The notes below the pieces were generated by a model that saw only the letters and a list, made by a program, of their open reading frames with translations, ran no database searches and had not been told where the DNA came from. Shown here piece after piece: positions 1 through 64,000 of a stretch of DNA of 64,000 nucleotides. The position numbers and the translations under genes were made by a program. This stretch comes from Desulfurococcaceae archaeon MEX13E-LK6-19. Lineage in GTDB: Archaea > Thermoproteota > Thermoprotei_A > Sulfolobales > Desulfurococcaceae. The stretch is taken from NCBI GenBank assembly GCA_029637525.1, contig CP072660.1, positions 1-64,000 on the forward strand, read 5' to 3'. Position 1 is the stretch's first letter, and each line of letters starts with the position of its first letter.

Positions 1-246
1 TTTAACAAAGCCTGCTTGTAGAAGTCTTTTAACCAAGCTTCTAACAGATGTTTCTCCTATCCCAAGTTTCTCTGATAACTTCTTTCTTCCGATTGCTTCT
101 TCTTTAAGCAATAACATCAATAAAGTTATGACATGACCTTCATGAAAATGTGGCTGTACACCAATTCTCTTTACTACAATACTACTTATACTATTGAGAA
201 TACTACAATACTCAGGAATGTTTTTCTCGTAAACGTCCTCAACCAT
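1..246 (-). CDS. HTH-domain protein, N-terminal part (runs off window)
   Basis: The reverse strand from the ATG at 246 is open to the window edge, giving 82 residues. They contain a helix-turn-helix-like stretch (GRKKLSEKLGIGETSVRRL-like, residues about 56-76) of the winged-helix type used by archaeal DNA-binding proteins. Preceding residues suggest an N-terminal helix and a short His-containing loop (QPHFHEGH). The fold resembles small archaeal HTH proteins of the DUF4443 kind, but the C-terminal part is outside the window, so the role is unknown. It is divergent from the gene at 306. Confidence 0.6.
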   Translation of the reverse strand, partial: MVEDVYEKNIPEYCSILNSISSIVVKRIGVQPHFHEGHVITLLMLLLKEEAIGRKKLSEKLGIGETSVRSLVKRLLQAGFVK

Positions 247-305
247 TACCTGGCACTCCCGGAGTCAGTATTTATATAATTCTACCTACTTATAGGTGAG
301 GCAAA

Positions 306-728
306 TTGAGTTTTAGCCAAACAAAAAATATAGAACGTTTTTATACAAAACCATACCTAGTTATACCAATATTTGCCGCCATGTTCATTTTGTCTATTAT
401 TCTCCCATCATTGATCAAACCATCAACAACAAGTATACAGATCCATAACACTATCAAGGTGATAGGAACCTATCATAATGGAACTCTATACATAAATATA
501 ACGAATTATTCTGAAAAAGAAGTTATAATAAAAAAGATCGTTATAAACGATACTATAGAGTTAGACGTTTTAAAACCGAAGATTCCACCTGGGAAAACAA
601 CCATAATAGAGTATCCTATAAAAATAAAACACTCCAATATCACTTTCGGCGAAATAATCGTACTTAGAGTAATATATGAGTGTAATGGGGTAGAATACAC
701 GCGTTCAACTTTCATCATAGTGAAATAA
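306..728 (+). CDS. Membrane-anchored protein of unknown function
   Basis: This gives a 140-residue product starting at TTG, preceded by GGTGAG six bases upstream. One hydrophobic segment (about residues 17-37) acts as a signal anchor. The rest is a beta-rich, presumably extracellular domain with N-x-T/S sequons (for example NGT, NIT, NYS), consistent with an exported and glycosylated protein; the oligosaccharyltransferase lies downstream at 1882. I recognise no family. An alternating hydrophobic pattern resembles an immunoglobulin-like or CARDB-like fold, but this is only an impression. Confidence 0.6.
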   Translation: MSFSQTKNIERFYTKPYLVIPIFAAMFILSIILPSLIKPSTTSIQIHNTIKVIGTYHNGTLYINITNYSEKEVIIKKIVINDTIELDVLKPKIPPGKTTIIEYPIKIKHSNITFGEIIVLRVIYECNGVEYTRSTFIIVK

Positions 729-784
729 GCTGTAAGCTAGTTTTATTTTTCCTTAGTACATAACTTTATTTTGGTGAAGAGAAA

Positions 785-1726
785 GTGGTTTCAAGTCTTA
801 AAGGTAGAGATTTCTTAACTCTCGCTGATTATAATAGAGAAGAACTATTATTCATAATTGATACCGCGAAAATGCTTAAAGAAAGATATTATGCAGGAGA
901 AAGAATTATCCCTCTTCTACCAGGTAGAGCTCTTGCAATGATCTTCGAGAAACCAAGTACTAGAACAAGAGTAAGTTTTGAACTCGCTATGCAGCAATTA
1001 GGCGGTTATGCAATGTATCTTAATTGGCGCGACCTACAGCTTGGAAGAGGAGAAACCATAGCTGATACCGCACGTGTCCTTTCCAGGTACGTCGACGGAA
1101 TTATGGCCAGAGTCTATGAGCAAGAAAAACTTGAGGAACTCGCAAAATATAGTGATAAACCTGTCATAAATGGTTTAAGCAATTTACTTCATCCAGCACA
1201 AGCACTAAGTGACATATACACTATAATGGAGAAAAAAGGTGATCCAAAGAAACTTAAAATAGTATTTGTCGGCGACGGGGGAGATAACGTAGTACATAGT
1301 TTACTGCTAGGCCTTGCCGTACTCGGCGCAGGACTAGTTATATCATCACCTAAAGGCTACGATCCTGACCCATGGGTTCAAAAGAAGTTTGAGGAAATCT
1401 CTGCACAAACAGGTGCTTGGCTTGAAATTGAAAGAGATCCCTATGAAGCAGTAAAGGGTGCTGATGTAGTATACACTGATGTATGGGTTAGTATGGGACA
1501 AGAAGAAGAGAGAGCCAAGAGAATCAAGGATCTAGAACCCTATAGAGTAACAGTAGACCTTATGAAGCTGGCAAAGCCTAACGCTATCTTTATGCACTGC
1601 CTACCAGCACACCGCGGCGAAGAAGTTGTTGACGAGGTAATAGATGGGCCATGGAGTGTAGTATGGGAACAAGCAGAAAACAGACTTCATGTACAAAAAG
1701 CAATACTAGCCCTACTAATACCGTAA
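785..1726 (+). CDS. argF: Ornithine carbamoyltransferase
   Basis: It transfers the carbamoyl group from carbamoyl phosphate to ornithine, giving citrulline in arginine synthesis; it is cytoplasmic. The 313 residues match the usual family length. Visible motifs are the carbamoyl-phosphate site STRTR (58-62), HPAQ (136-139), the ornithine-binding SMG loop (VSMGQEEE) and the catalytic HCLP (271-274). The SMG loop and HCLP favour ornithine over aspartate carbamoyltransferase. It starts at GTG with GGTGAAGAG just upstream. No other arg genes are adjacent; in some archaea the enzyme also serves the arginine deiminase pathway, which cannot be excluded here. Confidence 0.95.
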   Translation: MVSSLKGRDFLTLADYNREELLFIIDTAKMLKERYYAGERIIPLLPGRALAMIFEKPSTRTRVSFELAMQQLGGYAMYLNWRDLQLGRGETIADTARVLSRYVDGIMARVYEQEKLEELAKYSDKPVINGLSNLLHPAQALSDIYTIMEKKGDPKKLKIVFVGDGGDNVVHSLLLGLAVLGAGLVISSPKGYDPDPWVQKKFEEISAQTGAWLEIERDPYEAVKGADVVYTDVWVSMGQEEERAKRIKDLEPYRVTVDLMKLAKPNAIFMHCLPAHRGEEVVDEVIDGPWSVVWEQAENRLHVQKAILALLIP

Positions 1727-1796
1727 ATACTCGCTATAAACCCCCTAATAATAAACCATAAACTATCATATTTTTAAAATCATTGACTGTTATTCC

Positions 1797-1812
1797 GAGA
1801 AATTTTTATCCC
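1797..1812 (+). promoter_or_regulatory. Candidate BRE/TATA promoter of the STT3 gene
   Basis: A purine-rich stretch (CGAGAAA) followed by TTTTTATCC lies about 75 bases before the ATG at 1882. The order and composition match an archaeal BRE plus TATA box. The transcript would have a leader of roughly 45 bases that includes the GGTGA ribosome site at 1872-1876. Confidence 0.4.
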
Positions 1813-1881
1813 AACGAAACCATATCGTTTATCAAATTTGAGAAAAATATCACACGCTAACCCTACATCACGGTGAACGCT

Positions 1882-4305
1882 ATGTCTACTATAAATTACT
1901 ACGAAATAATGAGAACTCTTCGTAAGATCATTAATCTCATAGAATCTAATACTCTTTACAGAAGAATTCTTGTTTACTCACTATTAACAATTATAGCGAT
2001 TGTAGCTGTTTACATAAGAGCACTACCAGCCCTTAAATGGGGTCTAGAGCTCCATGGAAATGACCCATGGATAGCTTATTGGGAGACAAAATACGTCTAT
2101 GAACACGGTCTGCTTTCATGGTGGTCTCTTACAAGAGATAATCCTGCCACACAAATATTCTGGTATCCATGGGGTAGAGACTTTGTTTTAACAGATTATC
2201 CTGGAATAGCATTATGGACCGCAATGACTTATCCAATAGCAGGAGCCTTTGGTTTAAGTCTAAAAGAATGGCTCGCCCTACAACCACTGGTTTTCGCAGC
2301 ATTATCTACATTAACAATATTTCTTGCAGTAAGAGAATTAATGGGAGGATCTAATGTAGCTGGACTCATAGGAGCACTACTCTATGCAATAATACCAGCT
2401 GCAAGCGATAGAACAATAGTCGGCTTCGTAGAGAAAGAAGGTATTGCCCTTGCATTCGTATTCCTCTTCATATACTTCTACGCCAAAGCAATGAAGACAA
2501 AAGACCCACGACAACGTCTCTACAATACAATCTTTGCAGCATTATCATTAAGCGCTGTAGGATGGTTCTGGGGTGGATTCGCCTACATACTGGTCTCAGT
2601 TCCGCTAGCGCTGGTTCTATACCCTATTTTCGCGGGAAAGAATTTCGACATAGAGATCATTAAGTACAGTATACTATTGGTGGTTCTAAGTATAGTCTTT
2701 ACATCACCTGTAGGAACTTCAATGAAGGCTCTAGGCTTCTACCCATTCAAAGTGAGTATAGGAATACTAGCTTTGGCTGCCTTTGTATTACCATTACTAT
2801 ACTATTTCCTTGCCATTAAGAAGAAGATCATAGGTAGGGGTATCTACTTTATAATAGTAGTTGCATTAGCAATCACGGGACTGACGTTAATAGCACTAGG
2901 AGTGATACCTATTGGTGCTAGATACGCTTATGCACTTGGATTAAAACCATTCCTCAAACTTGGCCCACTTGTAGAAAGTATTGAAGAGCACCAACCCGCA
3001 ATAAATCCAAGCAGACCAGCAACATTCATTAGAGTACTATATACATGGGGCTGGACAGGATTCTTCCTAGCAATTATCGGTGCGCTCTACATGCTATACA
3101 AGGGTAGACCAGAAACAATCTACGTAGGCCTGGCGTTCTTAATAGCTTTCTACGCATACATTAACGTCACATACTTCGAGGCAGCAGCCTCATCGTTAGG
3201 CATAATAACAGCCTCGGCATTCCTCACAGTTATTATGGAGAGAATAATACCGTCAAAGAGACAACAAATAGAGGAAAGTAGGAGAAAAGGTAAGAGGAGA
3301 AGAAGACAAAGAACTACTGTAACCATTTATAGAAGAGGAAGGAGTAATCTATGGCTGACAATAATACTTTTACTCATGTTATTTCTACCAATGGTTCACG
3401 CCACAACTATTCTTATCGAAACACATGAAGGCATGATACCATCAATAATGGCTGCTGGCACAAGCATAGCTAATAGGAATGACGCATGGTATGAACTAAT
3501 CGACTTCATTAAACAAAACCTCAGCAAGGATGCATTAATAGTGACATGGTGGGATTATGGCTATTGGATCTCTGTACTAACTGGTAGAAGAACATTAGCC
3601 GATGGAGCCACACTTAATGGAACACAAATAAGTCTTCTAGCTAAAATACTAACAGCATTCAATGAAACTGAAGCCCTCGAGATCCTGAAAGAACTTAAGG
3701 CACCTGTCAATGATACATACATATTGACATTTGATGTCTTCTACTTTGTTGAACAGAATAATACAGTCTATGTGTTACCATACATTAGCCAGAATCCCCA
3801 AGAATTCTATCCAACAATAGATACAGCAGGTCTTGTCGATATCAGAAAGAGTATTTGGATGATAAAAATAGGAAGACGAGATCCTGCCGATTATCTCTTC
3901 TTATTCAATAACAATAATGCTGTCCCTAGACTATTCGGCATAAGACTTGCTAGGTACTATGTGTCACCAAAATTCGGTACACCATGGGATCTACCAATAA
4001 TCTATAGAATGATGGTTAATGGAATACTGTACCTCGACAAACAAAATCCTGGAAAAGAATACCACTTCATATGGCTTAATGGAACACAAACAATAGTGCC
4101 AGCCGAGATACAGAAGTATATTGAACAACTTGGAGTAAAATACTCTATAGACGTCTTATCGATAGCCGACATGTATGGAGAGAAATACTATAGCAAATCC
4201 TCAATGATCCATATAAAACCATACAAGATCATTGCAAAACCATTCTACAACAACAAGTATCTCTATGTAGTGATATTCCTGTTCAAAGTAGAATTTAGTT
4301 CATAA
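1882..4305 (+). CDS. aglB: STT3/AglB oligosaccharyltransferase catalytic subunit
   Basis: This membrane enzyme transfers a lipid-linked glycan to Asn in N-x-S/T sequons on the outer face of the cell membrane. The long N-terminal region holds about a dozen hydrophobic helices; early on there is a metal-binding acidic motif (GNDPW). The soluble C-terminal domain carries the acceptor-binding signature WWDYG (about residues 556-560). I choose ATG 1882 rather than GTG 1873, because GGTGA at 1872-1876 is then five bases upstream. A very basic loop (about residues 450-480, with KRRRRQR) separates the last membrane helices. The 807 residues are normal for archaeal AglB. Confidence 0.93.
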   Translation: MSTINYYEIMRTLRKIINLIESNTLYRRILVYSLLTIIAIVAVYIRALPALKWGLELHGNDPWIAYWETKYVYEHGLLSWWSLTRDNPATQIFWYPWGRDFVLTDYPGIALWTAMTYPIAGAFGLSLKEWLALQPLVFAALSTLTIFLAVRELMGGSNVAGLIGALLYAIIPAASDRTIVGFVEKEGIALAFVFLFIYFYAKAMKTKDPRQRLYNTIFAALSLSAVGWFWGGFAYILVSVPLALVLYPIFAGKNFDIEIIKYSILLVVLSIVFTSPVGTSMKALGFYPFKVSIGILALAAFVLPLLYYFLAIKKKIIGRGIYFIIVVALAITGLTLIALGVIPIGARYAYALGLKPFLKLGPLVESIEEHQPAINPSRPATFIRVLYTWGWTGFFLAIIGALYMLYKGRPETIYVGLAFLIAFYAYINVTYFEAAASSLGIITASAFLTVIMERIIPSKRQQIEESRRKGKRRRRQRTTVTIYRRGRSNLWLTIILLLMLFLPMVHATTILIETHEGMIPSIMAAGTSIANRNDAWYELIDFIKQNLSKDALIVTWWDYGYWISVLTGRRTLADGATLNGTQISLLAKILTAFNETEALEILKELKAPVNDTYILTFDVFYFVEQNNTVYVLPYISQNPQEFYPTIDTAGLVDIRKSIWMIKIGRRDPADYLFLFNNNNAVPRLFGIRLARYYVSPKFGTPWDLPIIYRMMVNGILYLDKQNPGKEYHFIWLNGTQTIVPAEIQKYIEQLGVKYSIDVLSIADMYGEKYYSKSSMIHIKPYKIIAKPFYNNKYLYVVIFLFKVEFSS

Positions 4306-4383
4306 CAATATACAGTTTTTAATCCTAAAGATTAGCCCTTTTTTAACCTAATTTAAGCACTAGTACTAGCCTAGGTGAATCTA

Positions 4384-4932
4384 GTGATTTTCAAGAGACG
4401 ACGCTCTAATCCTATCAAAGCACTCTTGCGGTCGCTGGTAGCGATACGTAGTGCTATTAGTAAGCTCGATGCTCTTTTATCAAGAATTAATGGACGACGC
4501 GAGTACCTAATGCAAATGGCTTTAAAACTCGATAATATGGGCAATACTTTTCTAGCAAAGAAATATATCGAGGAGGCCAAGAGACTTGAGTTGATAGAGC
4601 AACGTATATCATACATAAAGCTAGTAATGGAGAAACTAAGCATAACTCTGGAATTATCAATAGAGTTAAAAGACTTCAATAAATCACTTGTAGGCGTAAT
4701 GGAGGTAATTGATATACTGAAGAAAGTGCCCGAATCAACAATACCCGACCTAGGAATAACTATAACCGAGCTAGAAACCTATGTGAGAGAAGCTATAAAC
4801 AGTTCAGGCGTACAATTAGGTTACGGACTACCTTCATCTCCTTCGATATCCGATGAAGAAGCAATTAGGGTTCTCGAGGAAGCAAAAACTGTAGCTAAAC
4901 AAAAACTACTTGGTGAATTAAGCACTTCATAA
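4384..4932 (+). CDS. ESCRT-III (Snf7/CdvB-type) paralog
   Basis: The predicted protein has 182 residues, a basic N-terminus (FKRRRSN), long amphipathic helices and then the stretch PESTIPDLGITITELE. This matches the PDL/LTELE core of archaeal CdvB proteins, which polymerise on membranes during Crenarchaeal cell division and vesicle budding. A short C-terminal helix after a Ser/Pro-rich linker (LPSSPSISDEEAI) resembles an ESCRT-III tail that contacts the Vps4/CdvC ATPase. The GTG at 4384 follows AGGTGA by five bases, better than GTG 4375. No cdvA or cdvC is nearby, so it is probably one of the dispersed CdvB paralogs. Confidence 0.7.
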   Translation: MIFKRRRSNPIKALLRSLVAIRSAISKLDALLSRINGRREYLMQMALKLDNMGNTFLAKKYIEEAKRLELIEQRISYIKLVMEKLSITLELSIELKDFNKSLVGVMEVIDILKKVPESTIPDLGITITELETYVREAINSSGVQLGYGLPSSPSISDEEAIRVLEEAKTVAKQKLLGELSTS

Positions 4933-5643
4933 ATAAAATATTGACGTTATTACAAATGATACTATTACACCTATAACAATGTATACACTGGTATCGAATT
5001 TACTTGATTTTCCAAGAATGGGTTTTAATGTGAACTCCTTTATCCCAGCTCCATACACATAAAGTGTTTCCATTGTATAGATTGCTCTTAGAAGCGAAAC
5101 CGCCGATGCAGCAACGAGAGCACGCCACGGCTTATCCCCTTTTAATCTAGTTACAGCATAAGCTTCACTTGAAACAAGAAGCGTGACTGGGATAAGCCTC
5201 CAAATTAAGACAAAAGAGAGGACAAGCCATTTAGGAAGCCTCATTTTTTCCAGGATAAAAGCTACATGTACTGGATTAGTAGACGAGATAAATACAAGGA
5301 TTGATGAGGCGACAACAATTATTCGCAGAAACAATGTTGTTAAGTAGATAAACCCATCAATACTCCAAGGCACAAATATTACTGAAACACCAATAATAAT
5401 CAACGCAATAGGTAATGGTGCTTTTATTGATTCTAGAAATAACATGTAATCTCTGCGTGTAATCAGAATAGCCATGGGATAAAACAGAAGAACAATTAAT
5501 AAAATTGGGTTCTTAGATAAAATTGCCGCGATGATTACTTCTATTAATACAACAAGTTTTACAATAGGATTACAGCGATCGATACTACTCTTTTTTGGAA
5601 GCGATGCAGCATAAAGTCTATCTAGGACAAACTTAACTAACAT
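4927..5643 (-). CDS. ecfT: ECF transporter transmembrane protein EcfT (module 1)
   Basis: This is the CbiQ/EcfT-family membrane scaffold that couples the S component to the ABC ATPases in energy-coupling-factor uptake of vitamins or metals. The 238 residues have several hydrophobic helices. A helical region between them includes short basic turns such as RLPKW and TRLKG, matching the EcfT coupling helices. The ATG overlaps the end of the upstream ATPase gene by 11 bases and follows GAGGGT, so it is translated as part of the S-A-T operon. Its stop overlaps the end of the ESCRT-III gene tail-to-tail by six bases. Confidence 0.85.
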   Translation of the reverse strand: MLVKFVLDRLYAASLPKKSSIDRCNPIVKLVVLIEVIIAAILSKNPILLIVLLFYPMAILITRRDYMLFLESIKAPLPIALIIIGVSVIFVPWSIDGFIYLTTLFLRIIVVASSILVFISSTNPVHVAFILEKMRLPKWLVLSFVLIWRLIPVTLLVSSEAYAVTRLKGDKPWRALVAASAVSLLRAIYTMETLYVYGAGIKEFTLKPILGKSSKFDTSVYIVIGVIVSFVITSIFYL

Positions 5644-7021
5644 AATAAATACCCTCTAGAACTCCTTTGTTAAATAATATGATTTTATCGAAACACTTTA
5701 CGAGGGAAACTATTAAATCAGGATCGTTTGTTGATACAATAATGTTTTTATCAGTACTACACATTAACGCTACAAGCTCTTTAAGAGACTCTTTATCTAC
5801 GCCGGCAGAAGGTTCGTCAAGGAGTACTATATCGTAGTCACCATAAATGCCTACAGATACAGCTATTTTCCTCAATGTACCATAGCTTAACGTATGTATT
5901 GGTTTATATAAAAACTCTTTAAATCCTAGATTTCTGCTTATTTCATCAATCTGTTCATCTGGAATACCATGGTTCTTTAATTCTTTATATGGATTCTCAT
6001 ATGTGAAAAACAATCTCGGGTCCTGAGGTATGTATATTGCTCTACCATTCTTATGAACCACACCTTTCTGCGGACTATATACCCCGGATAATACTTTCAA
6101 GAAAGTAGTTTTGCCGGAACCATTGGGGCCAATCACTAATGTTTTCTCGGATTCATTTATACATAGGCTTATGTTCTTTAAACGAAATCCCCCGCGCGGG
6201 TAACTATATGATAACCCAGCTATTTTTATGAAGGGTTCTGACTTACAATCACTAAACATGTTTTCTTTTACCTTTAGGTTATTCAATACTTCATGAAAAC
6301 TCCATGTTTTACTCTCCTCTACACGAGGCTCCCCAATATATTCGATTGCACCGCCACGTAATCTGATCTCTAAATCAATTAATCCATTGAAATCCTCTGG
6401 TCTATGAGTGGCAACAATTATTGTTAATCCTTTCTTCTTCAACAATGCCAATGAGCTATATAAATCCTTTATTCCCTCTATATCAAGAAAAGCTGTTGGC
6501 TCATCCAAAACGAGGAGCTCTGGTTCTCCTACAATATTTGATGCTAGTACTACTCTCACCACTTCTCCTCCGCTAAGTTCGAAAGTTGATCTTTCTAAGA
6601 GGTATTTGCCGCCAAGAGCCTCGAGAACAGCTTCAACTCTATATTTTATATATTTTCCATCAGTAACGCCTCTTAGTATAAGAGGGAAAGCTACTTCTTC
6701 GAACACGAATGGCGTTAATATTTGGGAAAAGGGCTCTTGACTTAAATATCCTATTTTTCCAACAAGCTCTTCTTGTCTCTCAATAGGATTTACATTTAAT
6801 ACTTCTACATCTCCATCAACAACAGCATCATAAAATCCAGGTATCAAACCAGTCAAGAGTCTTGCAAGTGTTGTTTTACCACTAGCATTAGGGCCTGTTA
6901 TCACAACAAACATTCCTTTATCTATAGAAAAAGAAATGTTTTTGAGAACAGGTATATTACTACTTTTATACATTACTGTAACATTGTCCAGAGATACTAC
7001 ATTACTGTTTTTCTGAGCCAA
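5633..7021 (-). CDS. ecfA: ECF transporter fused double ATPase (EcfA-EcfA', module 1)
   Basis: One polypeptide of 462 residues carries two ABC domains in tandem. The first has Walker A GPNASGKT (about 43-50), signature LSGGE and Walker B LVLDEPT. The second has Walker A GPNGSGKT (about 296-303), a degenerate signature LSYGT and Walker B VLLDEPS. It powers uptake by hydrolysing ATP together with EcfT. Bacterial ECF systems usually have two separate ATPase genes, so this is the fused form. Translation starts at TTG and overlaps the S-component gene by 20 bases. The altered second signature suggests unequal sites. Confidence 0.9.
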   Translation of the reverse strand: MAQKNSNVVSLDNVTVMYKSSNIPVLKNISFSIDKGMFVVITGPNASGKTTLARLLTGLIPGFYDAVVDGDVEVLNVNPIERQEELVGKIGYLSQEPFSQILTPFVFEEVAFPLILRGVTDGKYIKYRVEAVLEALGGKYLLERSTFELSGGEVVRVVLASNIVGEPELLVLDEPTAFLDIEGIKDLYSSLALLKKKGLTIIVATHRPEDFNGLIDLEIRLRGGAIEYIGEPRVEESKTWSFHEVLNNLKVKENMFSDCKSEPFIKIAGLSYSYPRGGFRLKNISLCINESEKTLVIGPNGSGKTTFLKVLSGVYSPQKGVVHKNGRAIYIPQDPRLFFTYENPYKELKNHGIPDEQIDEISRNLGFKEFLYKPIHTLSYGTLRKIAVSVGIYGDYDIVLLDEPSAGVDKESLKELVALMCSTDKNIIVSTNDPDLIVSLVKCFDKIILFNKGVLEGIYYVS

Positions 7022-7742
7022 AACCTATCCCTACACCCATCTTTCTTAATGTCTCGCTTAATGGTAAACCTATAGTTATACCTATGAGTGCTTGACCAAT
7101 ATTTACTGGAAGTTCTGTTGCAGCAACAGGTGGTTGGTACCCTAGTATGAACACTTGGTATAGGAAGTAACCGAATACCATTTCTAGACCGGCAATCATT
7201 AGTCCAATGATTTTTATTCCAACAAGCTCTTCATACTTAAAGCCTATTACGAGAACTATTACTGTAACTATTATACCCAGGATAACCCAGTATATTGGGT
7301 CTATGTTTATTATTATCTCATTGTTTCCAAGATAAAGTATTGTTTCTCCACTGTAAAGCACCGTACCAATGACTACTATTGTTGCTCCAAGAAGAATTGC
7401 CATGATCGCTAATAACTGACTCCAATACTTCCTAAACTTTATGAAGAAGTTAATTAGTGTAACAGCAAGAAGTCCTTCAATACCTTTAATAACTAGCGTT
7501 CCCGGAGCATAATGTCCATACCCAAGATATACATCAGCAAGCATTGATCCTACCCCACCAGCAAAAGCAGCTACAATAGGATCCATAGTCAAGAGAGCTG
7601 TTGTATATACCATGGTCTCTCCAAAGTTGAAGAAGCCTTTCGTAGCAGGTGTTTCAATAGCAATCATTGCTGTGGCAACGAATACTAGGGCAGTGAATAC
7701 CGCTGTATAAACAGCTCTTGCAATGAATACTCTACGCTCCAT
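7002..7742 (-). CDS. ECF transporter S component, DUF1393/PF07155-like (module 1)
   Basis: This 246-residue membrane protein has about six or more hydrophobic helices. Features typical of PF07155 S components are NFGETMVY, GGVGSMLADVYLGY and TLVIKGIEG in the N-terminal half. It should bind the substrate and dock on EcfT/EcfA encoded directly downstream in overlapping reading frames. The substrate cannot be read from sequence; relatives include riboflavin-, pyridoxine- or hydroxymethylpyrimidine-type carriers. Its promoter contains an 18-bp perfect palindrome over the TATA region, so expression is probably repressed or activated by a dimeric regulator. Confidence 0.8.
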   Translation of the reverse strand: MERRVFIARAVYTAVFTALVFVATAMIAIETPATKGFFNFGETMVYTTALLTMDPIVAAFAGGVGSMLADVYLGYGHYAPGTLVIKGIEGLLAVTLINFFIKFRKYWSQLLAIMAILLGATIVVIGTVLYSGETILYLGNNEIIINIDPIYWVILGIIVTVIVLVIGFKYEELVGIKIIGLMIAGLEMVFGYFLYQVFILGYQPPVAATELPVNIGQALIGITIGLPLSETLRKMGVGIGFGSEKQ

Positions 7743-7775
7743 AGATATCCACCTCTAAGAAATATCAAAAAGTTG

Positions 7776-7793
7776 AAACTTTATATAAAGTTT
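7776..7793. promoter_or_regulatory. 18-bp perfect palindrome over the ECF module 1 promoter
   Basis: AAACTTTATATAAAGTTT is identical to its reverse complement. Its centre (TTTATATAAA) serves as the minus-strand TATA box, about 40 bases before the S-component ATG at 7742. A regulator bound here would block TBP access. The preceding gene ends at 7799, so the palindrome lies in the 56-base gap between the threonine-synthase-like/PadR gene and the transporter operon. Confidence 0.6.
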
Positions 7794-7798
7794 GTTCT

Positions 7799-9172
7799 TT
7801 ATATGGAGAGTAATGTATCAACTTCCTCGAGTAGTTCCGCTATACGTTTCCCTTTCCAAGACAAATAGTAAAGACGCCTACCACCTTCGTCTTTTGAATA
7901 TATAACTCCTTTTCTTTCAAGTTCATGGAGATGCTGGTAAACTGCTTGCAAAGTTACTTTTGTTTTGAGGTTTTTCCATATAGCATAACCATGAAGCCCC
8001 TCTTTCTCTTTAAGTAACTTAATAATTTCTGTTTTGGTGTCTTTGTAGAATATTGTTGTACGTTCTCTTTTCTTGATGCCCAAATATTGTTCGTAGCCTT
8101 TGAGCCCATGTCCTGTAATAATTACTACAACCCTCTCCTTACGCTCGATCTCTTTACCCGTAACTTTGATAAGACCTGCCACAGCTGATGCAGCAGACGG
8201 TTCTATAAATAAGCCTTCATATCGCGCCATTATTTCTCCTGCTTTAAATATATCTTTTGACGATACAGGTACTATAACTCCCTTTGTGCTCTTTATGACT
8301 TCAATAATTTCTTTCATAAACGGTGGAAAACTATATGATAAGCCTATGATTGGTTTTTCTTCACACAAATAATTCGTGAGACCGAGTTTCTCGAGAATAC
8401 CCACATTACTGCAATGAACCACGCCTATTATTCTCGGTATTCGTCTTACAATATTGTTGTCATAAAGTTCCTTGTATCCATGATATATAGAATACATTGT
8501 TAAGCCCGATCCCACAGGCAAGACTATAGCGTCAACATCATCTCCAAGTTTCATGTATATTTCATAGGCAATTGTTTTCAATCCTTCAATACTTAGTGGA
8601 TTTGCTTCACTAGTTGCATTGTACACATTTTCTCCAGCAACAATATTGTTCACAAAAGAGTATACGTCATCAAGGGATTCCCCTCTTTGTACAACCTCTG
8701 CTCCCAGGCTTTTCATGAAAACTATCTTAGAATAATCAGCATCCCTCGGCACGTATGTAACGACCTTCAAACCTAATCTAGCAGCATATGCTGCTAACGA
8801 TGCTCCAGCATTACCATCTGTCGCGCATACAAGTTTTTGGTAACCTTCGGTCTTTGCGTGAGAAGTTATCAGGGCTGCTACTCTATCCCTAAAACTACCA
8901 GTAGGATTCCTTCCTTCGTCTTTAAAATGAAGACTATGTAGACCCAGGTTCTTAGCTAGATATACACTTTCAATAAGAGGTGTAAAACCCTCACCTAGAG
9001 AATTACGTATTTGTATATTCGGGAGAAGATCTTTGAATCGCCATATACCCTGTTCCTCTTCATGAATTCTCCAGGCAAGACCGTGTTCCGGATGTAGAAT
9101 GTTATTGCATTTAGGACATCTAAGTAACGGTTTACTTATAGTGAACCCACATCTCGTACAAATAAACATCAT
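7799..9172 (-). CDS. Threonine-synthase-like protein fused to a PadR-type winged helix; PLP lysine missing
   Basis: Domains in order: an N-terminal zinc ribbon (CTRCG, CPKCN), a fold-type II PLP enzyme body similar to threonine synthase, and a C-terminal winged helix of about 80 residues (LHGYAIW, AVYQHLHELERKGVI, GRRLYYLSWKGK) closely resembling PadR regulators. The Schiff-base lysine expected in NPTGSFKDR is arginine here (GSFRDR, codon AGG, about residue 95). The canonical enzyme at 34633 keeps the lysine. It may therefore be a ligand-sensing transcription factor rather than an enzyme. I chose ATG 9172, with GTG 9181 also possible. It lies upstream of ECF module 1 on the same strand. Confidence 0.8.
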   Translation of the reverse strand: MMFICTRCGFTISKPLLRCPKCNNILHPEHGLAWRIHEEEQGIWRFKDLLPNIQIRNSLGEGFTPLIESVYLAKNLGLHSLHFKDEGRNPTGSFRDRVAALITSHAKTEGYQKLVCATDGNAGASLAAYAARLGLKVVTYVPRDADYSKIVFMKSLGAEVVQRGESLDDVYSFVNNIVAGENVYNATSEANPLSIEGLKTIAYEIYMKLGDDVDAIVLPVGSGLTMYSIYHGYKELYDNNIVRRIPRIIGVVHCSNVGILEKLGLTNYLCEEKPIIGLSYSFPPFMKEIIEVIKSTKGVIVPVSSKDIFKAGEIMARYEGLFIEPSAASAVAGLIKVTGKEIERKERVVVIITGHGLKGYEQYLGIKKRERTTIFYKDTKTEIIKLLKEKEGLHGYAIWKNLKTKVTLQAVYQHLHELERKGVIYSKDEGGRRLYYLSWKGKRIAELLEEVDTLLSI

Positions 9173-9251
9173 TTTACTCACTCAATACCCTACATTGCTT
9201 TTGAATACATGGAAGAAGATAGTCGTAAGCAAGCTATTATTCACTAACAAC

Positions 9252-9923
9252 TTAGAGCTTTATAGTATATCTACGTTCTTCGGCTAACACAACAAGTCTT
9301 ATTCCTTTCTCTTCAAGAATCTCCCGTACATCACTAGGCATTATTGCTAATATATCTGGTGGAGCAACAACCATCACCCAATTATATTTAGGTCTTTCAA
9401 TTAATGCTGAACCTATACTGCTAGCAAATGTTTTTAATTGTGTTCTCGTATCTCCGACTGGCTCTACTACCCAAACACCAATTTTTTCTTCATCACTGTA
9501 GGCGATCAAATCAGGAGACAATGGTTTTCCAGGTTTCTTTACTTCTTCAACATTATAGCCACGGCTTTTTAATCCCTCGGCTACTCCACGGATAATTCTT
9601 TTACGTCCTGCAGTCATAGTCTTTTGTTCAAGATACTTCTCTATGGGGCCATGGATCTCGGGATCGTATAATGTATATCTTCCTCTACCTATTCTAAAGA
9701 GAAACAGTTTCTCGGGATCCTTGTATCTATCTTTACTATTACCATTAACCGTCACAAGGTCTATCTCAAAATCAAGGCTTGTAAGTGACCTCGTAGGGTC
9801 TATATGGTTTCGTGCATACTCTATGAGCTCTTTACGAGTAAAACTAGTCTTACCTCTCTTTACGAGTTCCAGTGCTGCTTTCTTCAATACTAGCCATGTA
9901 GGTTCTCTCTCTTCGTAATCCAT
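9252..9923 (-). CDS. Conserved archaeal protein with wHTH-like N-terminus and nuclease-like C-terminal domain
   Basis: This 223-residue protein was not recognised with certainty. The first 90 residues look like a winged helix (FTRKELIEYARNH, then a basic turn GRGRYTLYD). The second half (about 115-223) alternates strands and helices with KPGKPLSPDLIAY followed by VWVVEPVGD. This is reminiscent of restriction-endonuclease-like folds (D...E-x-V), but a catalytic Lys is not obvious. The ATG at 9923 follows AGGTGG by eight bases and is preferred to GTG 9935. A TATA-like AAATTTATAC lies about 80 bases upstream. Confidence 0.55.
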   Translation of the reverse strand: MDYEEREPTWLVLKKAALELVKRGKTSFTRKELIEYARNHIDPTRSLTSLDFEIDLVTVNGNSKDRYKDPEKLFLFRIGRGRYTLYDPEIHGPIEKYLEQKTMTAGRKRIIRGVAEGLKSRGYNVEEVKKPGKPLSPDLIAYSDEEKIGVWVVEPVGDTRTQLKTFASSIGSALIERPKYNWVMVVAPPDILAIMPSDVREILEEKGIRLVVLAEERRYTIKL

Positions 9924-10104
9924 TGAGTTACCCACCTTCCAAGCCTATCTGCTTTCCCTATGCTACTCACTATCTAGCTAGATCACTATAGCCGGGTATA
10001 AATTTATTTATCCAAGAGGTTTGACAATAATTCTTTACAACATAAGAATAAACAAAATAAAATAAAGACAAATAAAATAATGAGTTCTACAAAAGCTATT
10101 CTTT

Positions 10105-10956
10105 TTATTTTCTACCCTCTAGGGTCTCAACAAGAGTTTCGGCCAACTGCTTAAGTACCTGGGCGGCATCGCCATTGGGATACTCTATAAGGTATGGAAC
10201 TCCCTTATCAATAGCCTTACCTATATAGGGATCAAGAGGTATCTTTGCTAATAGTTTTGTATTATACTTTTCTGCCAGTTCCTCACCAGTACTTCTTCCA
10301 AGGAGGTAGTATACTTCACCACACTTGGGACATTTAAAGTAGCTCATATTTTCAACTATTCCTAGTAGTTTTATCCCGTTCTTTACAACAAAATTAATCG
10401 CTTTTGCTACAACTGTTTCGGAGAGAACACCTGGTGCTGTAACAATAATTGCTCCGTCAAGATCATTTATTACTTGAACTATAGTTATTGCCTCATCTCC
10501 TGTTCCTGGCGGAAGGTCTATTATTAAATAGTCTAGCTCACCCCATACAACATTAGCTAGAAATTCCATTATAGCTCTTGATACAAGCGGGCCCCTCCAT
10601 ACAATTGGTATATCTGGTTTCTCAAGCATTAGATTTGTTGCCACAACTCTTACTCCTAATGGTCCTGTCGCAGGCAGTATTCCTTCTTCACTGGCATATA
10701 ATCTAATATTTTCCATACCATAGGCTGTTGGAATAGATGAACCATGTATATCTGCATCAAGTATACCAACATTATAGCCTTTGTCGGCAAGAGCTAGAGC
10801 CAGCATTGATGAAATAAATGTTTTCCCCACTCCCCCTTTTCCACTGAGTACGATAACTTTATGTTTCACGTTCTTTAGACGCTTTCTTGCCTCGCCTATG
10901 AGCGAAAAAACATTTGCTCCTGGCATGGGCTTCCTGTCGGCTGATTGTGTAGCCAC
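10105..10956 (-). CDS. Mrp/NBP35-family P-loop ATPase, Fe-S cluster carrier
   Basis: This cytoplasmic ATPase of the Mrp/ApbC/NBP35 group binds a bridging 4Fe-4S cluster in a dimer and delivers it to target apoproteins. It has the deviant Walker A SGKGGVGKT near residue 40, the ADIHGSS switch region, the Walker-B-like DYLIIDLPPGTGDE, and the C-terminal cluster-binding CPKC (FKCPKCGE). The usual N-terminal DUF59 domain is absent, as in most archaeal forms. GTG 10956 is preferred because AGGTG lies eight bases upstream; GTG 10965 overlaps that site. It is divergent from mevalonate kinase. Confidence 0.92.
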   Translation of the reverse strand: MATQSADRKPMPGANVFSLIGEARKRLKNVKHKVIVLSGKGGVGKTFISSMLALALADKGYNVGILDADIHGSSIPTAYGMENIRLYASEEGILPATGPLGVRVVATNLMLEKPDIPIVWRGPLVSRAIMEFLANVVWGELDYLIIDLPPGTGDEAITIVQVINDLDGAIIVTAPGVLSETVVAKAINFVVKNGIKLLGIVENMSYFKCPKCGEVYYLLGRSTGEELAEKYNTKLLAKIPLDPYIGKAIDKGVPYLIEYPNGDAAQVLKQLAETLVETLEGRK

Positions 10957-11034
10957 TGCAAGCACACCTACAGCCTATAAGCAAGTTCTTGGTTAATATA
11001 TTATGGTTAACATAAACGTGTGGTGTATTAAAAT

Positions 11035-11979
11035 ATGAGGGTTTGCGCAAGAGCTCCCGCGAAGACAATATTGTTTGGGGAACACTTTGTTGTCTTGGGT
11101 AGACCAGCTCTCGTGGCGGCCATTAATATTTATGCGAAAGTATGCATCGAGGACAATGATAAACTTGTTGTTGAATCAAAGAATCTCGGACTAAGGCTTA
11201 CAGAGGATAATGTTCCTGAACAACTTAAACCATACCAGATAATTATTAATGAACTAGTTCAAGATAAGAGTAAAAAATGTTTTCACGCATTAATAGAATC
11301 CGATATCCCTGTAGGTGCTGGAATGGGATCAAGTGCTGCTACTTCTGTAGCATTCACAGCAGCTTTAGCAAAATTCCTGGGCTTAGAACTTAGTTTAGAC
11401 GAGATCTCTAGGATAGCGTTTAAAGCAGAACAATTTGTACATGGAAAGCCTAGTGGTATAGACAATACTATCTCTACTTACGGCGGGATATTATACTATA
11501 AAAAAGGCATGTTCAAGAGAATAAGTATTTCATGGCCTGAAGACTACTACCTGGTACTAGCAGACACGGGCGTCGAAAGGTCAACAAAGGATGCGGTGAA
11601 AAAAGTTCTAGACCGTTACAATAGAAGGAAAACCGTTATGGAACACATTTATAATGCAGCTGAAGAAATAGTTGATGCAGCATTAAAAGCTCTCAAAGAA
11701 AAAGATATGGATACACTTGGAGAACTAATGAACATAAATCACGGCTTACTCGTATCAATAGGTGTAGCCATCCCGGAAACCGAACTGATCGTCCATAATT
11801 CATTAAAAGCCGGCGCTATTGGAGCAAAAATAACTGGAGCCGGAATGGGTGGCTCTGTTCTTCTGCTTGTCAGAAACGACAACCTGGAAAACGTGATAAA
11901 GCATTTGAGCAACTATGCAAAAGCAACCTATGTCTCAAAACCTGTAGATAAAGGCGTTGAAGTATATATTGCCGAGTAA
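11035..11979 (+). CDS. mvk: Mevalonate kinase
   Basis: A GHMP-family kinase that phosphorylates mevalonate in isoprenoid synthesis for archaeal ether lipids. The 314 residues match archaeal enzymes. Motifs: APAKTILFGEHFVV at the N-terminus, the phosphate-binding loop PVGAGMGSSAA (about 93-103), GKPSGIDNTIS with the catalytic Asp region, and the C-terminal KITGAGMGGS. It starts at ATG 11035; a short leader and the divergent Mrp promoter share the 78-base gap. No other mevalonate pathway gene is adjacent. Confidence 0.95.
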   Translation: MRVCARAPAKTILFGEHFVVLGRPALVAAINIYAKVCIEDNDKLVVESKNLGLRLTEDNVPEQLKPYQIIINELVQDKSKKCFHALIESDIPVGAGMGSSAATSVAFTAALAKFLGLELSLDEISRIAFKAEQFVHGKPSGIDNTISTYGGILYYKKGMFKRISISWPEDYYLVLADTGVERSTKDAVKKVLDRYNRRKTVMEHIYNAAEEIVDAALKALKEKDMDTLGELMNINHGLLVSIGVAIPETELIVHNSLKAGAIGAKITGAGMGGSVLLLVRNDNLENVIKHLSNYAKATYVSKPVDKGVEVYIAE

Positions 11980-12026
11980 CCTAGGTGGTCATCTTATATA
12001 CCTCTTTAGTAGTACAGTAACTATAA

Positions 12027-12080
12027 GGGATGAAGAGAGGTTGCGTACAGAATAATGAAGAAACTCCCATGGACTGACCC
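12027..12080 (+). ncRNA. Candidate C/D-box guide sRNA
   Basis: The parts come in the right order and spacing: GGG stem (12027-12029), box C ATGAAGA (12030-12036), an 11-base guide, box D' CAGA (12048-12051), a 3-base spacer, box C' ATGAAGA (12055-12061), a 12-base guide, box D CTGA (12074-12077) and CCC stem (12078-12080). Archaeal C/D sRNAs of about 55 bases methylate 2'-OH groups of rRNA or tRNA. Both C boxes deviate from RTGATGA at one position in the same way, while the GA pairs of the K-turn are kept. It abuts the ATG at 12081. The target was not identified. Confidence 0.55.
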
Positions 12081-12434
12081 ATGAAGACCGAAAAAATCAC
12101 TAAAGAAATGCTTGACAAACTATACTCTATTCTCGAGGAATACAAGAGAAAACTATATGACTACAATAGACTTGTATCCGAAAAAGGATACCGTCTAAAG
12201 CCTGTACATATAGTTGTTAAAAAGACTAAACTAGGGACAGTAAAATACATGTATTTTGGAAGATACTGGTATAAAGTAGTTTATGTAGGGAAATCTGGTA
12301 AGACAAGCAAAGTAAAATGGGTATATCTGGGTAAAGAGAAGCCGGAAAAAGAACTACCAGATCCGCCTAGACATCCTCTTGAAGGTCTTGTAGTGAAAAT
12401 AGATAGTACAGGAATATATGTTATAACTAGCTAG
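12081..12434 (+). CDS. Small basic protein of unknown function
   Basis: The 117 residues have an N-terminal helix (TKEMLDKLYSILEEYKRKL), then a strongly basic, Tyr-rich beta region (VKYMYFGRYWYKVVYVGK and the following KVKWVYLGKE). Tyr/Lys strand repeats of this sort are common in nucleic-acid-binding proteins, but no family is recognised. The ATG directly follows the candidate C/D sRNA and has no GGTG site. Either it is translated from a leaderless or unusual transcript, or the start is the internal ATG at 12108. It converges on dph6, two bases away. Confidence 0.55.
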   Translation: MKTEKITKEMLDKLYSILEEYKRKLYDYNRLVSEKGYRLKPVHIVVKKTKLGTVKYMYFGRYWYKVVYVGKSGKTSKVKWVYLGKEKPEKELPDPPRHPLEGLVVKIDSTGIYVITS

Positions 12435-12436
12435 AT

Positions 12437-13126
12437 CTAGTTTTTATCGATCAAAACAGCATCTCTTATCACTAGATATCCATATCCTGCTGGAAACCAT
12501 TTTTTCTCATATTCTTTTATCATAACACGTTTCTTCATGATAACGGAGTCTATGACAAAGGTTTCAATCTCTCCACCTTCACCAACAGGGCTTAACTTGT
12601 ATTTTCTACAAAGAGAGAGGAATTCCTCAATATTTTCCTTGGTTATACTCTTTCCTAGCCATTTGCTTGTAAGCCCGTAAGCCTGTACCGCCGTTATAAT
12701 GAATTCTTCTTTCTCTATTTCTCTGCGAAGCACTTGTTCTTGGTCAGTACCCCATAATGGGGCGTAGTGGTTTAGACCTAGTTTCTCTGCTATAATATCG
12801 ACTCGTTTTTTCTGATAGAGACTTGCAACAGCTCCCGTAACTATTGTGTCAATACCATATTTCTCTTTGATATTCTTGAAACCATTATAGAACTCCATTA
12901 CCTCGTCTTCTTTAACTCCACTAACGTCAATATATTCAATCGGTATACCTAGTGCTTCAGCGTGTAGTTTAGTCCATTTAATATTTACTGTATGAAACAT
13001 CCAGGAATCGCTTCTCCTAGGCGTTGCAACAACCAGAACAACCACTTCAATACCGTTACCTATTGCTTCTATAACCGCGTAGTGCGAGTCTTTACCACCA
13101 GTGTATAGAGCTGCTGCTTTCTTCAA
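12437..13126 (-). CDS. dph6: Diphthine--ammonia ligase (Dph6-type ATP pyrophosphatase)
   Basis: This enzyme completes diphthamide on translation elongation factor aEF2 by ATP-dependent amidation of diphthine. The N-terminal PP-loop TGGKDSHYA (about residues 9-17) marks the adenine-nucleotide alpha hydrolase fold. The middle contains conserved TGAVASLYQKKRV, LWGTDQEQVL and GLTSKWLGK, and the end has GEGGEIETFV, all typical of the DPH6 family. The 229 residues are the usual archaeal length, without the C-terminal domains of eukaryotic forms. Confidence 0.9.
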   Translation of the reverse strand: MKKAAALYTGGKDSHYAVIEAIGNGIEVVVLVVATPRRSDSWMFHTVNIKWTKLHAEALGIPIEYIDVSGVKEDEVMEFYNGFKNIKEKYGIDTIVTGAVASLYQKKRVDIIAEKLGLNHYAPLWGTDQEQVLRREIEKEEFIITAVQAYGLTSKWLGKSITKENIEEFLSLCRKYKLSPVGEGGEIETFVIDSVIMKKRVMIKEYEKKWFPAGYGYLVIRDAVLIDKN

Positions 13127-13229
13127 TAGTACTCGACCCTAACACGTTATCTAGGACAGTTTCATTTCTAACAACTATAATATAACTCTAGTACTTCATT
13201 AAATAGTAGCTAGTACTGAGGTATGAATT

Positions 13230-13469
13230 ATGGAGCATCATCTTAGGATGCTGTATCGTCTTCTTTGCTTGGCAACATTAGTTGTTACAATGCTATCAAC
13301 AATACTTTCATTCACAGCATATATTATCAAGAATGACGTGTCCTATTGTTACTATACGATACTATGGTTTGTCTTGACTATGATTACTCTATACCTCTAT
13401 AAGTCTGAAACGCGACGGAGAAAGGTAGCAGGGACGGGAAGGGATTTCAATGACAATAATGTTATCTAA
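13230..13469 (+). CDS. Small two-helix membrane protein
   Basis: A 79-residue product with two hydrophobic segments (about residues 11-33 and 42-58) joined by a short polar loop with Tyr and Cys, and a basic C-terminal tail (ETRRRKVAGTGR). No family is recognised. It starts at ATG behind a weak GAGGTATG site and ends 36 bases before mre11, so it may be cotranscribed with mre11-rad50, though no functional link is known. Confidence 0.5.
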   Translation: MEHHLRMLYRLLCLATLVVTMLSTILSFTAYIIKNDVSYCYYTILWFVLTMITLYLYKSETRRRKVAGTGRDFNDNNVI

Positions 13470-13505
13470 GATAGAGCCGGCGAATTATTTTATTAGACGG
13501 GGTGT

Positions 13506-14816
13506 ATGTATAGATTGCTTGTAGCTCATTTAGCTGACATACATTTGGGTAAGCAACAGTATAGACTTGAATATAGGGAATTTGATGTATATAATTTGTT
13601 TCTCGAAGCTCTTGAGCAATGTATTAGAGACCATGTAGACATGATCTTGATCACTGGAGATTTATTTGATGAACCCCGCCCAAGAGTTAATGCATTAAAG
13701 ACTGTCATTGATGGTTTGAGGAAGGTTATTTCACATGATATAAAAGTCATAATTACTCCTGGCGATCATGATGTACCTAAAAGACGTGATAGACTGGTAA
13801 TCGATATATTACCCGATATTGTCGATGGAGTATACTCCCTAGGCTATATACGTGGTGAAACTAGTATTGTAGAAAAAGTATTTGAACAGAAGAAGCTCGC
13901 CTTATACGCAATACCATTTATACCGCATAAAAATATCGCAAAGAAGCTTCTTCCAAAATTCCTAGAGGATTCTAGGAGGTTTTTCAGTACGCATAAAGAG
14001 TACAGGAAAATACTGCTTGCACATTATAGTCTAAAAGAGCTTCTACCTTATGATGCAATGTTTTCAATAACACAAATACCAAGTGTAGATTATGCTGCTT
14101 TCGGGCACATTCATGATCGTATAAAACAATACATACCAAGCGGTGGAGTATTAGCATATCCTGGTAGTATAGATATATTCAGTATAAACGAGGCTATTTC
14201 ATGGAAAGACAAAGGAAAAGGATTCAACATAATAGATTTATCGAAAAAAGATATAACAATAGAGTCAATACACTGGGTTAATCTCGATATTAGACCCCAA
14301 TATGTAATTGATATAGATAAACACAATATTGAAAAACTACATGATATGCTTACAGAACTAGTCAATACAAGTACGATCAAACCAATAATTGTTCATGTAA
14401 AGGCACGTATACCAGAACATGCTGTTACAACACTACGTGCACATACAAATAGGGCTATGATCACTCATGGAGATGCCCTATTCATAAGGCTTTATGTTGA
14501 GACAATAGAAGAAAACAATACGATTAAAGAAGGAGAGCGATTAAAGGAGGAATTAGATGAAGCAAGCATTATAGCGTCATTAATAAAATCAACTAAAGAA
14601 GTTGCGGAACACATAGTAGAGTTGGCCGAAAAACTAGCCTCAGGAGAATATACCAGAGAAGACATAGAAAAAATACTTAAAGAACTATACAGTGAATGGT
14701 TTAAACATATAGATGTAAAGACCTATAATACACTAGCCAAAACTACCTTAGAGAAGAAACAACCCAAAACTGATACGAAGAAACCAAGAAATATACTAGA
14801 CTTCTTACAACATTAA
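13506..14816 (+). CDS. mre11: Mre11 DNA repair nuclease
   Basis: A Mn-dependent 3'-5' exonuclease/endonuclease that works with Rad50 at double-strand breaks. The 436 residues carry the calcineurin-like phosphoesterase motifs AHLADIHLGK (metal ligands Asp and His), ITGDLFDEP, PGDHDVP, LAHYSL and FGHIHD. Motif III reads GDHD instead of the more usual GNHD. A C-terminal helical region after the capping domain should bind the Rad50 coiled-coil base. ATG 13506 follows GGGGTG closely. rad50 starts 20 bases after its stop; herA and nurA, often linked in archaea, are not here. Confidence 0.95.
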   Translation: MYRLLVAHLADIHLGKQQYRLEYREFDVYNLFLEALEQCIRDHVDMILITGDLFDEPRPRVNALKTVIDGLRKVISHDIKVIITPGDHDVPKRRDRLVIDILPDIVDGVYSLGYIRGETSIVEKVFEQKKLALYAIPFIPHKNIAKKLLPKFLEDSRRFFSTHKEYRKILLAHYSLKELLPYDAMFSITQIPSVDYAAFGHIHDRIKQYIPSGGVLAYPGSIDIFSINEAISWKDKGKGFNIIDLSKKDITIESIHWVNLDIRPQYVIDIDKHNIEKLHDMLTELVNTSTIKPIIVHVKARIPEHAVTTLRAHTNRAMITHGDALFIRLYVETIEENNTIKEGERLKEELDEASIIASLIKSTKEVAEHIVELAEKLASGEYTREDIEKILKELYSEWFKHIDVKTYNTLAKTTLEKKQPKTDTKKPRNILDFLQH

Positions 14817-14836
14817 ATGCGGGGTTACACGAAATT

Positions 14837-17554
14837 ATGTTTCAAATAAAACGTGTTGAACTTAAGGATTTTCTAAGTCACGAGCATACAGTAGTATCTT
14901 TTGATCAAGGAGTAACAGCTATAATTGGAGAAAATGGTGCAGGAAAGACAAGTATTATTGATGGAATCCTAGCAGCTTTTACAGATTTCAAGAAATCCTC
15001 CGAGGAACTAAGAGGAGGGAAAACCAGTCTCATAAGACATGGAAGGCCGGCAGCAGAGGTAACACTTGACTTCATAGTCGACAATAGAGTTTATAGAATA
15101 CAAAGAACAATCTCACGTTACCCTGGTGGTGATACACATCTACTCTTCGAGATAACAAATGGTAAAAGAAGACTTATTGCACGCGGCACCAAGGCTGTCA
15201 TTGAAGAACTCTCCAAAATAATAAGTCTCGACACAGAAACAATAAGGAAGATCATGGTATTTAGGCAAGGAGCTATACAAAGAATGCTAAATCTACTTAC
15301 AATGAATAGGAAAGAAAAAAGAGAACTTTTCGATAAACTTCTTGGTTTACACAAATACGAGAAAGCCAGGGAGAAGTTATATGAGGTATTAAGGTTCACG
15401 CTAATTAAACCTACAGGAATAAAGGCAGAATACGCGCCAACAAGAGAAAGCATAAGAAATCTTGAAAATGAAATCATTTATTCCAAGACAAGAATTACTG
15501 AACTCCAAAAACAAATAGAGGAAAATAAGGAGAAAATAAGAAAATATCAAGAACAAAAAATCATGATCGAAGAGAAAATAAAAACAATAGAAAACCTAAT
15601 TAGTGAAAATGAAGAAGCTCTAAACAAAATACTTGTACAAATAAAAGAATACGAGTTGCTGAAAAAAGAAAAAGAAAATATAGAAAATAAACTAAAGAAT
15701 ATAGATAAAACTATTCCGCTACTTGAAAATAAGATCACAGATCTAAAGAAGAAGAGCACTGAACTTGAAAAGTTCTCTAAAGCATACGAAATTCTAACTT
15801 CAATAAACCAGCTCAAAACACTAAAGGAAAATATCGCCCAAGAAATTTCTCGCCTCGAAAGAATAATTCATTCACTTAAGAGAATTATTGAATTAAAGAA
15901 AACAGGCATTGAAGATAAATACAAAAAACTAAAAGAACTCGACAATAAATTCCACGATCTACAAGCCAGGCTAGACACTGTATCAATAGAAATTAGTCAT
16001 TTAGAGAAAGAAATAGAGAATCTTACAAATAAAAAGAAGGCGATCATAGAGAAAATAGATCAAATAAACAGTACAATAAAAGAAGACTCTAAAACCTTAA
16101 GGAAAAAGATAGATGAAATACAATCAAGAAAAGCTGTTTTGATAAATAGGAGAGAAGATTTGTTGAAAAAGATCAGTGAACTAGAGAAAGCAGAAACTTC
16201 ATGTCCTGTATGTGGCCGTCCATTAACGAGAGAACACAAAGAATTACTTTTGAAGAAATATCAAGAAGAAATCAGTAATATCACTAATGAAATCAAGATC
16301 CTTGATACAAAGTATAAAGAACTTGTTGAAAAATACAATGAAACATTATCATTAGAAAACAGCAGAGAACGTCTTGAATCACAATTGCCTATCATAGAAG
16401 AAAAACTAGAGGAGACAACAAGAAAACATGAGAAATACAAGGAAATTAGGAAGAAATTAGAAGAGGAAATTAGTAAACTTAAAGAAGAATTATCATTATT
16501 GAAAAAAGCCGGCATTGAAGAACTTTATAGAGAACTTCAAAGAAAAATAGGTGAGGCTGAAGGTTATTCTCCATCGGACATAGATAGCCTTATAAATACT
16601 CTCGAAGAGAAGAAGGCAAAACATGCTGAAACAGTTAATAAAATAAATGATTTTACAGACTCATTAAATGAACTACTCAATATGAGAATCGATCTCGATA
16701 ATATTGATAACTTAATTACACTTGTCAAAAAGAAGATCATAGAGAAAGAGCAGATTACAAGCACTCTAACTAAACTTGAAGCCGAATATAAAGGACTTCT
16801 TGGTGAAAAGAAGGCGTTATTAGAAAAACTTAGGGAAGTTGAACAAAAGATCTCCAAGATTGATATTAATGAATTGATCAATAAACGCGATGAACTCGCT
16901 AGTAAAGTAAACCAGCTTAAGCAGGAGTATAGCGAGCTAAATAGTAAAATTATTGAGATAAGTTCTATGATAAGGTCTCTTGAGAACGAGAATGAGAAGG
17001 CAAACCAAGAAATAGAAAGACATGAAGAATTTGTAAAGAATGCCAGTGAAAAACTTGGATTATTAAAACTAGCCTATTATCTTAGGGAAAGCGTGTTTCA
17101 TCCAGATAAAGCACCTTCAGAAATTAGACATGCCGCTATAAAACTCGTTAGCAGGGAAGCTAGCCGTATTCTTTCAAGTTTTGAACTAGATTACACAATG
17201 GTTGATATAGATAAAAACATAAACATAACAGTATCATCAACTAATTTAACACGAAAACTCTCAGAATTAAGCGGAGGAGAACAAGTAGCAGTTGTATTAG
17301 CAATCATACTTGCATTACATAAGGTGATAGGTAAGGGAAGACTAGGAACATTAATTCTCGATGAACCAACTATACATTTAGATATGGAGAGAAGAAGAAA
17401 ACTAATAGACATCATAAAGAAGTTCCGTGGAGGAGAACAAATACCCCAGCTTATAGTCATAACTCACCATAGAGAAGTCGAATATGCCTCAGATACGGTA
17501 TATGAAGTTGTAAAAACACGTGGTGGTGTCTCATCTGTCAAGATTTATAGCTGA
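14837..17554 (+). CDS. rad50: Rad50 SMC-like ATPase
   Basis: It partners Mre11 in break recognition and end processing. The 905 residues consist of an N-terminal ATPase half with Walker A GENGAGKTS (31-39), two long coiled coils (about 190-440 and 480-720) around a zinc hook CPVCGRPL (CPVC at 456-459), and a C-terminal half with signature LSGGEQ (about 810) and Walker B LGTLILDEPT. All residues needed for ATP sandwich formation and hook dimerisation are visible. Its last 17 bases overlap the 3' end of the nitrilase-family gene on the other strand. Confidence 0.97.
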   Translation: MFQIKRVELKDFLSHEHTVVSFDQGVTAIIGENGAGKTSIIDGILAAFTDFKKSSEELRGGKTSLIRHGRPAAEVTLDFIVDNRVYRIQRTISRYPGGDTHLLFEITNGKRRLIARGTKAVIEELSKIISLDTETIRKIMVFRQGAIQRMLNLLTMNRKEKRELFDKLLGLHKYEKAREKLYEVLRFTLIKPTGIKAEYAPTRESIRNLENEIIYSKTRITELQKQIEENKEKIRKYQEQKIMIEEKIKTIENLISENEEALNKILVQIKEYELLKKEKENIENKLKNIDKTIPLLENKITDLKKKSTELEKFSKAYEILTSINQLKTLKENIAQEISRLERIIHSLKRIIELKKTGIEDKYKKLKELDNKFHDLQARLDTVSIEISHLEKEIENLTNKKKAIIEKIDQINSTIKEDSKTLRKKIDEIQSRKAVLINRREDLLKKISELEKAETSCPVCGRPLTREHKELLLKKYQEEISNITNEIKILDTKYKELVEKYNETLSLENSRERLESQLPIIEEKLEETTRKHEKYKEIRKKLEEEISKLKEELSLLKKAGIEELYRELQRKIGEAEGYSPSDIDSLINTLEEKKAKHAETVNKINDFTDSLNELLNMRIDLDNIDNLITLVKKKIIEKEQITSTLTKLEAEYKGLLGEKKALLEKLREVEQKISKIDINELINKRDELASKVNQLKQEYSELNSKIIEISSMIRSLENENEKANQEIERHEEFVKNASEKLGLLKLAYYLRESVFHPDKAPSEIRHAAIKLVSREASRILSSFELDYTMVDIDKNINITVSSTNLTRKLSELSGGEQVAVVLAIILALHKVIGKGRLGTLILDEPTIHLDMERRRKLIDIIKKFRGGEQIPQLIVITHHREVEYASDTVYEVVKTRGGVSSVKIYS

Positions 17555-18350
17555 TCTCCCATTTTTCAATACTCTTCATAAGAGCAGGTATAGTTTTTCT
17601 TGCCTCATAAACAAGTTCTTTATCAATAGTGTACTCAACATATTTCTCGCCAATACCTAGATCGAGTTGCTTAACGCCATAGGGGTCGATAACCATGCTT
17701 CTTCCAACGTAGTTTTCTCCATAATGGTCAGCTACTACAATCCACACAGTATTTTCATGTGCACGCGCCCTACTTAAGAACTCTAATGTTTCCTCCTTCA
17801 ATGGACCTCTAACCCAGCCGCTATGAACGAGTATTGTCTCTATCCCACGTCTAGCATAATGTCTAAAGAGTTCTGGAAACCTTAAATCATAACAAATTGC
17901 CACAGCAAACCTCATTCCTTTCAATAAGATTTCTTTAGAAGGTTTTTCCCCGGGAATAAAGTATTTTGACTCACTGTACCCATATGCATCAAATAAATGC
18001 ATTTTACTATAGACAGGCTCCCATCCACCAAAAGGCTTTATTAAAACACTAGTACTCCTCGCTAATGGTGGATTTCCTGTTTTCTCAATGAAGTGTGCAA
18101 GTATATGTACATTCAATTCAGAAGCAAGATCTTCTAGTCTCGACAAATAATTACTTTCTTCAAGGGGTTCAGCAGCGTTGTAAACATCGTCCGGTTTTAG
18201 CCCAGCAAGAATATTTACCATGGAATACTCTGGCAAGATTATCAAGTCTGCTTTACTATAATTCTTCTCAATAAGATTAATAGTCTTAGAGACATTTTCA
18301 GAAACATTAACACCGTAACCAGCCTGAAGAATACCTATTGTAACAGGCAA
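17538..18350 (-). CDS. Carbon-nitrogen hydrolase (nitrilase superfamily)
   Basis: A 270-residue amidase-fold protein with the Glu-Lys-Cys catalytic triad: Glu in IILPEYSM, Lys in YSKMHLFDAYGY and Cys in AVAICYDLRFPEL. These residues hydrolyse C-N bonds of amides; the exact substrate (omega-amide, carbamoyl or N-acyl) cannot be read from sequence. ATG 18350 gives a complete N-terminus beginning at the first beta strand (VTIGILQAGYG). It converges on rad50 with a 17-base overlap, so the two transcripts can pair at their ends. Confidence 0.88.
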   Translation of the reverse strand: MPVTIGILQAGYGVNVSENVSKTINLIEKNYSKADLIILPEYSMVNILAGLKPDDVYNAAEPLEESNYLSRLEDLASELNVHILAHFIEKTGNPPLARSTSVLIKPFGGWEPVYSKMHLFDAYGYSESKYFIPGEKPSKEILLKGMRFAVAICYDLRFPELFRHYARRGIETILVHSGWVRGPLKEETLEFLSRARAHENTVWIVVADHYGENYVGRSMVIDPYGVKQLDLGIGEKYVEYTIDKELVYEARKTIPALMKSIEKWEISYKS

Positions 18351-18453
18351 ATTTGAGTCACCAAACCATTATACTCAATTAACTGTGAATTCCTCTGCAT
18401 ACACACGTTAGTCTTCGGGACAAAATAAACTTTAGCTCATAAAACAATATGTA

Positions 18454-19167
18454 TCACCATGAATTATAGAAGAAACCAATAAGCACAAGCAAAGCTATGG
18501 CAGTGTTCACAACTAGATCTGTTTTGTTTACCCTCCGATTAATAGACAATGGAGTAACTGGATAGCCATAAAAAGCAGTATACTCAGCTACTTGTCGAGC
18601 CGCAACTACTGCACTAAACAACATCGGCTTAAGGAATCTTTTAACAAGTTCTTTGGAGCGATATTTCAATGTAAACATAAATGAAGCATTATCAGCTAAG
18701 AAGAGCATATAAGCTAGGATAATTATTGTTAACTGCATCACATTACCAATTTCTCTAAAACCAAGTTTATTTAAGAACCATCTTAACTCTCGAGTAGAAG
18801 TTATTGAAAGAAATAACGAGGCAGCCCCTGCCAAGATAACAAGTCTGAGATTATTAGTAAACGCTTCAAATATTCTTACAGAAGAGATCTCATATCCATA
18901 TATAACGAAAGATACTATCTGGAAAAACAGTGCTATTGAAACAAGAATCACAAGAAGACGAAGAAGCTTTAGAAAACCTTTTACAAGACCTGTTACAGCA
19001 AATAACACGAAAAGCACTATGAATCCCAAGTATACAAATAAATAATTACTTAAAACGGAAAAAGAAATCAATAAAATAAATAGAATAATCTTGCCTAACG
19101 TAGAAAGCCTTTCAGCTAGCAATGCCTCCGGTTTATATACAAATGCCTCACGCAAGATCGAGTACAT
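18454..19167 (-). CDS. ecfT: ECF transporter transmembrane protein EcfT (module 2)
   Basis: The 237-residue membrane protein has five to six hydrophobic helices and a cytoplasmic coupling region (STRELRWFLNKLGF, KYRSKELVKRFLKP) like EcfT/CbiQ proteins. ATG 19167 follows GGTGA by five bases and overlaps the ATPase gene end by 20 bases; this is better than GTG 19176. It is the third gene of the second S-A-T operon and should form a complex with the products of 19148 and 20698. It is clearly divergent from the EcfT at 4927, so this is not a recent duplication. Confidence 0.82.
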   Translation of the reverse strand: MYSILREAFVYKPEALLAERLSTLGKIILFILLISFSVLSNYLFVYLGFIVLFVLFAVTGLVKGFLKLLRLLVILVSIALFFQIVSFVIYGYEISSVRIFEAFTNNLRLVILAGAASLFLSITSTRELRWFLNKLGFREIGNVMQLTIIILAYMLFLADNASFMFTLKYRSKELVKRFLKPMLFSAVVAARQVAEYTAFYGYPVTPLSINRRVNKTDLVVNTAIALLVLIGFFYNSW

Positions 19168-20716
19168 CAATATCACCTACAAGTTTTTCTCCTAAAATAT
19201 CCTTCAATAATTCATAAGCGGATTTGACTATGGGAATAGTTTTTTCGATGAAGGCCCCCACATCAATTAAATAGAGCTTACCTCCAGTAATCATGTAAAG
19301 CCTTGACGGCTTGAGCATTGCGGCAAAATCGACGTCATGTGTAGTTAATATTCTTAATGATCCCATTCTCCTTATGATTCTTGCAATCGCTATTTTATCA
19401 GCATAACTAAGACCTGTAGTCGGTTCATCAAATAGTATTATTCTCCTCTCGGACAAAATGGCTAGCACTATATTGAGTAATAATTGTTGCCCCCACGATA
19501 GATTATAGGGGCTCTCATAAAGTTTATCCACAAGACCATATTGTTCAAGTATTTTAATAACTGTTTCCTCACAATTTCTATGCTTATTTTTACCTGAGCA
19601 AACAATTTTTGCGACTTCATCAAATACTGTTTCTTCAGAAAACGAAACATGATGTACTTGTGGGACAAAATATACTTCGTTCTTCTTCTTCGCCGGATTA
19701 TAGCCAAGAATAATTACTCTTCCACGTGTAGGTTTTAGCATACCAGAGATTATCTTGAGAAGAGTTGTTTTACCCGATCCGTTATCACCAAGTATGACAA
19801 CAAGTTCACCTAATTTAGCACTGAAATTTACCTCTCTTAAAACCCACGGACTTCTTTTACTATACTTAAACCATACATTCTCAAGACATAAATCCTTCAT
19901 ACACTTTGAGGCTACAAGCCGATCTAATGGATAATTTTCTAAAATATTATTCATGCCTACGGTTATCCTATTAGACTGAAAAACATATTCTCTTTCTTTA
20001 ACACTATCCTCTAGTACTTTCTTCACATCCTTAATAGAGCTAATATGCCCATTATCCATGATAATTATCTTATCTACAAAAGGTATGAGAGGAAGGACTC
20101 TATGTTCACTAATAACAATTGTCAAACCAAGCGATTTTAATATATTTAACAATTTTAGGAAGCTTTCTACACCACGCTGGTCAAGCCATAACAAGGGTTC
20201 ATCCATTAACAATATACGAGGTTTAAGCATCATTAATTTGGCTATAGCAACTTTTCTTAGCTCTCCACCCGACAGCTCGAAAACACGTTTCTTCCTCAAC
20301 TTCTTTATTCCAAAAAAATCCAGTACTGTTTCTATTTGACGTTCTATATAGTTGTGATCACTATAGTATTTTTCAGCGAAACTGTAGAGATCGTCTTCAA
20401 CAACGTATTCTATGAATTGTAGCATAGGATTCTGGAATAGTATGCCAATATGTCTCGTTAATTCCTTACTACTGTACTCGGAAACAGGTTTTCCAAAAAT
20501 TCTTATCTCGCCCCTTAATTCACCACCATAAACTTTCTCAGCGATCCCTGTTAATACACGGAATAACGTTGTTTTACCGCATCCAAAAGGGCCAACTATA
20601 GCTACGGTTTCACCCTCTTTTACAAAAAAGTTAATATTTTTTAAAACCCATTGTTGAGAGACGCTATACCGATACCATAGATTATTCGCTTCAAGAGCTA
20701 TCCTTGTTTTCTCCAT
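19148..20716 (-). CDS. ecfA: ECF transporter fused double ATPase (module 2)
   Basis: The 522 residues contain two ABC domains. Domain 1 has Walker A GPFGCGKTT (about 42-50), signature LSGGELRK and Walker B ILLMDEPL. Domain 2 has GDNGSGKTT, a shortened signature LSWGQQ and IILFDEPTTG. The two halves are joined by a linker of about 40 residues. It hydrolyses ATP to drive substrate release by the S component. It starts at ATG overlapping the S-component gene by 19 bases. As in module 1, the second signature departs from LSGGQ (Ser/Trp/Gly), a shared asymmetry. Confidence 0.9.
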   Translation of the reverse strand: MEKTRIALEANNLWYRYSVSQQWVLKNINFFVKEGETVAIVGPFGCGKTTLFRVLTGIAEKVYGGELRGEIRIFGKPVSEYSSKELTRHIGILFQNPMLQFIEYVVEDDLYSFAEKYYSDHNYIERQIETVLDFFGIKKLRKKRVFELSGGELRKVAIAKLMMLKPRILLMDEPLLWLDQRGVESFLKLLNILKSLGLTIVISEHRVLPLIPFVDKIIIMDNGHISSIKDVKKVLEDSVKEREYVFQSNRITVGMNNILENYPLDRLVASKCMKDLCLENVWFKYSKRSPWVLREVNFSAKLGELVVILGDNGSGKTTLLKIISGMLKPTRGRVIILGYNPAKKKNEVYFVPQVHHVSFSEETVFDEVAKIVCSGKNKHRNCEETVIKILEQYGLVDKLYESPYNLSWGQQLLLNIVLAILSERRIILFDEPTTGLSYADKIAIARIIRRMGSLRILTTHDVDFAAMLKPSRLYMITGGKLYLIDVGAFIEKTIPIVKSAYELLKDILGEKLVGDIDVLDLA

Positions 20717-21264
20717 CCTACTACAATCCTCGATAAATATTTCTCAAAGGCAATAGCGATTCCTGCTATAACTATTCCTAGAGTTATATTAAATAATGCT
20801 ATTGCAGGGATGTACATTAACGTAATGTTTAAACAAATACTGTAGACGTCACATGCCCTTGCAAAGTATAGTAACCATAATGGCGTTACTAGTAAGTTAG
20901 CTATTGTCATAAGCAACGTTCTTGTACCAGCTGATACCAAGATTACCATAACCTTGTTTACTTTCTTGTAAACTAGGATTAATCCTATTATTGATGATAG
21001 TTCAGCCAAGCCTTTCATTAAAGCACCAATAGGATCACCGCCTAGAATGAACACACCAATGCTGAACACGAATACGCTTACCAGCACTTTTTTCAATGGC
21101 ATAAACATAGCTAATAATAGCAGTGGTACGCCAGATAGATCGTATTTTAAGAATGTCGCTAATGGGAACGGGAACCTAAATATATGCAATATTATAGCTA
21201 ATGCCGTCATTGATGCCAATAAACCATTTTGATAAGTTAGTCCTTTTACCTTATTCGTTTTCAT
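20698..21264 (-). CDS. ECF transporter S component, RibU-like (module 2)
   Basis: A 188-residue membrane protein with about six helices. The early segment FPLATFLKYDLSGVPLLLL resembles the K-x-D-x-S-x-x-P motif of riboflavin transporter S components (RibU/FmnP), and GDPIGALMKGLAELSS follows the position of the RibU GxxKG-type helix. Riboflavin is therefore the best guess, but S components are poorly conserved and another vitamin is possible. ATG 21264 lies near GAGGTAG. It heads the operon with the fused ATPase and EcfT. Confidence 0.72.
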   Translation of the reverse strand: MKTNKVKGLTYQNGLLASMTALAIILHIFRFPFPLATFLKYDLSGVPLLLLAMFMPLKKVLVSVFVFSIGVFILGGDPIGALMKGLAELSSIIGLILVYKKVNKVMVILVSAGTRTLLMTIANLLVTPLWLLYFARACDVYSICLNITLMYIPAIALFNITLGIVIAGIAIAFEKYLSRIVVGWRKQG

Positions 21265-21382
21265 TAGTTTCTACCTCATAATACCCAATATATGGTTATA
21301 CTATCCACATCAAGAAGTAAAATAGGTTACCAAACAAGATAAATATTTTTTGATGAAATAATAAACTATTCTGTGGTTGATC

Positions 21383-21829
21383 ATGATGGTGTATCGTATT
21401 CCTAAAGCAATAGACATCAACGCCAAGTCCGTTTTATTAAGAGAAAAGAAAAAACTATTAATAATAGGTAGATGTGTAGAGATCGAACATAGCAATCTAT
21501 TAGACAAGTTTAAACAAGATTATGCAATTATCTCTGTTTGCCTCGAAGAAGAGCATGTAAATCATGTTGGATTCAAAATAGCTGGTATTATTGCCAGAAA
21601 CACATACAATGAAGTATCTGTATTAACCGTTGATGGAAGTATGCACTGTACACAACTTCACTGGATGCTTGAGGAGATATTTAAGATCATGAATCTAAAT
21701 GATAAAATCACAAGAAAACATTATGTTATTTATAAAGGTAAGCTTTATGAAATACCATTAAAAGCTGTAAAATATTCTAGATATTTATTCAAAATCTCTA
21801 ATCTTATAGATGCTTCGAACAACAAATAA
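21383..21829 (+). CDS. Conserved hypothetical protein with Cys/His motif
   Basis: About 149 residues, mixed alpha/beta, not recognised. The central stretch LTVDGSMHCTQLHWMLEEIF carries a Cys and two His in an otherwise hydrophobic setting, suggesting a metal or cofactor site. Conserved-looking Glu/His pairs lie nearby (EEEHVNHVGFKIAG). Several starts are close together (TTG 21377, ATG 21383, ATG 21386); GTGGTTGAT just upstream favours one of the ATGs. It diverges from the ECF module 2 operon across about 115 bases. Confidence 0.55.
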   Translation: MMVYRIPKAIDINAKSVLLREKKKLLIIGRCVEIEHSNLLDKFKQDYAIISVCLEEEHVNHVGFKIAGIIARNTYNEVSVLTVDGSMHCTQLHWMLEEIFKIMNLNDKITRKHYVIYKGKLYEIPLKAVKYSRYLFKISNLIDASNNK

Positions 21830-21848
21830 AAGAAAATGCTAATTATTT

Positions 21849-22481
21849 TTACATCCTGTCAGGATCTATGTTAATCATCTTAAGTATGTTTTTCATTATG
21901 TTTTCTAACTCACTTATTTTCGGCAATTCATCAACTGATCTAGCTCTAACAATAACTCTCAGTTCTTCTTCTACATATGTAATATCATATTTTTCCTCCT
22001 CCAACGTACTCAACACTTTCTCTATTTTCTCCTCGATAGACGGATTTTCTTCAACAATATCTTCAAGACTGTGAACAGCAATAATACTTATTCCATCGGG
22101 ATCAACATCAATAGTGAACTCCTCTATTGCGCCTGTACCTGAAAACAGCATCCATATGCTTCTATCTTCAATATCTATTCCGTAATCCTCCAACCAGTAT
22201 TTTTTCGCATCCAGTAATTCAATTATATATTGCTCTAAGCTGTTGAAGGTGGTTAAACCAAGCTCAAACAGATCCAGCATCGCGTTAGTTAGTTTGTCTA
22301 AAGTATTCATTTCACCATAATTATGGTATTCCATATATTCACTGATTTCCTCAAGCTCGTAGAGAAATAAGTCGTTAGCCAATCTACTTGCTAGTTCTTC
22401 GACGCTTATTTTGTACTTGTTTGCTATATTGGATAACACTCTATATGCTTCATCACTTAACTTTATAGTTAATTCGGGCAC
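21849..22481 (-). CDS. Ribbon-helix-helix-like N-terminus fused to an unknown acidic domain
   Basis: The 210-residue product begins PELTIKLSDEAYRVLSNIA followed by a second helix (ISVEELASRLANDL), the usual beta-alpha-alpha order of ribbon-helix-helix DNA-binding domains. The remaining 150 residues are strongly acidic and include a beta-rich part (FTIDVDPDGISIIAVHSL). No effector family is recognised. GTG 22481 is preferred because GGTGGT lies six bases upstream and it places the DNA-binding strand at the very N-terminus. Confidence 0.6.
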   Translation of the reverse strand: MPELTIKLSDEAYRVLSNIANKYKISVEELASRLANDLFLYELEEISEYMEYHNYGEMNTLDKLTNAMLDLFELGLTTFNSLEQYIIELLDAKKYWLEDYGIDIEDRSIWMLFSGTGAIEEFTIDVDPDGISIIAVHSLEDIVEENPSIEEKIEKVLSTLEEEKYDITYVEEELRVIVRARSVDELPKISELENIMKNILKMINIDPDRM

Positions 22482-22615
22482 GAAATTACCACCAGTGCTA
22501 TATTCTTTAGAGCCCAATTTTTATATTGCTTGCCAAGCCATTATTATCTAGTCTGGGGCTAGTGTAACAAAGAATAGTCTGTAAGTATTCTCTCACCTTG
22601 AATAAGGTGTGTTTC

Positions 22616-23446
22616 ATGGAAAAAGAAGAAAGCATTGAGAAAAACATCGGTTATGAAAAAGAGAAAGAAAAGTATGGTACTGATACTATTTCAGCGTTAG
22701 CAAAAGAAGCTGTAACCTATATGGGTAGGAAGATTAGCAGTTTTAGGAAAATCCCTTCGTTCTTCATATTGATGGCAATGATCCCTGGAATAATGGTTTT
22801 CATAATAACGTTGTATACACACTTAAGTGGCGTCTTTTACTATAACATAGTCTTCTCAATAATATACAGGGCATTAATCTTGTTATCAGGAGGACTCGTG
22901 GCTTCCACTATTTTACTATTTATAACTATGTGGAGGAACCACATATTATGGTCAAAGATGGCTTATCTATCATTACTTGATATAACAGATTCCATGAATA
23001 ATCGTGATGAACTAATGACACGAAATATAGAAGAATATATAGCATATATTGATACTCTCCCTATTTTAATCATAATAATCATTTATATTGTACTTATTGG
23101 CTTCTGGACCATAGTCGGAGAAATGCCTACTTTATCATTGGTTCTTGCGATCGTGAATAATATCGTACTATCAATAATAGCGTACGTCACCTATACCAGC
23201 TTAAAGAAAGAATCCAGGTACGACCATGGAATACTTAGTGTTGCCCTAAAGATTTTCGGGGGAAGAAAACTTCGTATATTCAACCCATACATAAACTTAA
23301 AGAACATGATAATAATCATTATTGCCACGGCAGGTATCGCAGCTTACTATTGGTTGTACAAGACACTGGAACTCTACAATAAACATGCCGAGGTATATAA
23401 TGAGGCTGAAACAAGTCTTTCTGTAAACTTGCTAAAACTTATATGA
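22616..23446 (+). CDS. Multi-pass membrane protein of unknown function
   Basis: The 276 residues begin with a charged Glu/Lys-rich stretch and then contain about five hydrophobic helices (around residues 45-70, 75-105, 145-170, 172-195 and 235-255). There is no signature of a known transporter family. ATG 22616 lies six bases after AAGGTG and is preferred to TTG 22598. Its last 15 bases overlap the 3' end of the MoeA fusion gene on the opposite strand. Confidence 0.6.
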   Translation: MEKEESIEKNIGYEKEKEKYGTDTISALAKEAVTYMGRKISSFRKIPSFFILMAMIPGIMVFIITLYTHLSGVFYYNIVFSIIYRALILLSGGLVASTILLFITMWRNHILWSKMAYLSLLDITDSMNNRDELMTRNIEEYIAYIDTLPILIIIIIYIVLIGFWTIVGEMPTLSLVLAIVNNIVLSIIAYVTYTSLKKESRYDHGILSVALKIFGGRKLRIFNPYINLKNMIIIIIATAGIAAYYWLYKTLELYNKHAEVYNEAETSLSVNLLKLI

Positions 23447-25429
23447 AGAAGTGATTACCTCACCGATATCTTCTGGTACACGATAACCTGGTGTATCGCT
23501 TATTAATTTCCGTATTTCGCTCTTCTTAAGCGAGTCAATAAACTGTTTAACACATTGTTTATTCATACTCTCTTTATGCACTAGAAAATCATAGTGCTCC
23601 CAGGCCAACGGTATGAAATCAAGATCATACATTTTTGCAACGATTTCTATTGCTATGCCTGCATCAGCTCTCTTATGCTTAACCGCTGCTGCAACTGCAG
23701 TATGTGTTTTTACTTCATATGTATAACCATTAATCCTCTTTACAAGCTCATTGAACGACACATTCTTCTCTTTAGCTATTTTCTTAAGGTTTATATCCAA
23801 TAATACTCTTGCACCAGAGCCTTTCGTCCTATTTACTATCACGATATCTTTTCTAATGAAGTCCTCTATGCTCTTTATACCCTTTGGGTTACCTTTCTCA
23901 ACGACAATACCAATCCTTCTATCATATCCTCTCACTAGTACTGCTCTATCTTCAAGCCCTATTTTCTTGATAAAAGGCACGTTATAGAGACCAGTCTCTT
24001 CATCAAGTAGATGCGTTGGGGCAATATCTGCCTCGCCTTTCTTTACAGCATACCATCCACCAAGACTCCCGGTAACAATAACTTTTGCTTCCTCAATTAG
24101 ACCCGTTTCTACAAGTATCTTGTATAGTAAAACATCATTGCTACCGATAATTATGAAGTTCGGGACCCTACTTAAGTCTCTAAATAATACCACTTTGACC
24201 TTTTCATTTTCAAGATAAAGATCTCTGCCTTCCTCTAAAACAACATATCCATCACTATTTATGAGTGGAGAAATACTCCCGCTCTTTGTTGCAACAGGGT
24301 ATGCTATATACTCTCCGCCACGGTGTATTAGAGATACAGGTAGAAGCCATGTCCTACCAAGATTCTTCCTAACACGAATAGCTAGTTTCGCATAAATTTC
24401 AGTTTGGCTCCTACGTCTAATACCACTTATTTTCTCTATAATTGGCTTAAGAACTAGAAAAGCGATCATATAACATGATAGAGGAAAACCCGGTAATCCC
24501 AGCAAAAGTTTCCCATCAGCTACAGCAACAACTGTGGGCTTACCCGGTTTAACTTTTACGCCATGAACTATAACCCCTGGTTCTCCTAGCTTATCAAAAA
24601 CTCTATATATAAGATCACCTAGCCCAGCTGATGTACCACCACTCGTAACAACTATGTCATTTTCACTAAGAGCACTCTTTATCTTTTGATACATAACATC
24701 ATAATCATCAGGAAGCAATCCATAATATCTAGCATCAGCACCAGACTCCCTAGCTATGGCTGTGATCAAATATCCATTGACATCAAACACTTTTCCTGGC
24801 TGAAGTTTTTTCCCAGGCTCAATCACTTCATTGCCTGTTGAAAAGACTGCAATTCGCGGCCTCTTATAGACTTTAACATGTTTTATACCCATACCCGCAA
24901 GTAATCCTATTTCTCGATGCGTCAAAACCGTTCCACGAAGCAAAAGCAGATCGCCGGCTGAGATGTCGCTTCCAGCTGTGGTTATGTTTTCACCGGGGTA
25001 CACTGACTTATAGATAAGAACTTTTTCTCCTTTACGTACAGTGTACTCCTCCATAACAACAGCATCAGCACCACGAGGAATCATTGCACCAGTAGCTATT
25101 TCTACAGCTTCACCATCAGAAACAATTACTTTTGGCTCTAACCCTGCTGCTACATACCCTTTGACAGATAGTTCGACAGGCCTATCCTCATAGGCGTCCA
25201 TTACATTACTAGCTTTCACAGCATATCCGTCCACTTCACTCCTATCAAAAGGTGGATGATCTATTGGTGCATAAATGTCTTCAGCCAACACTCTATGGAG
25301 CGCATTGCTTACATCGATAACCTCTATACCCAGTGGTTTGAGAGAATAGTATTTTTCAATAATGCTAAATAGCTCATTTAATGAAACCAATCTATGGTAT
25401 ATTTTCCTATTATCCTCTCTACTCACCAT
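23432..25429 (-). CDS. moeA: MoeA molybdopterin molybdenumtransferase fused to a PBP-like domain
   Basis: The first 410 residues are MoeA: PPFDRSEVDGYAV, GAMIPRGADAVVMEEYT, FSTGNEVIEPG, TSGGTSAGLGD and the GLPGFPLSCY loop that binds molybdopterin-AMP. The C-terminal 230 residues form a periplasmic-binding-protein-like domain (PF12727 type; GSNDVLLYKIL, KGSGARVLLD, AVAAAVKHKRADAGIA). MoeA inserts molybdate or tungstate into the pterin; the extra domain may sense the oxyanion or cofactor. In this kind of organism tungsten is the likelier metal. ATG 25429 follows GGTGG. No DNA-binding part is present. Confidence 0.93.
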   Translation of the reverse strand: MVSREDNRKIYHRLVSLNELFSIIEKYYSLKPLGIEVIDVSNALHRVLAEDIYAPIDHPPFDRSEVDGYAVKASNVMDAYEDRPVELSVKGYVAAGLEPKVIVSDGEAVEIATGAMIPRGADAVVMEEYTVRKGEKVLIYKSVYPGENITTAGSDISAGDLLLLRGTVLTHREIGLLAGMGIKHVKVYKRPRIAVFSTGNEVIEPGKKLQPGKVFDVNGYLITAIARESGADARYYGLLPDDYDVMYQKIKSALSENDIVVTSGGTSAGLGDLIYRVFDKLGEPGVIVHGVKVKPGKPTVVAVADGKLLLGLPGFPLSCYMIAFLVLKPIIEKISGIRRRSQTEIYAKLAIRVRKNLGRTWLLPVSLIHRGGEYIAYPVATKSGSISPLINSDGYVVLEEGRDLYLENEKVKVVLFRDLSRVPNFIIIGSNDVLLYKILVETGLIEEAKVIVTGSLGGWYAVKKGEADIAPTHLLDEETGLYNVPFIKKIGLEDRAVLVRGYDRRIGIVVEKGNPKGIKSIEDFIRKDIVIVNRTKGSGARVLLDINLKKIAKEKNVSFNELVKRINGYTYEVKTHTAVAAAVKHKRADAGIAIEIVAKMYDLDFIPLAWEHYDFLVHKESMNKQCVKQFIDSLKKSEIRKLISDTPGYRVPEDIGEVITSSYKF

Positions 25430-25450
25430 ATGCCACCATTTCTCTCCTAC

Positions 25451-26020
25451 TTATTCTCTACATACAATTATTGTTACTTCAAAAACAACTTCATTATCTA
25501 TTGCATGAATAAATCCGCGAAGATAAACATCAATAAATCCTGTATACTCAACAGTATAGAATCCATGACCAATGACTCCTTTAGCAGGCTGTATAGGTGC
25601 TTCACCAACGAGTATATCTGTATCCTTTCTCATTAATACTATCCCAACAACTTTTTCGTCATAGCCTGTCCCATTAACTATGACTAGTACCGTATCACCT
25701 TTCTTTACAGGTATAGTAGTTATTTTCATACCTGGATACTGGGGCCAATAAACAAAACTTGCATTACATTCTACAAAACCCTGTTTTGTTAACTCGAGGG
25801 CATGAGAGGGAGTTGCATTTACTTTGTATGTAAAAGTCTTTTTGTAAATGATAGTCTTGTTAATCATTATTGTGTGCCATGGAGGAGTCGTGGTGGTTGT
25901 AGTTAGGGTTTCATTACTTTCACTAGTGTATTCTGGCGAGAACGAGTGATACAAGACTATTGATACCACACCGATTGCAACAATCAATATCAATATTACA
26001 TAAGTTTTATTCCATTCCAT
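25451..26020 (-). CDS. Membrane-anchored extracellular protein of unknown function
   Basis: The 189 residues start with one hydrophobic helix (about 7-25), followed by a Thr-rich linker (ETLTTTTTTPPW) and a beta-rich domain of about 120 residues. Several N-x-T/S sites (NGT, NAT, NKT) suggest N-glycosylation by the AglB product. It lies between the two moeA genes on the same strand, 21 bases upstream of the MoeA fusion gene, and so is probably in the same transcript; a link to metal or cofactor handling is only positional. Confidence 0.6.
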   Translation of the reverse strand: MEWNKTYVILILIVAIGVVSIVLYHSFSPEYTSESNETLTTTTTTPPWHTIMINKTIIYKKTFTYKVNATPSHALELTKQGFVECNASFVYWPQYPGMKITTIPVKKGDTVLVIVNGTGYDEKVVGIVLMRKDTDILVGEAPIQPAKGVIGHGFYTVEYTGFIDVYLRGFIHAIDNEVVFEVTIIVCRE

Positions 26021-26113
26021 AACTACCGCCTATCTCATCTTTATTTAATGGTCAGACCTACAGGTATTACTACTATACACTAATGTCTTTATTGGATAAA
26101 TATAAGAAAATGT

Positions 26114-27358
26114 TTACAGGGGGTTCAACAACACTACATCAACTTCTTCTCCTTCATCATAACCTTCGGTATCTTCATTAATAACAATGTATCCGTGAGC
26201 TTTTAGGAGACTTGATATGATACTACTTCCATGAATCATGTAGGGTTCGGCCATGAGTCCCTGGCTTGTCTTTTCTAAGAAGACACGGACAAAACTACGG
26301 AAGCCTGTCTGGTTTGTGACTCTCCTCTTTAGAATGGCTTTGACTACAGGTTTTGGATCCAATTCTATTTTAAGAACACCAGCTATTACCGGTTTAATAA
26401 AAGCCTCAATCCCTACCCAAGCTGCAACAGGGTTTCCACTTAAGAGAAACAGGGGTTTATTGTTTACGATAGCTAGGCTCGTGGTTCTACCGGGCCTAAT
26501 TGCTATTCCTCTGACAACCCAGTATCCATGGGATTCAATATAATCAGGGACAATGTCTTGACTACTAACACTAGTTCCAGCGATAGTTATAACACAATCA
26601 TTTTCATTAAATGCCTTATTTAGAGCGTTATCGAGTTCGACAATATCATCTCTGATTATACCATAATACTTTGTTTCAATAAACCCCAGGTTGTCAAGCA
26701 TTGTTTTCACAAGATACTCTGTTGAAGCATACACTTTACTTAAAGTCATATTACTACCTGGTTTAATCAACTCGTCTCCTATAGAAATAATGCCGAACCT
26801 TAATTTCTCATATACCAAAACCTTATCCATACCTTGTGATGCTATAGCAACTAAATGCCATGGCTTTAAAACCGTGTTCTTGTATACAATGATGTCTCCT
26901 TTCTTGAAGTCCTCTCCACGACGCGAAATATTAGCCCATTGCGGAACAGGCTTGATTACTTCAATATACCCATTTCCTATGACTACATCCTCATACATAA
27001 TAACAGCGTCAGCCCCATGAGGAATAAACGAGCCGGTGTATACTTCTACTGCTTCCCCATGTTCTAGAACACCTACTCTGTCAGGTAATTCGCCCGGCCT
27101 AATCTTACCTTTAACAATAAGTCTAACAGGATTTGTTGGGCTAGCGCCTATGGTGTCACTAAATTTAACTGCAAAACCGTCAACAGCACTTCTATCAAAA
27201 GGCGGATTATCCATTAATGCTCTTATATCCATAGCAACAATTCTATTTACACTATTCCAGAGATCTTGTTCCATAACATTTAATCTAACATCAATACTTC
27301 TTACGGCTCTCGCAATAGCCTCATCAAGTCTTGGAAGACTGCCCCAGTACCTAGGCAT
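26114..27358 (-). CDS. moeA: MoeA molybdopterin molybdenumtransferase, single domain
   Basis: This is a second MoeA of 414 residues without the PBP-like tail. Motifs: NPPFDRSAVDGFAV, GSFIPHGADAVIMYED, ISIGDELIKPG, IAGTSVSSQDI and LSGNPVAAWVG. Compared with the fusion paralog, TSGGTSAG reads IAGTSVSS, so the nucleotide-binding loop is altered. Hyperthermophilic archaea often carry two MoeA forms, perhaps for different metals or steps. ATG 27358 follows GGTG by six bases. mogA lies divergently upstream at 27479. Confidence 0.92.
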   Translation of the reverse strand: MPRYWGSLPRLDEAIARAVRSIDVRLNVMEQDLWNSVNRIVAMDIRALMDNPPFDRSAVDGFAVKFSDTIGASPTNPVRLIVKGKIRPGELPDRVGVLEHGEAVEVYTGSFIPHGADAVIMYEDVVIGNGYIEVIKPVPQWANISRRGEDFKKGDIIVYKNTVLKPWHLVAIASQGMDKVLVYEKLRFGIISIGDELIKPGSNMTLSKVYASTEYLVKTMLDNLGFIETKYYGIIRDDIVELDNALNKAFNENDCVITIAGTSVSSQDIVPDYIESHGYWVVRGIAIRPGRTTSLAIVNNKPLFLLSGNPVAAWVGIEAFIKPVIAGVLKIELDPKPVVKAILKRRVTNQTGFRSFVRVFLEKTSQGLMAEPYMIHGSSIISSLLKAHGYIVINEDTEGYDEGEEVDVVLLNPL

Positions 27359-27478
27359 AGAGTACACCACTTCAACGTCAAACTTTATACCTTAAACCTC
27401 TAGAAAAACCTTTATTTGAATGAATAATTGTCTTTCTTTAATTAAGTTGAGTAAACGAGTTCTAGGGTGTAAATTGTC

Positions 27479-27967
27479 GTGGTTTCGTTCACGATAATCG
27501 TTGTAAGTGATACAATATACTATTCAGGTAAGGAGGATATTTCGGGAGAAAAAGCACGAGAAATAATTGAGTCAAAAGGATACAAGGTTTTGGCAAAAAA
27601 GATCGTGCCAAATGACTACAAAATGATTTATAGAGCAGTAATAGAGTCAATCAAAACCAGCGATGTAGTTCTCGTCATTGGGGGGACAGGTCCTAGTCCA
27701 AGGGATATAAGCATCGATGTTGTTAAACAAATGTCGTGGCGTGAACTTCCAGGTTTCGGCGAACTATTTAGACAATTATCATATAACGAAATAGGTCCTA
27801 GAGCGGCAATATCTAGAGCAGGATTATTTATTGTTGGAGAATCCGCGGTAGCAGTTGTTCCTGGCTCCCCTCATGCCGTCGAGCTTGCTCTTGAAAAAAT
27901 ACTATTGGATATAGTCGATCACCTAGTTAGAGAGATGAGGAGAATCAGTGGCGAACATAAATTATGA
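27479..27967 (+). CDS. moaB: MogA/MoaB-family molybdopterin adenylyltransferase
   Basis: A 162-residue trimeric enzyme that adenylates molybdopterin before MoeA inserts the metal. The family signature is visible as VVLVIGGTGPSPRDIS (the GGTG loop), with AVVPGSPHAVELALE near the C-terminus. The early YYSGKEDISGEKAREI resembles the SDxxxxGxxxDxSG segment. It starts at GTG 27479 behind AGGGTG. Its position, divergent from the two moeA genes, supports a cofactor-assembly cluster. Confidence 0.92.
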   Translation: MVSFTIIVVSDTIYYSGKEDISGEKAREIIESKGYKVLAKKIVPNDYKMIYRAVIESIKTSDVVLVIGGTGPSPRDISIDVVKQMSWRELPGFGELFRQLSYNEIGPRAAISRAGLFIVGESAVAVVPGSPHAVELALEKILLDIVDHLVREMRRISGEHKL

Positions 27968-27977
27968 TAGTACAGTA

Positions 27978-28988
27978 TTATTCATAGTATCTTTTGATAG
28001 TAATTCTTTTCCCAATTATTTCTTCGATACTAGGCAATATTTTCCTCAGTTCATCAATATTATGACTACACTCTATACCACAATGAATTTTTAGAACTAA
28101 ATCGCTATCCTCGACATCAACTTCAATATAATCAACAGTATTATCGAAACCATGGTCTAGGTAATCGGCAATCCACAATATTCCTAATGGCAGATCATAT
28201 CTGATTTCTTTACACCAATTAATATGATGGCATCTAATAATCGTTAATATAAGATCTATAATCTTATCATCGAGATCAGTCATTCCAAGTATTTTCGATG
28301 CTATTTCAACAGATTTTTCTCCATGATCTCCACTACTATAACCCATGTCGTGAAGGATAGATGCTATAACAACAGCTTTCTTAGTATAGTCATCTATATT
28401 CTTGAATAAACCCATATCCGTAAGTATTTCAATCGATAATTGTGTTACTTTTGATACATGTTTTATACCCGCTCCATAGTTTCTTTTAGCTGCTTCACGA
28501 TCTATCATTTCGAGTAACTTTCTATCACTAATATACTTAAGCATATAGTAGTAATCGTAGACTATTTTCTCCTGCCTAGGAACTTCAAGAGCTCCCGGTA
28601 TATGCTTCCTTACATGAGATACTGCATTCCATGGAACTATGTCACTACTGTAGATAATATATGAAGCAGCTACCGTACCACTTCTACCAATCCCGCCCAT
28701 ACAGTGTACCAGAACCCTTCCGCCTTCCTTTATTTTTTCGTGAATCCACTTTGTTATATGGTAGAGTTCCAGGATCGGTGGAAACCAGAAATCTCGTGTA
28801 GGACTATAGTAAACTTCTACTCCCATGTCTTTCCATAGATTGATATAATTCCTTATATCGCCTCCAGGATACTCATGAGGCTCAATAAGAACTACAACTC
28901 CATCAAAGATATTGCTTAGCTCACGAATTTCCTCCAATGCTGGCATCGGCGATACAGCTAATTTCTCACTAATGATCCATTTATACAT
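27978..28988 (-). CDS. Protein tyrosine/dual-specificity phosphatase fused to an HD domain
   Basis: The N-terminal 170 residues form a cysteine phosphatase with P-loop HCMGGIGR (95-102; nucleophile Cys96, Arg102) and a candidate general acid Asp66 in SPTRDFWFP. The C-terminal half is an HD-superfamily domain with a metal site, ASILHDMGYSSGDHG near residue 210, and later His/Asp residues (CHHINWC, IADYLDHGFD). One chain thus joins a phosphoprotein or phosphoinositide-type phosphatase to a likely nucleotide or cyclic-nucleotide hydrolase. I know of no standard function for this pairing. ATG 28988 follows AATAGGAG. Confidence 0.8.
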   Translation of the reverse strand: MYKWIISEKLAVSPMPALEEIRELSNIFDGVVVLIEPHEYPGGDIRNYINLWKDMGVEVYYSPTRDFWFPPILELYHITKWIHEKIKEGGRVLVHCMGGIGRSGTVAASYIIYSSDIVPWNAVSHVRKHIPGALEVPRQEKIVYDYYYMLKYISDRKLLEMIDREAAKRNYGAGIKHVSKVTQLSIEILTDMGLFKNIDDYTKKAVVIASILHDMGYSSGDHGEKSVEIASKILGMTDLDDKIIDLILTIIRCHHINWCKEIRYDLPLGILWIADYLDHGFDNTVDYIEVDVEDSDLVLKIHCGIECSHNIDELRKILPSIEEIIGKRITIKRYYE

Positions 28989-29118
28989 TACTCCTATTCA
29001 CCTTTTCTATACATAGTATTTTCCCTAAATATAGATAATATTAAAAAATCGACGTAGGAGTTGAGACAATATATTCCTCTGATGATTTTCTACAGACTAA
29101 TTAACCTGATACGTAGAG

Positions 29119-29541
29119 TTATGTTGTTTCCGTTGCCTTCTCTATTTTTTCTAAAACTTCCTTGATTTTCTCCTTAAACTTGTCTTTATCAACAATATAT
29201 CTCTCATGAATACCCTCACCAATAATTATTTGCCCAGAGTATGCTTTTACTTTGAATACCAGTCTTCTCCCTTTTACTTCAACAAGCTCAGCTTCAATAT
29301 CGACCTTTGCCCCAATGGGAGCTGGTGCTTTATGGTATATATCGACATGTATTCCTACGGTGGTCTGGTTTTCAGGCAAATACTTCTCGGCCAATTGTAG
29401 AGCTGCATTTTCCATCCAAGCTATCATAGTAGGTGTTGAAAGAACACTTACTCCACCACTACCAACATGCTTGGCGGTGTCTTCTTCTCGTACAATCTTT
29501 GTTATAACATGTTTTATACCTGGTTCAAGCCCGCTGCTCAT
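29119..29541 (-). CDS. Hotdog-fold thioesterase, fluoroacetyl-CoA thioesterase (FlK)-like
   Basis: The 140-residue product resembles the FlK-type hotdog family: GSGGVSVLSTPTMIAWMENAA followed by VGIHVDIYHKAPAP matches the Thr/Glu/His catalytic arrangement of these thioesterases. It should hydrolyse small acyl-CoA thioesters, but the physiological substrate is unknown. ATG 29541 follows AGGTGA by five bases, in place of GTG 29550. It is transcribed away from marC. Confidence 0.82.
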   Translation of the reverse strand: MSSGLEPGIKHVITKIVREEDTAKHVGSGGVSVLSTPTMIAWMENAALQLAEKYLPENQTTVGIHVDIYHKAPAPIGAKVDIEAELVEVKGRRLVFKVKAYSGQIIIGEGIHERYIVDKDKFKEKIKEVLEKIEKATETT

Positions 29542-29649
29542 AGAGTTCACCTAAGAACATAATCTTAACCACGAGTAAATAAGTTAGCATAAGGTATTTA
29601 TGAGAGGCAGAGTATCACGTGCAGGAACACTGACACAAGGGTGGAGATA

Positions 29650-30231
29650 ATGATAGATGAAGTAATTAAAGCAACATTGATGCTGTTTGTAGTACTTGAT
29701 GCCATAGGTAACGCGCCTCTTTTCTATTATTTCACTAGGACAATGACTGTAAGTAAGAGAAAAGCGACAATAAGGCTTAGTATAGTAGTTGCAATGGGTA
29801 TACTTATGTTCTTCGTGATATTTGGAGATCTTTTACTAAAGTATTTGGGTACATCGATTAATGACTTTAGAATAGCTGGCGGGCTAATATTATTCATCTA
29901 TGCTGTACTAGGATTACTCGGGCATACCTCGGCCGAGGATGTTAGCGAGGAAGAAATAGCTGTAGTACCTCTTGCAACACCATTATTGGCGGGACCAGGC
30001 TCGATAACTGTTGTTATCTACATAAAGTATATGTGGGGATTTCTTGTTGCAATAACAAGTCTTGCCATAAATATAGTGATAGCATGGGTTTTGCTTGAGA
30101 CAGGAGATAAACTATTGAGTCTCCTGGGGCGGAGAGGAAGTATCGTGCTTAGCAAGATCATGTCCATCATACTCGCCGTATATGCTGTGTCAATGATTCG
30201 AGGCGGTATAATTGGCATGTTTGCAGACTAG
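29650..30231 (+). CDS. MarC-family integral membrane protein
   Basis: A 193-residue protein with six hydrophobic helices. The MarC hallmarks are DAIGNAPLFYYFT in the first helix and ATPLLAGPGSITVVI in the middle. The family was once linked to antibiotic resistance, but its function is unsettled; some members are suspected small-molecule or amino-acid exporters. ATG 29650 follows GGTGG by five bases. Its stop overlaps the 3' end of the radical SAM gene by four bases. Confidence 0.88.
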   Translation: MIDEVIKATLMLFVVLDAIGNAPLFYYFTRTMTVSKRKATIRLSIVVAMGILMFFVIFGDLLLKYLGTSINDFRIAGGLILFIYAVLGLLGHTSAEDVSEEEIAVVPLATPLLAGPGSITVVIYIKYMWGFLVAITSLAINIVIAWVLLETGDKLLSLLGRRGSIVLSKIMSIILAVYAVSMIRGGIIGMFAD

Positions 30232-31367
30232 TAAGCATTTGACAGTAGCCACCAATTCCCTATAGATATGTTTCGTAGACCAGCTTTTTTAGCAGCCTCC
30301 AAGGCTTTATAGGCGTGATTCTTACTCGTTGTAGGCAGATCCCTCATCTTGTATTCTGGATGAAAAGCAAGAAGCCTATACGGTATATTAGGATCTAATT
30401 CGGCTAAGAACCTAGCTATTTGCTCAACTTCATATTCATCCACGTAACCTGGTACAAGGAGTGTACTAACAACCAGCAAGGGAACTTCTGGTCTCTCATA
30501 AATTCTTTCAGCAACTCTCTTAATGTTCTCAAAGACGACTCTACCATCTTGACCGGTCAACGCCTTATAGATGCTTGGAGTCCATGCTTTTACATCAATT
30601 TTTATTATACCTCCGGTTCTCAGACTATATTCAATAGCTTGATCAAGCATATTCCTCGACATAAAACCGTTGGTCTCCCAACAGATCCTGAATACTGGTA
30701 ACTTCAATGATTCAGCCATGTCAAGCATTTCTTTCACAGACTTAATTGCATGCACCATATTGGGCCCTGGGTCTCCTCCAAAGAAACATACACATGTTGT
30801 TCTATGAGAAACACTCTTAACAAGATCATCTGTGGAGAGTAGTGGTTTCGCCTCAACAGCCATTCTACGGTATTCCCAGTTTTGACAGAATAAACAATCG
30901 AAATTACATGAACCATAGAATACCGCTATGTTGTAATAACCCATCTCAGGCCCATGTGGTGAAAGAGAATACTTTGGATAACCACGCCCCGTAGCACCGG
31001 GGCAAACCCAGTCTGCAACACAGTTAGTAGGATGTGGGTCGAGATATACAAGCCCGGGAACCTTATTGAAATCCCCGGTCACCGGCTCGAGAACACCATT
31101 ATTATTCCTTATTACACCACAGTAGCCCCGTGCTCCTACGGGTATTCTACAGTTGTTTGCACAAATACCACATAGTCTACCATCGGGGTTTCTTGGAGGC
31201 TCTGGCGGTAATCCTATTTCAACTCTGATGCGTTTATGCACTTCATCGATTAAAGGCAGGGCTTCTTCTGGTCGTTCACGCAGACACTTACCACATATAC
31301 CAAGTTCTTGTGATATAAGAACTGATTTTCTTCCACATAACCTGCATTTCTTTTCTTTAAAAAACAT
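30228..31367 (-). CDS. Radical SAM protein, pyruvate-formate-lyase-activating-enzyme-like
   Basis: The 379 residues begin with a Cys-rich region: CRLCGRKS, GICGKC and CGICANNCRIP. The radical SAM cluster motif CNFDCLFC follows (CxxxCxxC, about residues 154-161) within a PflA/COG1180-type TIM barrel; later elements are CFFGGDPGPN, RICWETNGF and IKIDVKAW. This layout matches the uncharacterised archaeal PflA-like radical SAM proteins often called AmmeMemoRadiSam-related, but no partner gene is nearby. The N-terminal cysteines may bind zinc or an extra cluster. ATG 31367 is preceded by GGAGGAAATC. Confidence 0.87.
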   Translation of the reverse strand: MFFKEKKCRLCGRKSVLISQELGICGKCLRERPEEALPLIDEVHKRIRVEIGLPPEPPRNPDGRLCGICANNCRIPVGARGYCGVIRNNNGVLEPVTGDFNKVPGLVYLDPHPTNCVADWVCPGATGRGYPKYSLSPHGPEMGYYNIAVFYGSCNFDCLFCQNWEYRRMAVEAKPLLSTDDLVKSVSHRTTCVCFFGGDPGPNMVHAIKSVKEMLDMAESLKLPVFRICWETNGFMSRNMLDQAIEYSLRTGGIIKIDVKAWTPSIYKALTGQDGRVVFENIKRVAERIYERPEVPLLVVSTLLVPGYVDEYEVEQIARFLAELDPNIPYRLLAFHPEYKMRDLPTTSKNHAYKALEAAKKAGLRNISIGNWWLLSNAY

Positions 31368-31426
31368 GATGATTTCCTCCTGGTATTATATCTGTACAAG
31401 ACCTTTATTATAATCTCTATAATCTT

Positions 31427-32374
31427 TTACAACGACTCCTCGACACCGCTACGTGACAATAATTTCGCATAGCATTCTTTATCGCTCTTAAGAGCTACCA
31501 TCATATGTTCTGTATTGAAGCCTATGTAGTACCTGCCTCTCTTATCTACGGCTATAACGCCTATTGTATCGGGTCCTATAGTCTCGGTTGCATAGTCTAT
31601 TACTAGCTCGCCTGCTTTGACAACATTGTATCCCATACTGACAAGAATAGCTATCCTCAACGATGCCATGGTCTTAACTATTGCCTCGCCCAGACCTGTC
31701 GCAGCAATAGCCACATTTTCATCAGCATAGAAGCCAGCTCCAGGTATAGGTGAATCGCCTACCCTACCTGGTAGTTTAAGCCATACACCCCCGGTACTAA
31801 CAGCAGCTGCCAAACGCCCATCTTTGTCAACAGCAACTGCTCCAACAGTATCCATCAATCCTATTTCTTCGAGAAAAGCTCTGTTACCCTTATAATAAGG
31901 TATGTCACCACTCTTATACTTCTTAATGAGTTCATTGTAGCGCTCCACTATACGCTCTGGTATAGGACCTATTCTTGGTAAGCCCGATTTCTCAGCAATA
32001 AAATCAGCCCCACGACCAGCCAATATGACATGTTCTGTCTTCTCCATAACAAGCCTTGCTAGTTTAACAGGGTTCTTTGGGTAAGTTACAGCAGCAACAG
32101 CACCAACGCGTTTCGTTACACCATCCATAACGCCCGCATCCATTTCCCTTTCACCAACAAAATTAAGGACACTACCAATACCAGCATTAAATGCTCCTGA
32201 ATCCTCCATGTAAGCAACTGCTTCAACAACTGCTTCAAGTGCAGAACCAGTCTCAATATACCTATATCCATGATCCCTAGCTTCGGCTATTGCCTTAAGG
32301 CTTTCATGAATTCTTTCACGTGTAGCTCTCCATCTTCCAGCACCACCATGTAGAAGCAGAATAGGCTTGGCCAT
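31427..32374 (-). CDS. Isoaspartyl peptidase / plant-type L-asparaginase
   Basis: An Ntn-hydrolase precursor of 315 residues that cleaves itself before a Thr to form alpha and beta chains. The cleavage-site Thr lies in IGLMDTVGAVAVD. Family features are LLHGGAGRW, GSALEAVVEAV, AGIGSVLN, MDAGVMDG and the beta-chain ATGLGEAIVK. It removes isoaspartyl residues from damaged peptides and hydrolyses asparagine, useful at high temperature where Asn deamidates quickly. ATG 32374 follows GGTGGT by three to six bases. Confidence 0.93.
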   Translation of the reverse strand: MAKPILLLHGGAGRWRATRERIHESLKAIAEARDHGYRYIETGSALEAVVEAVAYMEDSGAFNAGIGSVLNFVGEREMDAGVMDGVTKRVGAVAAVTYPKNPVKLARLVMEKTEHVILAGRGADFIAEKSGLPRIGPIPERIVERYNELIKKYKSGDIPYYKGNRAFLEEIGLMDTVGAVAVDKDGRLAAAVSTGGVWLKLPGRVGDSPIPGAGFYADENVAIAATGLGEAIVKTMASLRIAILVSMGYNVVKAGELVIDYATETIGPDTIGVIAVDKRGRYYIGFNTEHMMVALKSDKECYAKLLSRSGVEESL

Positions 32375-32497
32375 GAACACCACCTGAGTAAACATGCTAT
32401 CTAGGGGCTTTGTTCCTTAACGAGTAGAATACAAGGTAATGTCTTTATTTAGTAGAATCTATTATATTTTTGCAGAGAAAACCTTGTTGGAGCTGAC

Positions 32498-33871
32498 ATG
32501 GCTGTGAGTATGTTTAAAGACATCCTAGAAAGAACAAAATTTACAAAGATAAGCAGACTCCATGTAGTCGTCGCGATACCACTACTAATTACAATATATG
32601 CTGTATCAAGAATATCATACTATATAGTTCAACAAGAAGGTATAAGTAGCGGTATAACTTCAATAGAGAGCCTTGACACCATTACACTCGGTTTACTTGG
32701 TTTCTATGCGCTTTATGTGATAGGTTCTTCGTTCTCAATTTACAAACTATATGATAATCTCATTGACCACATACTTTATAGTAGTATATTGGTCTATAAT
32801 TGGTGCAAAGAATTAGACTGTGATTATCAAGGTGTCATTAGGACTGGTCTTGAGAGAAGAAAGATACCGTCCCCTGTAACAACGGTTATAGTAAATGTAT
32901 TGACTGCGGGTGCGGCATACCCTGTTCTCTTAGGCTTGTTTGAAAAGTACATCTCTATGCACTGGTTTAGTGAAGAAAAAGCATTGTTTAAGAAAACGCG
33001 CGTGAAAGTAAAATCGACGGCATCAATACTCTTTGATATAGCTCTATTATTCTTGACTCTCGGTGTCTACATGGTTTACTGGATTTTCCGCAGTATCCAG
33101 AGATATAACAAGCATATAGAAGCCATACATTCTAAACACCCTCATCCCCCTACTATTCCCACACAAGAATTCCCAAGTGAGACGAAAAGCTTGGCTTTGG
33201 TATTAGGGATATTATTGTTCTTTACAGGACTATACTCGCTAGCCATACTCATAATACCATGGATATTTCCAGTCATGATACTTGGTTTCGGATTCATGCT
33301 CCCCTACATAGCATACCTATCACGAGGTAGAAGTTTGTTAAAACAATCACTGACTGTCTTGTTTTTCGAATATGTGTACATGCTTACATTAGCCGTCATA
33401 GGTCTTGCTGCATATCCATATTATTCCAGTACAATACTAAAGGGTTTTGAAGAACAGACAAGAGAGATAATTAGTTCAAACAATTTCATGGAAGTAGCTA
33501 CAATGATCTTCCTTAACAATGTTAAAATAAGTGCTGTAGCTCTTGTCCCGATTATAGGAATGGCTTATGCTGGTTACGCGTTGTCCTTAACAGGTTTCGT
33601 ATATGGTCTCATCATCGGCACACTGATGGAAAAAAGTGTTAGCCAAGCCATTGGTGCACTATCCATACTAGTGGCTCCACACGCCCCGCTAGAACTTTAT
33701 TCGTATGCTCTCTCATTATCTATTGCAACACGTATAGGTAGAGAACCCTCAGGATCCCTTGCATTGAAAGCAATCTTATCCATAACTATACTCCTGGCAG
33801 CAGCATTTATTGAAGCAATACTTATAGTAGGATTTCCATTTATTCCAGAATCATCTCCTCCTGGATTCTAA
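32498..33871 (+). CDS. SpoIIM-like (DUF95) multi-pass membrane protein
   Basis: The 457 residues have an N-terminal part with several helices, including a DUF4234-like stretch (LFLTLGVYMVYWIFRSI) and a middle domain. The C-terminal part resembles the stage II sporulation protein M family: FLNNVKISAVALVPIIG, TGFVYGLIIG and APHAPLELYSYALSLSIATRIG. Archaeal SpoIIM homologs are not sporulation proteins and their role is unknown; they are often membrane-shape or secretion associated. ATG 32498 follows TTGGAG. Confidence 0.7.
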   Translation: MAVSMFKDILERTKFTKISRLHVVVAIPLLITIYAVSRISYYIVQQEGISSGITSIESLDTITLGLLGFYALYVIGSSFSIYKLYDNLIDHILYSSILVYNWCKELDCDYQGVIRTGLERRKIPSPVTTVIVNVLTAGAAYPVLLGLFEKYISMHWFSEEKALFKKTRVKVKSTASILFDIALLFLTLGVYMVYWIFRSIQRYNKHIEAIHSKHPHPPTIPTQEFPSETKSLALVLGILLFFTGLYSLAILIIPWIFPVMILGFGFMLPYIAYLSRGRSLLKQSLTVLFFEYVYMLTLAVIGLAAYPYYSSTILKGFEEQTREIISSNNFMEVATMIFLNNVKISAVALVPIIGMAYAGYALSLTGFVYGLIIGTLMEKSVSQAIGALSILVAPHAPLELYSYALSLSIATRIGREPSGSLALKAILSITILLAAAFIEAILIVGFPFIPESSPPGF

Positions 33872-33909
33872 AAAGTAGATTATTCATGGGGCGATAGTTA
33901 GGTGAGAAC

Positions 33910-34611
33910 ATGATAAAACTTGTATCACTAGATGTATGGGATACGTTACTAGACATAGATGTAATGCTGGAGGCTATAGCTAGAGGAATCGATTCTATAG
34001 CTGGAAAAAGCTTTGATCTCGCGTTGGCAACAGTATACAATGTTAGACGAAAAATTAAGGCTTTAAGACAGGAGAAAAAGATACCAATGGATCAAGTATT
34101 ACCATTCAGCCAAGATATGCTGGCTGAAGCACTTGGTGTTGACGTGGAAGTTGTTAAGCGTGGTATAGCTAGGGCAGTAATCGATGTCTCCGACAAGAAA
34201 TTGGTCGTGAATGATGCTAAGGATGCATTAAAGAAACTCAAGAAGAAAGGCTACTTGGTTATAGCACTTGGCAATGTAATGTTTTGGCCATCAGCATATA
34301 CTCGCTTGTTACTTGAAAAAACTGGTTTAGCAAATTATATTGATAAACAATACTACTCAGATGAAATAAACAGCTACAAGCCGTTAGCCGACGCATTCTA
34401 TAAGCCTCTTAGGGACTTTGATTTGTCCCCTGAAGAAGCTGTACATGTAGGAGACTCTGCTAAAGAAGACTATGAAGGAGCACTAAATGCAGGTCTCTAT
34501 GCTGTACTTATAGACAAGAACATCGATGTAGAGTATATGAGGTCCTCCGAGAAAGGATTTGTTATCAAATCAATAAAGTATTTGCCAGAAGTACTCGATT
34601 TAATCAAGTAA
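33910..34611 (+). CDS. HAD-superfamily hydrolase
   Basis: This 233-residue protein has HAD motif I LDVWDTLLD (the nucleophile is the first Asp), motif II about IALGN, motif III Lys in NSYKPLADAF and motif IV VHVGDSAKEDYEGA. The alpha-helical cap between motifs I and II is of the C1 type, as in haloacid-dehalogenase and phosphoglycolate-phosphatase-like enzymes. The substrate is unknown. It starts at ATG 33910 behind AGGTGAGA and precedes threonine synthase by 21 bases, so the two are probably cotranscribed. Confidence 0.88.
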   Translation: MIKLVSLDVWDTLLDIDVMLEAIARGIDSIAGKSFDLALATVYNVRRKIKALRQEKKIPMDQVLPFSQDMLAEALGVDVEVVKRGIARAVIDVSDKKLVVNDAKDALKKLKKKGYLVIALGNVMFWPSAYTRLLLEKTGLANYIDKQYYSDEINSYKPLADAFYKPLRDFDLSPEEAVHVGDSAKEDYEGALNAGLYAVLIDKNIDVEYMRSSEKGFVIKSIKYLPEVLDLIK

Positions 34612-34632
34612 GGGCTATAACGGTGGCATACT

Positions 34633-35730
34633 TTGGCATATGATTTCTTTACATGGCATTGTGGATACTGTGGATTCAAGGAATCTTCCCATATATACTA
34701 CTGGCGGTGCCCAAAATGCGGATCGCCTTTAGACATAAAATATGAGCCGGTATGGAAACCTCGGGGGACAGGTGTTAGGAGATATTCTTCGTGTTTACCC
34801 GTAAAGCCCGTGAAAACCCTTGGTGAAGGAGCTACACCTATCATTAAAAAGAAGGTCTATGGCATTAATGTATGGTTTAAACTAGATTACTTAAATCCTA
34901 CAGGGAGTTTTAAAGACCGGGGTGCTGCTGTCTCTTTAGCTTACGCGTATTTACGTAGATTTAAGCATGTTGTCGAGGATACCAGCGGTAATACTGGCAT
35001 AGCGGTTACAGCTTATTCTAGACTATATGGAATGAAATCCATTATATACATGCCACAAACTGCTCCACGTGGAAAAAAGCTTCTCATAAAAAGTCTTGGC
35101 GGGCAAATAGTTGAGGCAAAAAACCGTGGTGAAGCTGCCGAGAAAGTGCTTGAAGAAGCTACTAAAAAGAATACATTCTATGTAGCACATACATGGTCTC
35201 CATTGTTTATCGAAGGCAATACAACAATAGCTTATGAAGCTTTTGAACAAGGTTTCGATGGCACAGCAGTTATTCTACCGATAGGTTCCGGAGGACTCTT
35301 CTTAGGAACATATAGAGGGTTTGAACGACTTAGAGAATGGGGTTTATGGAAAAACTATTTGTTCTACATAGGTGTCCAAGGATATTCCTGCCAACCCGTC
35401 TACGAGGCTTTACATGGCCATAAAGCAAAAGGAGAAGATTCCAGTCTTGCCGATGGCATAATGGTTCCAAACCCGCCAAGGTTAAGCGAAATAGTTGAAA
35501 TCATAAAAAAGAATGGTTCTATTGTTCTTGTAAATAACAAAGACATCGTCAATTCCCTGAAAAAACTCTACAAAATGGGCTTCATAGTAGAACCTACATC
35601 AGCTTCGGTAGTAGCTGGATTGAAGAAGGCCTTGGAGGATGGATTAATCGATCGTGGTGAAGACGTACTTACAGTTCTAACAGGCTCTGGATTAAAAACA
35701 CTAACCGATATAGAGAGGTATGTTTCTTAA
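34633..35730 (+). CDS. thrC: Threonine synthase
   Basis: A fold-type II PLP enzyme that converts O-phosphohomoserine to threonine. It has an N-terminal zinc ribbon (CGYCG, CPKCG), the Schiff-base lysine K94 in NPTGSFKDRG, the phosphate-binding VEDTSGNTG and the glycine-rich LPIGSGGLFLG. The 365 residues and intact lysine make this the working enzyme, in contrast to the HTH-fused paralog at 7799. TTG 34633 follows GGTGG by six bases. It is positioned after a HAD gene; homoserine kinase is not nearby. Confidence 0.9.
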   Translation: MAYDFFTWHCGYCGFKESSHIYYWRCPKCGSPLDIKYEPVWKPRGTGVRRYSSCLPVKPVKTLGEGATPIIKKKVYGINVWFKLDYLNPTGSFKDRGAAVSLAYAYLRRFKHVVEDTSGNTGIAVTAYSRLYGMKSIIYMPQTAPRGKKLLIKSLGGQIVEAKNRGEAAEKVLEEATKKNTFYVAHTWSPLFIEGNTTIAYEAFEQGFDGTAVILPIGSGGLFLGTYRGFERLREWGLWKNYLFYIGVQGYSCQPVYEALHGHKAKGEDSSLADGIMVPNPPRLSEIVEIIKKNGSIVLVNNKDIVNSLKKLYKMGFIVEPTSASVVAGLKKALEDGLIDRGEDVLTVLTGSGLKTLTDIERYVS

Positions 35731-35763
35731 TCTCTTTTCCCAAAACTTATCATGTGAAGCTAT

Positions 35764-36582
35764 ATGACAAAGTTTCCCATTGATTATAATGATAGAAAAC
35801 CCATAGGGAGGACAGGCGAAACTGTATCCGCTATCGGTCTCGGGACATGGGCTATAAGAAACTACGAGAACGCGTTCAAAGTCTTCATGTACGCTATTGA
35901 ACATGGCATTGATAATATTGATACAGCCGAGATGTACGACAACGGTAAGGCAGAAGAGTTTGTAGGCAAGATTATTAATATTGTTGGTAAGGAAAAAGTA
36001 TTTATAACAACTAAAATGCTTCCTCACCACTTGATTTCAAAAGAAGAAGTACTTAAAGCAGCAAAAGCTAGCCTCAAGAGACTTGGTTTATCCACTGTTG
36101 ACTTATTTCTGATCCATTGGCCAAACGATAATATTCCCATTGAGGTACAAGTGAGGAATTTTGAAGTAGTTTATGAGAAAGGGTTAGCAAGATATATTGG
36201 TGTAAGTAACTTTGATGTACTTGAGCTTGAAGAAGCTATTCATGCCACTAGGAAAGCAGAAATCGTTGTAAACCAAGTTTACTATAATGTATTAGCTAAG
36301 CATGTTGAAAAAGATCTTCTCCCCTACGCTATAAAACATGGAATTACATTACAAGCATATACACCATTAGAGAAATCTATGGTTGCAAAACACCCTGTTA
36401 TAATAGAAATTGCCAGAAAAATAAATAAAACACCCATTCAAGTGGCATTGAACTACCTGATCTCGCGCCCTAACGTGGTAGCGATACCAAAGACTGAAAA
36501 CATTAGTCATTTAAAGGAGATCCTTGGTGCTATGGGTTGGAGACTTGGAGAGAAAGAAATTACTGTTCTTGAGAAAATCTAG
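35764..36582 (+). CDS. Aldo/keto reductase
   Basis: A 272-residue NAD(P)H-dependent reductase with a TIM-barrel fold. The catalytic tetrad is visible as Asp and Tyr in NIDTAEMYDNG, Lys in TTKMLP and His in LIHWP. Cofactor-binding segments are IGVSNF and the C-terminal AIPKTENISHLKEI. The substrate is not predictable. ATG 35764 is preceded by GTGAAG. It lies 91 bases upstream of the feoA gene, outside the iron boxes. Confidence 0.93.
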   Translation: MTKFPIDYNDRKPIGRTGETVSAIGLGTWAIRNYENAFKVFMYAIEHGIDNIDTAEMYDNGKAEEFVGKIINIVGKEKVFITTKMLPHHLISKEEVLKAAKASLKRLGLSTVDLFLIHWPNDNIPIEVQVRNFEVVYEKGLARYIGVSNFDVLELEEAIHATRKAEIVVNQVYYNVLAKHVEKDLLPYAIKHGITLQAYTPLEKSMVAKHPVIIEIARKINKTPIQVALNYLISRPNVVAIPKTENISHLKEILGAMGWRLGEKEITVLEKI

Positions 36583-36624
36583 TTGGATATCGTGGGAGAG
36601 ATATATTAAGTTGACTACAAAATA

Positions 36625-36657
36625 TTAGGGTAAACTAGGTTATTCAGGTATCCCTAA
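36625..36657. promoter_or_regulatory. Paired DtxR-like boxes upstream of feoA
   Basis: Two 14-bp elements begin exactly 19 bp apart: TTAGGGTAAACTAG (36625-36638) and TCAGGTATCCCTAA (36644-36657). Both fit an imperfect TTAGG-N4-CCTAA palindrome, close to the core of bacterial DtxR and archaeal MDR1 operators, which bind metal-loaded repressors. The second box ends 16 bases before the ATG of feoA and would cover the transcription start or leader. Iron-dependent repression is the obvious inference. Confidence 0.65.
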
Positions 36658-36673
36658 CACTGGTGAACAGTAA

Positions 36674-36916
36674 ATGTCTGCCGTGCTAACATTGGACCAA
36701 ACTCCATCAGGGAAGAAAGTAAAGATAGTAAACATTCAAGCACCAGGCCGATGGAGCCAAAGACTTCTCCAAATGGGGTTTGTTCCAGGTAATACTATTG
36801 AGGTAGTCGTGAACAATGGTTTTGGGCCAATACTGGTTAGAGTAATGGGTGCAACTATTTCTTTAGGCAGAGGTATTGCGCGAAGAATATTTGTAGAAAT
36901 AGTGAATTCCCAATAA
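36674..36916 (+). CDS. feoA: FeoA, ferrous iron transport accessory protein
   Basis: An 80-residue SH3-like domain protein that assists FeoB. Typical features are the opening LDQTPSGKKVKIVNI, the turn RLLQMGFVPGNTIEVV, and VRVMGATISLGRGIARRIFV at the end. ATG 36674 follows GGTGAAC by seven bases. Regulated by the DtxR-like boxes just upstream; feoB follows after 114 bases with its own pair of boxes, so the two genes appear to have separate promoters under one control. Confidence 0.93.
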   Translation: MSAVLTLDQTPSGKKVKIVNIQAPGRWSQRLLQMGFVPGNTIEVVVNNGFGPILVRVMGATISLGRGIARRIFVEIVNSQ

Positions 36917-36986
36917 AGACAATTACCAATACTCTTTCTATTTGATGATTTTGACAAAGTTTTTAATCAATTATTTACAATAAACT

Positions 36987-37019
36987 TTAGGGTAGCCTAG
37001 TATATTTAGGGTATCCTAA
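36987..37019. promoter_or_regulatory. Paired DtxR-like boxes upstream of feoB
   Basis: TTAGGGTAGCCTAG (36987-37000) and TTAGGGTATCCTAA (37006-37019) start 19 bp apart, the same spacing as at feoA. The second is a perfect TTAGG-N4-CCTAA palindrome and touches the AAGGTG ribosome site of feoB (37018-37023). Occupancy would block both transcription and access to the leader. Confidence 0.7.
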
Positions 37020-37030
37020 GGTGTTTTACT

Positions 37031-39121
37031 TTGAACGAGAAAGTTATTACAGTTGCCGTTGCAGGGCAACCGAATGTTGGTAAATCAACACTATTCAATA
37101 TACTTACTGGAAAACGCGTTATCGTCGCTAATTGGCCCGGTGTTACTGTAGAAAGACATGAAGGTTGGCGTGAATATAAGGGATATAAACTACATTTCAT
37201 CGATCTTCCTGGGATCTATGGTTTCTCTGCCTCGTCTCTAGAAGAAGTTATTGCCAGAAACTATATTCTTGGTGAAAGACCTGACGTACTACTCGTCTTA
37301 GTTGATAGTACTATTCCTGAGAGAACAATGTATCTGGCTTTGGAGGCCTTAGAGATCTTTCCTAAGGTAATAATTGTATTCACTAAAAGTGATCTAACAC
37401 ATGTACATGGTATTCACATAAACTATGGTATTATTGAAAAGAGGCTTGGTGTACCTGTTGTACCTGTTTCAGCAGCCAGCGGAGTAGGTATAGACGAACT
37501 ACTCGACAAAATAATCGATGTAGCCCATGGTAAGGGGTGTAGGAAAAAGCCTTTAAGAATAAACTATGGAGGTCTCGAGCCTTTTGTTAAGGAGGCTGAG
37601 AAACTTGTTTCAAGAACAAGCCTTGTGGAAGATTTTCCATCACGCTGGCTTGCCGTAAAGTTGCTTGAAGGAGATAGAGATCTTATTAGGAGACTTGAAA
37701 AAAGAGGCTACAAAGATATCGTGGATAAAGTATTGCTTCTTAGGAGAGAGATAGAGAGGATATTCAGGAGTAGACCCGAAGAAGTTTTCTCAAGAATAAG
37801 ATACGATTATCTGTTAGGCATACTCAGAGACGCCATAGTTAGAGTAGAAGTTAAGGAGTCAAAGTATAGCGAGCGTATTGATAGACTGTTTGCACACCCA
37901 ATTCTAGGACCTATAACATCTATTACTCTACTACTCTTCGTTTTCATGATAGTATTTATATTGAACACCGGGTTTCCATTGACATTACTTCTTGAAGCAG
38001 TTCATCAAAGTGACTTAGCTGAAGCTATTGAAGCACATAGTCTAGGAGGGCTTATGGAGTCTTTGTTCGAATGGATCTCTAATGCAGTAGAACCATTGAT
38101 TAAGGAGTATCCTGATTGGTTTCAAAGCCTAGTACTTGATGGTATTATAGGTGGTATCGGGGCTGTCTTGGTTTTCCTGCCTCTAATATTCCTTGTATCA
38201 CTATTCCTGGCAATACTCGAGGACACTGGTTTTGCTCCAAGAATAGCTATGAGCTTACATATGTTATTCCAGAAAATAGGATTGTCGGGTCATGCTGTTT
38301 TTCCTGTAACGCTTAGCCTAGGCTGCAATGTACCGGGCATCATGGCTACAAGAGCTACACCTAATTTCCGTGAAAGACTAAGACTCATAATGATCACTCC
38401 ATTTATACCCTGTCAAGCCAGGCTCGTTGTTGTACTTGCTTTCGCCTCAGCTTTGACTGGAGCAAAAGGGTTGTTTCTGGTGGTGCTAGCTTACTTTACG
38501 GCCTTTCTTGTCTTTTCTATCATAAGCTATATACTCTATGGCATTGAGAAGGAGGAGGCTAAGCCAGAGCTATTACTAGAGATCCCTCCGTTACACAAAC
38601 CTTTACTCAAAGTAGTTTGGTGGCTCACATGGGATTCCACTAAGCATTTCCTCAAAAAAGCCGGCACGATAATATTTATAGTAACGCTCGTTTCATGGGC
38701 TCTCATCTATTATACTCCATCACTTACCCCAGCCACCGATCCTAGCGAAAGTATTGGAGCAAAAATTGCCGCCTTATTTGCCCCACTACTCTATCCACTA
38801 GGATTTACTGGAGAACAGGCTTGGAAAATCGCTTATGCTCTTATAGTAGGTTTCCTCGCTAAGGAAGCAATCATATCAACACTGACACTCCTTACAGATG
38901 CCAATACCGCTACGACTGCGCTAATAAAACTCGGTCTCAGTGATGCACAAATAGTATCCTTAACAATATTCAGCATACTTTATGTTCCATGTCTAGCAAC
39001 AATAGCTGTAATATATTTTGAAAGCCGTAGTATGAAAACAACATTGATCACGATCGCTTTGATGATGGTTGTTGCTTATTTTGCTGCTTTTCTAGCTCAT
39101 CTAATATCGGTACTCATATGA
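37031..39121 (+). CDS. feoB: FeoB ferrous iron transporter
   Basis: A 696-residue membrane Fe(II) importer. The N-terminal G domain has G1 GQPNVGKST, G3 DLPGIYG and G4-like TKSDLTHV, followed by a helical domain. About eight membrane helices in two Gate-type repeats follow, containing LGCNVPGIMATRA and IPCQARLVVV, with the conserved Cys that faces the pore. TTG 37031 follows AAGGTG by seven bases. The length is normal, and a C-terminal FeoC-like domain is absent. Confidence 0.95.
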   Translation: MNEKVITVAVAGQPNVGKSTLFNILTGKRVIVANWPGVTVERHEGWREYKGYKLHFIDLPGIYGFSASSLEEVIARNYILGERPDVLLVLVDSTIPERTMYLALEALEIFPKVIIVFTKSDLTHVHGIHINYGIIEKRLGVPVVPVSAASGVGIDELLDKIIDVAHGKGCRKKPLRINYGGLEPFVKEAEKLVSRTSLVEDFPSRWLAVKLLEGDRDLIRRLEKRGYKDIVDKVLLLRREIERIFRSRPEEVFSRIRYDYLLGILRDAIVRVEVKESKYSERIDRLFAHPILGPITSITLLLFVFMIVFILNTGFPLTLLLEAVHQSDLAEAIEAHSLGGLMESLFEWISNAVEPLIKEYPDWFQSLVLDGIIGGIGAVLVFLPLIFLVSLFLAILEDTGFAPRIAMSLHMLFQKIGLSGHAVFPVTLSLGCNVPGIMATRATPNFRERLRLIMITPFIPCQARLVVVLAFASALTGAKGLFLVVLAYFTAFLVFSIISYILYGIEKEEAKPELLLEIPPLHKPLLKVVWWLTWDSTKHFLKKAGTIIFIVTLVSWALIYYTPSLTPATDPSESIGAKIAALFAPLLYPLGFTGEQAWKIAYALIVGFLAKEAIISTLTLLTDANTATTALIKLGLSDAQIVSLTIFSILYVPCLATIAVIYFESRSMKTTLITIALMMVVAYFAAFLAHLISVLI

Positions 39122-39194
39122 GGATTATAGAGATCGTTTTTAACGGTTATTAATCAGATTACACAGGAGTTTCTACCATAGAGGATAATATAGT

Positions 39195-40571
39195 GTGTAC
39201 AATATGCCTGGTAAAAACGATAAACCCAGAGTAAAACTTAGCAAGGAAATGTTGTTTGCACTGGTAGAGGCTATTAGGTGGAGTGAACGAATAAAACCAA
39301 GCCAGCATGCTAAGAGAGAAGCCTTCAAAAAATACGGAGTCACAAGCCATGCTTGCGAACCAATGCTTACAGCTATATTCTACGCTGTTATGAAGAAGAT
39401 GGGTGTGTTAGACAAGATTATTGAGGATGTGACAGGAGTCAAACCCGTATACGTGCTTGATCCTTGGCTCCGCGCTGCTTTACGGTTAGCTACAGAGATT
39501 CTTGTCTACAGGAAACCGACCGATGGCACCCGCCGGTTATTGAAGAAAAGTATAGCAGAGTTTATTGGTCGAAAAAGCCATCCGTATATAGGTATGTTCT
39601 ACTACAAAGTTCTTGATAGTATTGAGAACTATGAGTTCAAACCCATTGATAAAACAGAAGAATATGAGTTCAAGTATATGCTTCCAAGATGGTATATCGA
39701 AAAGATCATTGAGCTTGTTGGAGAAGAAGAGGCAAAGAAGATCTTTAGTGCCTTTGATAAACCTCTTCCCATCAGTGTTAGGGTTAATACATTGAAGACC
39801 AATGTTATGAAGGTTATAGAGGAGCTTACACGAGATGTAGAGTGGGTTGAACAAAGTAGTGTCGTAGAAACTGTCCTCAGGTTCCCAGGCCCCTATGACT
39901 TCGAGAAATCCAGGTTATGGCGGAAGGGACACATAATTATACAGGAGGAAGCTGCAGCTGTTGCCTCGATAATACTTGACCCGAAACCAGGAGAATACGT
40001 TGTCGATCTAGCTGCTGCACCTGGAGGCAAGACGGAACACATGGCAGAGCTTATGAGGAACAAGGGGATTATACATGCTTTCGATATAGACGATCTTAGG
40101 ATAAAGAGGATGAGAGACCTCTTGGAAAGAACAGGTATAACAATCGTGGAGATACATAAGATTGATGCTCGAGAAGCACCAGAGATCTTGGGCAAGGAAG
40201 TAGCCGACAAGGTACTTCTCGACGCTCCATGTACAAGTGATGGAACCATCATGAAGAACCCTGATCTACGGTGGAGGATTAGACCCGAGGGGGTAGAAGA
40301 GTTCTCTAGACTACAATACGAGCTCCTAGAGGCGGGATGGAAGCTACTGAAGCCAGGTGGGAGACTACTCTATTGTACATGCAGTCTATTGCGGGAGGAA
40401 AACGAGAATATTATAGAGAAATTCTTGAACGAGCATAAAGACGCTAAACTAGTACCACTAAATAAGCCCTATAGCCCAGGGTTCCTACCAGGAACAATGC
40501 GTGCATGGCCACATAAACACAAGACAATAGGGTTCTTCTATGCACTACTAGAGAAACAAGAACACATGTAA
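39195..40571 (+). CDS. NSUN/RsmB-type RNA 5-methylcytosine methyltransferase
   Basis: A 458-residue SAM-dependent RNA m5C methyltransferase. The N-terminal 160 residues form a NusB-like helical domain. The catalytic part has the SAM-binding DLAAAPGGKTEHMA, a motif IV catalytic Cys in LLDAPCTSDGT and the second Cys in YCTCSLLREENE, which releases the product. Targets are rRNA or tRNA. The start is uncertain: GTG 39195 or ATG 39204, neither with a strong ribosome site. Confidence 0.9.
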   Translation: MYNMPGKNDKPRVKLSKEMLFALVEAIRWSERIKPSQHAKREAFKKYGVTSHACEPMLTAIFYAVMKKMGVLDKIIEDVTGVKPVYVLDPWLRAALRLATEILVYRKPTDGTRRLLKKSIAEFIGRKSHPYIGMFYYKVLDSIENYEFKPIDKTEEYEFKYMLPRWYIEKIIELVGEEEAKKIFSAFDKPLPISVRVNTLKTNVMKVIEELTRDVEWVEQSSVVETVLRFPGPYDFEKSRLWRKGHIIIQEEAAAVASIILDPKPGEYVVDLAAAPGGKTEHMAELMRNKGIIHAFDIDDLRIKRMRDLLERTGITIVEIHKIDAREAPEILGKEVADKVLLDAPCTSDGTIMKNPDLRWRIRPEGVEEFSRLQYELLEAGWKLLKPGGRLLYCTCSLLREENENIIEKFLNEHKDAKLVPLNKPYSPGFLPGTMRAWPHKHKTIGFFYALLEKQEHM

Positions 40572-40713
40572 AACTTCAATCATCCTTAATGTCTGGATAG
40601 AGACCTTGCCGAAATGTTTTATTTCTATGGTTTCAAGTACCTCAAGAACATTCATCGATTACTCTGCAAAACATTAAGTTTAAACCATTATGTAAACAAA
40701 TGGCTTCCATTGT

Positions 40714-41142
40714 TTATCTTGTTACTTGGAAGTATGTTGTCAGCGTAATTTTTCTTTTTCCTTGTGGTGTTTCTATTATTACTATTGTTTTTACTCTATA
40801 GAGCCCAGGTGCCATGTCTTCTTTTATTCTTATATCGAATTTCTTATAGGTTGAGAATGGTGTTATTCTTTCGATACAATAGCATCCTATTACATTGTAT
40901 CTCTTCCACTCGTGGTCTTCGTATTTCTCAATAGTGTATTCTAATGGATGCCATAGCGTGTAAGGTGTCGGGTTTACTATGTATACAGGCATAATTTCTC
41001 CAGGACTGTATCTTGTTTTTGGTATGTAGACATGTATCAGTGTCACAGGTGACGGAACCAATGGAAGAACTACTATAGTTACGATGAGTACTATGGCTAC
41101 AAGTAAAGGAGGTGAATACTTGGGCACAGTAATGCTCTGCAA
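40714..41142 (-). CDS. Exported or membrane-anchored small beta protein
   Basis: The 142-residue product has one hydrophobic segment (about residues 10-35) and then a beta-rich domain with Tyr- and Pro-rich strands, ending in a short basic tail (GKRKITLTTYFQVTR). The order resembles an immunoglobulin-like extracellular domain (for example KTRYSPGEIMPVYI). It likely starts at TTG 41142, but the ribosome site is weak. No family was recognised. It converges on the methyltransferase gene. Confidence 0.5.
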   Translation of the reverse strand: MQSITVPKYSPPLLVAIVLIVTIVVLPLVPSPVTLIHVYIPKTRYSPGEIMPVYIVNPTPYTLWHPLEYTIEKYEDHEWKRYNVIGCYCIERITPFSTYKKFDIRIKEDMAPGLYRVKTIVIIETPQGKRKITLTTYFQVTR

Positions 41143-41245
41143 ACCATGTTCCCTAAGAATATATACACCAAGGAATACTATTTGTTGTTTGCCTTAATTA
41201 GAAAGTGTTTTTATTCGATTAAAAACTAGTTAACGGTCATAAAGT

Positions 41246-42679
41246 TCATCTTTGTATTATCCATGTTGTTTCCAATCCTTTATCTAGTAGACGGATTCCT
41301 CTTTTTTCTAACTCGCTCCTGATCTTGTCTGCTAACTCGTATTCTTTTCGTTTCCTGAGCTCTTTCCTTACTTCGACTATTACTTCTAAGATCTCGTCTA
41401 CTAGCGTTCGTAGTTCTTCTGCTGGTTTCTCGAAATACTTGTCTAGGACTCCTAGTACTGTATTGTATTCTCTGAGGAGCTGATAGGCTTTCCAGACCAG
41501 TGTATACTTGGGGTTGTACTGTATGTCTTTGAACACTATGTTTGTTAGCTCGTGTACTGCCGCCAACGCCTCGGCTGTGTTGAAGTCGTTGCTTAGGGCT
41601 TGGTGGAATTTCCTCCATGTACCCAAGAGTTTCTCTAGTATCTCCAGTTCCTTGTCTTCAAGTCTATGGGGACTCTCTGCTTCACGTACTAGCTTGTTCA
41701 AAAGGTTTATTGTGGAGACTAGTCTCTCGTAGAACTTGCTGGCTTGCTCTACTGCTTCTTCTGTGAAGTCTTGTGGTTTCCTATAGTGGCTACCGAGATA
41801 CCATAGTCTTATTGCCTCTGGCTTCCACTTTTTGAATGCTTCACGGAGAGGTATAATGTTCCCTAGACTCTTACTCATTTTATCTCCACGGATCGTAAGC
41901 ATACCCACGTGAACCCAGTACTTAACCCACGGTTTGACCCCTAGTGCTGCTTCGCTTTGGGCACGCTCGTTCTCGTGGTGTGGGAAAATCAGGTCTGTTC
42001 CACCACCATGGATATCGAACTGTTTACCGAGATACCTTGTACTCATAACGCTACACTCTATATGCCATCCAGGCCTCCCCTTGCCCCATGGAGACTCCCA
42101 CCATGGCTCGCCTGGTTTGGCTGCTTTCCACAGAGCAAAGTCATAGGGGTTCTTTTTCTCGCTAACAAACTCCTGTTCCTGGCTCCACAACTCCTTGTCT
42201 CGTCTATTACTTAGAGCACCATAGTCTGGGTACTTATCGACATCAAAATAGACGCTCCCACTAGGCGCTACATACGCATAGCCCTTATCTATAAGGATCT
42301 GAATAAACTCGATAATGTCCTTGATATGCTCGCTCACACGTGGATGCAAGTCAACCTTGATATTAAGTTTCTCGAGAACATCGAGATAATCTTTAGTGAA
42401 TTCTTCAGCCACATCACTCCATGACCTTCCTTCCTCATTAGCTCTCCTAATGATCTTATCATCAATGTCAGTTATGTTCGTTATATGGAATACATGGTAT
42501 CCACGGAGCACAAGATATCTCTTGATTGCATCAAACATGACATAAGCTCTGCCATGGCCGAGATGACTGTAATCATAAACTGTTGGACCACACACGTACA
42601 TTCTAACGTAATTCTCTTCAAACGGCTCGAATAACTCTAGGCTTCTCGTCAACGTGTTATATATTCTTATATCAAACAT
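41246..42679 (-). CDS. cysS: Cysteinyl-tRNA synthetase
   Basis: A class Ia synthetase of 477 residues that charges tRNA-Cys. The HIGH motif appears as HLGH (39-42), KMSKSLGN near residue 268, and the zinc ligands are Cys29 in YVCGPTVYD, Cys in WHIECSVMS and HHENE. The C-terminal helical anticodon-binding region is present, including the [11 protein letters not shown]-like end common to CysRS. ATG 42679 is preceded by GGATGAG. It is complete. Confidence 0.96.
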
Positions 42680-42753
42680 AATCTCATCCTGTATACCAGT
42701 CTAGTAACATTATGAAGACAAGTTTGTGATAAAAAATCTCTGGTAGCCCACAC

Positions 42754-43482
42754 CTACTTCAGTTCACTAAAGACGTCCATGACGATCCTAGCTACTTTCT
42801 CGAATTTATCACGCAACTCCATAGTAGTCAAGAACACTTTCTTTTCTTCAACAAGGTTGTCACTTATTACAAGTACTGCAGCTGTAAAGAATCCTCTCAT
42901 CCACCCTAGAGCAAAGAGTGTAGCACACTCCATTTCAATTGCTTTGAATCCCACTGAACTTAGTTTCTCCGCGAGCTTAGGGTCTTCGGCATAGAATGAG
43001 TCACTACTAAATACTGGTGCCACATGGTATTCTATGTTATTAGCCTTCATCTTCTCTATGATCTTAGCTGTCAACACTGGATCAGGCGCTGTTGCTAGGC
43101 AGTGATTTAGAGAATAAAGGCCAAGAGCTGCTCCATTACATAAATAGCCGGCTCCAGAAGCAACAACAATAGATCCTACACCCAGCTCTTTGACAAGTCC
43201 TCCTGCTGTGCCCAGTCTAACAATTCTTTTTGCACCAAGCATTCTAAGTTCTTCAAATACTATCGCAGAAGAAGCCCCTCCAATACCGTGTGTAGCCAAC
43301 GTTACTCTAGAATCCTTGTAATACCCTGTTACTACAAGAAATCCTCTATGCTTATTCACAACACGAGAATCCTCAAGAAGACCTGATAATAGTTCTACTC
43401 TACCAGGATCACCAACAGCAATCACGTTGTCAGCAATATCCTCGGGTTTAGCGTCCCTTAAATGAATAGGGGTTACAGTCAT
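42754..43482 (-). CDS. Purine/uridine nucleoside phosphorylase (PNP/UDP family)
   Basis: A 242-residue trimeric/hexameric phosphorylase that splits nucleosides with phosphate. Motifs: VIAVGDPGRVE (phosphate-binding), RLGTAGGL, the substrate-binding AIEMECATLFALG with Glu-Met-Glu-type residues, and VISDNL with the Asp catalytic acid. It may act on inosine, guanosine, uridine or methylthioadenosine, which the sequence alone does not settle. ATG 43482 follows GGGTGTTG. Confidence 0.9.
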   Translation of the reverse strand: MTVTPIHLRDAKPEDIADNVIAVGDPGRVELLSGLLEDSRVVNKHRGFLVVTGYYKDSRVTLATHGIGGASSAIVFEELRMLGAKRIVRLGTAGGLVKELGVGSIVVASGAGYLCNGAALGLYSLNHCLATAPDPVLTAKIIEKMKANNIEYHVAPVFSSDSFYAEDPKLAEKLSSVGFKAIEMECATLFALGWMRGFFTAAVLVISDNLVEEKKVFLTTMELRDKFEKVARIVMDVFSELK

Positions 43483-43635
43483 GTACAACACCCTTTCTCT
43501 AATTATACATAAACTCTAAGGTTAAATAAGGAAGAGATGAATTAAAGTGTTTTCCCGAGAATCTTTACCCAGCAAGAATGCAAAGCGAAATAGGATCTTA
43601 TTCATGCTTCTAATAGTAGTATAGTAATTTGTGAA

Positions 43636-44286
43636 CTACTTGCTTTTGCTTTTCTTCTTTCTCTTCTTTCGTTTTCTCTTGGTTGTTTTCTTTTTACTCT
43701 TCTTCTCAGCCTTTTTTGTTTTAGTTGATGTCTTTCTTTTCTTCTTTCTTTTTCTCTTTGCTTTCTTTTGTGTCTCTGTCGTTGTAGCTACTTTACTTAA
43801 TGAAGGTATTTTGAGTTCTTCTTTTAGGAGTAACCTTGTTCCATTGCTTGTATGTATTTCTATTAAGTCAAAATCAAGGTTATTCACAGTTATGTATCCA
43901 TCATAAATGTATTTGCCTCTCTCGATAACAATTTCTTTAACTGGAACAACTTTGTCGCCATTGGATTTATAAAACACTATCTTGTGGGCTTGAACTGGTT
44001 TTGGATAAAATATTGTCTCTGCCTTACTGTAATCGCCTTCTCCTTCAATAACTTCTATACCAGGGATCTCCATCCATATGAAAGAATATCCTTCATCAAC
44101 CTTGTTTTGATAAGCCATGGTGCTTGCTTCAATAATCATCTTGTCTATGAGTTTGTCTCTATCAGTCTCATTGATCTCTATTTCACGCCACGAAATCTCC
44201 TCGCCATCATATACGGTAAGTTCTACACCATTGCTTTTATACACCATAGGTTTGAATACTATTGTTCTGGCAAATACTTTAGGCAT
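43636..44286 (-). CDS. Unknown protein with a long Lys/Arg-rich C-terminal tail
   Basis: The first 170 residues form a beta-rich domain (repeated strands such as KIVFYKSNGDKVVPVKEI and VIERGKYIYDGYITVNN) of unknown family. The last 43 or so residues, from about 174, are almost entirely Lys and Arg with a few Ser/Thr, like histone H1 or ribosomal-protein tails. The tail likely binds nucleic acid or membrane-surface polyanions. The G-poor, A-rich coding of the tail makes replication slippage possible, so its length may vary between strains. ATG 44286 follows GGTG by nine bases. Confidence 0.55.
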   Translation of the reverse strand: MPKVFARTIVFKPMVYKSNGVELTVYDGEEISWREIEINETDRDKLIDKMIIEASTMAYQNKVDEGYSFIWMEIPGIEVIEGEGDYSKAETIFYPKPVQAHKIVFYKSNGDKVVPVKEIVIERGKYIYDGYITVNNLDFDLIEIHTSNGTRLLLKEELKIPSLSKVATTTETQKKAKRKRKKKRKTSTKTKKAEKKSKKKTTKRKRKKRKKKSKSK

Positions 44287-44370
44287 AGTAGTTTACACCA
44301 TACTGTACTGTTTTTCCTCCAGCGCCACTTCTTTGCCCGAGAGATAGAATAAGATAGGAATCTAATTAAT

Positions 44371-44715
44371 CTAGTCTTTAAGAGAATAATTAAGCCATTT
44401 TGTATTGCCAGTATACCATGGAGAACCGAATACTAGTGATTCTGCTATAACTGCTGCTCTATGTCCTAGACCATAGTAATGCTCTATAATCTCATGTATA
44501 GTAGACCTATTGATCTCTTCAATAATTTCATCTAGATCCGGAGGGTGATTGGTAAGCCATCTGGCGTTAATGATTATTTTGTTACCGTCAACCCAAGCAA
44601 GTCCGTCATCTTCTTTTATAACAATATCGAGGTCTATACTCCCTTTCTCTACATTGTATTCGACAACATTACTTCTACCCTTTTTGCCGACGAGTACCAT
44701 GCGTTGCTTCAACAA
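44371..44715 (-). CDS. Small protein with HExxEH...GLGH motif
   Basis: The 114 residues begin at TTG, behind GGAGGGATAG. The centre contains NARWLTNHPPDLDEIIEE and then HEIIEHYYGLGHRAAV, a His-Glu-rich helix followed by GLGH. It is reminiscent of zinc-metalloprotease or hydrolase motifs (HExxH...GxxH), with one residue more between the first two His. No known family was recognised and no membrane helix is present. It may be a metal-dependent enzyme or a metal-binding protein. Confidence 0.5.
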   Translation of the reverse strand: MLKQRMVLVGKKGRSNVVEYNVEKGSIDLDIVIKEDDGLAWVDGNKIIINARWLTNHPPDLDEIIEEINRSTIHEIIEHYYGLGHRAAVIAESLVFGSPWYTGNTKWLNYSLKD

Positions 44716-44878
44716 CTATCCCTCCACAGCGATCATACCGGTCTGGGAGAGAACTAGCCTCTACTAGTGTTAACAGAGTTTATAAACTGTTTAGAAGTAT
44801 GGACACTGTTTAGAGTTCTAAAAACTTTTTAGATTATTGATCACTGTATAATCGTAATAGTCAAAAAGAAGGATCAGG

Positions 44879-45370
44879 CTATTTCTTGTAACCTATCTTT
44901 CTCAAGAACTCATATCTCTTCTTCTTGTCTTCATCACCCTCAACGCCAACAGGAGTATACCCGTCGACTACTCCAATGATAGCTCTTCCCTGATTTGTTT
45001 CAGCTACAATTACCTGAACAGGGTTAGCTGTGGCTACATACAATTCTACTACTTCTTGTACATGCTTTAATGTGTTTAGTATATTTATTGGCCATGCATT
45101 CCTAATGTATAGGACAAATATATGTCCTGCACCAATATTCTTCGCAACTTCAATAGCCGTTTTGACAAGCTCTTCATCATTACCATCCCATCTAACCAAT
45201 CTATCGCCACTAGCCTCATTGAATGCAAACCCGAACTTTATTCCTGGAACACTTGTAACAAGTGCCTCGTAGAGATCCTCCACTGTTTTTATGAAATGGC
45301 TTCTACCTATGATCACGTTACTCTTCTCAGGTATAGGGACATCAATAACATAGAATTTTATCTGAGACAT
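44879..45370 (-). CDS. Adenosine-specific kinase family protein (PF04008)
   Basis: A 163-residue protein matching the family whose Pyrobaculum member was called adenosine-specific kinase: [59 protein letters not shown], and [18 protein letters not shown]. It probably binds adenosine or a nucleotide; kinase activity in the family is only weakly documented. ATG 45370 follows GGTGG by five bases; GTG-type alternatives upstream are weaker. It lies 67 bases downstream of the HD phosphohydrolase gene and may share a transcript with it. Confidence 0.87.
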
Positions 45371-45437
45371 CCAATCCACCCAACCAACACCTTTTCTAAA
45401 AATATTACTCCAGAGAGAGTTGAAGAATATTTTCCAC

Positions 45438-46853
45438 TTACATAGTTATGCCCGTGAAAAGCCCTGTTGGCGTTATAAACTCCATTAAAGTCTCTTTAGC
45501 TATTTTCTCTGCTGTTTTCAGTTTCTCTTCCTCTTTTACAATGGTTCTTGGTGCATAGACTCTTATTATAAGCCTAAGCTTTATTCCCTCACGATCAAGG
45601 AACTCAGGTATACTCATTTTTACAGTATTTACTACCTTACCATCTGTTACACGGCACAACTGTATAGTACCGCCGGGTACAGGTGGTATCGGCTTGAGAG
45701 TATTTATTGAGACCCAGAAGTTGCTTGCATCACTTGAAAGAATTGAGTCAAGCAATCTGTCGTGAAGATTCTTGCTAAGCTCTTTTAGTATCTCTTTGCT
45801 CTTCTTCAGAATAAGTGAACCTGTCAGTCCAGCTAGTTCACGTGGTTCAACAAGTATTTTCTGTTCATACAAGAGCTTCCATAATAGCTTTCTAGAGAAC
45901 GCGCTTTCAGCAAGTATCCGTAGTTCTTCATCTTTATGTTCTTCAGCAGTCATTTTAGCGTGTACAAGAGCTTGGTAATCAGTTAGCTCAAGATATGGTT
46001 TTATCTCTCCTTCGCTGAGCTTCTCTATTGCTTCACTGTAATAGTTAGTTAGCTCATCGTCCCTGCGCATCATAAGGACAACCGTATGGCTGAATATCGA
46101 GGAAACTGGGTGTATGTACACGTTTTCGAACATAGAAATTCTGTTACGCAGATACCCCGCTAATGCACCTAGAGCTTTTTCTTCTAGAGAAATACTTGAT
46201 GGATCCTCGGGATTTACATGACTGAGTTTTATCAGTCTAGCGTAATCAACTATACCGTACTCCCTAGTACCAGCGTAATAGCTATCTCTCAGCAAGAAAT
46301 CCATTATATCGGCTGGGTAAACCCACTCCTTAACAGTATTTCTTATCAATGACAAGACGCGTGAACCAGGTTTCTTACTTGATAGGATCTCGAGTACAGG
46401 ATCAAGAATACCATATTCCTCAAGTACTTTAGCTATTTCACTATACTTCACAATGTATATTCCAGCTTCCTCGTGATTTGGTATTGGCAGTTTCTTACTC
46501 CAATAAATAGCTTCTTCAAAAGCATGACTGAAAGGACCATGGCCTACATCATGGAGCAATCCCGTGATTCTAGCTATTTCAACAAGTGCGTCAATACTAT
46601 AACCTTCAAGATCCCCAACTAACTCCTTGTATTCTCTTGCAAGTTTTTCAGCAAATAAGCCAGCTAGATGCATTACTCCTACACTATGCTGGAACCTTGT
46701 ATGATCAGCACCAGGGTAAACCATGTTAGCCAATTGTAGTTGTCGAAGCCAACGGAGTCTCTGAACAGGAGTAGAGTCAATTATTGGTTTCTCTATATCT
46801 TTATTAAAATCTATGTAATTATAAATCGGATCTCTTATGAGGCTCCAGGACAT
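45438..46853 (-). CDS. HD-superfamily phosphohydrolase (SAMHD1/COG1078-like)
   Basis: The 471 residues start [15 protein letters not shown] and carry the N-terminal [29 protein letters not shown]-type region (His of H...HD), then [17 protein letters not shown] (HD motif). This is the SAMHD1-like dNTP triphosphohydrolase family, which removes triphosphate from nucleotides to control pools. Allosteric and substrate specificity cannot be read from sequence. I use ATG 46853 because homologs begin near MS..IRDPI; TTG 46877 is also possible, and neither has a clear ribosome site. Confidence 0.85.
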
Positions 46854-46959
46854 TTTGGAAAATACTATTTCCTTCAAGAGAAATCGCCTGCTAAGTAGTT
46901 ATTAGTAATGATTACTTACTTGATAGAAACTAGGTGTCTTAGAGAAAATAAAACTTGCT

Positions 46960-48633
46960 TCAAGAACTCTTTTTCTTAACCATGGGGAATGGTATGACCT
47001 CTTTTATGCTTGTAGCGCCTGTAAACAACATCACCAGCCTATCGATCCCTATACCTATACCTCCTGCCGGAGGCATACCAACACATAAGGCCTCAACGAA
47101 ATCATAGTCTGGCTCATGTGCTTCTTCGTCTCCAAGTTTTCTCCTAAGTTCCTGTTCTTTGAATGCTAGATATTGTTCAAGAGCGTTGTTCTGCTCAGTA
47201 TACCCATTAGCAACTTCTAGCCCTGCTATAAAGAGCTCAAATCTCTCGACAAGTCTTGGGTCTTTCCTATGCGGCTTAGCTAATGGGCTAGAACCCTTTG
47301 GGTAATCGATTACAAATGTTGGTTGAACAAGTTTCTTCTCAACATAGTGCTCGAATAGCTTTACTAATGCTATGTCTCTGTTATAGCCTCCCTTTATAAT
47401 GATCTTTTTCTCTTCAAGAAGTTTCTTTATTTCTTCATCAGAGATCGTGTCAGGGTCTATACCCACATGTTCTCTCAATAGATCGAGCAGCTTGTATCTC
47501 GGGTAAGGGGGTTTCAAGTTTATTTCAAGCATGAGTCTTGGTTCACCTATTTTCTTTACAAGATACTTCACAGGATCTTTCTTAAACTCTTTTAGCGCTG
47601 TTTTGCTTATTGTTACTTGTCTCTTTCCTTTAGTATAAGTATGTATAGTGTATTCAAGCGCTTCTTTCAATACATCATCATCAAGCTGGCTAATATACCA
47701 TGTGCCAACACGCTCTATATCAACTGGATATCTTATGGTGTATCCTCCAGTCATTTTTACAACTAAATCGCCCAGTAGTTTTTCGGCAAGCTCCATCATA
47801 TCATTGTAGTCAGCATACGCTATGTAAGCTTCCATCATAGTAAATTCCGGGTGATGAGTTACATCAATGTCTTCGTTTCTAAATACCTTAGCGATCTCGA
47901 ATACCTTATTGTATCCTCCTACAAGAAGTCTCTTGAGGTACAATTCTGGAGCTATTCTTAGGAACCATTCCTCATCAAGCGCGTTAACATACGTTTTGAA
48001 GGGTTTAGCTGCCGCACCACCATATACTGGTTGAAGAATCGGTGTATCAGCTTCATAGAATCCCTTTTCATACATCCATAGTCTTATCTCCTTTATCAAG
48101 TTAAAACGCGCTTTTATCCTCTCGTAACTTTCTTTATTCAAGACAAAATCTAAGTAGCGTTTTCTATAACGGAGCTCGGGGTCCTCTATACCTATCCATG
48201 TATGTTGTAGCGGAACCATACACTTGACAAGCATCCTGTAATCACTAACTTTGATTGACAATTCACCGCGCTTGGTCTTTATAAGAACTCCTTTAACCCA
48301 TAGTATATCGCCACGTCTCACATTTTCTGTAAACCATGCATATTTTTCTTCACCAACAATGTTCTTGGCAACATACAACTGGATCCTATAGCCCTCGTCG
48401 TAAAGATCCGCGAATGAGAGCCCGCCATGAATTCTAACAGCCATGATTCTTCCAGCTACACGGACTTCTCTATCCCATTTTATTTCCGGCGTATTCTCCT
48501 TGATTATATCAGCAACTCTGTCTAGGTTCACATACTTCATTTCATTAGATTCTAGATATGGGTAGGGAATCTCTACTTTCTTTGAATATTCTTCAACTCT
48601 CTTAATACACTCTCCAACTTCTTTGTCAACCAA
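46960..48633 (-). CDS. lysS: Lysyl-tRNA synthetase, class II
   Basis: A 557-residue class II enzyme: N-terminal OB-fold anticodon domain (REVRVAGRIMAVRIHGG), motif 2 (VFEIAKVFRNEDIDVTHHPEF) and motif 3 (GIGIGIDRLVML) around the active site. Many archaea use class I LysRS instead; class II in Crenarchaea is known but not universal. TTG 48633 follows GGTGA by six bases. A lysine-specific riboswitch or similar element is not seen upstream. Confidence 0.95.
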   Translation of the reverse strand: MVDKEVGECIKRVEEYSKKVEIPYPYLESNEMKYVNLDRVADIIKENTPEIKWDREVRVAGRIMAVRIHGGLSFADLYDEGYRIQLYVAKNIVGEEKYAWFTENVRRGDILWVKGVLIKTKRGELSIKVSDYRMLVKCMVPLQHTWIGIEDPELRYRKRYLDFVLNKESYERIKARFNLIKEIRLWMYEKGFYEADTPILQPVYGGAAAKPFKTYVNALDEEWFLRIAPELYLKRLLVGGYNKVFEIAKVFRNEDIDVTHHPEFTMMEAYIAYADYNDMMELAEKLLGDLVVKMTGGYTIRYPVDIERVGTWYISQLDDDVLKEALEYTIHTYTKGKRQVTISKTALKEFKKDPVKYLVKKIGEPRLMLEINLKPPYPRYKLLDLLREHVGIDPDTISDEEIKKLLEEKKIIIKGGYNRDIALVKLFEHYVEKKLVQPTFVIDYPKGSSPLAKPHRKDPRLVERFELFIAGLEVANGYTEQNNALEQYLAFKEQELRRKLGDEEAHEPDYDFVEALCVGMPPAGGIGIGIDRLVMLFTGATSIKEVIPFPMVKKKSS

Positions 48634-48807
48634 GAATCTTCACCAAATACTGCTAGATGACTTTATGAGTTCTCTATGGAGAAACACCTATTTCTTATAC
48701 AAAAATGTTTCCTTCTACTCACCAAAAATAAAAAGCCCCGTCATCGACTATTGTAGGAGAAAAATAAATTATTTAGTGGATAGTAGCATCCGTTACCCAT
48801 AACATAA

Positions 48808-49164
48808 CTAGGTGCTGGCACTGTATTCCTTTAGTAAAGCTTTTAGGTAGCTTACCTCCCTATCAATATCATTAATGTTCTTTATTCTAAGGAAACCGTG
48901 TGTAGGTGATGAAAAGTAAGATAACACTATGTCTTTGTATAACAGCACTACTGCATATGCGGGCTCGGTGTTGAAACCGCCTTCTTCATCTTCATATATT
49001 ATCGTTGTTTCTGGCTGTTTTCTAATTATGTCAATTATTCTTACCGCTTGCATGCTATCGTTGATAGTTTTTTCATCTAAGAGTTTCTTCAATACACTAT
49101 TACTTACACCGCTTCGACGAAGAAGTCTTATCATCTGCGCTAGATTGCTAGTTTCAACAGACAA
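48808..49164 (-). CDS. Small protein of unknown function
   Basis: A 118-residue product starting at TTG behind AGGGT. The N-terminal half is helical (NLAQMIRLLRRSGVSNSVLKKLLDEK), the C-terminal half beta plus helix (AYAVVLLYKDIVLSYF, then DREVSYLKALLKEY). The size and helix spacing fit a small dimeric domain. No family recognised. Downstream of the TRAM gene on the same strand with 44 bases between. Confidence 0.45.
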   Translation of the reverse strand: MSVETSNLAQMIRLLRRSGVSNSVLKKLLDEKTINDSMQAVRIIDIIRKQPETTIIYEDEEGGFNTEPAYAVVLLYKDIVLSYFSSPTHGFLRIKNINDIDREVSYLKALLKEYSAST

Positions 49165-49208
49165 TATGTATACCCTGGCACAATTTATTGAACCTTGTGT
49201 TTCTAATG

Positions 49209-49556
49209 CTAATATTCAACACTGCTCTCACTTATTGTGCTAATCACTTCTGCATAGATGGAATCGCCTGCTATCTTTGTTATTCTAGCTTTTACCTTTG
49301 ATCCTACTCCAGCATTGTACACTATTATTTTGTATCCTCTATAGCTAGCAATACCTCGTCCTTTACTATCCATGTCGGATACTATGACCTCAACTATATC
49401 GCCGACTTTTGGTTTATCATCGTCTCTAGGCGCTTGTATTCTTGGATAAATACTTAGTCTCTGGATTTCACTAGTATAAGGGTTCCAAGAATGTTTTCTT
49501 TTCCTATGCCTCGCCACAACTACATCCCGTTCCGAATAATACGTTCTTCTGAACAA
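49209..49556 (-). CDS. TRAM-domain RNA-binding protein
   Basis: The 115 residues have a basic N-terminal tail (RHRKRKHSWNPYTSEI) followed by a five-strand beta barrel of the TRAM type: KPKVGDIVEVIVSDMDSKGRGIA, KIIVYNAGVGSKVKARI and SIYAEVI. Archaeal stand-alone TRAM proteins bind RNA and act as cold-shock-like or translation factors. It starts at TTG 49556; the ribosome site is not clear. Confidence 0.85.
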   Translation of the reverse strand: MFRRTYYSERDVVVARHRKRKHSWNPYTSEIQRLSIYPRIQAPRDDDKPKVGDIVEVIVSDMDSKGRGIASYRGYKIIVYNAGVGSKVKARITKIAGDSIYAEVISTISESSVEY

Positions 49557-49648
49557 GATAGGTTATTGTATAGAGAGGTTATTAAGTATCTTGGTTTATT
49601 TTGTTCTCTAGATTAACGTGACGCGTAGGTTAATTCGAGAGTGGTATC

Positions 49649-50239
49649 ATGACCGTGATTGAGAGACCAGATTTCCTGAGACACATCGTTAACCCATTGC
49701 TGGCAAGATATAGTAGAGAGCGAAAAGCATTAGTGACTATTGTCGATGAAGTAAGGAAACTTATAGCATTAGCGGAAGATAAGTATGGATTCAGCTCATT
49801 TGGAGGAAACCCTGGTAATCTAGCGAAGTATCTCAGAAGCAGGGATTTTGATTTGGTTATTAGCGCTCTAAAATCAGCCAATGCGTCTGATCTAGTACTA
49901 GAGATACTGAACACTATTATAGAAAAATACAGAGATTTACCTGATGTTGTTGCTGCTGCCCAGGAAAGAATACAATCATTAGAGAAGGGCGTCGTGAGGA
50001 AACCTGAAGAAGACACATTACTTCAAGAAATAGCCCGGATGCTCGTTGGAGCTAAGATCAATGAGACAGACAAGGGCATTATTATTGAGTATAAGAATGT
50101 GAGAGCTTTGCTTACAAAGACCCCTCATAACTATAACATCGAGATCACTACCATTCTTAAGATCCCACTTGACAAAAAAGATACAATATTCGAGATTATA
50201 CGCAAAATAGCTAGTATTATTGAAGGGAAAGAAAAGTAA
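49649..50239 (+). CDS. Helical protein of unknown function
   Basis: The 196 residues are mostly helical (residues 1-115), followed by an alpha/beta C-terminus (KGIIIEYKNVRALL, ITTILKIPLDKKD). The middle includes GFSSFGGNPGNLAKYLRS and long charged helices (VLEILNTIIEKYRDLPDVV). No catalytic motif or family was recognised. ATG 49649 follows GTGGTATC. It lies 21 bases upstream of the HAD phosphatase and likely shares its transcript. Confidence 0.5.
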   Translation: MTVIERPDFLRHIVNPLLARYSRERKALVTIVDEVRKLIALAEDKYGFSSFGGNPGNLAKYLRSRDFDLVISALKSANASDLVLEILNTIIEKYRDLPDVVAAAQERIQSLEKGVVRKPEEDTLLQEIARMLVGAKINETDKGIIIEYKNVRALLTKTPHNYNIEITTILKIPLDKKDTIFEIIRKIASIIEGKEK

Positions 50240-50260
50240 AAGTAGAACGAGGGGTTCCAT

Positions 50261-50905
50261 GTGTTTACAGCCAAGAAGATAGTGTTCTTTGATTGTGATG
50301 GAGTTTTGACTATTGATAATAGTAGTTGGCTTATTCTCCACGAATACTTTAAGAGTTTTGATAATAGTTATTTTGCTAAACTATACGCCGAAGACAAGAT
50401 AAGCTATCTTGATTGGATGAAGATAGATATCGCGTTAATGATTAATTCATGGAAAGCTCCTATACATAGAAAGGACATAGAGAAAGCATTAGATACAATA
50501 AAGCTTCGCGACGAAGTATTCTTCATCGGCAAGTTACTAAAACAACGTGGATACCTCCTAGCTGTTGTTAGTAGTGGTGTTGATTATGTTGTAAAGAAGG
50601 TTTGCAGTGTTCTTGGAGCAGATATATGCCTATATAATGAGCTTGTCTACGATGAAAATGGGTATGTTATACCTGGCGGAAAAGCATGGGTTCCCCTGAA
50701 GGAAAAACCTTTCCTGATCGAAAAAATAGTTCGAGGACTCGGTTTAGATATGAAGGACGTGGTATATGTCGGTGATAGTAAATGGGATATACCAGTGTTT
50801 AAAAAAGTCGGTTTATCTATTGCTGTAAAACCTTGCGATGAGGCTTGTGATTACGCTGACTATGTTATTGAGAACCTTGTTGAGATTCTTGATTTATTAA
50901 AGTAG
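50261..50905 (+). CDS. HAD-IB phosphatase, phosphoserine-phosphatase-like
   Basis: The 214 residues have motif I FFDCDGVLTID (Asp nucleophile), motif II VVSSGVDYV, motif III Lys in WVPLKEKPFLIEK and motif IV VGDSKWDIPVF. The layout is the SerB/HAD-IB subfamily, whose members act on phosphoserine or similar small phosphoesters. The usual cap is short. GTG 50261 follows GAGGGGTT. Confidence 0.87.
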   Translation: MFTAKKIVFFDCDGVLTIDNSSWLILHEYFKSFDNSYFAKLYAEDKISYLDWMKIDIALMINSWKAPIHRKDIEKALDTIKLRDEVFFIGKLLKQRGYLLAVVSSGVDYVVKKVCSVLGADICLYNELVYDENGYVIPGGKAWVPLKEKPFLIEKIVRGLGLDMKDVVYVGDSKWDIPVFKKVGLSIAVKPCDEACDYADYVIENLVEILDLLK

Positions 50906-50907
50906 CT

Positions 50908-52047
50908 TTATATTGTTTTTATATTGAATACGTATCCTTGTTTCTTTAATTCACTTAATGCTTTCTCGACGAGTTCATAGGATGCTGCTTCAAATATTAG
51001 TGTCAATGATGCTTTAGTCGGCAACAACATAGGTGAGGCTCTGTCATGTATTACATCAACTATATTGAGTTTGTATTTAGCTAGCACACCAATAATGTCT
51101 CTTAAGACCCCGGGTTTATCGTCTACGACACCTTTTATCGTGACTAATCGCTTATCTCTAGCAAGTTCATGAACTATTATTCTCGATAATAATGTTGGGT
51201 CAATATTTCCTCCACTAATAACACATGCAACGGGTTCACCACGTGGAACATACTTCTTTGAGAGAAGAGCTGCTACGGGTAATGCACCAGCCCCTTCTGC
51301 TATTATTTTACCTCGTTCCAAGAGGAAGAATACTGCACGCGATATATCTTCTTCATCGACAAGAATTATCTCGTCGACGAGTTCCTTAACTATTTTGCTT
51401 GTATAATTACCTGGCTTCTTCACCACTACTGCATCGGCGATACTCATTTGTGGCTTGTATTCACTGATGCGTCCCTCAATGTAGTACTTCATGGCAGCAG
51501 CATTCACTGGCTCCACACCAATAATTCTTACATCGGGTCTGCGTTTCTTGATCGCTATGGCTATCCCCGATATAAGTCCTCCACCGCCAATTGGCACAAG
51601 TACTTCTTTGACGTCAGGTATTTGCTCTAGAATCTCAATACCTATTGTTCCTTGACCAGCTATTATCACGGGGTCGTCGAATGGATGGATAAACTCATAA
51701 CCTCTTTTCTCAGCAATTTCAAGTGCCTTCAAGTAAGCATCATCGTATATCGTACCATACAATACTACTTCTGCACCATAGCTTTTCGTAGCCATCACTT
51801 TCGTTGGAGACGCTGTTTCAGGCATTACGATTACTGCTTTTATCTTGTTCACCATGGCTGCATAGGCTACACCTTGTGCATGATTACCTGAAGAAGCCGC
51901 TACAACACCTTCCACGGATTTTTCTTCAAGAAGCTTCATTACCTTGAACGTTGCACCTCTTGCTTTATAAGCTCCCGTCTTCTGGAAGTTCTCAAGCTTC
52001 AAATAAACAGTTTTTCCAACAATATCAGATAAACTAGCTATGGTCAC
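50908..52047 (-). CDS. ilvA: Threonine deaminase (ammonia-lyase) with ACT domain; N-terminus lacks a normal start
   Basis: A PLP enzyme converting threonine to 2-oxobutanoate and ammonia. Visible are the Schiff-base Lys in NFQKTGAYKARGA, VAASSGNHAQG, LVPIGGGGLISGIA and ISGGNIDP, with a C-terminal ACT domain (LVTIKGVVDDKPGVLRDI) for amino-acid feedback. The first canonical codon, GTG 52047, is too late. The same frame upstream to the TGA at 52155 encodes about 35 residues, including YIREYVHKTPVV, that fit homologs, but it has no ATG, GTG or TTG. ATG 52153 beside GGAGGTG is one base out of frame, after TTTTT. Confidence 0.85.
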   Translation of the reverse strand: MTIASLSDIVGKTVYLKLENFQKTGAYKARGATFKVMKLLEEKSVEGVVAASSGNHAQGVAYAAMVNKIKAVIVMPETASPTKVMATKSYGAEVVLYGTIYDDAYLKALEIAEKRGYEFIHPFDDPVIIAGQGTIGIEILEQIPDVKEVLVPIGGGGLISGIAIAIKKRRPDVRIIGVEPVNAAAMKYYIEGRISEYKPQMSIADAVVVKKPGNYTSKIVKELVDEIILVDEEDISRAVFFLLERGKIIAEGAGALPVAALLSKKYVPRGEPVACVISGGNIDPTLLSRIIVHELARDKRLVTIKGVVDDKPGVLRDIIGVLAKYKLNIVDVIHDRASPMLLPTKASLTLIFEAASYELVEKALSELKKQGYVFNIKTI

Positions 52048-52155
52048 AACAGGTGTTTTATGTACATATTCTCTAATGTAATCATAAGCTACTGGTATGA
52101 GCTTATCTATGTACTCTACAAGAGAGCGTGTATCCGTATATGTAAAAACCCATCA
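52048..52155 (-). other. 5' extension of ilvA coding sequence with no in-frame start (possible frameshift)
   Basis: Codons from 52152 down to 52048 read W-V-F-T-Y-T-D-T-R-S-L-V-E-Y-I-D and on to Y-V-H-K-T-P-V-V in the ilvA frame, and this continues into the conserved start of the enzyme. Skipping one T in the run at 52144-52148 would join ATG-GGT-TTT to ACA-TAT-ACG. Causes could be a sequencing error, a mutation, programmed frameshifting or a non-canonical start (ATA/ATT). Confidence 0.6.
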
Positions 52156-52266
52156 CCTCCATGTCTATAAAACATTACACGACTAGCTTCATAACTATAA
52201 GTTATAGGAAAGAAACTAAATCATTGCTGGTTTTGTTGAGTAGTTTTATTACCGTGGGAAAGAATC

Positions 52267-52596
52267 CTACTTATCTTCAGTAACAGCTTCACTAATTTTC
52301 TCGACAACTTCATCTAACTTAATATCCTTAACAAGTATTTTCTTCAGCCTATCCCTAACACCATAAACGATATCTATCTTTGTTATCGGGAGCCCTAGAG
52401 TTTTTGCAAAGAATTTTATGAGAGCTGCATTTGCTCTACCTTGTAGAGGGGGTTCTGTAGTGTAGTATACCAATTCTCCACCTTCAACTCTGAGTTCTTC
52501 TTTACTCGATTCAGGTTTTACGAATACCTGTATTACAATACCCTTGGAAGTCTCTTGAACGCTATTATATATTGCTTTTAGCTTACTGTCCTCCAT
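52267..52596 (-). CDS. DUF167/YggU-family protein
   Basis: The 109-residue product contains IVIQVFVKPESSKEELRVEGG, YYTTEPPLQGRANAALIKFFA and ITKIDIVYGVRDRLKKI, the full pattern of the small YggU/DUF167 family (N-A-A-L motif). The fold is known but the function is not. I prefer ATG 52596, which follows GGTGG by eight bases, over ATG 52617. It is directly downstream of the radical SAM/B12 gene. Confidence 0.87.
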   Translation of the reverse strand: MEDSKLKAIYNSVQETSKGIVIQVFVKPESSKEELRVEGGELVYYTTEPPLQGRANAALIKFFAKTLGLPITKIDIVYGVRDRLKKILVKDIKLDEVVEKISEAVTEDK

Positions 52597-52618
52597 ATCA
52601 AAAACCACCGATCTCATA

Positions 52619-53938
52619 TTACTTGGCTTGAAGAATATATTTTTTATGTGGCATTATTATACCCTTTATTCTCAATTCATGTATTTTTTCAGCAAGTTCT
52701 TCTTGCATCTTCCACTGCCCATAGAGTTTTCCTTTACCAAGGAGTTTATAGACTTCTTTTTTAAACCAGTCTGGTATCCTTCCTGGAGGCGCCATAGAGA
52801 ACGGTGTTCCGGGAAGCGGGAGGAATACATGCAGATGTACACGTCCGCCCATGCTAGTTATTTTCTTTATGGAGACAAGAGTTTCTTCAAGGTCTTCCTT
52901 TTGTTCTCCAGGAAGACCAATAATATAGTCTACATCAGGAGTGAAACCATTTTTTATCGCTGCTTCAACAGCTTCATAGACATCCTCTATGGTGTGTTTA
53001 CGCCCAATATACTTAAGGACTCTATTGCTACCGCTTTGTGCACCAATTATAATGTTTTTATTTGACACATATTTTCTGAGAACCTTTGCTGCTTCATGTG
53101 TTAAATGTTCTGGCCTCACTTCACTTGGAAAAGTTCCATAGAAAATTCTACCATTGTATTTCCTTGACAACAACGACATTTTATCCAGTAGTTCTTCTAT
53201 AATTTCAAGTCTTGGTTCTCTCTCATAACCCCTCATTCCATAACAAAGACTGTTTGGCGTGATGAATCTCCAATCCTTAAGTTCATGCCTACCCATTATA
53301 TCAAGGTAGTAGAGTATGTTCTCTATACTCCGATGCCTCAATATTGGTCCATGCATATATGTTACTTGACAATACTTACATCCAATAGGGCATCCTCTTG
53401 TTATTTCTATTGCTCCAAACAAATACCTCCAAAATGGAAATGGGTGATATTCATCAAGGTCTATTATACGTGGACGCTTCTTGAAAACAAATTTGCCACT
53501 GTCATCTTTGGCAAATACTCCTTCAACATTGTATGGATCTCCTTTTTCCGTAAGTTCTTCAACAAGTTTGGGGAGACTTCTTTCACCTTCACCGATAATA
53601 ACATAATCGAATTTTAGAGACTCAATACTACCTATTGGATCCCCTGACGGATGTGGTCCACCAGCAATAGTGATTATATTACGTGACTTGTTTTTATTAA
53701 GCAAGAAAATTGTGTCCAAGAACTTCTTGTCGGTGAGCATAAGTGTATTGAAGCTCATTCCAATAATAACTGTATTGTACTTGTTTAGTAGCGATCTAGC
53801 TAAGAAAGGAGTTTTCACATAGTCTTCAACAAGGTATACATCGATTTCATCAAGAAGATCAAGTACTGCTACCAACGCATTTACCGAGTACTTATTTGAA
53901 GGTCCATAGTACATTAAGACAGCTGCTTTACCTGTCAT
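52619..53938 (-). CDS. B12-binding-like/radical SAM protein (MJ1487-type)
   Basis: The 439 residues begin with a B12-binding-like Rossmann domain (KAAVLMYYGPSNKYSV, PFLARSLLNKYNTVIIGMS) and then a radical SAM barrel with CPIGCKYC (CxxxCxxC). The cobalamin-ligand DxHxxG is not clear, as in related Archaea-specific proteins of the MJ1487 type. Later GFTPDVDYIIGLPGEQKEDLEETL and HVFLPLPGTPF are typical of MiaB/B12 radical SAM enzymes. Likely a methyltransferase or methylthiotransferase of unknown substrate. ATG 53938 follows AGGTG by ten bases. Confidence 0.83.
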   Translation of the reverse strand: MTGKAAVLMYYGPSNKYSVNALVAVLDLLDEIDVYLVEDYVKTPFLARSLLNKYNTVIIGMSFNTLMLTDKKFLDTIFLLNKNKSRNIITIAGGPHPSGDPIGSIESLKFDYVIIGEGERSLPKLVEELTEKGDPYNVEGVFAKDDSGKFVFKKRPRIIDLDEYHPFPFWRYLFGAIEITRGCPIGCKYCQVTYMHGPILRHRSIENILYYLDIMGRHELKDWRFITPNSLCYGMRGYEREPRLEIIEELLDKMSLLSRKYNGRIFYGTFPSEVRPEHLTHEAAKVLRKYVSNKNIIIGAQSGSNRVLKYIGRKHTIEDVYEAVEAAIKNGFTPDVDYIIGLPGEQKEDLEETLVSIKKITSMGGRVHLHVFLPLPGTPFSMAPPGRIPDWFKKEVYKLLGKGKLYGQWKMQEELAEKIHELRIKGIIMPHKKYILQAK

Positions 53939-54132
53939 ATGATGTAGACACCTAATAATCATGTCACTATTTTTGTTTAAAACCACTAATATGTTTCAAT
54001 AGCATGTACAAGCTATCTGTGCTTACCATGCTACTAATAAAAACTATTTTACTGTGATTAAGCGAAAAGAATATCCCCTCTCTAACCAATATATTGTTAG
54101 AAAAACGATCCTTGTTTCGGAGGTTAGTAATC

Positions 54133-54438
54133 ATGAGCATGCCTAGTGGAAACATAGGTTTAACCGAAGAAGAAGTAAGATACTTCATCAACAAGATTAA
54201 GCTTAGGAAACTATATGAGGACGACGATGTAGTACTAATGACTGCTCCAAATGAGGATGAACTTATTGAGATAATTCTCGACTTATTAAAAGAAAAGCCT
54301 ATGAATCTACGTGAAATCCATACAATACTATCAGGACTGGCAAGCGAAGACAAGATAAGAAAGGCACTGATAACACTGATGAGCAATGGTATAATAACAA
54401 TAAATAGTGATGGACGCTATATGATAATAGGATTCTAG
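54133..54438 (+). CDS. Small winged-helix-like protein
   Basis: The 101-residue product consists of two short helical parts; the C-terminal half (LLKEKPMNLREIHTILSGLASEDKIRKAL and ITLMSNGIITINSDGRYMIIGF) looks like a winged helix with a beta wing. It may be a DNA-binding regulator or a structural subunit. ATG 54133 follows GGAGG by nine bases. It diverges from the radical SAM gene. Confidence 0.55.
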   Translation: MSMPSGNIGLTEEEVRYFINKIKLRKLYEDDDVVLMTAPNEDELIEIILDLLKEKPMNLREIHTILSGLASEDKIRKALITLMSNGIITINSDGRYMIIGF

Positions 54439-54490
54439 AATAGCAATCTCTGTGACAAACTTCTAGTAAAAGTTCTTCAACGCGTCCTTT

Positions 54491-55162
54491 CTAACATTTT
54501 ATTTCCTTTAAAACTAGTATTGCATCGTATAGATTCTCGACAACATATTTTACACCCTTCTTTGTGAGAATACTTTTTCGCAAAGGATATAGCATAACGC
54601 CAATGAAGGGTACACCAACCTTCATACTACTTAACGCGTCAATCCAGTAATCGCCAAGCATGACTGCCTCACAAGGTTCTACACAATGTTTATCAAGTAT
54701 GTATTTTATAAGCCATGATTTATCGAAGAGATATTCTTCAACTCCTTCAAGTTTCCATAACGTGTAAAGAGTATATATTTCGTCGATACCCCAATCAAGG
54801 TTGAATCTTCTTAATTCATTCCATATTTTTTCTTCAGGTGATTCTCTCCCAGTGACTATAATGTTCTTGCACCCAATTGTCTTCAGGAAGTACAATAGTT
54901 GATGAGCACCTTTAGCTGGGTATCCATATCGTGTTTCATAGATTCTTCTAAATACACGCCAGAAATCTTCTTCAACAGCTTTCTGTGGTACTGCATATTC
55001 TTGGAGAGTATCCTTCATAAACGCATCAATAAACTCGCTTAGAGAAAGCGGTTGAGCACCAAAGTATGCTCTAGCACTATTTATGGCATTAAAGAAATCA
55101 AAAAGTGAGTCAACAAGAGTCATATCATAATCTAGTATTGCTAGTTTAAGCTTATGAACCAT
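54491..55162 (-). CDS. HAD-superfamily hydrolase
   Basis: The 223 residues have motif I AILDYDMTLVDS (nucleophile Asp), motif II IIVTGRESPEE, a Lys candidate in FDKSWLIKYIL and motif IV VMLGDYWIDAL. The C1-type helical cap lies between I and II. The substrate is unknown. ATG 55162 follows GGGGTTA by six bases; the ATG at 55201 has no ribosome site. Confidence 0.85.
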   Translation of the reverse strand: MVHKLKLAILDYDMTLVDSLFDFFNAINSARAYFGAQPLSLSEFIDAFMKDTLQEYAVPQKAVEEDFWRVFRRIYETRYGYPAKGAHQLLYFLKTIGCKNIIVTGRESPEEKIWNELRRFNLDWGIDEIYTLYTLWKLEGVEEYLFDKSWLIKYILDKHCVEPCEAVMLGDYWIDALSSMKVGVPFIGVMLYPLRKSILTKKGVKYVVENLYDAILVLKEIKC

Positions 55163-55322
55163 AATATTTAACCCCGAGTCAGTATTCGGGAGAAACCACA
55201 TACAAGCATTCGGTATTCGGCAAACTCATCATCCACAGTCGGTTTATCTAGAGACTAGAATATACATTTAATCCTTATTAAGCAGGTATCTACACATTTC
55301 TTAACCTAGGTGTTTATAAGCT

Positions 55323-56192
55323 GTGACAAAGAAACTCGTTCTAACATGCATACTGAAAAACAATAATCTCGAGTGCAAAACAAGTGATGAAAACAAGCTC
55401 ATTATTGAGCCATACAAGATTATCAATGATAGAGTTGTGTTTGTCTATAAAGACAGCGATCTTTTTGAATATAGCATTGAAATAGAAGCCAGTGCCGATA
55501 TAAGGATTGTATGTAATGCATATCTCCATGGAGAACTAACATGGGGTTCAACAAGATATACTCGATGGGAAACCAGCAGGCCTGTAAATACATTATATTG
55601 TATCTCTGGAAGACTAAATATTATCGATAATGACTCGTTTTTAATTATTGATAAGACTTTAGATAAAGACTTAACTAAAATGCTTAATTTTCTTGAATCA
55701 ATTAAATCAGTACTAAAAAACATACTGAAATGGCCTACCTACAGTAAATACCTCATGTTACCAAGCACCTATGCTAACGAGCCGATAGCAGCTGTTCTTA
55801 GAGCGGATAACACTAGTAATCTGCCTGTTCTTGACCTAGTTTTCTCTAGCCTACTCCTCATGGAGAAGGTCATGCAACCATATACGAAATGGTTTATCGA
55901 GGAACTTACAAGAGCTTTAAAGGGGGAGCAAAGTATCTTATCTCTCCTCACTTGGCAGGAACTAAGGAATCCTGATATAATCAACACACTATTGACTAAC
56001 CCAAGGGAGTGTATATCATTTTCCGAGCATAACAAAGAGATTAACGTCAAAAATATCTGTAAAGAAAGAAGACTCGTCCTTATAGCTTCCTCAAAACTAC
56101 TCTTAAAGACTGTTCTCGAGGGAAACGAAGAATTCAGTTTAGATAAACGTGTATTTGGGAACATAATAGATTTTATTTCGTTAAAGGCATAG
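55323..56192 (+). CDS. Hypothetical protein, no recognised domain
   Basis: The 289-residue product starts at GTG behind AGGTG. The N-terminal half is beta-rich (LVLTCILKNNNLECKT, VFVYKDSDLFEYSIEIEASADIRI) and the rest is helical with several Ser-Leu stretches, without signal peptide or membrane helix. There are a few Cys (about nine), mostly not paired. The 32-base gap to the TatD gene suggests a shared transcript. I cannot assign a function. Confidence 0.5.
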   Translation: MTKKLVLTCILKNNNLECKTSDENKLIIEPYKIINDRVVFVYKDSDLFEYSIEIEASADIRIVCNAYLHGELTWGSTRYTRWETSRPVNTLYCISGRLNIIDNDSFLIIDKTLDKDLTKMLNFLESIKSVLKNILKWPTYSKYLMLPSTYANEPIAAVLRADNTSNLPVLDLVFSSLLLMEKVMQPYTKWFIEELTRALKGEQSILSLLTWQELRNPDIINTLLTNPRECISFSEHNKEINVKNICKERRLVLIASSKLLLKTVLEGNEEFSLDKRVFGNIIDFISLKA

Positions 56193-56224
56193 ATGAGATA
56201 ATACAAAACGGGGGTTGAAGATAA

Positions 56225-56956
56225 ATGACGAGATTTATCGATGCCCATTGCCACTGTCACGAAATGCCTATGGAGACATTTAAGAGAATTGCCAATAATA
56301 ACCAGTTTACTATTGTATGCGTTTCCGATGATATTCCGTCAAGTATGAAGACAGTGGAATTATCTTCTTCACATAGTAATATTGTACCATGTATAGGCGT
56401 TCATCCCTGGTCTGTTAATGAAACAAGTATAAATGACCTTAAGAAACTTGAGGAACTCATTAAAAAATATGATGTGAAATGCCTTGGCGAAATAGGTTTG
56501 GATACAAAATTTGTCCCGCAAACAATTGAAAAGCAAAGAGTATTCTTCGACTACTTTATCAGACTAGCACGAGAATATGATCTAGTTCTTAACATACATG
56601 CAGCTGGTACTTGGAGTGAAGTACTCGATAAACTCATAGCGAACGATATAAAACATGCATACATCCACTGGTATACTGGCCCAAAAGAATTAATCGATAA
56701 AATACTAGAACTAGGATACGCCATAGGCGCTAATCCAGCCTGGAAAATCCAGAAAAAGCATCGAGCTATTATTGAGTATGCACCTATAGAAATCATTCTA
56801 ACCGAAAGCGATGCACCGTATAAGTATCGTGGTCTTGAAATGACTCCAGAACTAGTTATTGAGACCGTCGAATATCTCTCTCATGTAAAGAACATCAGTA
56901 TAACTGAAGTGGCTAATATTATTGAAAAGAATTTCAGAAGGATCTTTTTATTCTAG
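56225..56956 (+). CDS. tatD: TatD-family metal-dependent hydrolase
   Basis: A 243-residue TIM-barrel hydrolase of the TatD/YchF deoxyribonuclease group. Metal ligands are visible: DAHCHCHE at the N-terminus, CLGEIGLD, LNIHAAG, and ILTESDAPYKY near the end. The HIHWYTG stretch replaces the more usual HCFSG. In bacteria TatD acts in DNA repair and quality control. ATG 56225 follows GGTTGAAG. Its last 23 bases overlap the coiled-coil gene on the other strand. Confidence 0.87.
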   Translation: MTRFIDAHCHCHEMPMETFKRIANNNQFTIVCVSDDIPSSMKTVELSSSHSNIVPCIGVHPWSVNETSINDLKKLEELIKKYDVKCLGEIGLDTKFVPQTIEKQRVFFDYFIRLAREYDLVLNIHAAGTWSEVLDKLIANDIKHAYIHWYTGPKELIDKILELGYAIGANPAWKIQKKHRAIIEYAPIEIILTESDAPYKYRGLEMTPELVIETVEYLSHVKNISITEVANIIEKNFRRIFLF

Positions 56957-57257
56957 ATAACATACTCACTTCATCGTCTTTGTATTCTATCATAATATTT
57001 TGGTGTAGTAAACGATTAACTCTACTAAATTTAGGCATGTTGTTTTGGATCTCCATTAGCTTCTCCATTGAGCTAAGTATTTCTCTTCTTAACCTCATAA
57101 GGTTGTTTAATTCATCTTTAAGTACAATATTTAAGCTACCATTATTTACCTTGCATAGTTTCTCTTTAATTTTAGAGATCTTTCTTTCAATGTTTTCTAA
57201 GTACTTTTTCAATAGCTCTATTTGTGCACTAATAATAAATACATCATCGAACATCAT
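56934..57257 (-). CDS. Small coiled-coil protein
   Basis: The 107 residues are nearly all alpha-helical with heptad-like hydrophobic spacing (IELLKKYLENIERKISKIKEKL, LNNLMRLRREILSSMEKLMEI). It probably forms a helical bundle or dimer. No family was recognised. ATG 57257 or 57254 follows GGTG by ten or more bases. It overlaps TatD by 23 bases tail-to-tail. Confidence 0.5.
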   Translation of the reverse strand: MMFDDVFIISAQIELLKKYLENIERKISKIKEKLCKVNNGSLNIVLKDELNNLMRLRREILSSMEKLMEIQNNMPKFSRVNRLLHQNIMIEYKDDEVSMLSRIKRSF

Positions 57258-57353
57258 ATGGCAGGAACACCTGTAAATGTTCTACAAGAGACATCTATTA
57301 TTTAAATAAGTGGACACGTAAATGCATTAGAGTATATAAGAAACTGTTATCTT

Positions 57354-57611
57354 CTAAGAAGATATGTTTATGACAAGTATTAAATTATTGTTTTTCGCAA
57401 AAACAGTTACTTCAAAATCTTGCATTTTCACTGCTATAGACTTTATTTCACCCCACTCCATTTTCTTTGAAAGAAAATCGGCTGCATGAAACAAGTGATA
57501 GCCTATATCAACTGCTTTCTTTAAAACACTTGTATCTACATCTAAGGGTGCTACATAATCAATAACTCTTGAGTCCCGATCTAAGATAACTATTGCAGTA
57601 GATAAAGCCAT
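57354..57611 (-). CDS. Small protein of possible roadblock/LC7-like fold
   Basis: I read an 85-residue product from ATG 57611, which follows GGAGG by five bases. The frame extends upstream to TTG 57668 but lacks a site there. Strand-helix order (STAIVILDRDSRVIDYVAPL, helix VLKKAVDIGYHLFHAADFL, strands IKSIAVKMQDFEVTVFAKNNNLILVINI) resembles small dimeric roadblock domains used as platforms for GTPases. The match is structural impression only. A partner GTPase is not nearby. Confidence 0.5.
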   Translation of the reverse strand: MALSTAIVILDRDSRVIDYVAPLDVDTSVLKKAVDIGYHLFHAADFLSKKMEWGEIKSIAVKMQDFEVTVFAKNNNLILVINISS

Positions 57612-57779
57612 AGCACCCTCCCTTTTCGCATGTGTATTCATGCCTTGAGATCCCGTTATAAATAACAACTCTTATTATACATCACCACTAAAAACTGCGT
57701 GATGAGGTAGTTTTTATAAAAGAGCTGAATATTTAATGCTTTAATAGACCGAATACATTGATGTCCCTGGAGTGGTATC

Positions 57780-58754
57780 ATGGTATCCACTGGCTTGCTA
57801 AAACTCTATAGTAGTATGGCTGTGACAATACTTGTTGTCACACTTATATCAAGTCTTGTGCTTTACTTCGTCTTATCATTATTTATGGAAACAGCCTTCA
57901 TATACTTGTTATTCATTATACTGGTGTTCTATTTTGTTCAATGGCTTCTGTCGCCATATATAATCGACATGTTTTATCATACGAGACCACTTCCGTCATC
58001 GTATTCTTATATACAAGACATTGTTAACGACATATCACGTAGATCAGGTATAAAAACGCCAAAGGTACTCATAGCCGATATACCTATTCCTAACGCTTTC
58101 GCTTACGGCTCACCGCTAACAGGATATCGTGTTGCTGTTACAAGAGGTCTTCTCGAGGCTCTTCCACGAGACGAGATAGCAGCGGTTCTTGCACACGAGA
58201 TAGGCCATATCAAGCATAGGGATATCACGGTAATGATGCTTGTAGGTTTAATACCAGCGATAGTTCTATGGCTCGGAGAATACCTTGTTAGGTGGGGTTG
58301 GCTTTTCGGTTTCTATGAGCGAAGAAGAGAAGAGAGTTTAACACCACTAGCATTAATAGCATTAGGAATAGTTTTGATCATAATCGGATTTATATTAAAT
58401 CTTGGCGTGCTTTATTTGAGTAGGCTAAGAGAGTATTATGCGGACTCTCATGCAGCACTAACCATTCCCAATGGTGCAAGACTTCTACAGAGAGCATTGG
58501 CTAGAATAATGATTGCTAGTGGGTGGCTCAAGAAACATCGTGTTAATCTCGGAAAGTACAGTCAACTAAAAATGTTGTTCATTTCACCACCAGAACACGC
58601 GATAGCAGGAGGAGCTTATGATGTGGATAGCATTGTAGAAGAGATCAAGAGAATGAAGCCAAGCATCCTTCAAGAGATTTTCAGCACACATCCCCATCCA
58701 GCTAAGCGTTTCAGGTTTCTCGATGAACTCACTGGCAGACAATATTACGCCTAA
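57780..58754 (+). CDS. htpX: HtpX-family membrane zinc metalloprotease
   Basis: The 324 residues have two N-terminal membrane helices, the zinc-binding HEIGHIKHRD (about 139-148) and a third ligand Glu in REYYADSHAA. Two further helices follow the active site. HtpX degrades damaged membrane proteins. SD GGAGTGGTATC precedes ATG 57780 and a TATA-like TTTTTATAAA lies about 65 bases upstream (57712-57721). Confidence 0.93.
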   Translation: MVSTGLLKLYSSMAVTILVVTLISSLVLYFVLSLFMETAFIYLLFIILVFYFVQWLLSPYIIDMFYHTRPLPSSYSYIQDIVNDISRRSGIKTPKVLIADIPIPNAFAYGSPLTGYRVAVTRGLLEALPRDEIAAVLAHEIGHIKHRDITVMMLVGLIPAIVLWLGEYLVRWGWLFGFYERRREESLTPLALIALGIVLIIIGFILNLGVLYLSRLREYYADSHAALTIPNGARLLQRALARIMIASGWLKKHRVNLGKYSQLKMLFISPPEHAIAGGAYDVDSIVEEIKRMKPSILQEIFSTHPHPAKRFRFLDELTGRQYYA

Positions 58755-58832
58755 ATAAATCCTCCATTAACATTTAAAAACACAACAGTAATGATAGTAT
58801 AGAGGATAGTATATACGGCATGGTGATGGATA

Positions 58833-59165
58833 ATGAAGGTAACTATGAACACACCAGAGTATATAGATGGCGTTATGGTACAGCGATTCAATATTATCGA
58901 TAACACAGGTATTATATGGAGAGGTATTGTTAAAACAAAGAACATAATGACAATAAGTCCAAGAAGACTCTGGGAGATTATAGAGGATGCTATTGTTGAT
59001 GCTCGAAACGGAATTAATGCCATCAGGGTGTATCGTGACGGAGAAACAAGAATAAGAGTAAAATTATCGAATAAAAACGATTTCCTTAATGCATCCACTA
59101 TTAGTATCACAATTCACTATAATGGTGAAAAAATATATTCACTTCATTTAGAGCCAACGATTTAA
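58833..59165 (+). CDS. Hypothetical small protein
   Basis: The 110 residues are alpha/beta with repeated short strands (VNTPEYIDGVMVQRFNI-like start, RVYRDGETRIRVKL, ISITIHYNGEKIYSL). No family recognised; the pattern resembles a small beta-grasp or oligomeric domain. ATG 58833 follows GGTGATG. It is followed by the convergent HTH/coiled-coil gene after 14 bases. Confidence 0.45.
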   Translation: MKVTMNTPEYIDGVMVQRFNIIDNTGIIWRGIVKTKNIMTISPRRLWEIIEDAIVDARNGINAIRVYRDGETRIRVKLSNKNDFLNASTISITIHYNGEKIYSLHLEPTI

Positions 59166-59179
59166 TTTGTCTAGAATAA

Positions 59180-59782
59180 TTAAGCCTCACTGATTATTCT
59201 CTTGATTTCCTCTATGATCTTGGTCTTCTTCTCCAGTTCTTCTCTAGTCTTCGCAAGTTCTTGTTCTAGAGAACTGATTTTCTCTTCAAGCTCTTTGATC
59301 TTTGATTCAAGCTCTTTCTTTTCTGATTCAAGCTTCTTCTTGGCTTCTTCTAGCTCCTTGATTTTTTCTTCTACTTCAGGCTTCGCTGTTATGGGCACAC
59401 CTATTTCTTTAAATGGCAGCTTTATCCTTAGTTCTCCTCTCAGCATTTTTTCATAAGTTTGTAGTACTAGTTTTCCAGCTTTTGTTTTACCGCTAAGGTG
59501 TGCTCTTATCATTGTCTCGCTTCTACCAACTTCTTCAGCTATTTGGCTTATGGGATATCCTGCTTTTTGACGGGCCAGAGCAGCTGCCGCAACTGCAAGG
59601 CTGTCAACCCATGTTGCTCTCTCAACAGGATCTCTTATTAATTCGATTACTTCGGGGCTATACAGTGTAGCAATTATTAATGCTGTCTCCAATTTCTGTA
59701 TATCTTTCTTACTCGTTGGTGTTAATGGTACATTACTTAAGTCTATGTATAATTCTTCTACTTCTCTCTTCTCCTCGCTCAT
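59180..59782 (-). CDS. HTH protein with C-terminal coiled coil
   Basis: The 200-residue product contains an HTH-like stretch (YPISQIAEEVGRSETMIRAHL, about residues 75-95) followed by a Lys-rich wing and a linker. The last 65 residues form a strongly charged coiled coil (EEAKKKLESEKKELESKIKEL). It is likely a DNA-binding architectural or regulatory protein that dimerises through the coil. ATG 59782 follows GGTGTATAAGT. It is divergent from the Cys-rich gene at 59918. Confidence 0.6.
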   Translation of the reverse strand: MSEEKREVEELYIDLSNVPLTPTSKKDIQKLETALIIATLYSPEVIELIRDPVERATWVDSLAVAAAALARQKAGYPISQIAEEVGRSETMIRAHLSGKTKAGKLVLQTYEKMLRGELRIKLPFKEIGVPITAKPEVEEKIKELEEAKKKLESEKKELESKIKELEEKISSLEQELAKTREELEKKTKIIEEIKRIISEA

Positions 59783-59917
59783 ACTTATACACCATCCCAC
59801 TATTTCCTCGTATAATTACTATTATCCAGATCGCTTAAAATAGTTTGATACCATACTCTTGTTCCTCCACTATTAAATACCTAGTATACAAAGATAGGAG
59901 TTCAGTAGAGGAGCCCG

Positions 59918-60364
59918 ATGGTGTATAATAGAGTGTCGATGAAGTGTCCTTGGTATAAAGAAGGATTATGCTATAGTCCCAAGACTTTACGAGAATACGG
60001 TGAACCCTCATCTGCTCCAGTAACAGACTCTAGGTGTCTCACCGAAAAATATACCGAGTGCCCATACTATACTGAACAACGTTCTTCTCAACAAACACAA
60101 CTAGATATTATTGAAGAAGGAGCCGTGGGTGTGAAAGAGAAAGGTCTTGCACTGTATTTAAGAATACATACCATACCCCCCGACATGAAATCCAATTGCC
60201 CGTTTTACGAAATAACATCTGTTAGAGATCAGTCAGGCAACATTGTTTATGTCGCGTTCTGCAAGTTCTTAGACAGATACTTGACTAGGAGTTTTGTTGA
60301 AAAATGTATAAAATACTGGAAAGACTGCCCATACTATAAAATGCATTTTATTCAAGAAACCTGA
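59918..60364 (+). CDS. Cys-rich protein with repeated CPxY motifs
   Basis: The 148 residues contain three CP[WYF]Y-type motifs: CPWYKEGLC near residue 10, CPYYTEQ and CPFYEIT, plus a fourth CPYYKMH at the end, and four other Cys (for example AFCKFLDRY and KCIKYW). Such spacing fits zinc or Fe-S binding. No family was recognised. Possible starts are ATG 59918 (behind GAGGAG) or GTG 59933. Confidence 0.55.
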   Translation: MVYNRVSMKCPWYKEGLCYSPKTLREYGEPSSAPVTDSRCLTEKYTECPYYTEQRSSQQTQLDIIEEGAVGVKEKGLALYLRIHTIPPDMKSNCPFYEITSVRDQSGNIVYVAFCKFLDRYLTRSFVEKCIKYWKDCPYYKMHFIQET

Positions 60365-60401
60365 ATGTAATTAGCCGATCAAATATTTTATTAGCTTCTT
60401 T

Positions 60402-60716
60402 TTATGTTGTTACAATACTATCTCTTAAACCAATGGTATATGGTTTAGTGTAGGGTACAGCTACCATAACAAGAAGGTCTACTAAATCTTTTATACTCGG
60501 CACACTGTGTTTTAAAGGATATCTATTGCCATCAACCTCAATATATGTTTCATTAACATTTGTTTTTTCCACAAAACCATTTATTTTAATACCATAACTC
60601 TTCTCCACGATAGTTTTCGCTATTTCAAATATGTCTTTCATTAATTCAACATCACTACCCTTACCGACAAGCAGTATCACATCAAGCATGGATTCTTCAA
60701 TATAACTCATAGTCAT
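60402..60716 (-). CDS. Hypothetical small protein
   Basis: The 104 residues are alpha/beta (DVILLVGKGSDVELMKDIF, ETYIEVDGNRYPLKHSVPSIKDLVDLL), without membrane segment or known motif. The fold might be ferredoxin-like. ATG 60716 is preceded by GAGGT. It stands on the same strand as the YrdC gene with 81 bases between. Confidence 0.45.
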   Translation of the reverse strand: MTMSYIEESMLDVILLVGKGSDVELMKDIFEIAKTIVEKSYGIKINGFVEKTNVNETYIEVDGNRYPLKHSVPSIKDLVDLLVMVAVPYTKPYTIGLRDSIVTT

Positions 60717-60797
60717 ACATACCTCTTTAGTACTAATGCCATAAAAGTCGTCGATAATGATCTATATATAAAACTAGAGACATAACACTTTACATGA

Positions 60798-61433
60798 CTA
60801 CTTGATTTGCGATATAATCCTCTTTATAACATCAATTTTGACTATTCCTTGCCTAACAATGTTTACCTCATTGTCTTGAATTTCTATGACTGTTGAAGGA
60901 ATACGCAACGGCGCTATACCTGAATCTATGTATAGGTCTATTCTGTCTCCCAACTGCTTTATTGCTTCGTCTATAGTTTCTGCGGGTTTCAGCCCACTTA
61001 TATTAGCGCTTGTTCCTGTGACAAATCCATCTAACGATGCAGCTATTTGTCTAGGTAAAGGTGCTGCTGGTACACGGAACCCAACTTTGTTTCTTCCCTG
61101 ATGGAGAATCTCTGGAAAGATACTCTCTTTCAAGGAGAGAATCACCGTAACTGGCCCGGGCCATAGAGCGTAGAGCAGTTCTATAACCCATTCCTTGCAA
61201 TCAGCAATACTTGTAACCGCATCTATACTAGAAGCAAGAACAGGAATCGGCTTGCCAACTCTTTCTTTCACTCTATATACTTTTTCTACACATTCTCTTC
61301 TAGTTGGATCACTAAATACTCCATACACTGTATCGGTGATTCCTACAACAACTCCTTTTTCCTTTATGGTGTTTACTGCTTCTTCTACAACGCTCCTTGA
61401 TGGTTTTATATAGCTTGTTCTAATTATTTTCAT
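60798..61433 (-). CDS. YrdC/Sua5-family threonylcarbamoyl-AMP synthase
   Basis: This protein condenses threonine, bicarbonate and ATP to threonylcarbamoyl-AMP, the first step of t6A37 in tRNA, with the Kae1/Bud32 complex transferring the group. The 211 residues hold TDTVYGVFSDPTRRECVEKVYRVKER (Lys/Arg ATP site) and PVLASSIDAV; further on VGFRVPAAPLPRQIA and TSANISGLKP are typical. The length covers only the YrdC domain, without the C-terminal Sua5 domain. ATG 61433 follows GGTG by eight bases. Confidence 0.9.
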   Translation of the reverse strand: MKIIRTSYIKPSRSVVEEAVNTIKEKGVVVGITDTVYGVFSDPTRRECVEKVYRVKERVGKPIPVLASSIDAVTSIADCKEWVIELLYALWPGPVTVILSLKESIFPEILHQGRNKVGFRVPAAPLPRQIAASLDGFVTGTSANISGLKPAETIDEAIKQLGDRIDLYIDSGIAPLRIPSTVIEIQDNEVNIVRQGIVKIDVIKRIISQIK

Positions 61434-61529
61434 CGCAATGACACCATTCCATCCATTTATACTTATCTAGAGTTTAGGTGAACCAGGTATTTTTCATTAC
61501 TCTGCATACAACCTATGGATCATCGTTGA

Positions 61530-61538
61530 ATATAAAAA
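61530..61538 (+). promoter_or_regulatory. Candidate TATA box of the aRF1 gene
   Basis: ATATAAAAA at 61530-61538 is a good archaeal TATA box. A start about 25 bases downstream would fall near 61560, giving a leader that contains GAGGGTG (61568-61574) and the ATG at 61582. Confidence 0.45.
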
Positions 61539-61581
61539 CCTGTGATCGCTATATTGTCTAGAGCCAAGAGGGTGTAAAGGG

Positions 61582-61593
61582 ATGGGCTTTTAG
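61582..61593 (+). other. Mini-ORF ATG-GGC-TTT-TAG in the aRF1 leader (possible +1 frameshift site)
   Basis: The ATG at 61582 is seven bases after GGGTG, the usual spacing in this window, but it meets TAG after two further codons. The main aRF1 frame is +1 relative to it: skipping one T gives ATG-GGC-TTT-AGC-TTG-TCA. P-site UUU followed by UAG allows a +1 slip to UUU, the arrangement of bacterial prfB. Confidence 0.5.
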
Positions 61594-61594
61594 C

Positions 61595-62707
61595 TTGTCA
61601 GAAGAGAAACTAGAGAAACTTAAGGTTGACCGAAGGCAACTGAAGAAGATAATATCAGAACTAAAGAAGTGGAAAGCTCCTGCAACAGTACTATTAAGCC
61701 TCTACATACCGCCAGGTAGACCTATAAGTGATGTACTTAACATGCTAAGACAAGAATATGCCATAACAGATAACATAAAGTTGAAAAAGACCCGATCAGC
61801 CGTCCAACGCGCTTTATCAGCAGCCATGGATAGGCTAAGCATGTTATCCAAAGTACCGGAAAACGGGTTAGTACTCTTTTGCGGAGAAGACATGGATACC
61901 GGCGACTTTATATGCATAATGTTCTCTCCACCAGAAAAAGTACCCGTATACTATTACAGAACAGACAAACACTTCCATACAGAATTCCTTGAAGACATGG
62001 TTGTCGAGAGTAACTTGATCGGATTAATTATTGTGGAAAGAGATGCTGCAACAATAGGCTTACTCAAGGGATCGCGTCTCGAGCTTTTAGAGGAGCTTGA
62101 AGACTATGTACCCGGCAAACACCACCGAGGAGGACAGAGTCAGAGAAGATTCGACAGAATAATAGAACAAATGGTGGATAACTTCTATAAGAGAGTTGCT
62201 GAACACGCTAAGAAATGGTTTGAACCATACCTAGAGCAAAAGAAGCTTAAAGGAATACTTATCGGTGGACCAGCCTACTCAAAATATGATTTCTTGGAAA
62301 AAGACTACCTGGACTATAGACTAAGAAGACTGGTATTACCAAAGCTAATAGACGTAGCTTATCAAGGCGAAGCAGGCTTGCGTGAAATGGTTAGGAAGGC
62401 AAGCGATATACTGAAGAACATAGAGTACGTAGACGCTCTTGAAGCTGTTGAAGAATTTAAACTACATCTCGCTAAAGACGATGGTATGATTGTTTATGGC
62501 GAAGAAGATGTGAAAAAAGCTCTAGAACTAGGTGCAGTAAAAACGCTTATCATAGATGAGAGTAGACCTGATGCTGACGAGTGGTACGAGCTGGCCAAAC
62601 GAAGGGGAGCAAAACCAGTCATGCTGAGCGATGATATACCTGAAGGCGCATGGATAAAGAAGACTTTTGGAGGAGTAGTAGGAATACTCAGATATAAGAT
62701 CTTTTAA
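61595..62707 (+). CDS. prf1: Archaeal peptide chain release factor aRF1
   Basis: It recognises all three stop codons and triggers peptide release. The 370 residues contain NIKLKK in place of the canonical NIKS decoding loop (residues 60-63, Leu for Ser), the GGQ catalytic motif (about 179-181) and the C-terminal domain ending in [17 protein letters not shown], which contacts the ABCE1/Pelota-type partner surface. TTG 61595 is the only start in this frame, but the best-placed ribosome site serves ATG 61582 in another frame. The N-terminal conserved part ([19 protein letters not shown]) is complete. Confidence 0.93.
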
Positions 62708-62837
62708 CCATAGGGTAAGTTCATAAAACATAAAGAATTTTTATGGACTATTTTCACTTACAAAACTTTATATTATACGAAACCCAAGAAATAACATGAA
62801 GCCCCTAGTTTTCTAACATAACGGGTGGATTATAAAA

Positions 62838-63119
62838 ATGAGACCTTATTTGTCCCCACAGGAGAAAGAACACCTATTAAAACTCATAATACAAGCCGGG
62901 TTAAATGAAGACTTTACTCGATGGCTTGAAGAACAAGGATACAAATTTATCTTCGGAAGACTCGATAATATCCCTGATGAACTAATAGAAGCATATATCA
63001 AAGAAAAGAAGCTTCTAGACTTCGGTGAAGAAGAATACAAAATTTACTATGAATTAGGTGATGTCGAACCCGAATCCAAAAGAAATTACATACCCGCAAA
63101 GAAACCCGGTTTAAGGTAA
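62838..63119 (+). CDS. Hypothetical small protein
   Basis: The 93 residues begin MRPYLSPQEKEHLLKLIIQAG, then an aromatic helix (DFTRWLEEQGYKFIFGRL) and a charged C-terminus (EEEYKIYYELGDVEPESKR). No family recognised. It could be a helical adaptor. ATG 62838 follows GGTGG by nine bases. Confidence 0.45.
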   Translation: MRPYLSPQEKEHLLKLIIQAGLNEDFTRWLEEQGYKFIFGRLDNIPDELIEAYIKEKKLLDFGEEEYKIYYELGDVEPESKRNYIPAKKPGLR

Positions 63120-63414
63120 TTAACTTAAAGACTCCATCTACCCAATAAACTCTTTTATTTAGCAGGATTAATGGAAAATAAATGTATAGTCATTTTTCTA
63201 ACTATCTCTCTAACAAATCCTTATTCAAGAGTTTTCAAGAATATGTTTGTGTAAAATGAGGCCGGGAGTGACCCGTCCCGTGGTCACTCTTTCTCCCGGT
63301 ACACGGGAGTGTCCCACGGGCTCCGGGGTTCACTCAAGAATAGGAGTAAGAGGTTAGCATATTATATATGTTTACCTGGATAAGCCAAACGATATTACTT
63401 TAATAATAATCTAC
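63120..63414. other. Gene-free stretch holding a GC-rich structured element
   Basis: The 295-base gap between the small gene at 62838 and the RHH gene at 63415 is AT-rich except for about 75 bases (63261-63335). Those bases are much richer in G and C than anything around and are described separately. I see no coding frame with a ribosome site in it. Confidence 0.5.
63252..63335 (-). ncRNA. Candidate structured RNA, GC-rich
   Basis: In an AT-rich genome of a hyperthermophile, such a GC-rich intergenic patch is a classic sign of structured RNA. It has an 8-bp perfect stem GAGTGACC/GGTCACTC (63266-63273 with 63282-63289) with an 8-base loop, extended by CCGG pairing (63262-63265 with 63296-63299). 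CCCGTGG in and beyond the loop (63277-63283) can also pair with CCACGGG (63314-63320). The minus strand has a TATA-like CATATATAATATG (63358-63370), about 30 bases before 63335, and TTTT after the last stem, so I favour minus. It is not a tRNA. Function unknown. Confidence 0.45.
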
Positions 63415-63798
63415 TCAAATACGCTGCTTTCTTGGTCTTGCATTTATAATTTCCGGCTCTAAAACAGGTTCTTGTATTTCCTGTATAGTTAGCTCTAGAT
63501 CATTAATACGGGACTCTACATCATCTATAAACTCTTTCAATTTTACCTCATTTTCTCTGATCCTAAGCTCTAAATATTTTAGTCTTTTATCAATTTTTTC
63601 AAGTGCCTTGACAACAGTATTTATAGTAGCTATTAATTCTTCTGTTCTGTCCGGAACACTATATTTCTCTCTATATTCTTCAAGCCCTTTGTTTATGAAC
63701 ATCTTTATAAGGTCAGTTACCTGTACTCCCAAATGATTAGCGTACTTCTTGAGCTCTCTGTAGATGCTCTCTGGCAGCGATAAATGTACTGTTGGCAT
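63415..63798 (-). CDS. Ribbon-helix-helix protein with C-terminal coiled coil
   Basis: The 127 residues begin with PTVHLSLPESIYRELKKYA and a second helix (VTDLIKMFINKGLEEYREKY), a beta-alpha-alpha RHH DNA-binding domain. Residues 55-110 form a long coiled coil (KALEKIDKRLKYLELRIRENE), and a basic tail ends the protein (ARPRKQRI). It should bind DNA as a dimer or higher oligomer. ATG 63798 follows CAGGAG. It diverges from the RHH gene at 63968 across a palindromic promoter. Confidence 0.72.
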   Translation of the reverse strand: MPTVHLSLPESIYRELKKYANHLGVQVTDLIKMFINKGLEEYREKYSVPDRTEELIATINTVVKALEKIDKRLKYLELRIRENEVKLKEFIDDVESRINDLELTIQEIQEPVLEPEIINARPRKQRI

Positions 63799-63827
63799 AT
63801 GTATTCTCCTGTAAAAGAAACTCTATG

Positions 63828-63844
63828 AGGTTTTATAAAAACCT
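63828..63844. promoter_or_regulatory. Palindromic operator candidate AGGTTTT-ATA-AAAACCT
   Basis: AGGTTTT and AAAACCT are exact inverted repeats around ATA. The centre TTTTATAAAA is a TATA box usable in both directions; on the minus strand it lies about 35 bases before the ATG at 63798. RHH repressors commonly bind such sites in their own promoters, so autoregulation of the divergent RHH pair is a natural guess. Confidence 0.5.
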
Positions 63845-63967
63845 AGCGTCTAATATGTATTCTCTATTAATAGACTCTACAGTAATACATAACAGAACAA
63901 GAGTTATCCTATACAGGGCTAGTAATACTATTCTTGAGAGAAGACGCGTTATAGAGGAGGTGTACAC

Positions 63968-64000
63968 ATGCCAACAAGAGTAATAACATTCAAAGCCGAT
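63968..64000 (+). CDS. Ribbon-helix-helix protein, N-terminal fragment (runs off window)
   Basis: ATG 63968 follows a strong GAGGAGGTG by five bases and is open to the edge (11 codons, MPTRVITFKAD). The first strand pattern is that of RHH/CopG regulators, as in the divergent neighbour that also starts with MPT. The rest is outside the window. Confidence 0.55.
   Translation, partial: MPTRVITFKAD

Follow-up and report, generated by a model that had tools for sequence, protein, structure and literature searches.

Ribosomes very probably undergo a programmed +1 frameshift at the third codon of the mRNA for the release factor aRF1 of Desulfurococcaceae archaeon MEX13E-LK6-19, by which the gene would titrate its own product. 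At the level of sequence, an out-of-frame start, a slip codon and a stop are clearly conserved among relatives, most of which have no in-frame start codon. Frameshifting at this site is strongly inferred, and its autoregulatory role is suggested by what the gene encodes. The slip would take place on the ribosome, at a rate presumably set by the level of aRF1.

The aRF1 locus

In the window, i.e., the whole analysed stretch of 64,000 nucleotides, the open frame of aRF1 counted from its TTG codon spans 61595–62707 on the forward strand, and the main coding frame after the putative shift, stop codon included, spans 61592–62707. The product scored 454 bits against the TIGR03676 model (aRF1_eRF1; curated cut-off 234.7) and contained all three eRF1 domains (PF03463, PF03464 and PF03465). 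Two eRF1_3 matches were obtained in the genome, aRF1 and one other; the latter is presumably pelota, which makes aRF1 the sole class-I release factor found there. The divergent upstream neighbour (60798–61433, reverse strand) encodes a Sua5/YrdC-family protein (PF01300). Downstream, a 93-residue ORF with GGGTGG 5' of it (62838–63119, forward strand) matched no Pfam family.

All elements of the aRF1 start region described below lie on the forward strand. A predicted TATA-box-like element, TATAAAAA, was read at 61531–61538, and archaeal promoter spacing would place the transcript start at about 61558–61562, giving a leader of about 20–25 nt. Upstream, a TAG at 61559–61561 closes the aRF1 frame. 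A Shine-Dalgarno-like GAGGGTG (61568–61574) stands at initiation spacing to the ATG at 61582–61584, its GGGTG (61570–61574) lying 7 bases 5' of this codon, and is followed by a second such tract, AAGGGAT (61577–61583), a candidate frameshift stimulator. The ATG opens the zero-frame start ORF ATG-GGC-TTT-TAG (61582–61593), and the predicted shift site TTT-TAG-C (61588–61594) consists of UUU for the P site, the stop UAG and then C. A +1 reading at TTT-T resumes at AGC 61592, gives M-G-F-S-L-S-E-E-K and runs into aRF1.

The initial annotation had described this arrangement, with aRF1 one base out of frame with the ATG, and it proved exact on re-reading; the +1 reading did enter aRF1, as the continued frame is the one matched by TIGR03676. 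Up to about residue 29, the TTG at 61595–61597, 20 bases from GGGTG, is indeed the only ATG, GTG or TTG codon in the aRF1 frame, and in the shifted product it would encode Leu.

Proposed mechanism

Translation would be initiated at ATG 61582, and after the synthesis of Met-Gly-Phe the ribosome would pause, its P site occupied by UUU and its A site by UAG. With abundant aRF1, termination at UAG would release the tripeptide. With scarce aRF1, the pause would allow the P-site tRNA to move forward by one base to UUU, AGC would enter the A site and the full aRF1 (MGFSLSEEK..., about 374 residues) would be made. As termination by aRF1 and the slip would compete, the factor would limit its own synthesis, like bacterial prfB. 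Only in a gene for a class-I release factor does frameshifting at a stop codon give direct feedback, which favours the switch. A caveat to the model is the position of the slip, which at codon 3 lies much nearer the start codon than the bacterial one (codons 3–5 in aRF1 genes versus about 25 codons in for prfB).

According to pairing rules, CUU and UUU should re-pair well on the +1 UUU, and AUU and GUU (f2, f6, f7, f10 and f11 of the families compared below) imperfectly. The UAU slip codon of two genomes (G110 and G111) should hardly re-pair and is the weakest mechanical point of the model. In these two genomes (loci L152 and L132, respectively) the site reads GTG-ATG-AAG-TAT-TAG-C with ATT in the aRF1 frame, which may represent either a UAU shift or an AUU start.

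Conservation in the family

A match to aRF1 was obtained in all 40 genomes of the GTDB family to which the window genome belongs (f1), two of these matches being weak and without a gene found, and the counts for f1 rest on the 38 genomes with a readable aRF1 5' end. In all 38, the start ORF is one base out of the aRF1 frame and is composed of ATG (35) or GTG (3), one further codon, a slip codon (TTT in 30, CTT in 8) and TAG, with C (34) or T (4) as the next base, so that ATG/GTG-NNN-YTT-TAG and YTT-TAG-Y hold throughout. The identical ATG-GGC-TTT-TAG is present in four genomes of another genus (G022–G025). The T count at the site, where resequencing had been suggested, is right, and an assembly or sequencing error in the T run was ruled out by the occurrence of the layout in independent genomes. 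Where the second codon is AGY, a TGA arises in the aRF1 frame directly 5' of the slip site, and an upstream in-frame start is therefore of no help. Some in-frame start up to 12 codons upstream was noticed in 12 of the 38 genomes.

The alternative that survives best is an ordinary weak start, with aRF1 translated from TTG 61595 and ATG-GGC-TTT-TAG serving as a leader mini-ORF, which perhaps feeds the TTG by re-initiation. This TTG is in frame and begins one base after the TAG of the mini-ORF, and TTG starts of aRF1 occur in other families of the order (f3, and G164 of f11). However, its spacing of 20 bases from GGGTG is against such a role, and it is present in the window genome only: the other 37 f1 genomes, in which the out-of-frame start, the slip codon and the stop are all preserved, have TAT, TAC or TTC at this position. 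Both mini-ORF re-initiation and a weak TTG need an in-frame start codon, which most relatives lack, and no such codon is conserved at or after the mini-ORF stop. Both possibilities had been named in the initial annotation; they fail in the relatives, and a start at the TTG of the window is improbable. The alignment of the leader in relatives, suggested there as a test, favoured the frameshift, as the leader is conserved in seven families and the TTG in none.

Distribution across the order

The comparison was extended over the order, with the 5' ends of about 150 aRF1 genes. An out-of-frame start 3–5 codons before NTT-stop (98 genes) or TAT-stop (2 genes) was found in 100 aRF1 genes from seven families; all 100 start ORFs are one base out of the aRF1 frame and begin with ATG, GTG or, twice, TTG. 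The stop at the site is UAG in 72, UGA in 26 and UAA in 2 of them, these being counts over related genomes, not independent events, which cover seven families, three stops and several slip codons. The conservation of the out-of-frame start, slip codon and stop across seven families supports the prfB-style +1 switch proposed at the outset. The accompanying claim of a sole release factor controlled by UAG held in part: a sole class-I factor was found, but the stop may also be UGA (f9) or UAA (two genomes).

The layout was detected in 38/38 genomes of f1, 4/4 of f2, 12/12 of f6, 15/20 of f7, 27/27 of f9, 3/3 of f10 and 1/3 of f11, with NTT-stop recurring in f2, f6, f7, f9 and f10; the single f11 genome, G163, also has an in-frame GTG. 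In the Sulfolobus-type family f9, ATG-AGT-CTT-stop was present in all 27 sampled genomes, the stop being TGA in 26, as in bacterial prfB, and TAG in G131, followed by C (19), T (6) or G (2). We take G152 and G138 to be Sulfolobus acidocaldarius and Metallosphaera sedula, respectively; the predicted +1 product of G152 begins with MSLDRYEINR. Judging from this layout, a slip of one base forward is apparently needed to make aRF1 in Sulfolobus, Staphylothermus and their relatives.

Automatic shift-like matches in f3 and f4 were left out of the 100 genes, since in f3 a codon other than NTT precedes the stop and the genomes have in-frame starts. Ordinary in-frame ATG, GTG or TTG starts characterize f3, f4, f5 and f8, with the exception of G128, and the TTG start of the f3 aRF1 (G048/G049) agrees with the N-terminal sequence of the solved chain 3agk. 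In G128 (L065/L137), presumably a Pyrolobus, ACG-AGC stands where sister genomes have ATG-AGC, possibly as an ACG start or a sequencing error. Two genomes, G117 (L136/L251) and G119 (L150), have GGTG ten, not nine, bases before ATT-TAG and no in-frame ATG, GTG or TTG before residue 16, with an in-frame GTG in sister species; their aRF1 starts fit neither the shift nor an in-frame model, and indel errors are possible.

In other classes, the aRF1 starts of the representatives read are ordinary and in frame, f39 excepted. Outside the order, a conserved GTG-GAC-GYM/TGC-CTG-GAA-TAA overlaps aRF1 in a −1, not +1, relation in five genomes (L193–L197; G301, G302 and G304–G306), which we take to be of the Caldivirga/Vulcanisaeta type. 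In G302 and G306 no in-frame ATG, GTG or TTG is found near the aRF1 start. In the five genomes, aRF1 may begin through a −1 shift or at an AUA codon.

No ATG, GTG or TTG occurs upstream in the aRF1 frame in 76 of the 100 genes, the window genome having its in-frame TTG. Another reading considered in this context is a slightly shorter aRF1, begun in frame at a non-canonical codon such as AUU or further downstream, for example at a TTG or ATG of residue 9, 15 or 23. AUU starts are known in bacteria (infC), GGTG stands exactly six bases before ATT in f7, ATT is in the aRF1 frame in G110 and G111, and an in-frame TTG or ATG is present at residue 9, 15 or 23 in some genomes. On the other hand, NTT is out of the aRF1 frame at all 98 NTT sites, so starting there would be of no help, coding-type conservation begins directly after the slip site, and 44 of the 100 genes (44 genomes) have no ATG, GTG or TTG in the aRF1 frame up to residue 22, a position within the first helix. 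Such a start is therefore very improbable.

Constraints on the predicted shift site

The presence of the layout in every genome read from f1, f2, f6, f9 and f10 shows that it is not an artefact of hit selection. The predicted frameshift site is moreover constrained in its codons. In 98 of 100 cases, TTT is the Phe codon that overlaps the site, versus 20–49% of Phe codons elsewhere in the same genes, and Ser at the site is always encoded by AGY versus 35–64% elsewhere in the same aRF1 genes. CTT for Leu (14–26%) and ATT for Ile (16–31%) are minority codons elsewhere in these genes, yet they are fixed at the site. The residue read in the aRF1 frame at the site varies (Ser, Asp/Glu, Asn), the stop of the start frame is always kept, and third-position variation in the aRF1 frame starts directly after the site in the alignment columns. 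Judged by these alignments, the layout is far beyond chance, the position of the stop being kept across 100 genes though its identity changes. A chance motif was also considered and rejected: a genome contains 0–2 copies of GGGATGNNNNTTTAGC, which in f1 lie mostly at aRF1.

Transcriptional slippage, in which RNA polymerase would omit one T in some transcripts and so bring the ATG into the aRF1 frame, could draw on the runs of four or five T at the f1 sites, but it is hardly credible, as the sites of f6, f7, f9 and f10 have three T only, a run too short for known slippage, and a stop kept through UAG, UGA and UAA would be left unexplained.

Shine-Dalgarno-like tracts and RNA structure

Shine-Dalgarno-like purines are present 5' of most sites. 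Pairing-energy profiles were computed with the 3' end of the 16S rRNA of the window genome, GGATCACCTCC. In f1, f6 and f10, two peaks were obtained, one at initiation spacing to the ATG, which in the window is GAGGGTG, and the second corresponding to GAGGGAT, whose end lies a few bases at most from the slip codon. The AAGGGAT tract of the window is this second element, conserved in the alignment columns and reading GAGGGAT in most relatives. In f2 and f7 there was only one peak, near the slip codon; in f7 it is GGTG, exactly 6 bases 5' of the slip codon, and the GTG of this element is likely the start codon. Upstream of the f9 sites GAT-AGGG is conserved and little else, the weak AGGG element being the only one and pairing weakly with the 16S tail. 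The purine tract may stimulate the slip. Downstream RNA structure gave no signal as a stimulator, with mean z of −0.54 to +0.36 in families with at least three genes.

Relation to known recoding systems

Both prfB and aRF1 are class-I release-factor genes in which the start ORF closes with a stop recognized by the gene's own product, with an NTT slip codon before this stop, a pyrimidine after it and a Shine-Dalgarno-like tract upstream. The two factors, aRF1 and RF2, are not homologous; in the profile search, the best family for the former was aRF1/eRF1, followed by pelota. The purine tract ends about 4–7 bases before the slip codon of aRF1, unlike in E. coli prfB, where this distance is 3 bases, and the stop may be UAG, UGA or UAA, unlike in prfB. 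The bacterial shift-site consensus is YTT_TRA_C (PMC3711429); most f9 sites (CTT-TGA-C) conform to it, whereas YTT-TAG-C of f1 and ATT-TAG of other families differ from it in the stop or the slip codon.

The eRF1 genes of Mimivirus and Megavirus (R726 and mg280) have the shift sites CUU UAG C and CUU UAA C, and such mechanisms are stated there to be absent from archaeal homologues (PMC3521657). These factors resemble aRF1 in being of the archaeal/eukaryotic class-I type with such sites, but they are virus-encoded and have a second recoding event, UGA readthrough, upstream (PMC3521657). Known archaeal recoding includes a −1 frameshift in the Sulfolobus alpha-fucosidase gene and readthrough for selenocysteine and pyrrolysine (PMC8211752; PMC8037382), i.e., programmed recoding too, but not of the +1 type proposed for aRF1; no case in aRF1 is given in the 2021 review on recoding in archaea (PMC8211752). 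No report of an archaeal aRF1 frameshift was found among the open-licence papers searched, and a report outside this set is possible. In the GeneTack genome-wide screen, genes with shifts less than 50 nt from the start escape detection, which would explain why the aRF1 shift has gone unnoticed so far.

Evolution and significance

Mapped onto the aRF1 tree, the label (shift or in-frame) takes 4 changes, against 15.1 after shuffling. This number agrees with a single early gain inside the order, followed by losses in f3 and f8, in part of f11 and probably also in one f7 genus (G116, G118 and G120, with an in-frame GTG). More than one gain is possible, the deep branches of the tree being weakly supported. 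We consider it likely that the sole omnipotent release factor of these archaea is under an autoregulatory +1 frameshift that arose once near the base of the order, independently of prfB and giant-virus eRF1, that accepts any of the three stops and that was lost several times through an in-frame start; self-titration by a shifty stop would thus have been reached at least three times. The proposed aRF1 switch is best called a new, convergent variant, prfB-like in its working but not prfB by descent.

The start sites of aRF1 in the order are probably misannotated. The order includes members with working genetics. The autoregulation of prfB by recoding is a textbook case, and its architecture recurs here across an order of archaea, in a release factor not homologous to RF2. 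To our knowledge, a conserved programmed +1 frameshift in a core gene of archaea would be without precedent. If true, it would provide a strong case of convergence, with one omnipotent factor metering all three stops.
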